Below, in pieces: positions 1 through 64,000 of a stretch of DNA of 64,000 nt. Origin of the DNA: Mesaphorura yosii (Eukaryota > Arthropoda > Collembola > Poduromorpha > Tullbergiidae); the NCBI GenBank assembly GCA_009869945.1, contig WIXG01000284.1, forward strand, positions 39,159 to 103,158. Direction: 5' to 3'. Every line of letters starts with the position of its first letter. Position 1 is the stretch's first letter. The notes under the pieces are model-generated. The model ran no database searches, was not told where the DNA came from, and saw only the letters and a program-made list of their open reading frames with translations. The position numbers and the translations under genes were made by a program.

Positions 1-3000
1 AGGCCGCAGAGAATATTCTTCCTGCGTTGGTAGACTGTTGAATTGTCAGTGAGAGATTTTGTTCAGGAGAGGATTGACTTCGGGAGCTTTGGATTCTCAC
101 GACAACCACGGCGAGCTGTTTGCTGGCAATGGCGTTATCATATCTCTGGCTGGTCTGAGTTGTCCGCTCCTATGCTGAGTCAGTTGTTTGCCTGCAATAT
201 AATTTTATATGGGCTTCCTGCCTGCCTGCCTCTGCACCCAACGAAACAGCCAACAGCAGGAGAATTCTCGTGAAACTCTCGCCTTGGCTTGCACCATTGC
301 GCTCAGCGAACACTCGCTCAGTTCAGCCAACTGCAACCATCATCATCACGACCGACCCACGACCAACTGGCTTCACTTCTCTCGACAATCGCACCATGAG
401 AAAGGATATAGGAGTTGGAGCTGAGTTTCTGAGCGAGAGAGCCTTCGCTTCACTGCAGCACAGCAGATCGGATATGGACTGACTGGGGTTAGCTCGCTGC
501 TCCGCTCGCTGTGTTCAGTGTTCAGCAGTGCAACTTCAAGGTATTCTTCCTATAGCAGACAGACTGACGAGAGTTGTATTATTATTATTAAAGTATCGTG
601 GTACTCGTCGCCGTCCGCGTCGCAGTCTTGGGTTGGGTCTTGGATTCACGAACCTCTGCTCGAAACTCTGTGGTTGAATTTTTTCCTCCTGAAACAGTTC
701 AAGTAGTTCAAGGGAAATCCTAACAGTGCAGTGCGCATTGCCTCGTGCAGTGTGCGGAGACCAGAAACGCCTCCATCTTGAACGTCTCTGAGAACTCTCT
801 GGCGTGCCCGCATTTCAAGCCCAGAGGTCGGTCTGGAAACATTCTCGAGTGTCGGTGCACGAATTTCTCAAGAACTTTTGTGTTGGTCGAGGCGAATATT
901 CAGAAAATCTGGAGAATTCCTGCAGGAAACTCGTAAGAATATTTTTGTATTCTTCATTTACTGTTGCATTTATATTGAGACAATTTCATCTTAGAGTTGG
1001 CACGACTGTGTACGCAAAAATCGATTATGTTTCTTAACAGCACGTTTCAAGCAACTTAAAGTCGTGGGATTGCTGTGCGATAATTCAATGACACTTGCAA
1101 TTTCGGTATATTCATTGCAAATTGGAATCACCTCAGAAATTGTGCTGACTTACATGGTATTTCCAAGAATGATAATTTCATGCAGGATTCAGTTAGGTTT
1201 GTTCTAGGAGAGCAGCTGCCAGCCTGAAAATGGCAAGCAGGTGCTAATTTAAGTCGACTGGAATAGGAACAACGTTCATCCTCGAACCACGATTCTCATG
1301 ACCATCAGCCAAGCCAAGCCAGGCAAAGAGCCGGTTCTGCTGCTTTGTGTTGAGTTCTCGGCGTTCTTTGTACATTACGTGGAGTTGTGCTACTTTGTCC
1401 GAGTGTTTACTATGCTGCTGCTTTTCCCTCTTGGAGTTGGTTCTCCTTTTGTTGTGTGAATCAGAGAGCAATGACTACCATGTGCTAATGCTAATCCAAA
1501 TAATTCTCGGCGTGCCTCTTCTCTGACTCGACTCACCAGCTTGGTTGTGATTCACATTCATCGCGCTGAGTTCCAGAGAACTGAGAACTCGCGTCGCGGT
1601 TGGGCGTTAATATGGCCAGAAAGTGCTCCAATTCCTGGGAACTTTCCGCTGCTCTTAATTTTAGTGATTTTCCTTACGAAGCGAAGACTTGTTTCAGGAT
1701 TACGAGCAGCGAGCTCTAGAATTTCAACATCAATATCGACCTCCGCATAGAACGAAAGAAGGTCATCGTTCTATGTGTGCTACAGTGGCCAAAATTGTAC
1801 AGAGCAGAAACTTCTCGTGGAATTGACTAGAAATTGATTCCCCGAGCGAAAAGTATTGCGCAGTAGAATTATGTCGTGGTCGTCCGTTGTCGAGGAAAGG
1901 GCAGAGCAGGGCTGAGCAGAGCAGAGCTCGTGGTTCGTAGTTCATGGCTCGTGGAGTTCGTGAGTGTTTGCGTTGTATGCGCGGCTCAGAGTTCGAGAGG
2001 AGGTGGAAACTCGTAAAGATAAAATTATATTAACGCAAAGTCATGTGGAATACAAAATGGATGAAGTCACTGTCAGCCGCCAGCTTTGCTCGTGAAGTTG
2101 ACTGAGAATTTTCGTATTTGCTGAGTTAATCTTTTCTCATGTTCTGCTGGTTGTGCTTTGCTGAATATTATTATGGCCGTGCACCGAGTGCCGACTGCGT
2201 GCGAGAGCTGAACGAGATTACGACAGCAGAACTCGTGCGTTGGCCGCAACCTCAAAACAAAATCGTAGTGTTAGTCGTTTCGTTTGTCGAGAGAAGCAAA
2301 TCAACTGTGCCAAATGTTTAATTTGTCCTGAAGGCAAAAGCTGCAGACACAGAGGACTTTGATCACCTTCTCTCCGTTCCGTTTTCATGCTCATGAAGGT
2401 GAAGTTGAATGATTTTCAAGATAGAGTGAATTCCTATCACTACCTTCGATAAAAATGATGGCAATTGTCGTGAAATGTAAGATTATCTTGGATTCAGATC
2501 AAAATTCTCAGGGATAACTCCAATTTTATAGTGCAATGAGTTCTTAGACACTTGGTTGTAAATATTCAGGCAAGCTCTCTGTTAAGTCTAGCTGCAAGTC
2601 GGTGTGGCGTTGCTCTTGAGCTCTCTCAGTTTAATGAGTTAAGTTCCTGCGTCAGCAGCACGAGCGAGGAATTCCAGTTTCCTTCAATCCCATGATCAAG
2701 CTTCAAGCACGCTCTTGAGAGAGTCGAGTATTCGAGTATTGAGTTTGGGCTTTGCACTCTTGCTCAGAGAATGAAGTGATTCAGGCGAAGGTCGCAAAGC
2801 CAAAGAAGCCATAGCCAAGAAAGGATATCACATATCTGTGCTGTTCAGAAGATGTTAATTGTGTTGCACTGTAACTGATTCAGGTCGGGGTTAAAGTACG
2901 CTAAACTCAGCATCGGAATTCTGGCACTAAGAAATTGTTAAATCCGTAATTTCGTGTTGTATTTTCAGATCTTTTGAGAATTATCTTACGACAGCTAACT

Positions 3001-3132
3001 TAACACGTAAGTACGCGATACCTCGATACAATGTCGAATTCTGGCGTTTTCCTGAATTGGTTTGTAATTCAACTCGACTCATTCCTAACAACAGATTGCA
3101 AGCATCGGATTTAGTCCTAACATCGGGCGAAA
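1..3132. other. Upstream region without a recognisable protein gene
   Basis: No reading frame here shows a domain or a convincing splice chain. The last part may be 5' leader of the BTB zinc-finger gene: a T-rich acceptor ends at 2968, a GTAAGT donor starts at 3007, and another acceptor ends at 3094 just before the exon that carries the start codon at 3133. Those untranslated exons are inferred from splice consensus only. I see no tRNA, transposon or tandem repeat apart from a short ATT run near 579-591. Confidence 0.5.
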
Positions 3133-6100
3133 ATGAATATAACGCTGAAGCAACCCCAGTCCCAATTGCTGGGAAGTATGCTCAGTGGCGGTGGGAGCAG
3201 ACACGTTGTCCGAAAGCCAGCCCCGCAAGCCTCCGCAGGCAAATGTAAGTAAAAATGGAGGATCTAGCTCGAAAGAGACTCCAAGTCTTGACACATAAAC
3301 TGGACAACAATTCTTTCTATTATTTCGTTTTGCCAGTGATGCGTTTGAGATGTCGTTTCCGCCCCCTTCACGACAACTACCTCGTGAACGAAGAAATCAC
3401 AGAAAAAGACAGTGACGTTGTCTTTCTTTGCTTGGACGGCCGTGTTCGTGCGCACAAGATCATTCTGGCATCGTGTTCAACCTTCTTCGCGAGTTTGTTT
3501 GAAGGACAGGTTCGTATTGCCGACTTTAGTGTTTTTGTGTGTACAAAGGGGCAATTATATGAAACCAAGGTCAACTCTCGTCTCCTTTGTCATTTCAGCT
3601 GCCTGGTCTCATGAGCAATGTTCTGGTTCCGGACATTCCAGTGGTCATCGTGCGCAACATTCTATCCCTCGCGTACAAAGACAACGTCAATCTGACTCCA
3701 CAGGAAATGAAAGATGCATCGCAATATCTAAAACTCTTCGGCTTCCCTTCCAAATTGTTTACGTACGACGGAAACCCTTTGCGAATAGCAGGAGCAGGGA
3801 CTGTGCGAACAGTTCCAGTGAATGTACCCACCAACTCTGGTGTCGGTGGCTCGGGAGGGAAGGTCCGCATAGTCAACCAGATGGGAAAGCAGGTCAACAT
3901 TGCTCCGAAGATTGGTCCAACTGGCGCCATCACAGTTACAGCTTCCAGTATTTATCGTGACGTGAAAGCAGCGCAGCAGCGACAACAACTAGCAGCCGCG
4001 GCACAAAGACAAAGAGTGGAGGCGGCGGAAGCTGAAGAAATGGAATACAAGTTTCAACTTCAGGGCTACGATCAGCAACCCCTGCAGCAAAAATTTCAAC
4101 AAAGAATTGTGAATCCACAGATGCGAAAGCCTGGCGGCGATTTTCAGCGAATGACTGCTGGGACTCAGCAACAACAAAGAAAAACTTTTCCCGTTTCCAA
4201 TCTCCGGCGCATAGCCCCAAAGCCAATGCCGGAAGCGGAACCACAGCAGGACATGCAAGTTCAAATGGAGACCGACGATACCGGAGAAGATGAAGAGCAG
4301 GGAACAAACAAAGTGCCCACCGAAGCAGGTTAGATTTTAATTGCTCAATCATTTAATGTTACCGTTTGGGACGCCCAATTACTATTAATTAGAATTAAAC
4401 TATTTACTTACGCAGAGAGGAGATTACTTGACGAATGGTTAAAGGATAAGTACACCGAAGAAAATTCACAATCATCTGCTGCCGCTGGTGATGTGTCTTC
4501 AGATGGCAACGAAGCAGTTTTTCAGAAGAATCAGTGTTCAATTTGTAACATCGTGTTTGAATCAGCCGAAAAATGGAAATGGCACGAATCACGCCACGTC
4601 GGACTTGGACTCTTCAAATGTTCATATTGTGACGAATTGTTCAGCACCTCACGAAAAGTGTATCAACATGAAATGATGGAACACGGAGTGACTTCAGGCG
4701 TAGGAGCATCAGACTCTCCTTCAATTCCACCTGACTTTAAGATTGTGCAAGGCCGCAAGCGAAAACCGGTTGAAGACGAATACGCCATAGTGAATCAAGG
4801 AGAAAGCAGCGATGGAGATCCACCTAAAATGACTCTGGTTAGAACCATTCATGGATCACACTACAGAAGGTTGCCGGGAACTGCGGGACCTGTCATCGCA
4901 CGCACTAAGAAATATCTCGCGGCTGCTTCAGGTTCACCACAGCTTCAACAGAAATATGCTAAATACGCTAGTTTAGCTCGTAATTTCAAAGCTCGAAATC
5001 CTCTGATAGGGGTGGCCAAAACGGATGCGGAAGACTTGATTGAATCGCGAAAGGTCAAGCAGCTCCACTGGCTTTACGTGTGCTCTAAGTGCGAACATGC
5101 ATCAGACTCCTCGGCGAAGGCTGAGTCTCACTACAACCGTTGCTACCCAGACAAAGAAGGCACCACGTTCGAATCCTGCGTTGTCAAATATCGGCAAGGA
5201 TTCTTCGGAAAATACAAGTGCCCATTGTGCCCGAAGCGATACACGAGCATCGGCGGATTCACGATTCACTGTGGGCACATTCACAGTGACTACAGGAGAA
5301 AGTTTGCACACCGCCATGAAGACGATACAATTTCGTGCGTCATATGCAAGAAGAAATGGAAGGATCCTGCAGAGTTCCAGGCTCATTTGTCCGACGACGG
5401 AGAATGCACTGGAACTCCAGTCTTTGGGTTGGAAGATGGCACGTACAGCAGTGGCGAATGGATTGGCAATGGAATTCCGGGCGAGGATGCTCCACCCAAA
5501 ATGAGCAGAATCAATTTGGGGACTCTTTCCAGAAGCACAAGGCTTGCAAATCGTATTCTGACCACCGCACAAGATGAGACATCGTTCCAGCCAGTAGATT
5601 GCCCAATTTGTGGCACCGCACAGGTACACAGCACAACACAAACTTTTATCCCCGAAAATGCTAAAAGGTTGATTGAAATGTATTTGTGCTAAATCGAATT
5701 GCTTCTTTCAGATCCAAAAAATAGTCGACCATTTGCAATCCGAGCATGCTGACTTAAACGTTCAAGTACTGCGTGTTGCTGACACAACTCTTCGGTGTCA
5801 AAAGTGTTCTATTTCATTTGGGCTCAGCGACTTGCTTTCTCATCAGACATCATGCACTGGATCCAAAGGTGAGCTTTACCCTTGTGTTTGATCATTCTGA
5901 AACTTGCTGACGACCTTTTGTTTTGCGCTTACAGAATTTAACTTTACAAAGGGCGGAGGTGGAGCTGCAAAGCCTAGAACATCTGGACCAGCAGTTCCGT
6001 TGCCAATTCCAGAAGGAGTAGGCAATTCACCAATAGACACGATTGAGTGCACCGATTTAAGTTCACTGGAAACACTTCGTAATGCATTAAAATGCAACGT

Positions 6101-7087
6101 CTGCCAGCGAACAGCAACCAAACTGGGTACGATATAACTGTAATCTTGAAGTCTCGTTTTGTTGATTCGTTCAGGTTCAGCTTGTGCTAATTTATACTTG
6201 CGATTTGCTCAGGAACAATTGCTGATTGCTATCGAACTCACGGAATTGTTCGTTGTGCTCTTTGTTTCAACACGTATGGGGACAAGCAATCGTACTCCAT
6301 CCATTTGAAGGCCACCCACGCTGGATCAGTTGGCAGTAAGCTTAGATGTCCTTTGTGCCAGAAAGAATTTACAAATGTTGGCCAGACAGCTGGACACATG
6401 TACAACAACCATTGGTTGACTCTACTCGGCTCCAGCCAAGTTACCAGAAAGGGACCCAGAAAATTCCTATCAAACGTTATCGACTTGAATCAGCTTGGAA
6501 CTGCTGCTGCCGCAGCAAACTCATCTGGCGCCGGAGACGATGGCGAAGCTGAAGGAGGTGAAGGTGACCAAGATAACTCCATGAATGCGAGCACAGTAGC
6601 AGAGTCCAGCGAAGGGGAGGGAAATGCGACAAATGACGACTACTCCAACATTACTCTCGGGTCGTTGCTGGAATCCGCTAACAATTCCACAAATGCGACT
6701 GGACCACCGAAACTTACTGCGACAAAACCTTCCGAAGAAAAGAAAGATGAGGAAAATACTGGACTAGAGGGGCTTCTGAAGGATGGTGAAGGGAAAAAGG
6801 CAGACGGCTCGAGCAAGGAGAACTCGAATGATGCGGAAGGTCCAACGGACGAAGGAGAAGCAGAAGACGGTGACGGTCAAGAAAGTCAAGATGATGAAAT
6901 GGGTGGTGAAGAAATGGATCAGGGCGATGGCGAGGAAGCTGATGAGGGACAGTATGAAGAAGGAGACGAAGAGGAGGAAGAAGGTGGCGGTGATGGTGAT
7001 GCCGGTGAAATGGAAATGAACGACGATGACGACATTGAAGTTTATCCAGGAGAAGAAGAGGAAGATGGAGAAGCTCAAGAAAACTAA
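3133..7087 (+). CDS. BTB/POZ and C2H2 zinc-finger protein, probable transcription regulator
   Basis: Seven exons: 3133-3244, 3337-3509, 3599-4328, 4416-5623, 5712-5868, 5935-6126 and 6213-7087. All phases agree and give 1148 residues. The start is ATG in a good context (GCGAAAATGA). Residues about 40-150 form a BTB domain: DSDVVFLCLDGRVRAHKIIL is followed across an intron by a LPGLMSNVLVPDIP-like segment. BTB domains dimerise and recruit co-repressors. A glutamine-rich linker follows, then eight to ten C2H2-type or degenerate fingers from about residue 379 onward, for example CSICNIVFESAEKWKWHESR, FKCSYCDELF, YKCPLCPKRY, ISCVICKKKW, LRCQKCSISF and LRCPLCQKEF. The last ~200 residues are a strongly acidic Glu/Asp/Gly tail. 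Nuclear DNA binding is inferred from the family; I cannot name an orthologue. A poly(A)-type AATAAA lies near 7415. Confidence 0.88.
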
Positions 7088-7669
7088 TTCCAAATTGAAT
7101 ACTTTTGTACATTTGTTGTTAGATTTTTTTTATTCTTTGACGAAATGAATAATTGTTAATTGACCGGATTTTGCATTTATTCTAAATAGTTTTAGTTTTC
7201 AAGATCAGATTTCTTAATTAACTTGTAAACTATTCATCTTAAATAATTCTTCGTATATATGAATCGACAATAGCGGTTCGTGAATTCATGTATTGGTAAA
7301 TTCTTTGCCAGTCGCGTTTCATTATTGTGTTAGTTTTCATTTTACATAGTCATAAAACGCATAAGGGATGGGTTGTTAATTTTAATCTTTGTCCTTTTCT
7401 GTAACCTTTGATTAATAAATTAAAAATTAATCTGTAAGATGAATCCAGGTTAAAGTGGCTGAAAAATGTTGAATATGCATGGATTGATTAATCTTTTCTC
7501 ACTTCATGTTGCATTTTAAATAGTTAGCACAGAAAAGGCAAACAAGAAGCAAATTCTGAAAATTGTCCATAAACTGTTAATAAAGTGAAAACTTGTGCTT
7601 GTACAGCTCGAAGTTGTTAACACGAAGGAGAAATTGGCTTTCAATAGTGTGTCTATGATCAGTAAACTT
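7088..7669. other. AT-rich spacer between two convergent genes
   Basis: This gap holds the 3' untranslated part of the zinc-finger gene, including an AATAAA-type signal, and the 3' side of the gustatory receptor gene on the other strand. I see no coding exon. Confidence 0.5.
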
Positions 7670-9048
7670 TTAGCGTGTCTGCAAGTGTAACTGCACAATT
7701 ACGATCGTATAGGTCAAGGTCACTCCAACTACCTGAAATACAACATACAATTATCAGCAATCATTGTCAGGCATTTAGTGCGAAGTGGCTACGCCGGCAC
7801 CCGGCATTTATTTACTCACAGATCCCAAGAATCCATACGTCATTGAAAACATGCTTCCTCCTTTCAGTGCAATCTGGCAGGAATTCATGTCCATTGTCAG
7901 CGCAGTCATGACCGACGCGCTTGGGTTTAGTGAGGGCGGGCTGAAAACCTTCTCAGGACTTCCCAGGACAGAGTCTTCACACGTCCTGGTCGAAACCCAA
8001 TCGTAAAAGTCCCCTGCCTTGGCGTTGACCTCCGCACACAGCGTCAGAATGCTCCAAAGTGAGATGGAGCGCCAAATGAAAAGACACCACGCTGCCGCAG
8101 ACTTGACTGGGCGTCTTCCGTCGTCTACGAAGAAGAATGAGCCCGCCCAAATCGGGTAGTACGAGATGGTCAGGACAACAATGGCCAGAAAAAGGAAGCC
8201 AAATCCCTCATTCATGATTTTGAAGAGCTTCTTGATCTTTGCATAGTACCACAGAATCTGCGAATATTCGACCACGATCGGTGCCTCGCCGCCGCCGTTT
8301 ACGACCGAGTCTTTGCCTTTGCACATGCTCAAGAAGTCGACGAGACAATGGCGCATGGCCAGCGGTCCAAGCAGCATAATAGACCATGAGACATATGTCG
8401 TTAAGTACGTCGGAAATCGAAGCAGGAAATGGAATAGAGTTTGGGCGGACCAAAGCGCGCCTGTGGCGCCTGGGAAGTAGGCTTGTTCGGCCTCCTTCGC
8501 GCAATAATTCATGTAAGTCATGAGATCGCAATTCGACTTTGCGAATCTCAGCAATTCTTGGCTGAAAAAGCCAAATACGCAAAGAAACACGACCAGTCCA
8601 CTCAGAAGACGAATCTGCAGAAAGAATTAAATTAACTCATCAAGTCATATCAACTTTAAGAAGTGTGTTCTCGTTTCACCTTTCGCATCTGCCTTGCACG
8701 GCCTTCCTTACTGGCCGGAAACTGAATTTCGGCAAATTCATCAAAGAACACGCCAAGCTTCCTCGTTTTGAACCAGCTTGTGTACATGAAAAAAAATTGA
8801 AAAAAGGGGTACGTGCATTGTTCGGTTGTGGCAACAAGTCGAAAGACGTTTGAGCCAAGTTCTTGGCGTGACGTGGTGTAAATTCCAACGACCGTCTCAT
8901 ACAGAACGAATATTTGAACGATGGCACACAAAATCGTCTGGATCCTGTTTCGTTTGATGGCGTTGACCGGACTCTGAAGAATAGGGCATGCCAGGGAGTA
9001 ATACCCGAGATCATGCATATACTTGTAGTAGTTTCCGTAGTACGACAT
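7670..9048 (-). CDS. Gustatory receptor (7tm_7 family)
   Basis: Three exons on the minus strand: 9048-8680, 8614-7820 and 7732-7670. Frames join cleanly to give about 408 residues, the normal length for insect-type gustatory receptors. ATG at 9048 gives MSYYGNYYKYMHDLGYYSL; no upstream in-frame ATG is visible. Seven hydrophobic segments can be counted: two in exon 1, four in exon 2 and one spanning the last intron. The final exon supplies VVGVTLTYTIVIVQLHLQTR, which carries the T-Y-x5-Q signature of the last transmembrane helix of this superfamily. A short, phase-0 last intron just before that motif is also typical of the family. Members are ligand-gated cation channels in the dendrites of chemosensory neurons. 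The ligand cannot be inferred. The main uncertainty is the N-terminus. Confidence 0.85.
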
Positions 9049-9617
9049 TTTCGGAGCCGAGCACCGTACCACTTTGCGAAGATTGAAAGAATTGCCGACA
9101 ATTGATTCGAGAAAATAGAGACAACTTCATTCAGTAGACAAGTTGGGCGTACCATCACGGGGAGAGAACAAAAAGGCACTAATTAATTACTTACACGAGC
9201 GATGAACGATGGAAATTGTATCCCATGCAAATTGAGAGGTACAATTTCATTATTTTTAGCATTGTTTGCATTTGCCACATGTCGAGTCAGTTTGCATGAA
9301 TAAATTGAGATCTACTCCACATTATCCAATCAGGTTTCGATCTCCATTACCCGCCCATCTAATTATTCACGGATCACGGGATAAAAGAATGGAAACTGGC
9401 AACAAAAGCAGTCAATTTATTTCTAAAGTACGACAAATTACAGTAATTGCCGCAAATCACCTGAGCAAATTACGTTCAGTGCATTGCCAATACAATGCTT
9501 CGAAGAGCTGATGCGCGTATTGCAAATCTAGCAGCGAAATGTTTAGCACATCGAAAGTCTTTAAGTATTTAAGCAAATTGCATGTCTTTTAACAAGCACA
9601 ACCAACTTGACCTTAAC
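9049..9617. other. Spacer between gustatory receptor and SET-MYND gene
   Basis: Both neighbours are on the minus strand, so this stretch should contain the promoter of the receptor and the 3' end of the SET-MYND gene. No exon, repeat or RNA gene is recognised. Confidence 0.4.
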
Positions 9618-11012
9618 TTAAGCATGCGCGCCAAGCCTGCCAATGACACCTTCTACCCAGCCAAATTCCGTGTCTACATCACTTTGTTCCATTCCTTGAG
9701 TCTGGTTTTCATTATCGTACGGTTCCATGGAATTGCTTTTCTCACACTGTTCTTCATTTCTGTCTTGGTATTGCCCTTCGCTGGAACTTTGGCCCCTTGT
9801 CTTTTCTTTCTCCTCCCATTCCCATTCATTTAAATTGAGCAGCTCGCGGAACAAATCGACCCGGCACTTGTCGCACCCGCAGGTGAAGTACCAGTAGTTG
9901 GCCAGGTACAGCTGCCGCTCCACGACCGGTTTCCAGGAAAGCATGTACGAGAAGGTTAGCAACTCTCCAGCTTCAATCCGTCGAGCAGCGAAGAATTTCA
10001 CCTCAAAGAACTTCTGATCGTACGCCGAACCGCTGCGTGGGTGAAACATCCAAATCACGTCCATGTTGGGATCACAGTTGTGAGCAATGTAGGAGGCGGC
10101 GTGGAAAATGAGTGAGGCGTGCCTGTGCAGGCGAAAAAGTACAGTTAACCTGATCGTGGTCAGTACGGCAGTATGCGTAGGGCCAAACATCTGATCTTGC
10201 AGATTTTTCAGGGAAAGTTAAACAGGAGCCAAGGTTAATGTAGGATAAGAGCAAGAACAGAAGCACACAACGCTGATCAAGTATGATAACGAGATTTGAG
10301 CTGCGTACCTGTGATAATCATTCATCATGCAGAAAGAGTTTATAGCAATAATGCCCATAACACGTTCAATCAAGTCAGATTCGTACACTGCCCTTAGGTG
10401 ACATCGGTTTTGGATAAAATCGATGACGTATTCACGACATTCTTTCGTTTTGGCGTCAGATTGTCTCCGACTTACGTGTGATTCATGTCTTAAGAGTTTG
10501 TTCCATTTCTTCGGCTCTCGCTCGCGTAACAGAAGACAGCGGAGAGTTTCGAGTGCGGGATAGTCGAAGGTGAGATTGTTCGGGCGAATTTGGTGTTTTG
10601 TGAAGAGTTCGCACTCAAATTGTGAATGAATGAAGGCCTGAGCAATGGAGAATGTTAGCAGCCATCAACAGTCAAGCAAAAATTACCCACTCCTTACCTT
10701 CTCGCAAATGCGATCGCAAACTGGCCACCCGCATCGAGAACAGACTGATTTCGGAGAACACGTCTTGTAGCAGCCCAGACAGACTCTAGGTTCCTTCGGA
10801 TCCGCTGGATTGTACTCCCAATCGATCCGCGGTGATATCATGAGCGGGTTCTCTTCACAGATCTGCTCGCCAGGTTCAATGGTCCGTGCGGCGACGACGT
10901 AGATGCCAAACTGGTCATTGCACTTGATGAGTCCTGGTCCGGGGAATGTGTTGATCTCTTCTTCTTCAGCATTCTGGTCATTGTCTTGTACTGCTTGTTC
11001 AATACCTTCCAT
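9618..11012 (-). CDS. SET and MYND domain protein (SmydA-like lysine methyltransferase family)
   Basis: Three exons on the minus strand: 11012-10698, 10637-10309 and 10122-9618, giving 382 residues. The middle exon has no in-frame ATG but is open throughout and joins both neighbours in phase. Exon 1 has the start of the SET fold (FGIYVVAARTIEPGEQICEE) and a MYND zinc finger, with spacing C-x2-C-x7-C-x2-C-x4-C-x3-C-x7-H-x3-C continued into exon 2. Exon 3 has the substrate/cofactor motif IAHNCDPN, then GELLTFSY, and the post-SET cysteines CGCDKC. This order matches SMYD-type proteins, which methylate histones or other proteins using S-adenosylmethionine. At 382 residues it is somewhat short for the family, so a further 5' exon cannot be excluded. 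An in-frame GTG lies upstream, but ATG at 11010-11012 is the first proper start. Confidence 0.85.
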
Positions 11013-13671
11013 AATTAAAGGAATTTTCACGCCAAAGAACGCAACGCCAACGTGATGGGACACGAGGATGCGACAACCACGATCTTATCTTGCCGGGCGA
11101 GTGGATAAACGAAAACTGAGAAAGTTGGGTGATTTACCTGCACAGATGAAGCAGATGAGGATGAAGACCAAGATGTAATCTTCACGTCGCTGCGTGAACA
11201 GCCGCCACCAGCAGCAACACCGAGAACTCAAGGAGAAGATTTCAGTTTATGATAGACGACTAGGCGGAGATGTGAAAGATTTGGTTACGTAATTTTTTTC
11301 GGTTAACTTGTTCCAAGTAATAACAGCACGAGTAGCAGGCGGGTTAGACGAAGACGATCAGTCGTAGTCGTACACAGATCATAACATAAATATTCGTATG
11401 GGTTCAATAAACATGTAAAATATAGTAAGATGTGTACTATCGAATGTGCTATGCCAGGTACGAATTCACAACAGATGAGATTCCAATAAATCTTGCCGGG
11501 TTCATCCTGAAAAGTTTGCAAAGATTTCTCATCCTTTTCGAATCTTCTAGCCACGTCACGTTCACACATCGCTTCAAGCGAAAGAAAGAATGCCAACAAG
11601 AACAAGTGCCATCTCATTTAGGTTGCAGCAGATGCAGGCGAGGTTTTGCTAATGTATACAAATACAAAGTTCCCCACTCCTATCCTGTCGGTGGTTCGGT
11701 GCACGGTTCTAGAAGCTTAGCAGTTTCTCGACCGACTGTGCAGATTTATTTTTGGTCTTAATTAGGACGTAGGATACATAATTATCGGAGGATCCAGCTT
11801 GAACCGGTTCGTGTTTTCCTCTTCTCGGCTTCGTGCCTGGCATTTTTGCATGATTGATGAAATCTGTCAGGCAGGCATAGTATGACCGCGACTGGCGACT
11901 GCGAAACCATTTCGATGATTGATTATTACTTCGGGCTGACTCCTGTCATCCCTGCTTGCCATGAATTGACCTCGCTTCCTGTCCTTCTCACAAATCATTC
12001 GAATACAGGACCAGGGAGCAGGCTACTGCTGGACCAACCAATTCGGCTACTGGTTATTGGACCCGATTCAAAATCTATTGTGGCCTCACATTGAGTCTGT
12101 TGATTTGGTCTACGCGAATTAATAAATACGTAAACACAGAAATGAGCCTTGTCGTGTAAATGTAAATGTAAAGTCAGAGCCAGCTCAAAACGCAGCTCAG
12201 GTTGTTCAGTTTGTTGCTGCCGCGGCTGTCGCGTTGAAAGGTGGGTTCAATTTTTCATAAATATAAATAATATTACGACCAAGGACGTGGTCGACCTCAT
12301 CCTGAAACCGCGTCGTACCGGGACGAGGAAACCTCTCTCGAGGCGATTGGGTTACAACGGAGCTATATTTAAAATCAGTGTGATGCATTGCGTAAGAACA
12401 GAGCAGAACGGCAAGTAATGATAACTGTTGAATGCAAAATGCGATACGTGCTATCATATGACCATCAAGACGAGGATGACGATGAACACGGCGCTTAAAA
12501 TAGATCTCGCGTTATTATTAGCGACTGTAGTTAAATATAACTTGCACTCGCAGAATCATTACTCCTGTGGATCAACCAGAAATTCAAGCAGACTCATAAA
12601 ACCGACAGCGACAACGCAAACCGCGAGCCGCCACGAGCGCACGACGGAATCAACTCAAGACTTACGAGTTAAGAACAAGAATGACACGGTTGTGTAATAT
12701 GAGTAATGAGACAGCTTCAAAACAGCAGCACAGCAACGCGACGTGGCATTATTCTTGGCTGAAAATCTGAGGAAATTCCACGTGGATCGGATCCAGCCGT
12801 TGGCCTTTGCCTTGCGTGTTGCGATTATGATGTGGAATTTTCTTATAAAATGCGACAGCGAATGTAAATTCGCTAATTCACAGAATTATGAAACCGGCTT
12901 CAGCACAAAATGACTGGACACGAAATGAATGTTGATGTAGTGAGTGACCACAGCGTGCGAGTGCTACCAGTGCTTCGTTTCAATTACTTTGACTTTGATG
13001 GTTGTCTTAATAAAACCTATGAATATTGTATAGCTTTAGTGTTCTTTAATTGCAGTAGATTATTCCATTATACATCTATCATCACATATTATGAAATAAA
13101 AGCTTGCATTACTCGTAATTCAAAGCCTTGTACTTCCATACTCGCACAAACATTCCAACCACGACCTGCAGCAGACTAATTTGCAATTTCAGAACGGCTC
13201 CGTGGCCGCCACAGCAGTTGTAGGACCTTGGCATGATTTTCAACTGAATTGTAACTTCCACCTTCGCACCAAACCACAATTCGCCATCCATGTAATCACG
13301 CATTGTGTTCTGCATTCTGTCAGTTCTGCGAAGTACTACCTTTCTAAAATACAAATCAAATGAAGTCGAGTCGAGTCATTAAGTCATAAAGGTCAGCCCA
13401 CGTCAATGTTGTGTACATAATAACATTACAGAGCATTATTTTATCGTGATAATTAAGACGTGCCTGAGCGGTGCACAGGTGCAGCGTGCAGTTTTGCGAT
13501 CGCAGTTGTTGAGTTTGCAGTGCACGTATTCCAGCATCGGTACGCGCTTGTCGCAGCTGTCTTGCGTCTGCGGTCTTGGCCCAATTTAAAGTGCCAAGCT
13601 GAAATCTGGACAGTGCGAAACCTGGAGAAAATTTCATTTTTCAATTGAAGTTCGATTGGCCTGATTGCAAG
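11013..13671. other. Long gene-poor interval
   Basis: This stretch holds the 5' side of the SET-MYND gene and the promoter of the first P450. Short open frames occur on both strands, but none joins to neighbours through splice sites or shows a family motif. Two of them are discussed under rejected items (11303-11617 and 13109-13354, both minus). I see no tandem repeat. Confidence 0.4.
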
Positions 13672-15771
13672 ATGCTTGCTGAAATCGTCGTGCTCGTGTT
13701 CACATTCCCCGTCGCGTACTTTTTGTACCTCAAGTACAAATTCAGGAACTTTCCACCAGGTGGGTGTCACCATTCCTTTCATTGACTACGTGGTCGTAGT
13801 ATAGTGTGTAAGCTGAATTATGCGAAACACGTGTCTAGGTCCATGGGGAGTTCCACTGATGGGATACTTGCCGTATTTGGGACCGACTCCGCATCGGAAG
13901 TACAGTGAACTGGCAGCAAAATACGGAAATGTGTTCAGTGTCACGTTTGGAAACCTGCCGTAAGTCAACAGCAGAGCTCGTGCCAAATCATATAGTTGTC
14001 TGCTGCGTGTATTTCTCATATGACCCCGTCTTTTTAGCGTCGTCGTACTCAATGACTATGAAATCATCAGGAAAGCTCTGAGATCCGATGCCTTCTCCGG
14101 ACGACCAAACAAAGCTGTACTGGCGATGGCCATGATAAAAGAAGGTTGCCAATCACAAACTTTAAGACTACTAATTAGTTAGTACTCTACTAACCAAGTT
14201 CCGGGTCGGTCAGGGTGCCGAATACTTGAAGATTGTGCTAGTACCGCGTTCGATTTACAGGACTGAGCTTCAATGAAGGCCAGGTGTGGGTTGATCAGCG
14301 GAGATTCACGCTCAAAGTGCTGAAGGATCTGGGATTCGGCAAAAGTTCACTCGAAGGCTCAGTTCAGGAGGAACTTCACCGACTGGTTGGGTACTTGAAG
14401 TAAGAAATGTTTGTGTGTGAAATGTAAGCCGAGTTTGATGAAATGGTTACAACTGCCTTATTTGGTTGCGGCACACAGAACGCAAGTTGACAAACCCGTC
14501 AACCTGAAGTACGTGTTCGAGATTTCGGTCATGAACACGCTGTGGTTGATTACTGCTGGAGAATCACATGCGTACGACGACCCGATTGCACTTCGCTGGC
14601 ATAAATTGGCGTACGAGTAAGTGACCGACACACCGTTCAAGCTGAGGTCACGCCGTCGGGAGAGAAAAAAAATAATACAGCATTTCATTGCCATTACAGA
14701 GGTTTCATTGAACCGGAAGTTGCTGGCCCCGTCTGGTTTATGCCCTGGCTTGCGAAAATTGCACCTGACCGCACTGGGTTCACGAATCTTGTAGCTTCCG
14801 TGAAGAACCTTCGTAATGAATTTCGGCAGTTTGTCATGCACCGTGAAGAATCGCCAAATCAGGTACCCATGGACTTTATCGACTTTTACCTGCAAGAAAT
14901 TCGGGAAACGACAGATCCTGCCTCAAGTTTTTATAAAGACACGGGAAGTAAGTCCGCAGAGCAGGCGAAAAAAAACTTGCTCTTGACGTTTCTAGTTAAG
15001 ACCTTTACATATAGAAAATGATAACGGTTTACAGCTTGCCTCTTTGTATTTGGCAGTTAAAAATTTAGTTGACTTGCTGATCAACCTGTTCTCGGCTGGT
15101 TCGGACACGACAAGTGCCACACTTGGATGGGGCTTTTTGTACCTACTCAAGTACCCGGAAATTTATCGGAAATGGAAACAGGAACTGACCAGAGTTTGTG
15201 GCCCCGGGAATTTCCCGACGCTGGCCGATAAACCAAAGTATTAGTTAAATACGCATCGTTTCATTCTATTTGGTTTCGCATTTGGCATTTGTCAAGTTCG
15301 TAACATGACTTCTGGTCTTCCTTTTGTAGCCTTCCCTACACCGAAGCCACAATTCACGAACTCCTTCGCATCACGTCTATTACGTCCGGAGCTTTGCTGC
15401 ACAGCACAACTGAAGCCATCCAATTCGAGTCGTTCGACTTGCCCAAAGGAACCATCGTTTTGCCCAACCTGTTCCATTGCCAACACGATGAGAAGTACTG
15501 GGGCGATCCGGAAGAATTCAGACCTGAACGGTGGCTCTCGGATGGAGTTTTCAAGAAGGATGAACATTCCATCCCATTTTCAGTGGGAAAACGGATTTGT
15601 CCAGCAGAACATTTGGCATTGCTGAATCTTTTCATCATTTTCACGGGGCTCATCCAGACGTTTGACTTTACGGCGTATGATGGCGAGCCGCTTCCCAGCT
15701 TGGACCCGAAACCGGGTCTCGTGTTGCATCCACAACCGTACAAGATGGTTCTGAAACTGAGGAAGCACTGA
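13672..15771 (+). CDS. Cytochrome P450, CYP2 clan (tandem copy 1)
   Basis: Eight exons: 13672-13759, 13839-13959, 14038-14144, 14261-14399, 14479-14616, 14700-14947, 15057-15237 and 15330-15771, giving 487 residues. The N-terminus is a membrane anchor (MLAEIVVLVFTFPVAYFLYL) followed by the proline hinge NFPPGPWGVP. P450 signatures follow in order: C-helix WVDQRRF, I-helix oxygen-binding AGSDTT, K-helix ExxR within EATIHELLR, FRPERW, and the haem loop PFSVGKRICPAEHLA with the thiolate cysteine. The enzyme should sit in the ER membrane and oxidise small lipophilic substrates with electrons from P450 reductase; the substrate is unknown. The haem loop has Ala where CYP2 enzymes normally have Gly two residues after the cysteine. 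AATAAA lies 23 nt after the stop. The next gene is a close paralogue with the same length. Confidence 0.93.
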
Positions 15772-15793
15772 AGTGCTTTATACTACTAAATGG

Positions 15794-15799
15794 AATAAA
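15794..15799 (+). terminator. Polyadenylation signal AATAAA of P450 copy 1
   Basis: Canonical AATAAA 23 nt beyond the stop codon of the first P450, well placed for 3' end formation. Functional use is inferred. Confidence 0.5.
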
Positions 15800-16055
15800 T
15801 AATACAGTTTATTGGAATATTTGCAAGTTATTTTCCTCGCAGTCGTATGACTGAAAGCTGAGACACAGCTTTTCCGAGCTGAAATTAGGCCGGAAGTCAC
15901 TTTTCCTTAATTCTTGTTAATTAAACTACGCACATTTATCGGGAATGAGTTCATTGCTAATTGTTTACACCAAAATTGCAATCAGTTACTCTCCTTGCCT
16001 GTCTTATCTCCTACTCGTGGACGAATCGAGCAATCAATCGTGATCAGCACGGGAA

Positions 16056-17988
16056 ATGTTAGCCGAGGCGTGTGTATTCGTTCTCGTCTTCACGCTCGCG
16101 TACTTTCTTCATACGCGTAGAAAATTTAAGTCTTTTCCACCTGGACCATGGGGCCTACCCATCGTGGGCTACTTGCCATTCATGGGCTCGAGTCCACACA
16201 CGAAATACGCAACGCTGGGCAAAAGGTACGGCAAGATTTTCAGCGTCACGTTTGGGAGCTTGCCGTAAGTGCCTTCAACAGACTCACCTTAAAACCACCT
16301 TGGGTCATTTCCCCCATATTTACACACAGAATTGTGGTATTAAACGACTTGGATCTGATTCGCAAGGCATTCAAGCAAGACGTGTTTCAAGGCAGACCAA
16401 AATCCGTACTCGCAATGAGCATTGTTAACGATGGTAGTGTTTCGTGGTCTTGTAAATATAATTATATCTTCAGTGACAATTTCTAACGATTCTCTTGCGA
16501 ACTTGTGATTCGAATTCAGGCATTACATTCAACGAAGGTAAGCCGTGGTTTGAGCAGCGCAGGTTCACCCTGAAAGTGCTTCGGGATTTGGGATTTGGGA
16601 AAACATCTCTCGAGAGCTCGCTGCATGAAGAGGTGCAAGGCCTCATCAATTATTTCAGGTAATTCAAGATACAACAATTTGATTCCAGGTTTAGCTTCAG
16701 GACAAGACTTTGGCATGGTTCGGTTTGATCAATTGCAGGACACAAGTGAACAGACCGATCAGCCTGAAGCACACTCTTGAGATTGCCGTAATTAATACGC
16801 TGTGGTACATCGTCTGCAGCAAAAAGTACTCCCTGGATGACCCGGAAGCAATTTATATTCATAAGCTGTGCTATGAGTAGGCCAATATTGCATTCATTGG
16901 TTTTGTGTTTTGTCACTTAGTCTTCGGTCAAGTCAAAGATTTTCTTGCACAGAGGCTTCATTGAGCCCGAAGTCGCTGGTCCGTTGTGGTTCATGCCCTG
17001 GCTCGCGAAACTGGCACCAAATTGGACTGGTTTGAACGCTCTTATTCGTGCCACAGATGAGACTTGCGCTCTTTTCCGGAGAATGGTCAACGAAAGGCGC
17101 AAGACGTGGAAACCGACTGAACTCCACGATTTCGTGGATGCGTACTTGCTGGAAATTGAAAATACAAAGGACCCAAACTCAAGTTTCTACAAGGAAGAAG
17201 GAAGCAAGTTGACAACAAGCTTTCGCTGTAAATCAAAGTATCTAAGTCCTGTTGTAGAATGATAGTTTCTGTTTCTTTAGTGAAGAACCTTGTTTGTGTG
17301 CTGTCGGACTTGTTCACGGCCGGGTCGGATACAACCAGCTCCACATTGTCCTGGGCCATTCTGTATATGCTCCACTATCCTGAAGTGTTGGCTAAAGTGA
17401 GAGCCGAGATCGACAATGTTGTTGGCAGGAATCAATTGCCGAGCACGGAAGATCGAGCCAGGTGAGAGCAAAATGCCAAAATCTTTCCTCCTTTCTGCTG
17501 GACAAGTCTGAACTGAACATTGACTGGGCCATTGCCATTTTTACAGGCTTCCATACACTGAAGCCACAATCCACGAAGTATTTCGAATGTCATCCATCGT
17601 TTGCGGTGCGCTTCTTCACAGTACGCTCGAAAACACACACTTTGAAGGCTACTACCTCCCCAAAGGCACGATCACCATGGCTAACCTGTATCATGTTCAC
17701 CATGATCCACAGTACTGGGGCGACCCGGAGAATTTCCGACCAGAACGGTTTCTCGACGCTGAAGGACGCTTTTCCAAAGACGAGGCTCTTGTCCCGTTTT
17801 GTGCTGGCAAGCGAATCTGCCCTGCTGAACAACTGGGCACTACAAACGTCTACCTCTTTTTTACGGGATTGGTTCAAAACTTTGATTTCACTGCTGAGTT
17901 TCCGTTGCCCAGTGTGGATGCGAAGCCTGGACTCGTGCTGGCGACTCAAGGCTACAAAGTGGTACTGACAGACAGAAAGGCCGAGTGA
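16056..17988 (+). CDS. Cytochrome P450, CYP2 clan (tandem copy 2)
   Basis: Seven exons: 16056-16264, 16330-16433, 16520-16658, 16739-16876, 16953-17203, 17281-17461 and 17547-17988, giving 487 residues, the same as copy 1. Signatures: anchor MLAEACVFVLVFTLAYFL, hinge SFPPGPWGLP, C-helix WFEQRRF, I-helix AGSDTTSS, K-helix EATIHEVFR, FRPERF, and haem loop PFCAGKRICPAEQLG. All intron positions match copy 1, except that the intron after the PPG hinge is missing here. The fifth intron begins with GC (GCAAGT) instead of GT; frame and the neighbouring protein sequence (EEGS/MKNLV) match copy 1 only if that GC donor is used. This is a recent tandem duplicate, probably an ER monooxygenase; substrate unknown. 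Confidence 0.92.
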
Positions 17989-18470
17989 AGCGGTCAAAGA
18001 AATCAAAGTCGAGGCAGAACGAAAATTATTGAAGCCATTGCATGAAATTGGAATCACTCCACTGCTTTTGAAACATACGCACAATTGCAATGAAAACATA
18101 ACATTTATTAAAGTCATCATTCATATTGGATATGAAATATCAAAAATAGTACGACTAAATTAGAATCCATGATTATTAAATAAGCTCGCACTTCAAAATA
18201 ACTAAAGATAACATAAAGCTGAGGCTAACCTATAAAACTCCTCGATCAAAAATAGTAGTAAAGTAGTAATAGAATTTAGAAAATCAAAAATTGCATCCTA
18301 AATGTCAGCAACAAATATTTAGAATGGCATGATTGGCTCAAAAAATCTCAAACAAGTCAAAAATTACCTTTTCTAAACTAGAAATAATGTATCACTAAAG
18401 AAACAAAGTGTTCAAAAAGAACTAAACTTCCAGCATGTAAGTAAATAAATCCTGTCCAGCCAGTCGTTTC
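17989..18470. other. AT-rich spacer between convergent genes
   Basis: Lies between the stop of P450 copy 2 (+) and the stop of the CPEB gene (-). It should contain both 3' untranslated regions. No exon or repeat is recognised. Confidence 0.45.
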
Positions 18471-20547
18471 TTACTCATAAAATCGTTCCCAACGCGGTTG
18501 ATCGAAAGAAGGGCCAAACCCAAACCGATTTTGCATATTGCCTGAGTGTGAAATTTCAGTCAGCGAACTGCGTGCTCGGAAGTTGGTCGGCATGATGGAA
18601 GTCGGAGTTCCGATCTTGTTTGCATTGCGCCTGCAACGAATTATACAACAAATAAATATTATCGAAACACATCGGCACAACATTCCAAGATTTCTACTTC
18701 AATTACTTCAATAGAAAGTACTTTCACTTACATTAAGGGGCGATGGGCGCGATATTGAGTGTCCATGTGCACTGACTGAAAGCAGCTGGAGCAAAAGTAG
18801 CTGAAGCAGGCTGCGTCCCTGCAGAAGTACGGCCCTTGCTGAACCTTGCAAACAGAGCAATTGGCGTCTTCTAAGTAAGGATCCACTTGAATCTTCTTTG
18901 TGAATTCATTTGTTCGAATTTCGATGAATGCTGCAGTTACTGCTTTCAAGTATGACATGTTGTTGTCGAATGTCACACGTCCCGATCCGATGGGATACTT
19001 GTTGCGATCGGTGTCAATGCCAGCATACACAACACCCCCGAACAGCTCCTGCATGATGTGAGATAGGCCTTCTGCGTTCAACATTCCATGCAGCGCTCCC
19101 ACGAAAATAGTTTTCTGTGGATCCAGCTTGGTATCGGGACAGCGAACGAAGTTGCTGTCTCCAACCGCCCACGGGATGACCTGAATGTCCTTTTTGTTGA
19201 TGTATCTTGAGCACAATCTGATGTAATCTGCGCCTTTGGTATAGTCGTGAGTACAGTTCTGCAACAAATGCTTAACCTGTCGCTCAGTGTCGAATAGTAC
19301 ATACGCATAACCCTTCGGGCGATTCCCATCCTTTCCAGGCCATTCAACTCGAACGCGTCCAAAAGGCTTAAAGGTGTTGATCAGACAATTTTCAGTAACT
19401 TCCCACGGAAGGCCTCCAAGGAATACTTTGGTGGAGTAAATTTGGTCTCGGTAATTTCTCTTCTGTGGAAGAATTCCAGTCCATTTGAGGTTTGCCGATG
19501 ATACTTGCGCCATTTCCCGATGATACAAGGCCGCTCTTTCCAAATATCCATCGGTTCTCGTGCGGTTGTATGAAGGCGGAGACGTCGGAGAAGCCGGATC
19601 GTTGTTTGGGGTAAACTGAGTCATCAAGTGCTGTTGAAGCGTGGTGATTAAGGCACTGATTTGTCTTCGTTGAAAAGGGTCTCCGCCACTGCTGTTTGAG
19701 AAGTCTTGAAGTTCTTGCAGCATCTTCAGTTGTTCAATCGTTTGTCGAATGGTCAGTCCAGTGTGGCTCCGGGGTGGCTCAAGGGCTGCAAGACTACGCA
19801 TGAAGTCATTACCTCTAGTACCTAGGACACACAAGTAGAAGAATTTAGTGATAAATTCATATTTGCATGAGTGACTGACGTGATTTGCATTTGAATTAAT
19901 AGGTTATTACTTTCTGGCGACAGAGGCGTCCGGTCTTCAAAGTCCCTCGATGGCATTGAGAGTGCAGGGGGAGTCATCGGTGGTGCATCAAAACCGTATG
20001 GTTTACGTCCTGTATATCGATACGGCGACATTTGGTCCACTCCGTTGAGCAACTGTCCGAAAGCGTCAATGTTGAAATTTGGTGTGTGGTAGGAGCTGGT
20101 TTCCGAAGCGCTGGAAAAGGGATACATCTGCTGCGTGTAGCTCGCGGTTGTGTTAAGTGATTCACCAACCGATAGCCTCCCGAACCCCTCCAATCCAACT
20201 GGCATGGTAGGTAGTGGCGAAGTGTTACAGCAAGCAGCCGCAGCTCCATTTGTAGCCCCATCCTCGTCTTCAATTATACCGCTTTCATTGAATTCAGTCG
20301 CTGCTCCGGTTTCATTCAGATTCAGGCTGGCTCCTGCTCCACTTGTGTTTGACTCGTCTTCTCCCGACGTACCATTTCCATCACCGCCCTCCAGAATTGT
20401 CGATGTTTTACCAATTTGTCTTCCTTCATAACCCCAAAGATGCGCAAATCTCGAACTGGAGCCGCTGCCACTGCCAAAACTGCTGTCTGGGCTGTGTTCA
20501 ACAGAACTGTTTGAAACATTGCTCTCGTTGCCACTTGTTAAACTCAT
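18471..20547 (-). CDS. orb: Cytoplasmic polyadenylation element-binding protein, CPEB1/Orb type
   Basis: Three coding exons on the minus strand: 20547-19880, 19814-18732 and 18630-18471, giving 636 residues. The N-terminal ~340 residues are low-complexity, rich in Ser, Asn and Gly. RRM1 starts near residue 350 with YSTKVFLGGLPWEVTE and has EWPGKDG. RRM2 follows with KTIFVGALHGMLNAEGL and FGGVVYAGIDTDRNKYPIGS. A C-terminal ZZ zinc module has CSVCKVQQGPYFCRDAACFS, and HRPLMRN is completed across the last intron, as in vertebrate CPEB1. Family proteins bind U-rich elements in mRNA 3' ends and control poly(A) tail length and translation in germ cells and neurons. The RRM text resembles the CPEB1/Orb branch more than CPEB2-4/Orb2. 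A GGTGAGT donor near 20650 and an acceptor before the ATG suggest an upstream untranslated exon. Confidence 0.92.
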
Positions 20548-22227
20548 GTTGAAATCACTAAAAACTCCGACAGATTTTGTTAAACTGTTAAAGAATATTG
20601 CAGAAATTAAAAAGATGCGTCCCTGCCACGACCACCTTAGGATAGGAACCCAACTCACCAACTAACTTGGACCAGGCAGTTTTGTCTCTCTTTTCCACTG
20701 TCGCTAATCCCAGTCACTGCCCATTGCACAGCACAAGAATTCTCCGTTCTTATGTGTATTCCGTTATCGGCCGTCGTCATTCTATGGTCTTCAGCCCTCC
20801 CTTCCACGCTGCTAAAAATACAACTGTAATGTAACTTTCCAGTGCTTAATACTTAGTTACTTGGTTTGGTCCCAAGTCGCTTCCCCTTCACAGTCTTTAG
20901 ACAGCATCACGTCTTTAGTCTTTGATCATGCGATGTTTGGTACATGGGGACTATGGACCGTTATCACTTATCACTGTTGGGGTTGGAAATTCCATCGCTT
21001 CGCTGTCCTGACCCTCTTAGCTGCCTGGTGTGATTGAAACTGGCTCGTACCGTACCCCTCGACCTGTCCTAGCAAGCTATTCCCAGTTTCTAAGCGGTCT
21101 TAGTTTAAGGACTCGACGCTGACTTAACTTCATAACGATGAGATTTCGTATCATGTTTTCGAAATCGCTTATTTCAATGAGCGAACGTGGAGTGCGTGGT
21201 AGAGCTGCATGGCTTTAACTTGAAGACGCAAATGAATCACAAGGACGCCAGTTCAGTTTGTCGTTTTTTCCATTCATACGTACACAGTGCAAGGCTCAAG
21301 TGATGGCTTGGATTGCAGATGTCGAGTTAATTGTTATCAGCACAAAATAGCCAAATTCCTCTCCTCATCGTCCCTTTTCTGCGGTTGCATTCAGTGAACG
21401 TATACTATTCAGTGCAAATTTCAGTTCCAAGCTTGAACTCTAAGCGAGCCATGGACGGGAAGCATGAACATGAATTAATGAATGTGCTTATCGCTCGCTT
21501 TAATTGTTTTAGTCTCAGTTCAATCGCTCATTTACTATTCATGTAAATTCAGTCGTGCCATGTCAGTCGTAGAATGTATTATACTAGATTGATTGGTCAT
21601 AGAACTGTAGAACTCAGGTTACTACTCAGGTTAGAGCAAACTATTGCAAAATGAAGCTGGAGAAGCCAGTTAAATGTGGCTTACCATTCCTGGTGACATG
21701 CGTATGAAGAATTTTATGATCGAAATTACAATTTCATGAATGCAGTCAACACGAAGGCAAACTGGAAGACTTCAAAGTGGAAGTGTGAAGAAAGCATGCA
21801 ATTTTAACAGATATGTGATTTGCCCAATCTTGGCTTAAACTTTTTAATTATTAAGATTAAGGTAGTTTTACATTATCTGTAAATAAGAGCAAAGGACCGC
21901 CGCTTTCGGTTCATGTTCAGTTTTGTAAAAGGAATTCTATTTTTGGATACTTATTCGTCTTTACTCACACACTCACGCACTAAAAGCTTCTTAAAAAGGT
22001 TCTACTCGAAAAATGCTTTCAACAGTGCACTGTAAAACGGTAGGCATCTTTCCCGATGATTTTCTCCATGCTTGTTTCTCGTGCTTCTCCCTTGCATACT
22101 TGTATTTCAAGGTAAAATTAGTCAAAACTTTGGCCGATGGCGTTTCAAGAAAATCTTTCCGTTCCATTCTTTTACTCATAAACTTTTTACCACAAACCTG
22201 ACACGGATCCAGAAGTACGATGCAAAA
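20548..22227. other. Divergent intergenic region
   Basis: Sits between the start of CPEB (-) and the start of the glycosyltransferase (+), so it should contain both promoters. A probable noncoding first exon of CPEB ends at a donor near 20650. No other coding or RNA feature is recognised. Confidence 0.45.
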
Positions 22228-24167
22228 ATGCAGTCGCTCCTGCAGGATGCCAGCCATTGGTCAAAATTCAAGAAGGAATGCAGCAAATTAGCCATCTCTT
22301 TGTCAACCACGAAGAATATCCTCGTTGTATTGCTTCTGCTGGCTGCACTCGTTCTTCTTCATAATTTTAGTCTCAGCGTCAGCCAAAGAAGAACTACTGC
22401 CGTCCCGCTTCTGGTCCGAGTTCCACGGTGCGCTGATTCTGGTCACACAGCCAAGTCAAGACAAAATCAAGGTAAGAAATTCCAATTTATCAAGTGAGCC
22501 AAACCAGGCATAATTACAGTCAATTCTCCCTCTCAATCATTCAGGCCATGTTCAGCGTCTTCCAACGCCGAGAATCGAGTCCAAACTTGATTACAGCATC
22601 AATACCAGAAGACTTGTTCTGCTGGCCATACACCGAATGAATGAACTCGTCCAAGATGGAAGTCGAAAGCTGAAGACACAGACTTCCTGTTCAAAATGGT
22701 GGGCGAATCCGCTGGATGTGCGAAGAAACGTGATTGTGAATTCCACCACCCTGTACGATGATCACGACTTGGAATTTCTCGCCGTCTCCAACTGGGAAAT
22801 CGCGACCTTCCGAACCAAAGTGCGAGTGTTCGTGCATCAGCGCCCCGAAGGTATAGAGTTCCTGAATGGTGAATTTATACGGGTGCTTGATAAGAATGCC
22901 ACAAGTCGGAGACGAACTTGCTTTCAAGACGAAGACGGGGCTTGGGCTCAACTCTGCTCCTGTGATCAAGGATCGCCAGCCGTTATAATCGACGATGGTC
23001 ATCTGTCCGCCAGAGCGTGGCCCGTAAACGCTTCATTCATAGTTGGTGACTACCTCAATTTTGGTGATGTAAGCAATTTCTTCAATATCGTACCGTCGTC
23101 GCCCGCTTGCAACCCGCTGAACATGGTCATTGTAATCATATCCGCCCCAATTCACTTTGCTCAACGTTACCTGATACGGAACACATTCGGAGCCAAGACT
23201 GAGCTGGAAAGTCGAAATGCGTCGCTGTTCTTCCTCCTGGGCAGAGTGCATGACCAGAACCTGCAGCACATGATCAACGAGGAGGCGTCAATCTATCAGG
23301 ACATCATTCAGCCCAATCTTTTCGATGCGTACCAAAATTTGACGCTGAAGCACTTGGCAATGCTGGCGTACGTCTATTTCTCATGCTCCGAACCCCAACG
23401 TGGTGCCAGTTCACAATGCGAGGTGAATCCCTTCGAAAGGGCTTCGTACAATCCACCGCCGTACCTGCTCAAGGCTGACGATGACATTTTCTTGAATCTG
23501 GACGTGGCGTTTATGCTAGCCGCTGCCAATCCGGATGTAGAGCTGATGTAAGTTTTGCCGTCATACGCATCGGAATTTAAAGGTAATTTGTTATCACTCC
23601 ATTTGATTGCAGGGGTTCATTGATGTGCGAAGGGTTGCCAATTCGCGATATCACACGAAAGTACTACGTACCCAGTTACGTGTACCCTGGAGAAAAGTAC
23701 CCTCCCTTCTTGCTCGGCGGCACTATTCTAATGAGAACTGATGTAATTCCGAAGTTTCTTCAGGCTTCTCTCGCCGTGCCCATGATGAGCCTTGGCGACC
23801 CGTACGTCACCGGTCTGCTCTGCAAGGCGCTGGGAATACTGCCGAGAGGCTCGTCACTGTTTAGCACGCACATCACGGTCAAGGAAGAACAAAACCTCGA
23901 GCGGTACTATCAGCTGCGGACAATGGTGAGAATTCTTGCTGGAATTATCTGTAATACCTACGAAAGGCGAACTGGTGATGCTAATCTCCTTTTCCTCACT
24001 TTCAGATTAATTCGCACATGGAAACCGTCCCGGAATTCCAAAGGGCATGGGACATGTGGTCTTCTCCTCCTCCGCCACCTCCAAAGTCAAACAATGGAAT
24101 TACTTTGAATATTACTGTTCCCATTACGAACTATGACACTGCATTCTGCCCTACGGTGAAGTTGTAG
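22228..24167 (+). CDS. Beta-1,3-galactosyltransferase-like glycosyltransferase (GT31)
   Basis: Four exons: 22228-22471, 22545-23547, 23613-23925 and 24006-24167, giving 573 residues. One N-terminal hydrophobic helix (NILVVLLLLAALVLLHNF) at about residue 33 predicts a type II Golgi protein. A long stem precedes the catalytic part. GT31 features are seen in order: CNPLNMVIVIISAPIHFAQR followed by RNTFG; SLFFLLGR; E-x-IYQDIIQPNLFDAYQNL; the donor/metal motif YLLKADDDIFLN; and KYYVPSYVYPGEKYPPFLLG followed by LMRTDV. The usual acidic EDVYVG motif appears here as LGDPYVTG, so the catalytic acid position is altered. Members transfer a sugar, often galactose, from a UDP donor onto glycans. With the longer stem and the altered motif, the specificity is open. 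Confidence 0.85.
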
Positions 24168-24327
24168 AGTGGTATACAGTTTTATATACGTAGCCAATTG
24201 ACAATCGCATTCTCAAAATTATGTATTTTAATTTTATGCTTTTTATTGATGCTCACTATTCGTTAACGAGATACAGAGGTGACCTTTAATTAAGGCGAGA
24301 AGCAAACACAAATTAAACAGAGAAGCC

Positions 24328-24960
24328 TCATACCTTAGGTGTAGCCTTACAAACATTATTAGGAACCATATATTTGTCGGTGCGATTGATGTAGCACTCT
24401 CTGCCCGTGTCCTCGTCCACCACCTTCACATCAATGAACTTACCCTCGACGCAGGCGCAAATGTGGAATGTCACTCGCCCTTTGGCGTCGTCTTCTTTCT
24501 GCTCTGCATTCGGGATGCAGCACAATAATTTTTCAGAGTCGCGTTGTTCTGTAAATCAAGAAAATTCGCATTCGCATTTTGCCGAGTGTCTTCAATTTTC
24601 GCAACGTTATTAGTTGTTTACCGTCATCAGCTGCAATGCAGGAGTCGCCCCATTGCCTGGTGTGGTTCTGCTTCGGAATGCTTATCGTACGGGTTTTTGA
24701 TGGCGCCTGGTTTGCAGTGGCATACCATTTCGTAGTTGTGTCGAACTGATTCAGAACAAGCCAGGTGACTTTCGGGGCCGCATGGCTTCGGACCCTTTCC
24801 ACTTGCTACTGTGCCGAGGAGTCTTGAAAAGTCAGCCACGATTTCACATATCGCTGACGTTAATTCTTACTGTTAATGGAAATCACACCCTATGCAATAG
24901 TACGGTTTACCTGGCTTCTCCTCCTCAGCCGCTCGGCATCTTTCGTCAAAGTACGCACAT
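24328..24960 (-). CDS. Cysteine-rich secreted protein, incomplete model (paralogue of the next gene)
   Basis: The 5' end and signal peptide are not resolved. Visible coding pieces on the minus strand: an exon ending at 24911 with ASCAYFDERCRAAEEEKP; an exon starting at 24808 with KPCGPESHLACSES and MVCHCKPGAIKN; a piece with QWGDSCIAADD ending at 24622; and a last exon 24548-24328 with SEKLLCCIPN, HICACVEGKF, ECYINRTDKYMVPNN and a stop. The last two pieces match the neighbouring gene (RQWGESC, AEKLLRC, HICACIEDNF, ECYVNITEKYYIP). The join between the second and third pieces needs either an intron of only 34 nt (24657-24690) or a frameshift. Two disulphide-rich modules in an extracellular protein is the likely architecture. 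It could be a pseudogene. Function unknown. Confidence 0.5.
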
Positions 24961-25386
24961 GACGCAGTGGTCACGGTCGTCCGATTCCTACCTACCTTTG
25001 AAAAAGTTATGACAGGTTCGAGTGCAGGTTTTACTTGTGTTTGCGTTTACTGGAGGTGACAGAGCAGTTCCATTTCCTCCAAGCGTTGGTGTTTGTTCCG
25101 CTTCTGTCTCTTACTCTGTTGGTGGTTCTGAGCTAGACTCTAGATCTGAGCGATCAATCCCATGACTCATTTAACACCAACATTCAATCTCAGCTTTAAT
25201 AGTTACGTCGAATATGTGCTGAAAATTCAATAAAATGGGACGGCGAACTTGTGTTTTCATACAGTTTGATAAATTATAGATTTTTTATTTACACATAATT
25301 GAGCTTCTCTACTCTAATGAAAGACACCAAGGACGTGTGGCATGGCACGCGCCATTTCGATGACAAAAGCGGTTCAGTTTGTGGTG

Positions 25387-25905
25387 TTAGCGTCCTGCTT
25401 GACTAGGAATATAATATCTGGACAAGATAGGAATGATAGAAGAGTGTGACGGCCTTCTAGGAATGTAATATCGCTTCGCCCTGATTCTGGGGATGTAGTA
25501 CCTCGCTGAACCGTTTCTCGGAATATAGTATTTTTCCGTAATGTTAACGTAGCACTCGAATTTGCCTGTGCCATTTTCTTCATTCAGCAGCTTCAGCGAT
25601 ACAAAATTGTCTTCGATGCAAGCGCAAATGTGTGGCGGAATTTCACCCTGAGTGTCTGGCGTCTGGTCTACGTTTGTGACGCAACGGAGGAGTTTTTCAG
25701 CATCGCAGGTTTCCGTTGTCAAATTGCACGATTCGCCCCATTGTCGTGTGCCACGTACAGTATGATTCGATGGTGCAGTGACATTCAAGAAGTTCTCGAC
25801 ATCAATGCTGGAGTCTTGCTCTGGCACAGGAGAGGCGATAATTTGAATGATTTGTGACTCGATGCAAAGAATGAAGAAGAATCCAGCTCTTAATTGGAGT
25901 CCCAT
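25387..25905 (-). CDS. Small secreted protein with one Cys module and YYIP repeats
   Basis: Single open exon, 172 residues, from ATG at 25905. The first ~24 residues (MGLQLRAGFFFILCIES onward, ending near IIASP) look like a signal peptide. A cysteine module follows: RQWGESCNLTTETCDAEKLL, then HICACIEDNF and FECYVNITEKYYIP. The C-terminus has four copies of a YYIP motif, mostly flanked by basic residues: KYYIPRNGSA, RYYIPRIRAK, RYYIPRRPSH and RYYIPSQAGR. The paralogue downstream keeps only one degenerate copy (KYMVPNN). A TATA box lies 123 nt upstream of the ATG. It is not a protein I recognise. Repeats flanked by Arg/Lys could be peptide-precursor processing sites, or a low-complexity tail; the sequence alone does not decide. 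Confidence 0.7.
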   Translation of the reverse strand: MGLQLRAGFFFILCIESQIIQIIASPVPEQDSSIDVENFLNVTAPSNHTVRGTRQWGESCNLTTETCDAEKLLRCVTNVDQTPDTQGEIPPHICACIEDNFVSLKLLNEENGTGKFECYVNITEKYYIPRNGSARYYIPRIRAKRYYIPRRPSHSSIIPILSRYYIPSQAGR

Positions 25906-26027
25906 TATTGAAATTGTTGTGAGTTAATTTCCAGTTAACGAGGATTGAAGGCGTTATTGGTTGATTTATTAGCTGACTGGCACCGAACGTCTGAGCAGTT
26001 TGTACCCTCAACCACAGTGTCAGCTCA

Positions 26028-26035
26028 CTTTTATA
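26028..26035 (-). promoter_or_regulatory. TATA box of the YYIP-repeat secreted protein gene
   Basis: On the minus strand this reads TATAAAAG inside GGGTATAAAAGTG, 123 nt upstream of the start codon at 25905, with no intervening gene. The spacing allows a start site about 30 nt downstream and a short leader. Assignment is by consensus and position. Confidence 0.5.
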
Positions 26036-26105
26036 CCCGCGAAGTTTACGATTTGTGACTTGCGACGGAGACGGCCGGGGGGATTCCTCTGACGACATCA
26101 CCGAC

Positions 26106-27489
26106 TATGCCATGTATTGTACTGCTTATTGTTCCACCAGACGTGGCCAGGCTGGCGCATAGCATTAACTTGTTCGTTCCGGCAAAATCTGCTTGAGGAC
26201 AATGATTCTACGCTGCGCATTTTTGTTGTTGTTACTGTGAAACCTCACGAAAACGTGGCATGACGCGGTACCAAATTCTGAGACACAATCGTACAATGGA
26301 CCAACATGCCGAACATGCAGCCGTATCGACAAGACAATTGATGCTAATGAGCGAGTAACGAAGTCAGGACTCAGGGCGAGAACAGGACTGTGCTTTGTAA
26401 TGTGTTACGCACATTTGTGGGGTCACCTTGTTCCAGTTCAAGCTACTTGAGAAAGACAGGTGGCATTCTGACTGTCGTTACACCAGTTTGTCATTTGACT
26501 CCGCTCCTGGTGCTCTCAGACTTTCGAAGAATGGAATAATTGCATTGTTTCGTGCAAGAGTTTTCATCGTACATCATAATGTGAAAAATATCTTTCGTCC
26601 ATTTGAAAAACAACTCTTCCAGTTATCCCCAGCTTCAAAATCAGCATAGGCATGACGTCACCACACACATTTCACAAAATTACACCACCAAAAATGTGAA
26701 TCGTACGTAGGCCAAAAGCAAATCAAGTTCTGGTCGACAGCCTCACTGACGCCGGTTTATGGAAATCAGGAAATACTTTTGGAGATAAAGTGATTGATTG
26801 AACTAGCGTGATTGTGAAATTGTGATTACATATGCTTCTGCTGGTGTGTGCTGGGCAAATTTGCATTTTTGCAATGTCACAGTGCAGGGAAATGTTTGTC
26901 ATTCAGTCACTTTTGGAAAACATCATTATTGAAGTCTTGGTATTCTGACGGACAAACACAATGCAATGATATGACTGAGTCATTCAATCCTCTGGAGCAT
27001 CTGCTTCTGCGAAATGTTCGAATAATTCTGGTACTAAGTTACCTTGTAGTTTGATACCATACTGAAAAAGAGCACCCGTTAAGTCAAGAGATGATAAGAA
27101 AGCTTGCATCGACTTCGCCGTATCATCTCTTGCTGTCTTGCTAATATTAATATGAGTACAAACAGTTTGTACAAGAGCAAATAAAAGATAACCACGCGGC
27201 GGCCTTACTCACAAGTTCGATATTCGTACGTAATTCGTTCATAACAGCCAAATTTTATTGATTCTCTTCTTATCAGTTTTCCGGCGAAGCCAACATCCGA
27301 ACCTCAAACTCAAACGCAATTCGAGGATGGGCTCTACCTGGCTGGCGAAAGCGTCCTCAATCGTCTCAAAAGAATTGAGCCGTTGACTTGCGCATAAAAG
27401 TTAGTCTCTTAAGGTTTACGCTTGACGATAACTTCATCAACTACCGATTAAAGAATACTGCCACTTCCATCCCTAAAACCAAGACGAAG
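26106..27489. other. Divergent intergenic region
   Basis: Between the minus-strand YYIP protein gene and the plus-strand membrane protein gene. Only short, motif-free open frames are present. I see no repeat, RNA gene or transposon. Confidence 0.4.
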
Positions 27490-28353
27490 ATGAAGGGTTT
27501 GATCAAGACTGAAGCACTTATTTTGGGGTCCACATTGCTACTGGTATTTTATGTCAGAAGTGGAATTCCCGTTCCGGTCGAAGGTGACCCAGAAGGCAAA
27601 TCAACGTGCACTGGGCAAGGTGGGACAAGTAAACTTCAGAAAGCTGTCTGTTCCGCTACTTTTGTACTTCTCTTCATTTACTGATTTGTCTTTGATTTTT
27701 GGGGGCCAGAGCCGGTCGGCTACGAGGAAATTTGCGAATTGCCCCAAAACAGTTCTTGCTACTTGCCCTGTTCTACTTTCGGGGCGATGTGTCTAAAACC
27801 AAAGCAGAAGGAGCATCACCATCACGCACCCGAAGCCGTAGGCGACAATGAGCAACCCAAAGACAAGGTAATGTGCATTTGTCCTGAGGGAACAACGATT
27901 GACGAGGACCGGAAGAATTGCAGTGAGATAATGGAGAAACGGGAACAAAATGAAAGTGCGTCTCCGCCTGAGCAGTCTGACACCGGGCACGCGCCCGACG
28001 ATGCTGAGGGTAAAACTCCGGGCGAGACACCAGACGACCCTCCTGCGGATGTGGAAACAAAATCTGCCGACTCCAACACAACGGAGCCGAGCGCATCAGT
28101 TCACAGTGTGGAGAAACCGAACGAGGCTGCGAAATCTAAATCAAATGTTGGGCTTGCCATTGGCATCATTACGCTAACCATGTTCGCAATGGTACGCATG
28201 TCCAATGCTTTTTCATTTGGAAGCCCGGGATGAACTGCAACAATTTTCTTTATCTTTTTCCAGATTTTCGTGTTTCTTGTACGGAATAAAATTAACAACG
28301 CGGTCAGGAGAATGTGCGGAGGAAGTCATCCAGTGCCAACAAGCGAAAACTAA
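27490..28353 (+). CDS. Type I membrane protein with EB/EGF-like cysteine region
   Basis: Three exons: 27490-27628, 27710-28191 and 28264-28353, giving 236 residues. The N-terminus MKGLIKTEALILGSTLLLVF is a signal peptide or anchor. The spliced ectodomain has a cysteine cluster (STCTGQGG, EEICELPQNSSCYLPC, AMCLKP, MCICPEGTTI) with the CxCP ending common to EB and EGF-like modules. An acidic Ser/Thr/Pro-rich stalk of about 90 residues follows. A transmembrane helix spans the last intron (SNVGLAIGIITLTMFAMIFV) and is followed by a short basic tail. Two potential N-glycosylation sites lie in the ectodomain (NSS, NES). Not recognised as a named family. The two small minus-strand genes nearby are also cysteine-rich extracellular proteins, but the cysteine spacing is not close enough to call this one a third copy. 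Confidence 0.72.
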
Positions 28354-28696
28354 CTGTGCTGCGACGGAAATCAAGTCCAGCGATGTGTGGTTGTATTAAT
28401 TGTCAACGTTTAAGTATTCGTTTACTTCTAGCAATGTCCCGATCTCTTTGAGCCATCTTCCATGTACTAATTAGATAAGGGGTCTTGACAATCCTTTTTG
28501 TGTCGTATTCTGTTTATTTCAGCAAGCTCTCACTTGTCATTGTGTTAAATGTTTAACATTAGCTTAATAAATCAGTGTCCGTGCGACTGGCTGCAGTGTT
28601 TGTATAAAAGTTGAGGCCTTTGAGGCTGGAATTAACTGGAGTCAGTTTAATAAAATAAATAGAATAATAAAAGAGAGATGCCAAAAGCGTGTGCGC
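28354..28696. other. Spacer between convergent genes
   Basis: Contains the 3' untranslated regions of the membrane protein gene (+) and of the Methuselah-like receptor gene (-). AATAAA-type signals occur near 28565 (+). A TATAAAAG string at 28604-28611 (+) has no gene downstream on that strand. Confidence 0.4.
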
Positions 28697-31647
28697 TTAG
28701 ACTTTAGTTTCTCGGTCCAAGTCCGCCAAACATTTGTAGCTGATTGACTCGATTGAGGTTTCTGATAATTCATCGACGTGTTTCTGCTTCCCGTCAAGAT
28801 AGTCACTGCTAGGGATGACTGAGTCAATCGTGGGTCCAGACTCTTTGCAGCAGCCCACCATGGAAATCATCTCCTCCTGAGTCGCGTTCGCGCTTTCTGT
28901 CCTCAAATTGTACCTCTGCTTCCGGGTAACGATTTGATTGGAGAGTTTTGCGGCTCCTCCAATTCCGGCCGCCCACTTGCTTACTTGATTGTTAAAATCT
29001 GCAGTTAGTCCGGAAAAGAACTTAATCAGTGGTCTAACTACATGGAACGATTTGCGGATATGCCAGCCATTCATATTCACTTACGGCGACAAAGCCCGTA
29101 TTTTGTTGTCAGCTTCTTCCATACACGATTCTGAATGAGAAATATGATGCAGATTCCAATTGGTTGAATACCCACAATCAGATCACTGATGGACACGTAA
29201 ATCAGCGAAGTTCCTGCTGCAGAGAGTGTCGTGTCGCCAGTACTTGATTTGATATGGAATACGATGAACGAAATAATCTGAACGATCCATGTCAGCCCAC
29301 AAATTATGGATACGTTGAACAGCATCGTGTACCTGTAGCAAACACGCTGCCTACAATGCGTGTAGAAACCAAATCTGTCACCTGGACCACGAGACAATTG
29401 TCACTTACCACCAGTACTTGCCCAGTCTGACCCTATTTGCCGGTCCAGCCCGGTCTTGCTCAGCATTGGATCCCCAGATAATACTGTTCCTCGATTTCTT
29501 AGTCTCGTTGATCAAGTAGTGTGTACGTATCATGAATACGAGCGAAACGATGTAAAGGAGCCCAATCGGGACGTACATGTACACGCCTTCAGCCCAGCGA
29601 GACATAGTGCACGCAAAATACTGGCCGTATGCGGGTACCATGATGCCTGATTCAGGATCCGGGTAGAGGTGGTCCATCAGAAGTCCGAGGCCAATGACCA
29701 GACCAGGAACTCCGAACCCCAGTAGGAAATATACGAAAAAGCGCAATTTGCTTGTCGCCACTGCTTTGGAATCTTCATTTAAGCATTTTGTGTTGAACGT
29801 CAGCCAGAAGTCGTAATTGAGGATAGCCATCCATGAAAATATCGAAATGTAAGTAAAATGGTTAATGACGCCTGAAATTGCATCAAGAACAAAATATCAG
29901 ACTTAAATCGCAATTGAATTGACAATTAAATGACAATTGACTGCGTTTTGCGTTACCAAGAACGACACACGAGCTGCTTCCTAGAATCCAAAAAGTGCTG
30001 TTTACATTGAGGATGAGGTAATAGATACTGGTTAACGTGATGTAATGGAGCAACAATATCACGATTTCTATAAACACGGCCCAAGTATGGACACTGGCAG
30101 TGTCGTCCCAGAGCAGAATGAATAGCATGGTGATGACTGTCAGAAAAATCGCTCCAATCGAGTACAGCACAGCGATGAGCAATGTGATGACGCCAATTTC
30201 CTGTTTCCCAGACGAGACAAAGTAAATCTACTGTTCATGTCTGATGTGAACTTTCAATAATCATACCTGAGAATATGACGTATGGCTGCATTTGATGATC
30301 ATTTGATTTTGTGTGAGATTTGGTATCAATTCCCCGCTCTCGACGCAAAATTCGTCCCCCCTCGTGTCCGAGCTGCTGCCCTGATTAAGACTGTGCCATT
30401 TCCCATTTCGAGGGAGGTACTGAACGGAGCCGTCGCGTAGCAGACGGAGTTTGGTGTACTCCTGCAGTCCTCGCAGCTTGAGGTTGCCACCAAACTCAAA
30501 GGGCCAGATGTCAAACCCGTGCGTGCAGCCAGTGGGCATTTGAATCTGAAACTGTGGCTTGGCCTGACTTGAATTATTAACCATTGGCTCATAGAATGTT
30601 GGGCTCCATTGCACGGTGCTGTTGGACTTGACGCAAGATCCTTCCCCAATATCAAATGTCTGACCGAACTCGCAACATTTTCGTATGCACGGGAATTTTG
30701 GTGGCGAGCAAATTCGGTCGCACGCCAAGACTTTGACGGTTGGGCCTTTAAAACTGTAAAGATTCTAATTCAATTCGGAACTCCAATATCGCATTTCAGC
30801 TTCTTACCTTTCGATGCAGTAATCTTCGATGTCGTAGTACACCGAGTCGACCTGTAACCTTCCATCTGCAATAATGTACAAATCATGTTGTTTTTTCCTC
30901 TCAGGGTTTGGAATTGTATTGGCCGCTGCCGTGGCTACATCGGCCTGTTCCCCTGATTGTGGCTGTGAAGAAAGAGTCTCCTCCTGAATCAGCTTCAGTA
31001 GGTGAGCTTCCGCTCCGCCGTCGTAATCGTCACTCACGACAAGCGCGGCAAGCTCATGGTCATCGTCGTAGTACTCATAATCATCATGCGACCCGTGGTC
31101 TGAATCTGCTCCTGCTCCTGCTCCCTCCTCCTTCGACGCATAAGTCGTTGGTTTCGCTCCGTGGGCGCCGCAAGTCAGTGGAGCATCCATGACTCGCAAC
31201 CTAAGAACGAGAACAGACAGGACAAGTAAGACAGGCCGGGTCGGTTTCTAGCGTTAGTTATGCAGGACTTTTCAACCCTACTGTACATTGTACCTACTTG
31301 TATACAGTCGTCTTTGTTGAGAATTCGATTTCTTTCTTATTGGTACTGACTTCATCCTCGCGAGGGGAATCCAGCTCACTAAACGGTTTACCCGTAGTTG
31401 TCTTCGTCGTTGTGATCGCCCCAATTTTGGAATCAGAATCAGCGACACACTGATTGATATAAATGACCCGCTTTGGCTCCAGTGGGACTGCATTATTGGC
31501 ATTATTGACAACGGCTTCAGCCTGTGGTGGGGTTTCCTGAGTCGTTAGGCTCGGCTCCGAGTCGGCAGTGGCAGTTGAGACAGAAGAGAGCGGCTTCGTC
31601 GAAGTCACCAGTATGAACGCGACCACGAGCAAATGCTTGAACTCCAT
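28697..31647 (-). CDS. Methuselah-like G-protein-coupled receptor
   Basis: Seven exons on the minus strand: 31647-31298, 31200-30808, 30753-30267, 30200-29957, 29871-29409, 29350-29085 and 28998-28697. All phases agree, giving 834 residues. The N-terminus MEFKHLLVVAFILVTSTK is a signal peptide. Residues to about 247 form an unusual low-complexity extension with an acidic DDYEYYDDDHE stretch. The cysteine-rich ectodomain follows (CDRICSPPKFPCIRKCCEFG), then seven hydrophobic helices, including the first one after EIGVITLLIAVLYSIG, INHFTYISIFSWMAILNYDF, the WWQRVCYRYTMLFNVSIICG loop and helix, and a last helix near SDLIVGIQPIGICIIFLIQN. A ~120-residue cytoplasmic tail ends the protein. The family is the insect Methuselah branch of secretin-like GPCRs, linked to stress response and lifespan; the ligand here is unknown. 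Plasma membrane location is expected. Confidence 0.87.
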
Positions 31648-33508
31648 CACATATTTCCGAAATTGTGATGTTTAACAAACAGTTGAAGTCAGGTGTGGCA
31701 TTTTGTCAGATGTATTGTTTCAGGCGTATTACGTAAGAATCAATCCTTAATTTGAATTTATTCGGCGTAATTAGAGCGTGGCGTGAACCGGACGAAACCT
31801 TGCTTCACGATGCCAGACTAAATTAGCCGAGGCTTGACAACTTGGCTACATCCGCTCTGCTCAGGTTTATGATGGGACCAGCCAATTCCGTACACACACT
31901 AATTCCGTACTAATCACTTGCTGTTGCTATTTAGCTTATCCTCACCTTTGCTTGGTGTGCCTAATTTGTTTTCGGTGATAATTCATGGCACGACTCCACA
32001 GAACAGAATACCGACACCGAGTTAAATAGAACACGTGCTTAATCTCCTGAATAATGACAGAATGCCGCTGCAGAATGTTATCAGAATTCCAATGCATGAC
32101 ATGCAAATATCAGACATTGGCTTATCTTTAAGTGATTAATGATTATACACTAGCTGGTATACGTTTTACGTTTTTACGTGCTTTGTTGGCATTCTAATTA
32201 TCCGGCCTGGCCTATTTGAATTAACATTCCATTCCAATCGAATGAATCTGTCAGGGTCCGCTTGTCGATGTTGGTAATCTGTTGTCATTAAATACCATGG
32301 CATCATATCATTGAAATTAAAAATTGATCAGTGGCTATAAAAGATGTACGCTTAGAATTAGGAGATTTGAGACTGACGCTATTGAACTGAAAGAAGGCAG
32401 GAAACACTTGCCCGTGTGGAAACCGCTTACAAAATCAACAATTCAACTTTATACCAGTACGACCTATAAAGTTTCAATATTCTATGATTCCAAGCTCAAA
32501 GCTGAAAGCTAACCAGTGCAATTACGCCATGAATATTTAATTACCGAGCTGTCGCAGAGTTTCCATTGTCTTTAACCAGTCATCAAAAGACTATCGACCG
32601 ACACGACGACGGGACATGAACCGCACGACATAATGACGACAGCCTAACAAAGTATTGCACGTGTAGCAGCTTTGTTATGTTATGGAAAGGTGACCCAAAT
32701 AAAGTCAGTCGGCTCGTGTTTCACTCATTTATCTGGTGCAATCAAATGTAACAGCTTGAATTGTGATTATTGAACCCATGAGCCAAGCTGCGGTACGATA
32801 CACCACATTGCATTGACTAAATGCTAAAATGCTCGCTCGCTCGCTGGCTGCTTTTGCATTGACTTGGCTGCCTGGCGAGGTGATGGACGGGCGACTGGAT
32901 TATGGACTATGGAGAAAATGGAACATGAACACAAAACAGTATGCCACAGCAGCAGCGCAAGAACTGTACAGCTGTACAGCAAGATACAAGTGCTTCGCTG
33001 GAGAAGTTCGTCACACTCAAGACGAGACGAGGAAGGGTTGAGCTCATACTCAGACTCTGCTGGACTCGACATCGCCTGGAATTCGTGCTGTGCTAATATT
33101 TATTTACACTTCACGCTCTTTTGCTTGCTTTCGCATTTCAAATTCGAAGGAAAAGCGTATTTTTAAAATGTACCAAAATAGATCAATAACAATTTGTGGT
33201 ACATAATTTTGTCTTTCGCTTGTGCTTGGGTTGCGGTTAGAGGAAGGGTCAGGCAAGGCAAGGGACAGGGCAGGGAGAAGAATGGACCTTTTTTACATTG
33301 TTGAGTGCAATGCAGGTCGAAGATTCAAGGTTCATCGTCCGGCGTGGTCCTCCATTCTGATTGTATGGCCTGCTTAACGTGGTTTTTGAAGGCACTTGCT
33401 GAAGCCAGAAGCTCGCTCTTACCTGTCCCTGCTTCGTAATCTTCGTTCTTGATCCACGTGTGCCGTGTTGAGTGGTCTCTGATAAGATACAGATAACGAC
33501 GCTAACGA
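31648..33508. other. Divergent intergenic region
   Basis: Between the start of the Methuselah-like gene (-) and the start of the I-N-G repeat protein (+). A TATAAAAG string lies at 32336-32343 (+), but I find no protein exon within the next kilobase that it could serve. The rest shows no repeat or RNA gene. Confidence 0.4.
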
Positions 33509-35806
33509 ATGGCTCAAGACCCATTAACGTCTTCGCCTGTGGCAGCCACACACACGCCAGCATCAGTGCCACCGCCAGCTCCGGGCCCCGTTCGGGACTT
33601 TAAGAAAATCATTCTTCGCCAGACTGCACGCAAATTCACTGCCAGGCCACCACCGCCGCGTCGACCGTGGCCGAAGCCCAACTATTATTGTGATTACGAT
33701 AGTCAAGAACCGATCACTTCGTCGCTCTTCTCATCGGACGTCGTCTTCTCTAAGTCAGTGGTGGAGTCGCTCTTTTTCAACACAAGGTACGTGAAAGGAT
33801 CAACCTCGTCGTCGTCAGAGCCCAGCTTCCTCAACGGCACGGTCAGAACATTAAGGTACGGTGTGCAGAATAATGGCGTGACCAAACAAGATGACGATGA
33901 TGACATTCAGATCATTGCACACATCAAACCATCGTCACAGTCACAGACGCTGCACCTGAACCACCTTACCCCGACGACTCTTGCCAATGGAACTGCGACC
34001 AAAGGTCAAGGGAAGAGTAAATCCACTACATGCGCAAAACCTAGGTCGAGATCGAGACCCAGCACAAAGAAAGACAAAGCTAAAGCACCTCTTTCATTAA
34101 TTCATATCAATGGCGATGGCACAGGCGCACTGCCCATGACCGCTGTCGACAAAAAGCCAGGGAAACAATCACCGAAGAGTAAGACTAAGAAAATGACTCA
34201 GGTTACAACTCCACCAAAGATACCAGGACTGAATAGCAGTAATAGCACTAAGATCTTCATCAACGGGTACAGTCCCACCGACGCCAAGACCAAGACACCT
34301 AAGAAAAAGTTACCAGAGAAAGACGAGGAATCCCCGCCCTCGTTTCCTACTCATTTATGGTCTCTTCCTTCGCTTGCCTGGACTCAGGCGCCAACTCCTG
34401 CGACTATGAGTCCGGGCAAAACAAAGCCTGCGACGAGAGCAGGCGAAGCAACTCCCAAGAAAATGACGAGCAACGGAGCGACAACGCAAATGGGGAAGAA
34501 GCGTCCGCCTGAATGCTTGTCACCGTCACTCACGAAATCGAAGGGTTTCGATGAAAATCCTGATTACAAATTGTCGCCCACGAAGAAGCTTTGCATAAAC
34601 GGAATAAATACTCACTTATCAAGTCAATTAGCAAGCTCACAGTCACCAGCAACCAAGAAGAAGCGATCAGAGACTAAACGAGTCAACTTTGCCTCAATTG
34701 CAAGATCCGGTATAGCAAAGGTTTCAACGCCAAATAATACGTCGAGAAAAAATAGCAGAGCACGCACAACTGTTGCAGTTAGGTGCGTGAAAGGCGCGTC
34801 CTCCATGCTCGCGGGTCTTGCTGGTTCGGGAGAAATTAATGATAAGAACAATAACACATTCAGCCAGTCAGCTGTCGCTGCCGTTGCAGAAGCGTCATCC
34901 AATGAGGACGTGCCAAGAAGCGAAACCAAGGCCGAGATCACCAGAGTCAAGAAACCAAAGCAAACTAAAATTAATGGGATATTCAAAGTGGTAAGCACTT
35001 CGCTGATCGCACTTTAATTGAACCATAAATACTCTCATTTTCACATTTTGCATCCTGAATTTTTGGTTTTGATTTAGGCTAAGAAAAATCCTACCGCGGT
35101 CACTGCCAATCCAAAGTCACTATCAAAAAATCGAATTCATGCTAGTTCAATTGCAAACAATGCTACCAGTACCGGCACTGAAGTACAAATACAAGCAAAC
35201 GGACCACGCCAAAGGTCACGTGCACCGAATTCTCATGCCCAAATCAAGCAAAGGGCTGAAGCAAGCCCACAAGCTAAAATCACTAACAGAGTACCAGGAG
35301 CAATCAACCTGAACGTCACAGCATCAGGCACTGCCACTTCTCCTAGTCACCCGTGCAATAAAACCCCGCCGCTACTGCCGCCGCCTTCACCGACAACTCG
35401 CTCATCGCGTTCTCCGTGCAAGAATCGACCCAACGCACAAGCACAGCCGGAAGTCAGCAATCCTAAGCCGCACACGGGACTGCCAGTTCTTGCGGACACT
35501 CGTATTTCGTTAGTTGCCCGACCTATGACGACTGAGGCCCCAATTGACTACAGCCTTAAAACTTCGAAACCGCATCCGCGAGAACGAACTCCCGAGCCTG
35601 AAACTCGTATGGGGCATGAACAGACAAGCACATCGAATAAATCCACTCGGACTCTTCGAATAACGCCAACAAAATCTTACGCTTATCTGACAAAACGTAA
35701 GTCTGCGTCCGTTGTAAAATTATTCCGCTTGGCCAGGTCTTCAATAAAGATTTATGTTTTTGTTGTTTCAGGCTCATGTCCCTGTGATTGCTCTGCATCT
35801 CATTAG
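33509..35806 (+). CDS. Large basic, mostly disordered protein with repeated ING motif
   Basis: Three exons: 33509-34990, 35078-35696 and 35772-35806, giving 711 residues. No domain is recognised. The composition is Pro, Ser, Thr, Lys and Arg-rich with many KKK/RSR clusters (for example PRSRSRPSTKKDKAKAP), which suggests a nuclear or nucleic-acid-associated protein. A short hydrophobic-x-x-NG motif recurs at four well-separated places: SLIHINGDGTG, TKIFINGYSPTDAK, KKLCINGINTHL and KQTKINGIFKV. Acidic DDDDDIQII precedes them. The last exon adds only 11 residues and ends SCPCDCSASH, an odd cysteine cluster. The neighbours are unrelated. Possible roles include a chromatin or RNA-processing scaffold; that is speculation. 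The start ATG at 33509 is the first in frame. Confidence 0.7.
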
Positions 35807-37761
35807 CACGGAAGGCGGAAGTATCGCGCAAGTCGCATGTGTTCAAGAAAGACTTCTACTCTCAACTCAACTCAAGGATCATCATCAGGGTATATTTTAG
35901 ATACAAAGTTTAAGCAAACGTGTACAGCTACAATATGCACTAATATATTTTTTAGTATCAGTATTGTTCAAATCGAATTTATCACGATGCATTTAATGTC
36001 TAACGGAGTATTTGTAGGTGAATTCTCAGAATCAGAAAGATATTTTTGTAGAAAGTAGTCGTCAATAATGTAATCTCAAATCTTACCTTAAATCTTCATC
36101 TTAATTCTAAATGAGGGTCAGAACTTGCTAACTCTTACTTTTCGCTTATCCATAGTGTTCAGTTTTATTGTTCAAAGAACAAAATCTCCAAATTAGTCAC
36201 CTCGAATTGGTTGTCCAAAAAATTAATAGTAAATTTGTAAAGTTGTTCGTGAATTAATGGCTGTATGGCTCCATGTTTCGCTCATTTAAACCGCAGTACA
36301 TAACATCGTATGCGACCGTACTCTTCCACCAGAACTTGGGCAATATTTGTGTCCTCTAGATCTCGAACTGCAGAATTGATACACTACGAAATTACTGCAT
36401 GCAGAGCAAAGTTGATGAAATTTTATGTTGGTACGAAATCGCACTCGCGGCTTGTAAGATGAACCAGAAGAATGAGAATATGAGAATGAGATTTGTTATA
36501 CGCTGCTGGGTTTGATGAAGCGAGAGTCCATCATCTGATTGTGATTTATTCTTTGCATTCGTTTGCTCAATTTAATTTTCCTCATACAGGCAGAATTCTG
36601 GTATAAAATGGACTCTCTCTCCGAGAATCGAACCACTTGCGATCACTTGCACGGCCCGAAAAGTTGTGTAAGTGATCGAAAGTGCGTATGGCACAATCGA
36701 GGCTCGATGCAAAATGGAAGTACAACAATGAGGACCGGTCAAAGCTTGAAATTAACATGTTCAGCTGATTAATCGAATTTCATAAAACTACTACATGAAA
36801 TATGGAAATATCGTGTAAAGTTGCTGTCATATGCTTAACTCTTCGGTTGTTTTAAGTTTTTGAGCCTTTAGCTTGTGTTGTTGGCTGCACGGTTCAAAAT
36901 GTCATCAAGAATCAAGTTTCATGACATTCATGGCTTGATGATTTGAGGCAGCAGCTGTGTCTCAAGCAATTTATGATCCAGATTTATGCTTTGTTTTTCT
37001 TCAACCTTAATCAGACAAAATTCTTTTATTGTGGAACATCCTTCTGCTTCATTATCATAATGTGCTTCCAATGCATTGTCTCTGATATCCTAATATTGCA
37101 TGGGTTGTAGTTTCTCCAATCAAAGCCAGAGTTCTTAATGAACTAGTTGAAGAATTCGTTAGTTGAATGCAGGTGCAAATTAGTTAAATAAGTTCGGTAC
37201 GATTACAGTCTGCGTCTATGAAACCGTCATGTTCACACAATTCATGCAGATCGAGTTTTGTATAAATAGTGACTCTCTTGGCAGAGTTCAGCCACTTTCC
37301 TCCGGTTGCCGAACTAAAACTAGTTCTGCAATTGGACGAAAGTGCGTTTGATTGAACTCAAATTCAGCTTGACATCTCGTCTCGCAACTCCTACGGTCTT
37401 TTGAAGGAGCAAAAGCCAAAGTCAAATGCGGACTCTTGCCATGAAACTAGAAGATCGCCCATCGCCGGTTTGCATTCAGAGTTAACAATTACAATTTGGT
37501 AGAACTCGGCTGTGACCCGTGAAAACTTACTTGCGAAAATTGATGATATTCACTACCAAGTTTAATATTGGTTTGATGAAGCACGATGTATCTATTTGAA
37601 CAAAGAAATCGTCAAGAAAGAAAAGAGAGGGATTGGTGCATGTAACAAGATTCAGGCCATTATTGGTGTTGGTGTTGTGTTTAAGATATAATATACAAAA
37701 TCATCCGTCAAACTCGTTGCGATCTACAATTATCTACTAATCTCAGCCAGTATTTGTGAGA
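35807..37761. other. Gene-poor interval with a candidate core promoter
   Basis: About 2 kb without a supported coding exon. A TATA box candidate at 37261-37269 is listed separately. A T-loop-like string on the minus strand near 36620 was examined as a tRNA and rejected. Confidence 0.4.
37261..37269 (+). promoter_or_regulatory. TATA box candidate upstream of RNase H2 subunit C
   Basis: TATAAATAG followed about 30 nt later by GCAGAGTTCAGCC, a plausible initiator region. It lies 493 nt upstream of the RNase H2C start codon, so an untranslated intron or long leader would be needed. Assigned by consensus only. Confidence 0.35.
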
Positions 37762-38440
37762 ATGTCTTCTGCAACATGCGCCACGGTTAAGTTTCTAGAC
37801 GAAACTAAGCTCAACCAAAGTTCCACAAACGCAAGCGCTGAGGTGCATTATCTGCCCTTCAAAATTGAACACGACGGTCAGGCCGAGAACGTAGCCACGA
37901 GATTTTGTGATCAAGTATTCCGAGATAAGGATTCCAACGGTAAGTGAGGTGTCTTGTCTGCTTGTGTTTTTGAGCTAATTCACTTGCGGCTGTAATCATT
38001 GTACTCTGACTGTGACTTATGCTCGTTTGACAGTTGCTCAAAATTATTTCCGTGGACGATCAATTCAGGGAGACTCCGTCGAATTGAAGGGCTATGAGGG
38101 CTTGAGCGTCATGGAAGAAAAGGCACCGAAGAGTTCAATAGAAATTGATAGCACTGGCACAGAAACAGAAAAGACCATCACGATTACTAAGAAGTTTGAC
38201 AAGTTCACGTACTGGAATTGGGACATGAAGCCAACTCCAATGGACGCTCCGGTAAAACTAAAAGACTGGCTGGAGTTAGCTCAAATCGTAAGTCTACTCA
38301 TGTGTCTGTTCGCAATTCTGCTTGAGATTCTGTGTGTGATTTTAATTTGCCTTCGACTTCAGTTGCATGAGCCAAGTGGATTGGACTTGAAATCAGAAGA
38401 ATCTGTGGCAGTCCCAACGATCTCGATCGACTCCGACTGA
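37762..38440 (+). CDS. RNASEH2C: Ribonuclease H2 subunit C
   Basis: Three exons: 37762-37939, 38034-38287 and 38363-38440, giving 169 residues, close to the 164 of the human protein. Recognisable family features: AEVHYLPFKIEHDGQAENV near the N-terminus, YFRGRSIQGDSVELKGYEG in the middle, and FDKFTYWNWDMKPTPMDAPV before the C-terminal helix. This small subunit has a triple-barrel fold with subunit B and is required for the activity of the RNase H2 complex, which removes ribonucleotides and RNA-DNA hybrids in the nucleus. ATG at 37762 was chosen as the first in-frame methionine before the conserved part. The last exon (LHEPSGLDLKSEES onward) is not conserved with vertebrates as far as I can tell. 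The TMC gene converges on it from the other strand. Confidence 0.82.
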
Positions 38441-38670
38441 CTGACAAATGCTGCTGCTATTTTTATTACTGAATTACTGCGTAACTGCCAGCAGGAGTTA
38501 AAGCGCTAAGTTAAGTACAGTAACATAATTGAACTTAAAGTCTCAGTACATACTTGAATAAATTGTTCATAATTGAGCACAAATGTCAATATGGTAAATT
38601 AAGTTCGTTGATGTGATTTTGAGAAAGAATTTTACGAAGCAGTACGAATCCATTGTAAAATCTAGTCAGC

Positions 38671-41600
38671 TTAATCGTCATCTTCGTTCAGAATGGTGCC
38701 ACGTGCACGTGTTAGCGGAGGAATGCTGTCGGAGCTGTTTATACTTGACCTCTTGAGACTATTCAGGCGAGCAAACAGGAATTGTTTATCATGGCCTTCC
38801 AGAACGAGCATGTTCTTGAGCAGGCTGACAGTACCACGACCGTAGCGTGTCAGCGTGTAGTAATAGTAAGCTACTAAGCAAAGAGTGAGGACAACAATGA
38901 GTATTGTGAGTGGATGGCTCAAGTGCGTGGCGATTGTGGCAATGATTGGTCCACTTGATTTCGTGTACACGGTGCTGGTAAAGATCTCCCATGGAAAACT
39001 GGAAAAAAAATTTAAAATGTTAATTAGCGCGTATGAATGGAGCTTTGGTAAAAGGCGTGCGCGTGGGTACGGACTTGTTTTGTCTGAATGGGCCACAACT
39101 CTTTGATGGCTCCAAATATCCAAGAACAATCGCAATCACAACCGCTACGGTTCCAAATGAGACAAGTTTGAGGTACAGATAGATGGTTGACAATCTCATA
39201 GCCCTGCAAGAAAGTGACGAAGTGTAAGCACCGATTTGATAAACGTCATCCCAAATAAAAGCGCTCACTTGTATACATCCGGAATTCCACGACATGTCAC
39301 AAAAACTGTCAGTTTGTTCAAGTAGAAGAGCAGGAATGCATAAATCAGGACGAACAGTGGAAGAAATGGGGCGAAATACACTCCGATCCAGGACAGGAAT
39401 TGCAAGTACAAAATGTCCAGACTTTGCATAGCTACGTTGAATTTCATGAGACCGATATGCCTGAAGAATTTGCCTGGGCAGTACAGCCCAATGCAGTTCC
39501 GCAACGGGCGAAGTACGAAGCCAATAACAATTTTGAGGGTGAGATCAATAAGGACGATCCTATAAAAAGGTAGGATTTAGCTGTTCCGGAAAACACTTTG
39601 TGGGTTGGTTAATACTTACTTGTATAATTGTTCGCCAAACAGTGACTCCCAGCACTCGGCCTTGTCCTTGACCTTACTCGATTTCGGCGCGCATTGCGTG
39701 CAGTCACCGTCGGCCGTCTTGCAGTACGCGATCGAATGCAGTTTTACGCCCACGCAAACAATGAGCAGTATTCGGCTAAGCATAATCCTCCATAACGTTA
39801 GCTTCACGGTGATGCTCTGAGAGAACTTCTCAACACGACTGATCTGAAATCAGGATATTTAACTTCAGTGAGTCCGAAACTCAATGTTCATAGGATCGTA
39901 CGTTTCGTTTTTTCGTGCTCACCTGAGTCACTACAATCGGGAATAGGGAGTTTATGACCACGACTGTGATTGCTGGCAGGAAGGCTTTAAGAATAATTAG
40001 CCAAATGTCTGGTCTTTGAGTTAGACCATCATCGCTGTCAGCATCGGCAGATTCACCGATGCTTGCTCCGATTGCAGTTTCGTTGTTCGATCCAGTCAGA
40101 TATTCTGTCCCGAGATTGTTGCTGTATCCGAATCCAATGAGCTCAAACAAAATGAAGACACCGCAAATATGGATCGCGACCAACACCAAACTTGTGAGAA
40201 AGCGACGTCCCAAAAGTTTCCACTTCATTTTCCGTGTGCGTTTCCGCAGTTCAATCTGTGTATGTGACAAAGTTGAACATTAGTCATTAGTCTCATTAGT
40301 GATTACTGTACCAATGAACTGAATTCGACCCGAAATACGTACTTTATATTTTTCGGCCTTCAGAGCTAGTTTCATTTCATGTCGTATTGTCTTGCGCTTG
40401 AATTTGGCTGCCTCCGCATCTCGCGTGTTGTGTTCCCACCCAGTGAACACGAGGTCCGAGAATTTGTGGCCAGGATCCTCCGTCTCGATGATGATTGTGC
40501 GAAGCTGCACTTGCTGGAAGATGAACCACGCGGAGATGAAGAGAATGAGCAATTGTGTGCATAGGTAGATGAAGGAGTAGGAGGCTGAGTAGTGCATGAC
40601 TAGAAAATCTGACGTTGCTCCGAGGAAGGCTTCGACTTGCGACTGCGTAGCGTCAATTGCTGGTTGCTCTGTGCTGCCGGAAATGCTCGTATTTAAGGCT
40701 TCGGATTGCTGTTCGGATGGATCTTGCTCTTTTTGCTGCGACTGCGGCCGTGCTTGCGATCGTTGTTCATGAAAATAGTAAAATCCGTAAAATAACGGTG
40801 AAAATTCTGATCGCCCGTACTGGCCGTAGCCTCCAGACAACAGGAGCAGCGTTGCTTCAAGCTCTGAATGCCGTCGAGCCGCGTCCGTATTAGTTTCGTT
40901 GAAATCTGTATTATCTTCACTCGTCGAATTGTAGAACTGATTTCTCGTTTGTTGTAGCTTCCGACGGTTTTCGTAGTACAATTCAATGCAGCAGTCGGCC
41001 AGCTCAGTTCTGCTTTTATTGAACGCGTGACTAGCGGCCACAGTCACAGCTGCCGAAGTTCGAATGCATTTCGACGTGTCAACGCGGGCCAATTGGTTTG
41101 AGATTGGTTTCAAGATAATTAGTTGAGGCAAGAAAATGAATGTAACCACAAACACGCACATGACTAGATTAAGTTTAAACGCCCATTTAATCAGTCGAAA
41201 AAGCTGAGAGATGTTTGTTCCACGTCCAATTTGCACTTCGCGTATTGCTGAGTTCCAAAAACTAAGACATGTGAGTAGGCTGGCCCATTTCTGGGTAAGT
41301 GAGTGGCAGCAGAGCATTTGCTTCCATCGGAGCAACTTGAAGCCTTTGAGCTTCAGCATCGGAATTGTTGTTAGCTGAGTCTTGAGTTGCCTTTTCTGAG
41401 CCATCGGGATTGGCAGACTTCTGATTTTCTGGACTTCTTCCCATCGCTTTTGCTCGTTTGGAATGGACAAATCAGTCAGATCAGGCAGGATGCCCGTATT
41501 GTCATAAATTGTCCCAGCGCCGACGGTTGCATTGTTGTAGCCAACGTTTGTCGTGATTGTACGACCAAAAGTGCCGTGTCGTCCTGCGCAAGAACATCAA

Positions 41601-41934
41601 AAGGGAATTGACGAAACCACGACGAAATTAGCAACGCTGTCGACTTACCACTCATTGCATAAGTAATTGTTGTCGTTCCACCGGCACCTCCTCCATTATT
41701 GCCATTGCCTCCGCCCGGTCCGTTCCGCCGGGTGGAAGCCGCGTACGAAGGAAACCTTCTGACACTGCTCTTCTTTTTCACACCGCCAGCTTTCCCTGCC
41801 CCACCACCAGCAGCGTCGTCTTGTCCGCTACCAGATGGATAACTTTCTTGGAAGAACTCTTCATTCGCCCCTTGCCACAAGTTCTTCTTCAACTTTTTCT
41901 TCTTTCTCTTCTCACTGTCGTCATCGTCAGACAT
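38671..41934 (-). CDS. Transmembrane channel-like (TMC) protein
   Basis: Seven exons on the minus strand: 41934-41649, 41583-40343, 40255-39923, 39843-39620, 39559-39269, 39203-39075 and 38998-38671. Phases agree and give 943 residues. The N-terminus (MSDDDDSEKRKKKKLKKN) is charged and cytoplasmic. At least nine to ten hydrophobic segments are spread along the chain. The TMC signature appears as CWESLFGEQLYKIVLIDL, spanning an intron, corresponding to CWETxxGQExYK in the family. A long Gln/Ser-rich luminal loop lies between the first two helices. The C-terminus after RYGRGTVSLLKNMLVLEGHD is short. TMC proteins form or gate cation channels, with mechanosensory roles for some members. The subfamily (TMC1-3 versus TMC5-8 like) cannot be fixed by eye. 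The start at MSDDDD was chosen; the frame is open a further 20 codons upstream. Confidence 0.88.
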
Positions 41935-42593
41935 CACTAATAAACCGGTCGACTTTTCTCTACAGTGCAGGTGCAGACCCTGGGCACAAATCAAGATCTA
42001 ATCACTAATTCCACTAAAAGCAGTCTAATCTCGGCAAGGCTATGATTTCTGTTGTGCCCTATGGTCATTCAACTTATACTAGTACGAGTACGAATACAAA
42101 ACACGTACTTCTAATAAGGGAGATTGAGACTCGAATTCCAACGAGTAGAGGCTCCAGTGACAATTGATCGCTCAAGCTACAGGCTAGCTTCCTGTTTCTG
42201 TATACGAAGAATACCAACCAAATGCAAGTCTAAAGTGAGAGAAAGTCATGCGCACGAAAGACATGCACTCCGATCTTTATGCGAAGCTTCCGTATACAAA
42301 CGCCTAGCAAGGAACCAGGAACCATGCATCGAAGATGCAAGAAGTGAAAGCAGAGAGCCTCGGCTCGGCTCTCCCGCTCACGCTCACCCTCGCTCGGACT
42401 CACTGACGTAACCACTATGATAGACAACCAGCAGGAGCTGAATGCCAAAGACGCACAGCACTGCAGTTTAGCGTAGCATAGTGGATGAATGGATCGATAC
42501 TTGTGAAGAAAGAGAAGATCTAGGGCGTAGTTTCCGCAAGCCCAAGTTAAACGGCTCCAGATTCTTAATTAAAATTCCCCCAAACAGCGCAAA
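41935..42593. promoter_or_regulatory. Divergent promoter region between TMC and the RUN-domain gene
   Basis: About 660 nt separates the start codons of two head-to-head genes. It must hold both leaders and promoters unless untranslated exons extend further. It contains a CT/CG-rich stretch near 42355-42405. No clear TATA box is seen. Confidence 0.4.
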
Positions 42594-44630
42594 ATGGAGC
42601 CCAGCCTGATAGAAACGAGTTTGGACTGGTGTGACGACGAGACTGGTGCGTTTGGAGGTGAAAAGTGTGCTAGTTTGGTGACCAGTGACGAGAACCTTTT
42701 AAATGGTGGGTCTGGTTCGGCTGGAGAGGCGGGCATGGAGGAGTCCATACTGAACTCAAGCATCTACACTCCGACTTCACTCTTCTCAAATGAGCAGACG
42801 ACGGATGACGACAATCTGGACACGAACGACACCAACTTCTCGACCGACAGTCTGGACCGACTCCACCCGCTTTACGAGGGAAATCGGTATGAGTACAAGC
42901 TGACCATGTTTGACAACCTGAACGAGCAGCAGCAGCGTGAACGTGGGCGGGCGGGCGCTACGAATAAGACTACGACGATGCTGTTGACCGAGAAAGACAA
43001 CAAAAACAACATGAACGCGGTCACCGCGACCAACAACAGCAACAGCAGCTCTGGGAATCATAATCAAAACCGATCAGCCCCGGCGATAACAGGCACGACT
43101 TTCCAAAATCAGACTCGCATCACATCAGCTCCAGTCGTAATGCGGAATCGGAACGCTAACGGGCTGAAGGCACGAGAAATTGTTTGTTGCTATCCATCGT
43201 ACGCATTGCCAGATCTCACATTCCTCCAGACAAGCAGTGCCAAGGTCAAGTTGAACCCGTACAGTATCCAACCCTCAGCAAGCAATTCTGATGTGAGCAT
43301 GGCGAGCATCAGCTCGGCGAGTTCTGGGAAACGGTACCCGACCCCAGTCAGCGGAGTCAGCATGGCGGGTGCGGCTGGCGGAAGTGGCAGTGGGAGTCGA
43401 GGGTCGCGCCCTGGCGCTGCCTCCAGAATCAGCTCCGCATTCAGAGGACCCGGTGGAAGCGGCAGCAGCGGGAGTGGACGGCCTCGCCCGCTCTCTCTCA
43501 ACGACCTCGAAGCCATGAAGTCAAAGGTCGTCGACTGGGACAGTCTGTGCTTCTTGCTTCCACCCGAAGTGAAGGCGATGTTTGGCGAGCCGGATGGCAA
43601 GAAGAAGCGTTTCAGTCTCCAAGAGCCTATCGCTGAGCACAGCATCCTCGAACTGACAAACGATCTGGAAAAGAATCTCGGCCTGTACGCGGGCCTCGTC
43701 GTCGAGAGCAACATGGCGGACGGGGACGAGCTCGAAGCGCTCGCGACGAGCATCTACAAAACAATCACCGGTTTGAAGCAGCAACTCCCACGCAGCGTCC
43801 GAAATTCAAACCCACAGCTCTCTCAACTCTTCAATCAGCTGTACACTCTTCTCGGGTCGGGACTCCAGCCGACGTTGAACACGCTCTTCGGCCCCGTGCC
43901 CAACACAGTCTGGCGTGTGATCGAGGCGAGTGTGCAGAACGGCGGGCAGTTGCAAGAGCTCGTACTGAGGATCAACGCTGAAGAGTGCGTTGACGACGGA
44001 CCAGTCAAGGTTGGCTGCTTCCTGCGAGGTCTCGCGAATCTCTCTCTTCTGCCCACGTACTTGTCCTATCTGCGCACGAAGGAGCGACTCCTCCGCACGC
44101 ACTACGCACATAATGCGTTCATGTACTTGTCCAGCACTTCGACTCGACACCTGTATGATAGGCTGCTTGGCGCACTGCAGGAGATGCAGGCCAGGAGCCG
44201 ATTCGAGTTGGACATCTTTGAAGAGGCGAAAGAAGTGCTGCTGAAGCTGCGAAAGGTGCCCAGCAGTAAGTCGAGCCGGAACTCCAACTCTGCTGCTGCA
44301 GCAAAGAGACATTATGCAAGGCAGGCTTCGGGCAGACCAAACACGGCCACGGCCACGACTCCGACGGAGAAATACAGCAAGCACGGTCTGTATGCCCAGT
44401 ACCAGTACGCAGACAGAATGAAGCGTAGTCAGTCGGAGGACGAAATGCGACGACCACGACCAAGGACGGCAATCATTCCGAAATCACAGACGCAATACAA
44501 CGGACTCGAGAAGGGCATGCTCGAAGCGGAGCAGAACACGTTCCGGAAGCTGCGACTGCAGTGGGAAGAAAAGAGTAGCAGCCGAATCCCGAGACTAGTC
44601 ACAAATAGTGCTAACTTTAAGTGCAAGTAA
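42594..44630 (+). CDS. Intronless RUN-domain protein, RUSC1/2-like
   Basis: Single open exon of 678 residues. The first ~310 residues are low-complexity (Asn, Ser, Gly-rich). A helical domain follows from about residue 345 to 560, with SLQEPIAEHSILELTNDLEK, TLNTLFGPVPNTVWRVIEAS, KVGCFLRGLANLSLLPTYLS and LLRTHYAHNAFMYLSS. The order of these motifs, especially VWRVIEAS followed by a helical L-x-x-L-R region and a RTHY segment, resembles the RUN domain of RUSC1 (NESCA)/RUSC2 (iporin). RUN domains bind small GTPases or kinesin adaptors in membrane traffic. No SH3 domain, present at the C-terminus of vertebrate RUSC, is seen; the C-terminus is basic and Ser-rich. All neighbours have introns, so this could be an old retrocopy. 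AATAAA lies 79 nt after the stop. The family call is moderate. Confidence 0.72.
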   Translation: MEPSLIETSLDWCDDETGAFGGEKCASLVTSDENLLNGGSGSAGEAGMEESILNSSIYTPTSLFSNEQTTDDDNLDTNDTNFSTDSLDRLHPLYEGNRYEYKLTMFDNLNEQQQRERGRAGATNKTTTMLLTEKDNKNNMNAVTATNNSNSSSGNHNQNRSAPAITGTTFQNQTRITSAPVVMRNRNANGLKAREIVCCYPSYALPDLTFLQTSSAKVKLNPYSIQPSASNSDVSMASISSASSGKRYPTPVSGVSMAGAAGGSGSGSRGSRPGAASRISSAFRGPGGSGSSGSGRPRPLSLNDLEAMKSKVVDWDSLCFLLPPEVKAMFGEPDGKKKRFSLQEPIAEHSILELTNDLEKNLGLYAGLVVESNMADGDELEALATSIYKTITGLKQQLPRSVRNSNPQLSQLFNQLYTLLGSGLQPTLNTLFGPVPNTVWRVIEASVQNGGQLQELVLRINAEECVDDGPVKVGCFLRGLANLSLLPTYLSYLRTKERLLRTHYAHNAFMYLSSTSTRHLYDRLLGALQEMQARSRFELDIFEEAKEVLLKLRKVPSSKSSRNSNSAAAAKRHYARQASGRPNTATATTPTEKYSKHGLYAQYQYADRMKRSQSEDEMRRPRPRTAIIPKSQTQYNGLEKGMLEAEQNTFRKLRLQWEEKSSSRIPRLVTNSANFKCK

Positions 44631-44708
44631 GGTCAAGGAACCATCGGGCAATCGCAATGCTTTTGTGTTATTTGGTTGTGAATTGGTAATCATGTACATT
44701 CGGCTGTA

Positions 44709-44714
44709 AATAAA
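44709..44714 (+). terminator. Polyadenylation signal AATAAA of the RUN-domain gene
   Basis: First of two overlapping AATAAA copies (the second is at 44713-44718), 79 nt after the stop codon of the RUN-domain gene and 31 nt before the stop of the convergent transaminase gene. The 3' ends of the two genes therefore overlap or nearly touch. Confidence 0.5.
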
Positions 44715-44744
44715 TAAATGTGATTTTATGCGCTCGCATTTGGC

Positions 44745-46066
44745 TTAAGAAACCGGGATCAGAATTTGCATCTCCTTCATTACGTCCTTGACACAGTCCA
44801 ACAGCTGGTACATGTCGGCTGGAAACAAATGGCCTATATTTCCAATTCGGAAGCAGTCTGCGTTCGTGACCTTGCCTGGATAGATCAGCTGACCTGCAAA
44901 ATGAAAAAGAGAAGAAATTCAGGCGATAATCAACCAAAGAAACTCGTGGCTCGTGAAATTGGCTATAAAACTTACCTTTTTCGCTCAGTTTGTCATAGAA
45001 CACTTCGAATTTAAAATTTGGATGTCCTGGGAAGTGGAAGCTCGTGATTATGTGGCCATCGTGCTCGTCCGCGACCAGCCGCTTGAATCCCAATGCGGCC
45101 ATCCCTTCTTTAATAATTTTGTTGTTCTCTTCGTATCGCTTGAATCTTACCTTCACTCCGCCTTCTTCTTGCAGCTCCTGCAGTGCACGATGGAATGCCA
45201 GAATCGCATGCGTCGGAGGCGTGAACCGGAACTGGCCACTGGACTCCAGACCACTCCACTGCTCGTACAAGTCCAGGCTCAGTGATCTCGAGTTTCCTTT
45301 GCATGCTTCCAGTCGGCGCTTGCTGCAGATAACAAAACCAAAGCCAGGAATACCCTGAATGCACTTGTTGGCGCTGCTGACCAAGAAATCCACGGTCGAA
45401 AAGCATTCTGGAGTCGCCCCAAACGAACTCATCGCATCAACGATATAAACCAGACTTGGATTAGCCGCTTTGATCTGAGTCCCGATCTCGTGAACTCTAT
45501 TCACCACTCCGCTCGTCGTCTCTGAGTGCACGATGGCCACCCCTCCGAAACCAGAAGCAGGATCGGCAAGACGAGCCAAGAGCTCTTTAGTGAGAGTAAT
45601 CCGTTCGTGTTCAAGGTGAGAAATAAACTCATACGGAATTCCGGCCTTGTCGCAGATCAACTTCATTCGCTGCCCATAAGCGCCACAACTCAGGATCAGG
45701 ATTTTTGCCGTGAGCTGGCGATCGGAGACTGAGTTGAGGACGGATTCGACGGCGAATGTCCCGCTGCCCTGCATCAGCACGGCAGTGTACTTGTCTGCTG
45801 GCAATTCTATTGGGAAAGCAAAGCCCAATCCTTTTCTGCATGCTTACTGGCCCAATTTTAAGGATTCTGTTAAAGGAATTACCTGCCAATTGCACCAGCC
45901 GCTCGCGGACGTCGCGAACGATCCGGATGAATTCATTGTCACGGGATCCAACGTCTTTCACTGCTGCAGCAGCCCGCACCATGTCACTGACGGTGAGAGG
46001 TCCTGGAGTGAAGAGCTTCTTTGCATTGAGATGATTAATGCGGTCGGAGTCCATTTTCGCGTGCAT
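44745..46066 (-). CDS. 2-aminoethylphosphonate-pyruvate transaminase-like enzyme (PhnW type)
   Basis: Three exons on the minus strand: 46066-45883, 45806-44976 and 44893-44745, giving 387 residues; bacterial PhnW is about 370. The N-terminus has the family signature [18 protein letters not shown] followed by GSRDNEF. The middle has [14 protein letters not shown] and [13 protein letters not shown]. The PLP lysine lies in [20 protein letters not shown], which matches PhnW (ANKCIQGxPGFGF) better than alanine-glyoxylate aminotransferase. The C-terminus has [10 protein letters not shown]. PhnW moves the amino group of 2-aminoethylphosphonate to pyruvate, giving phosphonoacetaldehyde and alanine. 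No phosphonatase or other phosphonate gene is nearby. Two phase-1 introns and flanking animal genes argue against contamination. Origin by old transfer or by vertical descent in invertebrates is open. A related aminotransferase activity is possible. Confidence 0.83.
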
Positions 46067-46834
46067 ATCGGCGGAGTAACAAATACGACTAATCGGTTAT
46101 CGAGTGAAGCGTTGAAAGTGTGAACGTGAACCTCACATTGAAGAGCCAAGCCAGAAGAGGAGGAATGAACAACGGCCAGCCAGCCATGAGCAACGTAAGG
46201 CAGCTTTGGTCATGGATTATAGTGATTTATCGACGATAACTCTAAAGCATTAAAGCGATGACTTGCTTTAGTAATTTTATCTCAGTTCTCAAGCTCACTC
46301 TCGTTTCTCAGGCATTACGTCATTACATAACGCGTAAGTGAAATCGAATCGTAAAAGGCTCATAATCTTTGCCGAAACTGAAATGCTGATAGTGCACGTG
46401 TACATTTTACTGATTCTCCATTCCATGTCCATCGCGAGCCTGATTCAGCGTCACGTTAGTGGGCATTGCTGCTTGTGCCACCCTCCGCAACCTGAGTCAG
46501 CACTCTTCTTAATTTCGCGTTGTATATTTTTCTTCACCGGCTTTTGATACGTTGACACAAACGGCCTGGTGAGTCAGTAAGATATCAAGTCCACTTTTAC
46601 GCACTTTATGCCAAGCGTCAGCCAGGTAATAAAACGGAAATGAAAGAACCATTCAAAAGCATTGACACTTAATTTTCAGCTATCAGCTTTAATTGTACTA
46701 TGCTTGTAAGTGATACAAATAATTAATTGCCGTATTCTACTTCTACCTAAATGCTACCATAAATTAGATATTATAAAGAATAAAGCGGATTTAAGTCAAT
46801 TGCGCTCTGGCTCCTGAAATTCTTGGCATTGTCA
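46067..46834. other. Spacer between the transaminase and SREBP genes
   Basis: Both neighbours are on the minus strand, so this holds the promoter of the transaminase and the 3' end of SREBP. The complement of AATAAA near 46783 would not serve SREBP. No exon recognised. Confidence 0.4.
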
Positions 46835-49800
46835 CTAGTGCAGAGTCACACTTTGGCCCAACGCTTTGATCATCTCCAGGCATTCATTGATCTTCTTCTT
46901 CTCGCCGATCTTCTCCAGAGCCTTGAGTGCTTCACGCAACATTCCAGCCTAAACAGAGGAGGGACAAGGAGTTGAATTTCAATATTCTCTCCTTGTGGCA
47001 TTTTACCAACTGAATCAGCTTGTTTTATCGCTTACCTTTTCACCCGGGCACGTTATCACTTGACTGGGCAAATGTTTGCACTTCAAATAGAGGGCCAGCG
47101 CCTTGCGCTTCTCACGGACAAGATTCACCTCCTGCGCCCTACCCTTATTGCAAGTGGCCGAACTTCCCTTCAGGCTTGAGTTGGCCATCAGCGACGCGAA
47201 GTCTTCAGGCTCATTGCTGTCGGTGGTGGTTATGGTTGATGACGAAGTATTGCAGATTATTGTCCGAGGTGTAAGTCGAACTTGACGCAGACTGGCATCC
47301 AGGAGTTGCTGTGTCCTTCCCGGCGCAGCGTGGCTCATCAGGCGCTGGCACGCTTCGTACAAGTACACCGACGGCAGGCTCGTCTGTAAATAAATATGAG
47401 AATCACGCAAATTAAAAATTGTCAGTTGTGTTAATGTAAGAGGATAATTACCGGCACGTAATGAGTCAGCGATCGTAGTGTATCCAAGTCCTTCGCGAAT
47501 CCTTCCTTATCTTTCGTGTCCTCCCAAAGAGCCAGCCGTGTCTCCAGGATCCATTCAGCGATCAGGCACCAGACGAGTTGCATAACCTTCTTCGGCTTCT
47601 CCGGTGCAGTGTTGATGCTATCTCGCAAGTACGTCCCAGCAAACTCGAGGACTTTCTTGCAAGGGGCGCCATTCAACTGTGATCGCTTGGCCAGATGGGC
47701 AAAGTACGCGGCATTCATGAGTGCGTTGTTTTCCCCATACAAACGCTGGTTATGCTTCCAAGTAGTGTCGATCAGCTTGTACAGTTTCTCCAACACCTCA
47801 ACTCGACCACCAGCTCGAATCCATTCCGTTTCCGTCCACATCACAGCGCCCCAGAACTGACATACTTTGTCTTGTCCTTTGTTCGCGGCTTCCAGTGCGA
47901 TTTTGAAGAAATCCCGTCCGTTGCCAGTGAGAAACACGTCCATGATGCCCCGAGTCAACATCGTCTCCTTGAACTTGCAAAGCAGCTGGTTCACGTCATT
48001 GTTCACGTACAAGGCCGCGTTCGAAGTCTCAATTGATATTTTCGGAACGTTGGTTGTTGTTGCCAAAATCGACTCATTTGTAGACGCTGGCAGGGGCTTC
48101 CTGATGTTATTCTTCAGAAACGTCAACCCCTCAGCAGTGCCGAGTGTGTGATTCTTCAAATTACGGAACATCAACACGAACCGGAACAGCAGTTTGGACT
48201 TGGAGAGAATGATGCTCGAAATCACAATCTCGTCATTGGCAGAGTAATAATTCAGCGCGCGGATAGCCGCGAAAATGTTGTAGCCAGACAGCTTCCCGTA
48301 TTCGATGTACAGCTTCGCAATTTCTTCTCTGACCTCTCGTTTGCTTTTACTTCCAACCTGGACCAAAGACAGCGGAAGCCTCATCAACGCCAGCAATGTG
48401 AGCCCAAATTTGCTGATCCAGCCAGTCGGCATTGAATTGAATTGTCCAAGAACAATTTCCAGTTCACGCTTCTTTTCCAGGTTGTGCTTGACCAGCGCTG
48501 CCGATGAGGCGACCGATGCCGGTGGAGAATTCTGGAATGTGGACATGTAGCTTCGCAAAACCTTCAGCTTGTCATTACTATACTTTCGTGACAAATTCCC
48601 AACTTTGCTGGAGAGAAAGTAAACCGCGAGGAAAAGAATCAAATTCACGCCCAGCGCAAAAATTCTTGGACCCCAGAGTGTCATGAAGTCGATCGGAGCT
48701 TTGCCTCCGGTCGCAGCGCCTTCAATGGCGTCAACTGACCGCTCAACGCGGCTGTATGGTGATCCAGCCTGGTTGTGATTGCCAGGCGAAGAGAACGAAA
48801 CTGGATTGATTAAGAAGAGTCCAGCAGCAATTGCGAAGAGAGCGATCGGCGACTTGTTAGATGACTTCGACTCTGCTGGTGAGTCAAGCCCAGACAATGG
48901 AGATTCAGGTCCACTGCTGGAGAAATCTTCTTCCTCACTCGTCATTGGTGGTGTTGTTGAGGTCAGCAGATCGCGAAGCGTATCGCCACCGCAATTCGGA
49001 CATCTGCGGCTCTTCTTCAGCATGGTGTTCTCCTTTTGCAGTCTGGAATTTGCACCTTGAAGGTACCTGATTGTGTCGATCGATGACCGGAGAACGGCTG
49101 CCTTGTGAACTTTCTCGTTCGGGTCCGATGTCCCGCAAACCAAATTCTTCAGTTCGATAATCTTGTCGTTGATGCTTGAGCGATATCGCCGCTCAATTGC
49201 ATTGTGGGAGCTTCGTCGACTACCTTCTTTCTTCCTGCCACCGCCAGTTCCACTGCTCATTTCATTGTTCTTCGCATCTTTCTTCTCCTGCTTCTTGGAT
49301 GGCAATTTCTCAATTTTTATGGTTCCACTCGTAGCGTTGTTGGCATTCGAACGATTCCCATCCATGACAAGTGACAGTTGCGGCAGAATCACAGCTGTAT
49401 TCCCGATATTGCCGTAGATTGGCGTGAATGGGATGCCAAAATTGGTTGTAAACTCGGTTGTCGTGAACTGCATTGGCTGGGCAGTTGTTGTGACGGTCGT
49501 CACAGGCGCCGATGTAGCTGGCTGAATCTGAATAGGTTTCTTGGTGTTATTATTAGCCAGCCCTAATTGCTGTGCTTGTGAAGCCGATATCGTTTGGAGA
49601 GGAAACAGTGTCCCAGTTGTTGTGCTTGTGATTGGCGTCGAGAAAATTGGAAACTGGACCTGCTGCTGGGGTGGGCTTGGCACTGGATGCATTTCAGGAG
49701 TAAGTGGCTGGTGACCCATGATCTGCGATGCGGGAACCTCGTCCGTAAGCATAGAGTTTGACAGTATTTGATCGCCATTGGTAATGCCGAACCCTCCACC

Positions 49801-50068
49801 GTTCTCAATGTTGTAGTTTAGTATTGATGGTTCCAACTTAATCCAGTCAGGTGTGGTGTCCAGACCCAATAAATCTGAAAGCCGTAATTATTACTTATAC
49901 TTGATTACTATACTTGAAAATTATACTTGAAAAAATGTCAACTATAATTTCAACCACTGCAGGTGACACGGTATTCTTGACTATAAATTAATCCACGAAC
50001 TCACCGTCAAGTAAATCCAGATCCGGGATGAAATCATCCATAAGAATGGAATCAATGTCACCACTCAT
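46835..50068 (-). CDS. SREBP: Sterol regulatory element-binding protein
   Basis: Four exons on the minus strand: 50068-50005, 49874-47452, 47383-47036 and 46948-46835, giving 982 residues. The N-terminus ([20 protein letters not shown]) is the acidic activation segment. A basic helix-loop-helix zipper lies at about residues 242-310, with [17 protein letters not shown] carrying the tyrosine that distinguishes SREBP from other bHLH factors. The first membrane helix is [20 protein letters not shown], with the Asn-Pro pair used by site-2 protease. A short luminal loop and a second helix ([20 protein letters not shown]) follow, then the long regulatory domain that binds SCAP. Expected function: ER-membrane precursor, released by two proteases to activate lipid-synthesis genes. 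The luminal loop carries RSVD rather than the RXXL of the vertebrate site-1-protease cleavage site. Confidence 0.94.
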
Positions 50069-51953
50069 TTTGATTTAGTAATTGCTTTCTCCAAACCAAG
50101 TAACTAATTCGAATCTGTGTGGATCAAGCTCAATTGTATCTCGTTTTCTGATTTGACTGACGGCGAATATGATCTTCAGCGTTGGCTGATTGAATCACAG
50201 AACTCAAGCACTAAAAATAACAGTCGCTGACCTTCTTGAAATTGTCGGTGAAATAAATGTCAATTTGGAAATAGAATTAAGAATTGAAAGCAAATCCAAT
50301 TCTAATTGTAATTTCGCATTAAACAGCTCAGCACAGGATACACGACTGGTAAGTGGAAGTTTGTGAGTAACATTCGATACAAAACTCGATGGAGGTGGGC
50401 CAGAGCCGGATTGGGGCCCTGTGATTGGTCAGTCGGATCATCAGACCATCGTAATACAAAATAATCGCCATTACGGACTACGTACTTACTACACTCCCAG
50501 CCGTACGGGTGAATATTACCAACTCTACCAACTGTGTGCATGTGAAAGGGTGATATGAAACACGAGAATCTGGTGAGATGCACGCAGATGAATTCGAGCA
50601 CAAAGTCCTTTGAAATTCTTGTGTTGTTACTGCATCGCACAAAGACAGAAACCTCACGCCATATCGAAGGTGCGTATACGCAATTTATCGGCTTTACAAG
50701 CAAGTAATTACTGAATTCGTTCAGGACAACATTAACTGTCCTGGTTGAATGATAGATATTGATTGAAGTCAGATGGTTGCTTTCAGTGTGCATTTAAACG
50801 GTCAAGCCATCTTGTCATTAAAATCGTCGAGAGATTTAAATCAATTTTAGCCCATGAACCCGTGAGTCTTGACGAGATTTTTTATTTTATGCAAGGTTCG
50901 ATGGATAAATTACCGATTCCGTACAATTCGGGACTTTTGAATACATTGCCACTTGGAATTTGCCCTTGTCGAACGAGTAGTGCGGTGAAATGGCATCAAT
51001 TCAGTCAAAAGCTGAGATCAACAGTTTCCACGACATTGTTTCGAGACAAATTTTTCCCAGAAATTGTTCCGAGACAATTGTTCCAAGATGATGCATATCG
51101 CAGTGCTAGGGATAAAATTAGTGATGTGAATACGCTCGGTGCTAGTGCTGTGATCGGAATAACTTCCGCCTTGGCGTAAGAAAATTTTTTCCAATGTTTG
51201 AAACGTGGCCTGGCCATGCTGGAGCATGGAATTCTCGTTTGTTGAGGATCACCGCATTAAATTGATTAAATAAGTAGATGATAACAAGTCACCATGCCAT
51301 GCGGACCGTTGTTGGGCAAGCAATTTCGAGCTATCGCTATCGAGCGAACAAAGTAAACGGCTTGTGGGCCGCTTTCCTTGATTCCCTTCAGAGTTAACTT
51401 GAATTTGAATGACTTTCGCTCCCACTCGTTGCACTTGCAGCCCATAGCACAAAAATTTGCGCTCATTCTCGTTTCACTTGGCAAAAGGTGGTTACGTGGA
51501 ATTCTTGTCAATTCAGAGTCAGTTCCAACTGTACTCCAAATAATTTGTCAATTTATAGTTAGTATTACTGGCCCCACAGTGCGTCAGTGGTTTCGCAAGG
51601 GTATTAATCAATCTTCTTCTGCTAGTTACTAATTAGTCAAAGAACCACGGCTGTGAGTGCTCAGACTTTTTGCTGCTTCCAGTATCGGCCTGAGTGGCAG
51701 TGACTGTGGCTGCTCAAATACACCACATGTAAAGTAAATCCACCGTATGTCATAAGTAAAAGTCTTGGTTAACATTACAATTGCAATTAAATCTCACCCC
51801 TATACTTGAAAATTAAGTACATCAACCTTCATCAACCAGCACTAGTGTAGTCAGTGAGCTTTAAGTCGCTTGCCTGGTTGTCTAAACTCAAAACTGATAT
51901 TTCAGGAATGAGCTGAAGACTAATTACTCATCAGTCGCAGTCACAGCTTCAGA
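50069..51953. other. Divergent intergenic region
   Basis: Between SREBP (-) and the F-box gene (+). A 138-codon open frame on the plus strand ending at 51179 has no ATG at its start and no motif, so I did not call it. A near-palindrome with two copies of TTGTTCCGAGACAA-like sequence lies near 51030-51090. Confidence 0.4.
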
Positions 51954-54294
51954 ATGCCAAGAAAATCGATAAAAAGGACAACTAATGAACCTGGACCCTC
52001 GACGAGGTTGGCAAGAATTTCAACTCGTGCCATCGCGAAGAACAGACCAAAACCAAATCCACTATTCCAGGCAGATGTAAGTGAAGGGCATTCCGTTTCT
52101 GACTCGCGAAATAAGTATCTAAACTTCGCAAGTATTTAGTATTTTCGATTGCTACAATTCTTAATATCTTTAATCTCCAGACACTGGATATGATTCTCTC
52201 ATTCTTCGAGCACAACGACCCGAAAACGTTCCTGACTCTGCGTCTTGTTTGTAAGTTCTGGAGTGTAGCCGTAACCCGTTGGATCCGTAAAACACTGCGA
52301 TGGAGAGTCGGTCGATCAACAGAACTCAATCCCCTCAATCACACCCAAGAACAGATGTTTACTAACCTCCTGTCAAACTACGCCGCGGCAGGAGCAGAAA
52401 TACCAGAAATATTTATAAACTTCCACCTACTGCACAACAACACTGGAAGCACCCGGGTCAGCGAGCAGTTCATAGATACTATATCACCGCGAATCGTTGA
52501 TCTCCGAATCCTTGGATCCCGAAGAAGCTACATTGACCGCTACTTGCCACCCTGTGCCCTTGAACTTCGCAAGCTTGAAATGTACAAACTGTCCCAAGTG
52601 GGAATTCCAGACTGGAGGAAAACCGACGATTTTGCTTTTGGGAATGTAACCTTCCCCAAACTTGAAGACGTGATTCTTCGCGGCATGCCACACTCAAGTA
52701 CCGTTGAGATTTGCATCAAATTGCTGAACAACTCGCCGAAGCTCCAGCGGCTGATGTTGGGGCTACAAACTGCAGGAATTTGTCAAGTAATCGACGCAGC
52801 TGCAAAAGGTGGCCTGAATTTGACGAGATTGACAACCCTCCGGACTCACGTGCACTATAAACACTACAATCTGATTTACGGGGATAACAACACGGCGCAC
52901 CTGTCCCATCCGCAAATGGGAGTACTTGGAAACATTTGTCCGAACTTGACACATATTGCCATTGCAATAAGCGATACAAATGAAGCCTTAAACGCAGCAA
53001 TTGAAATGTTGAATCTCAGTTATGCCAAGCAGTTGGTGGAGTTGGAAGTGATCGTGAGGGAGATGGATCCACTTGGGCATTTGCGAAATATCAGAGACCG
53101 CAGGGCGAGGCTCCAGTACTACATGGAGTTGGCAGAGCGGCACAGAGAGGTCGATGAACACATGCACGTTCTTTTTGAGTATCAAGGTGAACGACATGAG
53201 CTTTTCGAAGTTGGAAATGAATTCATTGAATTGCCTGCGTACGTAGTAATGATGCCTCTCCAACGGGAATTACGGGAGCTCGAGGAAAAAGAAGTTCCAG
53301 CAAGACGTCCGAGACAAATCCAACTCAATTCATTTCCGGTGCTTACGCGACTCCACCTTGAAAACTGGCCATTACACAACAATTATAACTTGTTCATCAA
53401 ATTACCGTGCTTAAAATCTGTCGAACTGCACCCACAATTGTCAGATGAAGCCCATGTGGTGCCGATGCGCCTTATCCACTCCAAAGTGTCTTCGGTCCGA
53501 TTCATCTACGACAGAGTGACTGGCGACACGATTGAAGCTCTTGCAACCGTGTTTCCAAACATGAAGGAGTTGGAAATTTCTGACCCGCTCCGAAGTGCTT
53601 ACTCGAGAATGTGGACGGAGTGGCCGGGTTTGAAGAAGCTCAAACTCTGTGCCTGCAAGAGAGCAGTTCGGAGACGTCAATTTGAAGATCCGTTCGCAGA
53701 CGAAGGACTCACCGGAATTTTCAGACAAGTTTTGCGTGGATTGGCAACTAATGTGACCGTGAACCCTGCATCCTTGAGGAGAGATTCTTACATTGGAGAT
53801 CTGAAAAGTAAGTTTAGCCTGCCATCAAAGAATCTTGCCTCCTAAAATTGTCATACATATTTCGTCTCAACTTTTGTGCATACTTCTTTCCAGATCTCGA
53901 GGACTTGACAATCGAGCTCCTGGAAAATCAGATTACCCAGCGAGTCGTTGACTTTGGATTCGCGCACTTGCCTGCGTTGAGATGGCTGAAAATTACCGTA
54001 AGCTCAGAGTCTTTTGTAGGCGAACATCTTCTGCGATGAGAAAATGCGAAAGCATATTGATAATTTATTATTTCGCATATCGCATTGCTGATTTCACAGA
54101 TGCAGCAGGAGCAGGCGACGCTCGCGGTCAAATCAATGGTGGACAACTGCCCCAGACTTCGAAGACTCGATGTGAGGGACAGTGGGATTCGTTTTCTTCA
54201 AGCCCGTGTCAGCAAAATTAACGACGTGGACTACGCAATGTTGAAACGACCTGATTTGGAGATTGTACCAACTGAGGAGTTACCACCTTTGTAA
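51954..54294 (+). CDS. F-box protein with leucine-rich-repeat-like body
   Basis: Four exons: 51954-52076, 52181-53807, 53894-53997 and 54100-54294, giving 682 residues. A basic N-terminal tail (MPRKSIKRTTNEPGPSTRLA) precedes an F-box at about residues 40-85, joined across intron 1: TLDMILSFFEHNDPKTFLTL then RLVCKFWSVAV. The rest has spaced LRR-like segments, for example LRRLDVRDSGIR, FPNMKELEISDP, LPALRWLKIT, LKKLKLCACK and SPKLQRLMLG. F-box proteins recruit substrates to the SKP1-CUL1 ubiquitin ligase. The substrate is unknown. F-box/LRR genes are often expanded in some arthropods, so this may be one of a large family. An AATAAA lies about 135 nt after the stop. Confidence 0.83.
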
Positions 54295-54925
54295 ACTTAT
54301 GTGTTCCTGCTCCTTTTAAAATTTACTACTGTTCAGAACTTAAAGCATATTTTGTGACACATGACTTTCTTCTACTTCCTATTCTTTGTTGAACATCGTT
54401 TAGATATGGCGCTATATATTTATCGGTTAATAAATGAAGTAAATATTAATCCTGTTTTGTACCTTAGGTGAATTCGTTCTCGTTGGTCTCGTCGCCTGAT
54501 GGGCTAGCCAACAGCCAACATTGTCTACCCTAACCTGACCAAACTCATGACCTTGAGCAGAGTCTGGCATCGAAAAGCACTTTTTGTGTTGCGCTTTTAA
54601 TTTTGGCTGGAATCGAATTATCTACAATCAACAGGTTCAAGTCCTAAGTCCCTCGAACTCGCCAACTTTCTCTTGTCGCACTGTCTCAGAAATTGTAACT
54701 TTCCAACGCAAAAGCACGGAAGTATCCTGTGCTCAATTAGCTTGTAAGACAATTGAACGCTAAACCAAAGAACATTACCATGTTGCATCGCATGGTATCG
54801 ACAAGAATTGACCAGTAATTGGAGCAATTGTCTTCATATTTTTAAACACCATTTTGGCCACTGCTTTCACCATTCGGCGTTCACTTGTCGTACAATGGCA
54901 GTTCAATCGAGCAGCACAGTGCAAA
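54295..54925. other. Spacer upstream of multi-pass gene A
   Basis: Contains the F-box gene 3' end and the promoter of the first multi-pass receptor-like gene. No TATA box or coding exon was recognised. Confidence 0.4.
54429..54434 (+). terminator. Polyadenylation signal AATAAA of the F-box gene
   Basis: Canonical AATAAA 135 nt after the stop codon of the F-box gene. Placed by consensus. Confidence 0.4.
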
Positions 54926-56181
54926 ATGCTGTTCACTAACAAAACTTTTCAGTGCATAAACTTCAGTATTACGACCGCAGCGTATTTTAGCGGTACAGTT
55001 TTGATTTGGGATCATTTCAGAAATCGCGTCGTCGTCAGAGCACGGGAAGATGGGAAGCCGCGAAGGAAGTTTGGAAACGCGTGGGACTCGGTTCGTGTGT
55101 CGGTTTCCTGTGCTATAAGCGCTCTTTTCGGGCTAGTGTCCTCCACCTCCGTCTGGATTCGGTACACCAGCGACGATCGCTTGGATTTAAGCGAGCCGGA
55201 GACTATTTTCCAGCTGGCTTCAGTGGCCGTGTCCTCAATTTCAGTTCTCTTCGTATTTTCTGTCCTGCCAGCCACTGGCGAAATTGCCACGTTGCTGAAT
55301 ATCCTCATCCAGGTCTGCACCACGTACGACAAGGAGAAAGAAGTGGCGCACGCGCAGGCAAGGTCTAAACGGAAGCCCGGAAGTATCATCTTGTGTGATG
55401 TCGTATTCGCTGCCACGCTAGCGTCAAACGGCGCGATCGTCCTAGCTCTTGGCTTGATTTATTTGTCCACTTGCGAATTGCATTTCTTCCACGTCCTCCT
55501 GCCGGACCTCACTTGCGGCTTCGGCTCGAATCCATTCGTGAGAATTTTACTGGCGACCATGCAAACTTTGATAATGGCACACTACATTGGAACCATGAAC
55601 GTTGTTCTCTGCTATGTGTATCCGGCCTGGTTTTTTCTGCCAACAATGCTGAAGGAACTGCGGTATGACCGCGCAGAGAAATTGTCACTTCAACTTTGAT
55701 TGAATTTTGCTTTTCTGCTTTCTTTTCTAGGACACGAAACGGCTTTGCCGACCTCGAGCGTTTCCTTGAAGTTTATCGCAGTCTCCAAGTCCTGCAAGCA
55801 ATGTCCAACGCAAGCATCCTCTCCAGTTATGTGATACCTGGACACTTTGCAGTGGTTTACAGTGTATTTGTACTTGGATTTAATACGATCGTCAAGCAGA
55901 CTGCTCCAGCATTGTTCATCGGAATGTGCGCCATATTTTGCGGAGTATGTGTCCTACATTACATATTCCCGCTGTCGCAGTTGCAGTCTTTCACTGGACA
56001 TTCGAGTGCTCTGTTGAGACACGTCAAAGCGACCCGAAATCTCAAACAAGACGAGAAGTTGTTTAAAGCTATCCAACCTCTCAAGACCAGACTGGGCTCT
56101 GTGGGCTACTTCGACAATGCAATGTACTTCTTCATTGCGACAGTCATCATTCAAATGACAATCAATGTTGTACTCCTTTGA
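54926..56181 (+). CDS. Multi-pass membrane protein A, chemoreceptor-like tandem family
   Basis: Two exons, 54926-55662 and 55731-56181, giving 395 residues. ATG at 54926 (MLFTNKTFQCINFSITTAAY) was chosen because the two paralogues downstream begin the same way. About seven or eight hydrophobic helices can be counted, for example TIFQLASVAVSSISVLFVFS, ILATMQTLIMAHYIG-type segments, ALFIGMCAIFCGVCVLHYIF and the C-terminal MYFFIATVIIQMTINVVLL. Conserved features of the family: LSEPET, CELHFFHVLLP, YVYPAWFF, VLGFNTIVK, LQSFTGHS, ALLRHVK, and a terminal PLKTRLGSVGYFD before the last helix. The size and helix count resemble insect gustatory/odorant receptors, but the TYxxxxxQ motif is absent and I cannot confirm homology. 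The single phase-2 intron is at the same place in all three copies. Confidence 0.72.
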
Positions 56182-57047
56182 ATCGGTTTTCCGAGTGTCG
56201 GGTGAAGAACCAGGGCTTTGAATTGATTCCAATTTCCAGTTAGAGCTGACCAATTTACAGTGCAAGTTTCAGGAGTCCAAGCCAAAGTCTGCAAGGAAAT
56301 ATTGCAATCAAACATGGTAAAAATAGTGTTCGTTCAAATAGGAGGTAATGTACCATTTCCCGATTTCTTGTATTACAAATTGAATTGAAGAAATTATTGA
56401 ACTCCAGTTTTGAGCCGTTCTTTTCTCTGCATTGTTCTATTCAATTTATTGTCTAGAAATATGTCGAATATAATAGTCAGAGTGCGAAACAACCTGAAGT
56501 CGAGTCAATAAAGGCTAGACGCGTCTTAGCTTTTCAATGTGCCTATGAATAAATTATGGGAATTGTAAGTTTGGCTCCTCGTGTCCATTTCCTTCGTTTA
56601 ATTATAGTTTCAAGTTAGCAAACTTACTGTCGGAACCATTCATTAACCGAATATTATATGAGTTCCTGGGAGCTGTTTTGGTTAAAGATATGAGGATATA
56701 AATTGTAAAGTGCAAATGAAATTTCGTAGGACATGAAGACATTGTTTATGTTAGGTACGTCCGACCCGATGTGTTTATAATGCCAATTAGTTTTCTCTTA
56801 ACGAAGGAGGCTATCCGTTCCAGCGAATAAATAACTTGGTTATAAGAAGCTATAGCATTATCCTAACAAGCAGTCTATTCCTGTGCTTACGTCCAGGGTG
56901 GCTGGCTCTGTCTTGTAATTCGTGGCTTGGCTTTCCGGGGCAAATTGCTGTTAAATAATGAGTGTGCTATATGTACAGAATTTCCTTGCTGGTATTCGTA
57001 TTCCCATTGCACTTCATTTTCACTTCTGCCTCATAAAAGACAACAAA
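56182..57047. other. Spacer between multi-pass genes A and B
   Basis: I looked for an NPC2 exon on the minus strand, as found after copies B and C, and saw none. No other feature recognised. An in-frame ATG at 56958 could extend gene B upstream by 30 codons. Confidence 0.4.
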
Positions 57048-58308
57048 ATGCTGTTTACCCGGCGAACATTCCAGTGCATAAACCTCAGCATTTCAACCAC
57101 CGCGTATTTTAGTGGAACATCTCTGACTTGGTATCGCGACACACATTTTGTTAACACAAATGAGCTCAGCAGACCGACGCGCTGCAATTGGAAACATCGA
57201 CGCATTTTGACTGCGATTCTCACGTACGGATCCTGCTCGATCAGTGCTATGTTTGCCCTCTTGTCCTACACCTCTTTCTGGCTACATCACTGCAGACTCG
57301 GAAGGATTGAATTCTCGGAACCCGAAACGTTGTTCCTTCTGGCCAGCCTTGCTTTCTCCTCGATTTCAGTCCTGTTTGTGTTCTCTGTCCTCCCGGCACC
57401 CGAAGACATTGCCTGGCTGCTGAATACTCTCATCCAAATATGTGCCACATTCGAACGCCATGTTAGGCCTCAAATGACTGCTAGTTATTGGGGCCGCCAC
57501 ACTCCAACTTCGTGGTGTGACATTCTGTTTGTCTGTACTCTCGCGAGCAATGCCGGGATCGTACTGGCTGTTGGGTTAATTTATTTGCCTTCGTGTGAGT
57601 TACATTTCTTTCACGTACTGTTACCAAATTTGGCTTGTAGCGCGTGTCCGCTGACCAGACTTGTGCTTGCGGTGGTTCAAACGTTGATAATGGCGCATTA
57701 CGTATGTGTAATAAATTTGGTCGTGGCGTTTGTGTACCCTTCGTGGTTCTTCCTGCCTGCCATGATGAAAGAATTGAGGTAAGCGTTTTCAAGTTTAAGG
57801 TTTATAAGTCCAAAAATTGCTTGGCAAGACTTTATTATTTTGCCTTTTCAGGGCAAGATCAAGAATCGGCTTTACTGACTTCAAGTTCATTACGAAGCTT
57901 TACTCCAGACTTCAACTGCTGCAGGCGATAGCCAACTCGAGCATCATCTCCAATTATCTGCTGCCTGGTCACCTTATATTGATTTACGGCGTATTCGTGC
58001 TCGGATTCAATATCATCGTGAAGCACTCCGCCCCGCCCTTGTTCATTGGAATGTGTATCCTATTTTGCGGAGTGTGCGCTTCTCATTACACGTTGCCACT
58101 GTGGCAATTGCAGTCTTTCACTGGACACTCGGTCGCACTTCTCCGCCACGTCAAAGCAGTTCGCAACGGAAAGGAAGACGAGGCGCTGCTCAAGTCGCTA
58201 CAACCGATTAGGACAAGATTGGGCAGTGTAGGCTACTTTGATAAGGAGATGTACGCATTCATTGCAGCCGTCATTATTAATATCACAATCAATATTGTGC
58301 TGCTTTAA
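57048..58308 (+). CDS. Multi-pass membrane protein B, same tandem family
   Basis: Two exons, 57048-57778 and 57852-58308, giving 395 residues like copy A. It begins MLFTRRTFQCINLSISTTAY. It shares with A and C the segments FSEPETLFLLASLAFSSISV, CELHFFHVLLPNLACS, AHYVCVINLVVAFVYPSWFF, LGFNIIVKHSAPPLFIGMCI, LQSFTGHSVALLRHVK, and the end TRLGSVGYFDKEMYAFIAAV. The intron splits an LR codon pair exactly as in the other copies. An alternative ATG at 56958 is in frame and would add 30 residues, but the paralogue alignment favours 57048. The NPC2 gene on the opposite strand ends only 155 nt beyond its stop. Membrane transport or chemoreception is likely; the exact family is not recognised. Confidence 0.72.
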
Positions 58309-58463
58309 CAGAGCTTCGAGTTTCATCAATTAAAATGCTCCAGGTAGAAAATTGATCATTTGGGTTTTCTTCATTGAAATGCTCTCATTAATGTGATTAC
58401 ACGGAATTTATTTCCTTAATATTAATGTAGCCTAATCGTTCACATAATCATAATATCCAGGAA

Positions 58464-59116
58464 TCAGACAGAGATTTTGATATCAGCGTAGAATGAACAG
58501 GTGGAATACTCTCCACTATTCCCGTCAGACACTAGCAAATTCCATCCAGTTGTTCTCTCTCCCTGCAAAGACAAACTCACAATGAAAGAAATGTATCGCA
58601 GATTGATCGGAACAAGCGAGCTTTCAGCTTATCGGTTACCACTTCGGCGCCGGTCAGGGAGTCCTTGGAGTCAGGATGAATAAAAACGCCAGACTTCAGC
58701 GTGTATCTCGTGTGTGCGCTGACTGGACACACGCCTGGGAAAACAGTCTGACAGGAAGATGCCGTCTGGATGTATTCCCCAAAGGATCCGGTTCCTGGTG
58801 CATTCCAGTAAGGATTGTACACTTGAAAGTAAACATCATCACTTCGTGCTGGAGTTTGGAAAGACAAATCAATCTCGATGGAGATAGTGGTTCCCTTTGT
58901 GATTGTGCAAGGCTCCGCAGCACATCGCTGGATCCGGACTTCGGTGATTTCAGCTCTTGCACCTAAGCGTGGTAATTATTCGTGACTTGGACTCTTTATT
59001 CTATTGAAATTAGGCGTTTACTTACAAAGGATTGGCTGGCCTCCATTAACAATTGTGCATGATGCCTTACAAATCAACACCGCCACTACAACGGAACTCA
59101 GCAAGAGATACTTCAT
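58464..59116 (-). CDS. NPC2/MD-2-related lipid-recognition protein, copy 1
   Basis: Three exons on the minus strand: 59116-59026, 58962-58640 and 58562-58464, giving 170 residues. The N-terminus MKYLLLSSVVVAVLICKASC is a signal peptide. The mature part shows the ML-domain pattern: CARAEITEVRIQRC, EPCTITKGTTISIEIDLSF, a central YNPYWN and SCQTVFPGVCPVSAHTRYTL, then TGWNLLVSDGNSGEYSTCSF near the end. Six conserved-type cysteines would form the disulphides. Secreted NPC2 proteins hold sterols or other lipids in a beta-sandwich pocket; in several arthropods, members act as semiochemical carriers in antennae. Intron positions match copy 2. It lies tail-to-tail with multi-pass gene B. Confidence 0.85.
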
Positions 59117-59222
59117 GGCTGATGGCAATTTCTAATTTCTCACTGTTACGGTTGCCCTGCTAGCTCCGAATTGATCAAAACTATTATTCCGGAGTGAAAC
59201 CTAACCATTGCCAACGTTAATG

Positions 59223-59549
59223 TTATGTGTTGAAGTGAGAAATTTGAGTCAAACCTACCGATTTCTTTGCACGTTTCTTTTTGTTATCCCACCATACGCG
59301 AATTTGCTTCGCCGTCCGTTTGCTGACTCCTTGTTGCGAGCTGAATCTTGTGGCAATTACGTCCCAGGTCTTCTGTTTTGTATCGTTGGATCCAAATTTC
59401 TTCAATTTGTCTTCAATTATATGCTTGTACTCGTTGATCAAGTCGAGAAGAAGAGTCTGCTCCAGTGAAGTAACGTCAGGGGCTTTCTTTGGTGCTGTGG
59501 TCTCAATTTCGAAATCACTTCCTTCTTCGGAGTCCATTGTGCACTCCAT
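59223..59549 (-). CDS. Myb/SANT-like DNA-binding domain protein, possible fragment
   Basis: One open exon of 108 residues from ATG at 59549 (MECTMDSEEGSDFEIETTAP). Residues about 30-95 look like a Myb/SANT-like domain of the kind in NAIF1 and transposon-associated proteins: LLLDLINEYKHIIEDKLKKF, KQKTWDVIATRFSSQ, KRTAKQIRVWWDNKKKRAKK with the tryptophans in the usual places. A GTAGGT donor overlaps the end (after AKKS), so this may be the first exon of a longer gene, but the NPC2 gene begins 107 nt further on, leaving little room. A mobile-element remnant is another option: such domains accompany Harbinger-type transposons. Confidence 0.55.
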   Translation of the reverse strand: MECTMDSEEGSDFEIETTAPKKAPDVTSLEQTLLLDLINEYKHIIEDKLKKFGSNDTKQKTWDVIATRFSSQQGVSKRTAKQIRVWWDNKKKRAKKSVGLTQISHFNT

Positions 59550-59682
59550 TGATGATTAGGTGATGATAAGCACAGACAGATTAAACTAAACTTATTGTGG
59601 AAGTGAGGTTTTCTTTTATGAACGAAATTTCGATTTTGGCAAGTGTGATCTTGTTCAAAACTGAAGAGAAATGTAGGATGCA

Positions 59683-59832
59683 TGACCGTGACCGCGTGCA
59701 AAAGATCAGCGTGATCTAGATCAATTGAACCATTACTCGGTTTTCATTATTAATACCATAGTGACCATGATCGTGATCTCCAGCTGAGGATCAGGTCACG
59801 TGATCTTGACCGTGATCCTGAACTTTTAAGTT
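59683..59832. repeat. Cluster of GTGATC/GATCAC elements with a near-palindrome
   Basis: About 150 nt rich in GTGATC and GTGACC strings. The part 59788-59819 reads as an imperfect inverted repeat: a GGATCAGGTCA arm, a central CGTGATCT, and a TGACCGTGATCC arm. It also contains a CACGTG box. It is adjacent to the Myb/SANT-like fragment, so it could be the end of a dead transposon, or a regulatory cluster. Confidence 0.45.
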
Positions 59833-60754
59833 CATTATTAATCCTGCAGTTAAATAGATCTGTAAATCTGTGGATTGCAACTATCATCGCATGTGGGATT
59901 ACACACTCTATTTTGCACGGAAACTTTGGGCATAATACAGCCATTCTCAGAAATTATGCGCTTGACAAAAATTTGTTTTTTTAGTTATGAATGTGTAAAA
60001 TTGGAAAACATTTCGCAGAATTGAGGTTTAGATGGGAAAAGTCAATTATCTAGATAACAGATTCACGAATCACAGAGCGTACGTCGATGTACTTCGCTGT
60101 GTATTGGAGTGCAATTCATATTGAAATTGACTGTTCAATGATTGGCTTCACAGTGCACTGAGCTGTGTGGAGCCACAGAAGAATACTTAGAAGTAGTGAC
60201 TTCATGAAATATTCCGAAGCATATATCCTAGTACTGTCGGTCAACTTTGGAGCAAATGAGAACCGTTTGTATAGTTTCATTAACCTACTACTCGGCGTTA
60301 ACACATATTTAATTTAGACGAATTAGGTTTAGAAGATCCTTCTCTGTTTTGTTTTAGGTTCACGCCAAGAAAGGAAACAATGAATGAATAGCCACAATTA
60401 AAGAAAAGGCGGAAATTCCGGAGCCATGCTTCGCATTTCTCCTGAAAAAGAAGTCGTGAATTTTATAAGAAGCAATGTACGTTTTCGTTGTCGCGACTTC
60501 ATAAGGATTAGATATGGTTCCTTTTCAATGGGCGTTTTACTAGAAATGATTTGTTTTGTCCTTTGATGAACGTGTACTTTCCGCCTTTTGCTTAAAACCC
60601 GCGTGCTGACTGTAACAATTATTTTATGGCAACGGAGCTCGTAATTAAAATATTGATGCCGGGCTTGCCAAGGTCAATCTGTTACCAACACTCTTACTCA
60701 GAATTTTGTTCGCTTGCACTTTAGATCCACGCAAAACGCCGGTAGCACAACAGC
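59833..60754. other. Spacer upstream of multi-pass gene C
   Basis: Holds the promoter of gene C and possibly transposon debris from the neighbouring element. No further coding exon recognised. Confidence 0.4.
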
Positions 60755-61998
60755 ATGCTGTTCACCAAACGAACATATCAGTGCATCCACTTCACCATTA
60801 GAAGTAGCACATATTTCAGTGGAACAGGTCTGGTTTGGGATCCTGTCGGACAAAATGCCCGAGTTAATGATGTCAGCAGTTCGAAATCTAGGCTCAACTG
60901 GGCCACCTTTTCCAAATACGTCTCCTGCTCAATAAGTGCCTTGTTTGCCCTCGTATCCTACACCTCTTTCTGGTTGCATTACTCTAGAGTCGGAAAATTG
61001 GACCTCTCAGAACCCGCAACATTGTTCCTTCTGGCCACGTTTGCTTTCTCTTCAACTTCAGTCCTCTTCGTATTCTCCGTCTTGCCTGCAACTAGGGATA
61101 TTGTCCTTCTCTTGAACACTCTTATCAAGATATGCGGAATCTACGACAAACGACTCAAGCGTAACACACGCGCTGATACTGACTACCATCACAATCAAAT
61201 TCATTGGTGTGACATTCTCCTTCCTTTCATTCTGGCGGGCAATGCTCAGATTGCTCTTGCTGTAGGACTAATCTATTTATCGTCCTGCGAGCTGCATTTC
61301 TTTCACGTACTGATGCCAAATTTAACATGCAACGCAAGTCTGCTGGTCAGGCTTTACCTTGCGGGGGCCCAAACGCTGATTATGGCGCATTACATCTGTA
61401 TTATAAACGTGATTCTGTCTTACGTGTACCCGGCGTGGTTCTTTGTGCCTGCAATTCTGAAGGAACTACGGTAAGGTCCAAGATCTACACTGTCTTTAAA
61501 GTCTTTGTCTTGAGTGCACTTAAAAGCTTTTATGCTTGATGTTTCAGCACAAGAACCGAATTTCCCAACTTCAAATCTTTCAGGAGGTTCTATACCAGCC
61601 TACAATTGCTGGAGACAATGACCAACTCGGGCGTTATGTCCAATTATCTGCTCCCTGGTCACCTTGTGCTGATTTACGGTGTTTTCGTGCTCGGATTCAA
61701 CACCATCGTAAAATGGGCTGGTCCACCGCTATTTCTCGGAATGTGTTGCACGCTTTGTGGAGCTTGCATTCTTCACTACTTGATTCCACTATCGTATTTG
61801 CAGTCATTCACAGGGCTTTCCGCTGATTTGCTGCGGCGTGTCAAGGTAGTTAGAAATCGTAAAAGAAACAGGAAAGTGTTTAAGTCTCTGCGGCCTCTAA
61901 AGACTCGGATGGGCTACGTAGGCTACTTTGACAAGGAAATGTACTTTTTCATTGCACATGTCATAATTCAGATAACCATTAATTTAATCTTGCTTTAA
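60755..61998 (+). CDS. Multi-pass membrane protein C, same tandem family
   Basis: Two exons, 60755-61470 and 61548-61998, giving 388 residues. It starts MLFTKRTYQCIHFTIRSSTY. Shared family segments: LSEPATLFLLATFAFSSTSV, CELHFFHVLMPNLTCNA, AHYICIINVILSYVYPAWFF, YLLPGHLVLIYGVFVLGFNT, LQSFTGLSADLLRRVKVV, and the end KTRMGYVGYFDKEMYFFIAH. The intron is in the same phase and place as in A and B. AATAAA is only 9 nt after the stop, and the orphan NPC2 exon on the other strand ends 37 nt after the stop. Chemoreceptor-like by shape; homology to gustatory receptors not established. Confidence 0.72.
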
Positions 61999-62006
61999 GG
62001 ATGAGC

Positions 62007-62012
62007 AATAAA
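62007..62012 (+). terminator. Polyadenylation signal AATAAA of multi-pass gene C
   Basis: AATAAA starts 9 nt after the stop codon of gene C. If used, the 3' untranslated region is under about 40 nt and ends inside the orphan NPC2 exon region on the other strand. Confidence 0.4.
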
Positions 62013-62034
62013 ATGAATTCACCTCGTGTACATT

Positions 62035-62148
62035 TTATTCAGACAAAAGTTGGAGAATAATTTTAATGTGGACCATGAAAATGCAATATGACTTCTCGCC
62101 TCTGTCCTCGCCGTAAATACTCAAAGACCACCCGGTGTGCCTTTCGGC
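62035..62148 (-). pseudogene. Orphan NPC2 last exon (relic or unrecognised gene end)
   Basis: On the minus strand, a CACTTCAG acceptor is followed by an open frame of 37 codons: AERHTGWSLSIYGEDRGEKS, then YCIFMVHIKIILQLLSE and a stop. It aligns with the third exons of the two complete NPC2 genes (GERTTGWNLLVSDGN and GKRNTGWSLNIQGAD), with the same exon start. No matching first or second exon lies in the 740 nt up to the next NPC2 gene. It is most likely a remnant of a partial duplication. An alternative is that it serves as an alternative last exon for the upstream NPC2 gene at 62888-63536, since both are on the minus strand. Confidence 0.6.
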
Positions 62149-62887
62149 CTGAAGTGACAAAAGAACCCAATTGGCGGAGTACAGAACGCGCCATGACTAA
62201 CATCGATTCCTACTTTGCCAATGCTTTCAGCTCTTCAATTGCTTCAATACTGTACAGTTGCAGAAATTCTCTCCCATCGTTATTTAAATGCATTTTGTGT
62301 AAATCCGTTTGTTAATTGTCGCACAGTTTCATGTTTACACAAGCTAATGCGAGTATTTTGTGTTTCAAAAGAATAATTGCTGTTGGACAAAAATACTCAT
62401 AAAAACACATTTCGGAGAATTGAGATAAGATTCTAAAATATTCGCAGTGCTTTACTCTGTTAAAATTTCCTCTCACCTCTGATTCTAATGTTTAAGGCTT
62501 TGCTCTCTTTCCATTGTAGTCGGTCTCAATAATGTGTAAGTACTAACAAACGAATTACAAACGAAAATTCCTCCTGATTTTTAAGTCGATAAATATTACT
62601 GACGTGTCTATTTTTAGGCTTTTTCGCGCTGAAACGCATGTTTATGTGTTTACCGATTTTGCGTAATTCAATCGCAATTTCCATTTTCAGGCTTTACACG
62701 AATTTGTGTCAGCCCTATGTGCCTAGTCACTTGCGCAAGTAAAGGCTGAACCTGCGCTTTGTTGCGATAATGGATACTCTTTATCTCTTCCATTGTGAGC
62801 TAAATTATTTCTATTCCGAAATTCAAAGGATAAGTCAATTTATTTGACAAAAGTACAGTGTGGATTTTTATTTGGGCACTCAAGACG
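62149..62887. other. Spacer between orphan NPC2 exon and NPC2 copy 2
   Basis: Searched on the minus strand for the missing NPC2 exon 2 (expected signatures ITKG, YWN and YTLKS); none seen. Nothing else recognised. Confidence 0.45.
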
Positions 62888-63536
62888 TTACGCAACAATG
62901 TTGATGTCAACATTGAACAGGCAAGTGGAGTACTGGGCACTGTCCGCGCCCTGAATATTCAAAGACCATCCGGTATTTCGTTTGCCCTAAAACGATTGAA
63001 ATATATATGAATCATGACTTTGGAGCAAGCATTCAGCTAAGATGGGTGGAGTAGCTACCGTATCGGCTCCTGACAGCGAATCCTTCGAGGTGGGATCAAT
63101 GTAAATGCTTGACTTCAGTGTGTATGAGGTCTGAGCCTGAAGTGGGCATGTGTCATCTGGAAATATGTCCGCGCATCCATTTGCCTCTCCAATGTACTCT
63201 CCATATCCTCCGTTCCAGTAAGGGAGGAATACATTGAATGAAATATTGTCACTTTGGTCCGGAGTTTGAAAGGAGAAGTCAAATTCAATCGGGACGGTGT
63301 CACCCTTCGTGATCTGGCAGGGTTCCGCATCACAGCCCTCGATTCTGACCTCGGTTATCTGAGCTCTTGCGCCTGTTAAAGTTAATTGTTCTTCCAGCAA
63401 CACCTCCCTATCGTGAATGTGATTAGCCAGGCTTTCACTTACAAAAGATATCCTTTCCTCCATTTACAGTCGTGCACGTTGCCTGGCAAACTAGAGCTGC
63501 CATCACCGCAATTAAACTGAGTATCGAGAACGCCAT
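62888..63536 (-). CDS. NPC2/MD-2-related lipid-recognition protein, copy 2
   Basis: Three exons on the minus strand: 63536-63443, 63372-63059 and 62986-62888, giving 168 residues. The signal peptide is MAFSILSLIAVMAALVCQAT. The mature protein is close to copy 1: CARAQITEVRIEGC, EPCQITKGDTVPIEFDFSF, FLPYWNGGYGEYIG, CPLQAQTSYTLKSSIYIDPT, TGWSLNIQGADSAQYSTCLF. All intron positions and phases match copy 1, so the two arose by duplication. A secreted lipid carrier is expected. The gap between the arms of the lipid pocket cannot be judged from sequence. It lies downstream of, and convergent with, multi-pass gene C, with the orphan exon between. Confidence 0.86.
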
Positions 63537-64000
63537 GGTTAATAGTCACATCGGTCTTCTCAATCTTTTAGTAGTTTCGATGTTCTGTGGGCTTCGAACC
63601 ACTCAAACTCGGAATGATGACCAAATAGTCCTACCTCGCTTTTTAAATGCGTCTTTATGGTTCAGATCTCCCTATATTAACAATACCACAGAAACACTTT
63701 TTTCCAAGAAATACTTCATTCCAGGTGACTCACGGCACTTTCGATAAGCTTGCAGGTGACAATTGTGCAAACTTCTTCGAAACCTGTCCCCTAAATGTCA
63801 TCATTTTGAAAATTTATGTAAGCCATATGTCAAACTGCATGATTTAGATCAGCAATTTGATTTGGGTATATTCCTATTATAGCGACACGTTGCCAAATTT
63901 CCTGACTAATTTGACTATGCTGAGTTCAGAAAAAGTGGTTACGAGTGTCGCAAACTCTTCCCAAAAAAGTTACAGCGTTTCTCGCTTAGCAACGTAATAT
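63537..64000. other. Right end of the window, upstream of NPC2 copy 2
   Basis: Should hold the NPC2 copy 2 promoter (minus strand). Short plus-strand open frames have no motif. The sequence stops here. Confidence 0.4.

Follow-up and report, generated by a model that had tools for sequence, protein, structure and literature searches.

Tandem seven-span protein genes, candidate divergent receptors, interleaved with NPC2-type genes in the springtail Mesaphorura yosii

The arthropod GR/OR channels (Pfam 7tm_7; Orco) and the GRL proteins are the closest described counterparts of the membrane proteins analysed here. The GR/OR fold has a seventh span divided into TM7a and TM7b and assembles as a tetramer. 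In the excerpt of PMC9998090 consulted, the GR/OR-like kind is defined by seven spans, an N-terminus inside and longer inner loops; identity within it falls to 8%, and the TM7 motif is partly or not conserved outside insects. The same excerpt places a phase-0 intron before the TM7 exon in GR/OR-type genes. It also describes the Drosophila Grl proteins, which came from structure-model screens and are a precedent for such a layout in proteins whose sequences resemble GRs little or not at all; the models obtained here for our proteins were unusable. The portions seen of PMC6080948 and PMC6938034 describe springtails and diplurans as having no ORs, and the latter portion calls springtail GR annotation only partial as of 2019. 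At least 18 GRs are given for one springtail in the part available of PMC5644144.

NPC2 proteins have been proposed as a carrier class in non-insect arthropods, as stated in an extract of PMC4145409. Going by such partial texts, ML-type families appear large in springtails: Folsomia candida has 78 'group 2 allergens' (PMC5490193), taken as ML by reading of the name only, and Onychiurus arcticus has 11 NPC2 (PMC4145409). Our literature search found no paper joining springtails, gustatory receptors and NPC2, and none on genomic linkage of odorant-binding proteins and odorant receptors in a gene cluster.

Three tandem seven-span genes

The window is the whole stretch of 64,000 nucleotides that was analysed. 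Three tandem two-exon genes lie on its plus strand between 54926 and 61998, encoding proteins of 388-395 aa with one conserved intron; gene models and paralog comparison confirmed this part of the initial annotation.

54926..56181, plus strand: gene A, seven-span protein, 395 aa (exons 54926-55662, 55731-56181)
57048..58308, plus strand: gene B, seven-span protein, 395 aa (exons 57048-57778, 57852-58308)
60755..61998, plus strand: gene C, seven-span protein, 388 aa (exons 60755-61470, 61548-61998)

The common intron is GT-AG, phase 2, and at an identical codon position in all three. Splice models were picked by paralog fit and a pyrimidine-rich acceptor, from choices that by script also included open alternatives (402 aa for A; 393 and 391 aa for B; 386 aa for C; and others). 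Protein identity among A, B, and C is 56-60%, and pN/pS is about 0.4, so all three were under past constraint. Conservation is higher in the exon that encodes the last three spans (64 and 62% identity to B) than in the other exon (52 and 58%). A 12-base motif at the exon junction occurs within the window only in A, B, and C, the pattern itself being derived from these three genes. The best other tblastn match in the window had only E 0.29, giving no further copies, and common upstream DNA for the three genes was limited to 20-24-bit matches. A 36-base match (28 bits, E 0.03) links the region upstream of C to sequence near 62404-62438.

The multi-pass topology assigned earlier was upheld: hydropathy gave about seven spans in A, B, and C, counted on a simple hydropathy scale rather than by a trained predictor, with 16 runs above threshold merged manually into seven. 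A weak N-terminal peak at residue 19 was seen in the gene A protein only. Even loops of protein A have 58, 43, 43, and 49 residues, and odd loops 15, 29, 4, and 0. Long even and short odd loops were found in all three proteins, which is the N-inside layout of insect GR/OR channels. The charge bias also pointed to N-inside in each protein, weakly and without significance (P 0.08, 0.31, and 0.10).

Comparison with the GR/OR superfamily

A, B, and C resemble the GR/OR channels and GRL proteins in length (about 390 aa), in their about seven spans and tandem copies, in a predicted inside N-terminus with long inner and short outer loops, and in a chain that stops directly after the seventh span. They differ from GR/OR in showing no detectable sequence similarity, no TYhhhhhQ motif, and a phase-2 instead of a phase-0 intron; the introns of the canonical GR in the window are phase 0. 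Absence of the TYhhhhhQ(F) TM7 motif from all three agrees with the initial annotation, and the chains end in TIN(V/I/L)(V/I)LL.

No match above cut-off was found for A, B, and C in Pfam, 7tm_7 included, and the PDB sequences and NCBIfam gave none even with E allowed up to 10. Weak Pfam matches to AC_N, DUF456, DUF4131, DUF1181, Neurensin, and Bd3614_N (E 0.004-7) were below cut-off and inconsistent among the paralogs, and were rejected as chance. The Pfam and PDB searches are not very sensitive: the GR of the window reaches 28.8 bits and passes 7tm_7 when complete but fails as a rough join without the last exon, and phmmer found no PDB chain for this GR. In viral and prokaryote contigs, searched for relatives with two short peptide patterns each, 48 and 28 matches were obtained, none of them confirmed.

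Alignment scores of A, B, and C against Drosophila Orco and the window's GR were at shuffle level, whereas the control pair, GR and Orco, reached z 5.3, a score attained by 0 of 300 shuffles. Profile comparison with the same two proteins gave probabilities of 0.1-0.2%; its GR-Orco control had P 0.003 at full length and 0.0009 at the C-terminus, yet probabilities of just 11 and 23%. With shuffles that keep hydropathy, only one of 12 comparisons was low, that of C with the GR of the window (P 0.007), and the other 11 gave P 0.07-0.76; this test has little power because its GR-Orco control gave P 0.115 at full length and 0.018 at the C-terminus. AlphaFold models, made for the exons separately with three sequences each, had mean pLDDT of 40.6 and 37.5.

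The silent database searches, the shuffle-level scores beside a GR-Orco pair that does align, and the intron phase unlike that of the window's GR all favor a reading in which A, B, and C have no kinship with chemoreceptors and are seven-span proteins of another sort, such as transporters or channels that form a lineage-specific family and act throughout the body. We regard this as a real possibility, if not a probable one, since the N-inside layout, the short outer loops, and the quickly diverging tandem copies fit the GR-like kind, for which the excerpted PMC9998090 allows such low identity and loss of the TM7 motif outside insects. It is plausible that A, B, and C form a divergent receptor cluster.

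NPC2 genes and layout of the locus

The minus strand carries two complete NPC2 genes and one orphan NPC2 exon, as annotated initially and now borne out by Pfam ML, paralog identity, and the exon match. A Myb/SANT-like open reading frame lies on the same strand.

58464..59116, minus strand: NPC2-1, predicted secreted ML/NPC2-type protein, 170 aa (exons 59116-59026, 58962-58640, 58562-58464)
59223..59555, minus strand: Myb/SANT-like open reading frame between NPC2-1 and gene C (Pfam Myb_DNA-bind_5, 53.2 bits)
62035..62148, minus strand: orphan NPC2 last exon (homology spans 62148-62053; the reading frame continues to a stop at 62035)
62888..63536, minus strand: NPC2-2, predicted secreted ML/NPC2-type protein, 168 aa (exons 63536-63443, 63372-63059, 62986-62888)

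NPC2-2 passes the Pfam ML cut-off (28.0 vs 22.7 bits, E1_DerP2_DerF2); NPC2-1 stays below it (18.6 bits) but is 56% identical to NPC2-2. Both have a signal-like start, judged by eye on the translations, and six cysteines, read from the translations, in the NPC2 spacing. The signal-like start, cysteine spacing, and ML domain are shared with the NPC2/ML family (NPC2, mite group 2 allergens), and the best PDB matches of a window NPC2 protein were NPC2 chains, followed by Der f 2. The window proteins are very divergent from known members, with a best PDB E of 0.0044 and NPC2-1 under the cut-off.

Coordinates and strands support the interleaved arrangement, with NPC2 sequences tail-to-tail with B and C. 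The B stop is 155 bases from the NPC2-1 stop, and the C stop is 54 bases from the homologous end of the orphan exon. B, C, NPC2-1, NPC2-2, and the orphan each have a polyA signal (AATAAA or ATTAAA) no more than 52 bases downstream; for A, none was found within 250 bases of the stop. This convergent layout is no argument for co-expression because it offers no shared promoter. The G+C content of the window is 45%, compared with 37.5% in Folsomia.

The orphan exon matched NPC2-2 at E 1.4e-5 and NPC2-1 at E 0.002, and it is nearest to NPC2-2 (65 of 96 bases, against 50 of 96 for NPC2-1; bootstrap 0.93). No upstream exons were found for it. It retains an in-phase splice acceptor with a pyrimidine run, the Trp, the Cys, and an open frame, and AATAAA lies 14 bases beyond its homologous end. 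These features would suit a last exon that NPC2-2 uses as an alternative, providing a second version of its C-terminal strand, rather than a fossil. Such a role is unlikely, given a pN/pS against NPC2-2 that is near neutral (0.76) and neutral simulations in which the frame stays open in 39% of cases and 10% also keep at least the observed protein identity (15/32).

Origin of the neighborhood

The initial suggestion that a receptor and a carrier were repeatedly duplicated as a unit was weakened by the grouping of the orphan, the order of divergence, the bare gene A, and the Myb/SANT-like frame. Had a single unit been duplicated to give B with NPC2-1 and C with the orphan, one would expect the orphan to group with NPC2-1, except if NPC2-2 was copied later from the orphan; either way, NPC2-1 and NPC2-2 should have diverged no earlier than B and C. 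The orphan groups with NPC2-2, and the synonymous difference is 0.67 for the NPC2 pair and 0.56 for B/C, larger for the NPC2 pair in 97% of bootstraps. At these near-saturated sites, we have moderate confidence that the NPC2 split is the older. A modified version of unit duplication could still hold if B and C underwent gene conversion or if the sites are saturated. Beside gene A, the search for an NPC2 remnant gave just a 14-residue match at 56227-56268 (E 19, chance level), and the Myb/SANT-like frame interrupts the array between the two supposed units. The downstream flanks of B and C had only chance-level matches of up to 14 bits, which are little informative at such divergence.

That a receptor and an NPC2 gene were copied as a block and form a working pair in which the carrier brings the ligand therefore seems to us quite improbable, even though two of the three membrane-protein genes have a tail-to-tail NPC2 exon within 155 bases and part of PMC5810286 places NPC2 proteins in ant and tick chemosensory structures and NPC2 genes in those of a spider. 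The extract of PMC4145409 locates most honeybee NPC2 products in tissues that take no part in chemical communication and reports that antennae of several other insects yielded none. It is likewise very doubtful that A, B, and C are a chemoreceptor channel family missed by sequence searches whose adjoining NPC2 proteins deliver ligands, making this a non-insect carrier-receptor locus.

Our preferred explanation, held with about even confidence, is that two separately growing families overlap here: GR-like receptor channels and locally duplicated secreted NPC2 carriers, with no copying of a unit. A, B, and C would be constrained tandem copies of a membrane protein that evolves fast, has about seven spans, and keeps its N-terminus inside and the bulk of its loop mass cytosolic. 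Its likeliest role is that of a divergent GR-like receptor channel gated by ligand; on this prediction of channel function and ligand class, a small chemical would open a channel assembled from four of these subunits. The NPC2 proteins would be lipid or semiochemical carriers, presumably secreted, that expanded by local duplication, one copy having decayed to its last exon. The neighborhood may thus reflect local duplication and shuffling rather than copying of a receptor-plus-carrier unit; NPC2 genes as neighbors are less surprising because 78 'group 2 allergen' genes are known from a single springtail.

If A, B, and C are receptors, sequence searches miss part of the chemoreceptor repertoire in such animals. 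A linked receptor-NPC2 pair would give a handle on NPC2 as a carrier class of non-insect arthropods.

Gene models and layout of the cluster

The initial annotation described a cluster at 54926-63536, and the gene models and order confirmed that its genes and arrangement are real. Three tandem two-exon genes lay on the plus strand. The minus strand carried a single stray exon and two genes of three exons each. The order was A, B, NPC2-1, a Myb/SANT-like ORF, C, the orphan NPC2 exon, and NPC2-2.

54926-61998, plus: A, B, and C, membrane-protein genes
59116-58464, minus: NPC2-1, ML/NPC2-type gene
59555-59223, minus: Myb/SANT-like DNA-binding ORF between NPC2-1 and gene C (Pfam Myb_DNA-bind_5, 53.2 bits)
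62148-62035, minus: orphan exon, a lone NPC2 last exon (homologous part 62148-62053)
63536-62888, minus: NPC2-2, ML/NPC2-type gene
9048-8680, 8614-7820, and 7732-7670, minus: exons of a canonical gustatory receptor (GR) gene, 408 aa, with Pfam 7tm_7 and the TM7 motif

The A, B, and C proteins (395, 395, and 388 residues, respectively) shared an MLFT start, a single phase-2 intron after KEL, and 56-60% identity. Each gene had alternative open splice choices, and its model was picked for fit to the paralogs. Synonymous differences were 0.68 (A-B), 0.70 (A-C), and 0.56 (B-C). The pN/pS values were 0.39-0.43; therefore constraint has acted on all three. Gene A showed no polyA signal within 250 bases of its stop codon; the other genes have one.

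Further ORFs and exons were noted elsewhere in the window. A minus-strand ORF at 25923-25387 resembles a neuropeptide precursor: its start is signal-like, and basic residues flank the several YYIPR repeats that it carries. Pfam gave no match to it at E up to 1. A tandem pair of C-terminal cytochrome P450 exons lay on the plus strand at 15304-15768 (confirmed by Pfam) and 17524-17988 (judged from its translation). A Methuselah N-terminal-like stretch (minus, 30764-30264) scored 20.8 bits, just under the Pfam cut-off of 21.5, and downstream of it was a hydrophobic ORF with no Pfam match.

Relation of A, B, and C to gustatory and odorant receptors

The window's GR served as control. It showed phase-0 introns and TYTIVIVQL in TM7, near the chain end. 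It passed Pfam 7tm_7 with 28.8 bits (cut-off 26.6) and aligned with Drosophila Orco at z 5.3, above all 300 shuffles. A rough join minus its last exon had no Pfam match; therefore Pfam has limited reach in this case.

A, B, and C had no above-cut-off Pfam match and no match to NCBIfam or PDB sequences at E up to 10, of which the PDB result carries little weight because the window's GR likewise matched no PDB chain. Against Orco and the window's GR they gave shuffle-level scores (z −0.76 to 0.02), and profile comparison with both gave no match. In a low-power test, one of 12 shuffle tests on A, B, and C was low (C with the window's GR, P 0.007). AlphaFold mean pLDDT was 40.6 for exon 1 and 37.5 for exon 2 (exons modelled separately, three sequences each), so predicted structure gives no decision. 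Judged by sequence, A, B, and C would not be assigned to the GR/OR family. PMC9998090 documents GR-like proteins whose sequence similarity is slight or absent, and also TM7 motif loss outside insects.

By eye, A, B, and C could be aligned with the window's GR without gaps at the chain end and in the stretch that follows the second span, and in the last span a Phe and a Thr stood 16 residues apart on both sides of the alignment. This likeness may serve as a lead only.

Averaged hydropathy gave 16 above-threshold runs, which we merged into seven predicted spans at about alignment columns 62-82, 98-118, 162-182, 212-236, 282-302, 307-330, and 380-400; residue 19 of gene A gave an additional weak peak. 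The alternating loops of gene A were 58, 15, 43, 29, 43, 4, 49, and 0 residues long. Basic residues leaned to the long side in all three: on the long and short sides they were 29/193 and 3/48 in A (P 0.08), 25/195 and 4/46 in B (P 0.31), and 33/188 and 4/46 in C (P 0.10), none significant. The predicted layout, with the N-terminus inside and loop mass mostly cytosolic, would be that of insect GR/OR channels and the opposite of a GPCR.

NPC2 genes and history of the cluster

NPC2-2 matched the ML domain with 28.0 bits and, weakly, NPC2 chains in PDB (E 0.0044, 0.0094, and 0.083), followed by Der f 2 (E 0.16). NPC2-1 scored 18.6 bits, under the cut-off, and was 56% identical to NPC2-2. The translations of both showed the NPC2-type six-cysteine spacing. 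The orphan exon retained an acceptor, a 37-codon frame, and a polyA signal; a search for its upstream exons found none.

The proposal that a receptor and carrier were duplicated repeatedly as one unit was weakened by sequence comparison. The orphan exon shared 65/96 bases with NPC2-2 and 50/96 with NPC2-1 (56 between NPC2-1 and NPC2-2), and it grouped with NPC2-2 at bootstrap 0.93. The NPC2-1/NPC2-2 synonymous difference (0.67) exceeded that of B/C in 97% of bootstraps and was similar to that of A/B. A search for an NPC2 remnant adjoining gene A gave only a chance-level match. The B and NPC2-1 genes are convergent, with stops 155 bases apart, a layout without a shared promoter. On moderate evidence, the simplest history would be that NPC2-1 and NPC2-2 split first, that one more NPC2 copy arose locally afterwards and has since decayed, and that B and C split separately; the grade is moderate because B/C gene conversion, or saturation, might mimic the pattern.

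Our literature search found no paper joining springtail, gustatory receptor, and NPC2. In Folsomia candida, 78 of 28,734 genes are named 'group 2 allergen' (PMC5490193); ML/NPC2 is our reading of that name, and the paper does not use the words NPC2, Niemann-Pick, or gustatory. According to PMC4145409, 11 NPC2 were found in Onychiurus arcticus and NPC2 were proposed as semiochemical carriers of non-insect arthropods, but most honeybee NPC2 products occur in tissues with no chemosensory role. NPC2 were reported in chemosensory structures of an ant, a spider, and ticks (PMC5810286). The carrier idea has thus been published, and at least one springtail has many such genes. It is plausible that A, B, and C are a divergent receptor family amid NPC2 genes.
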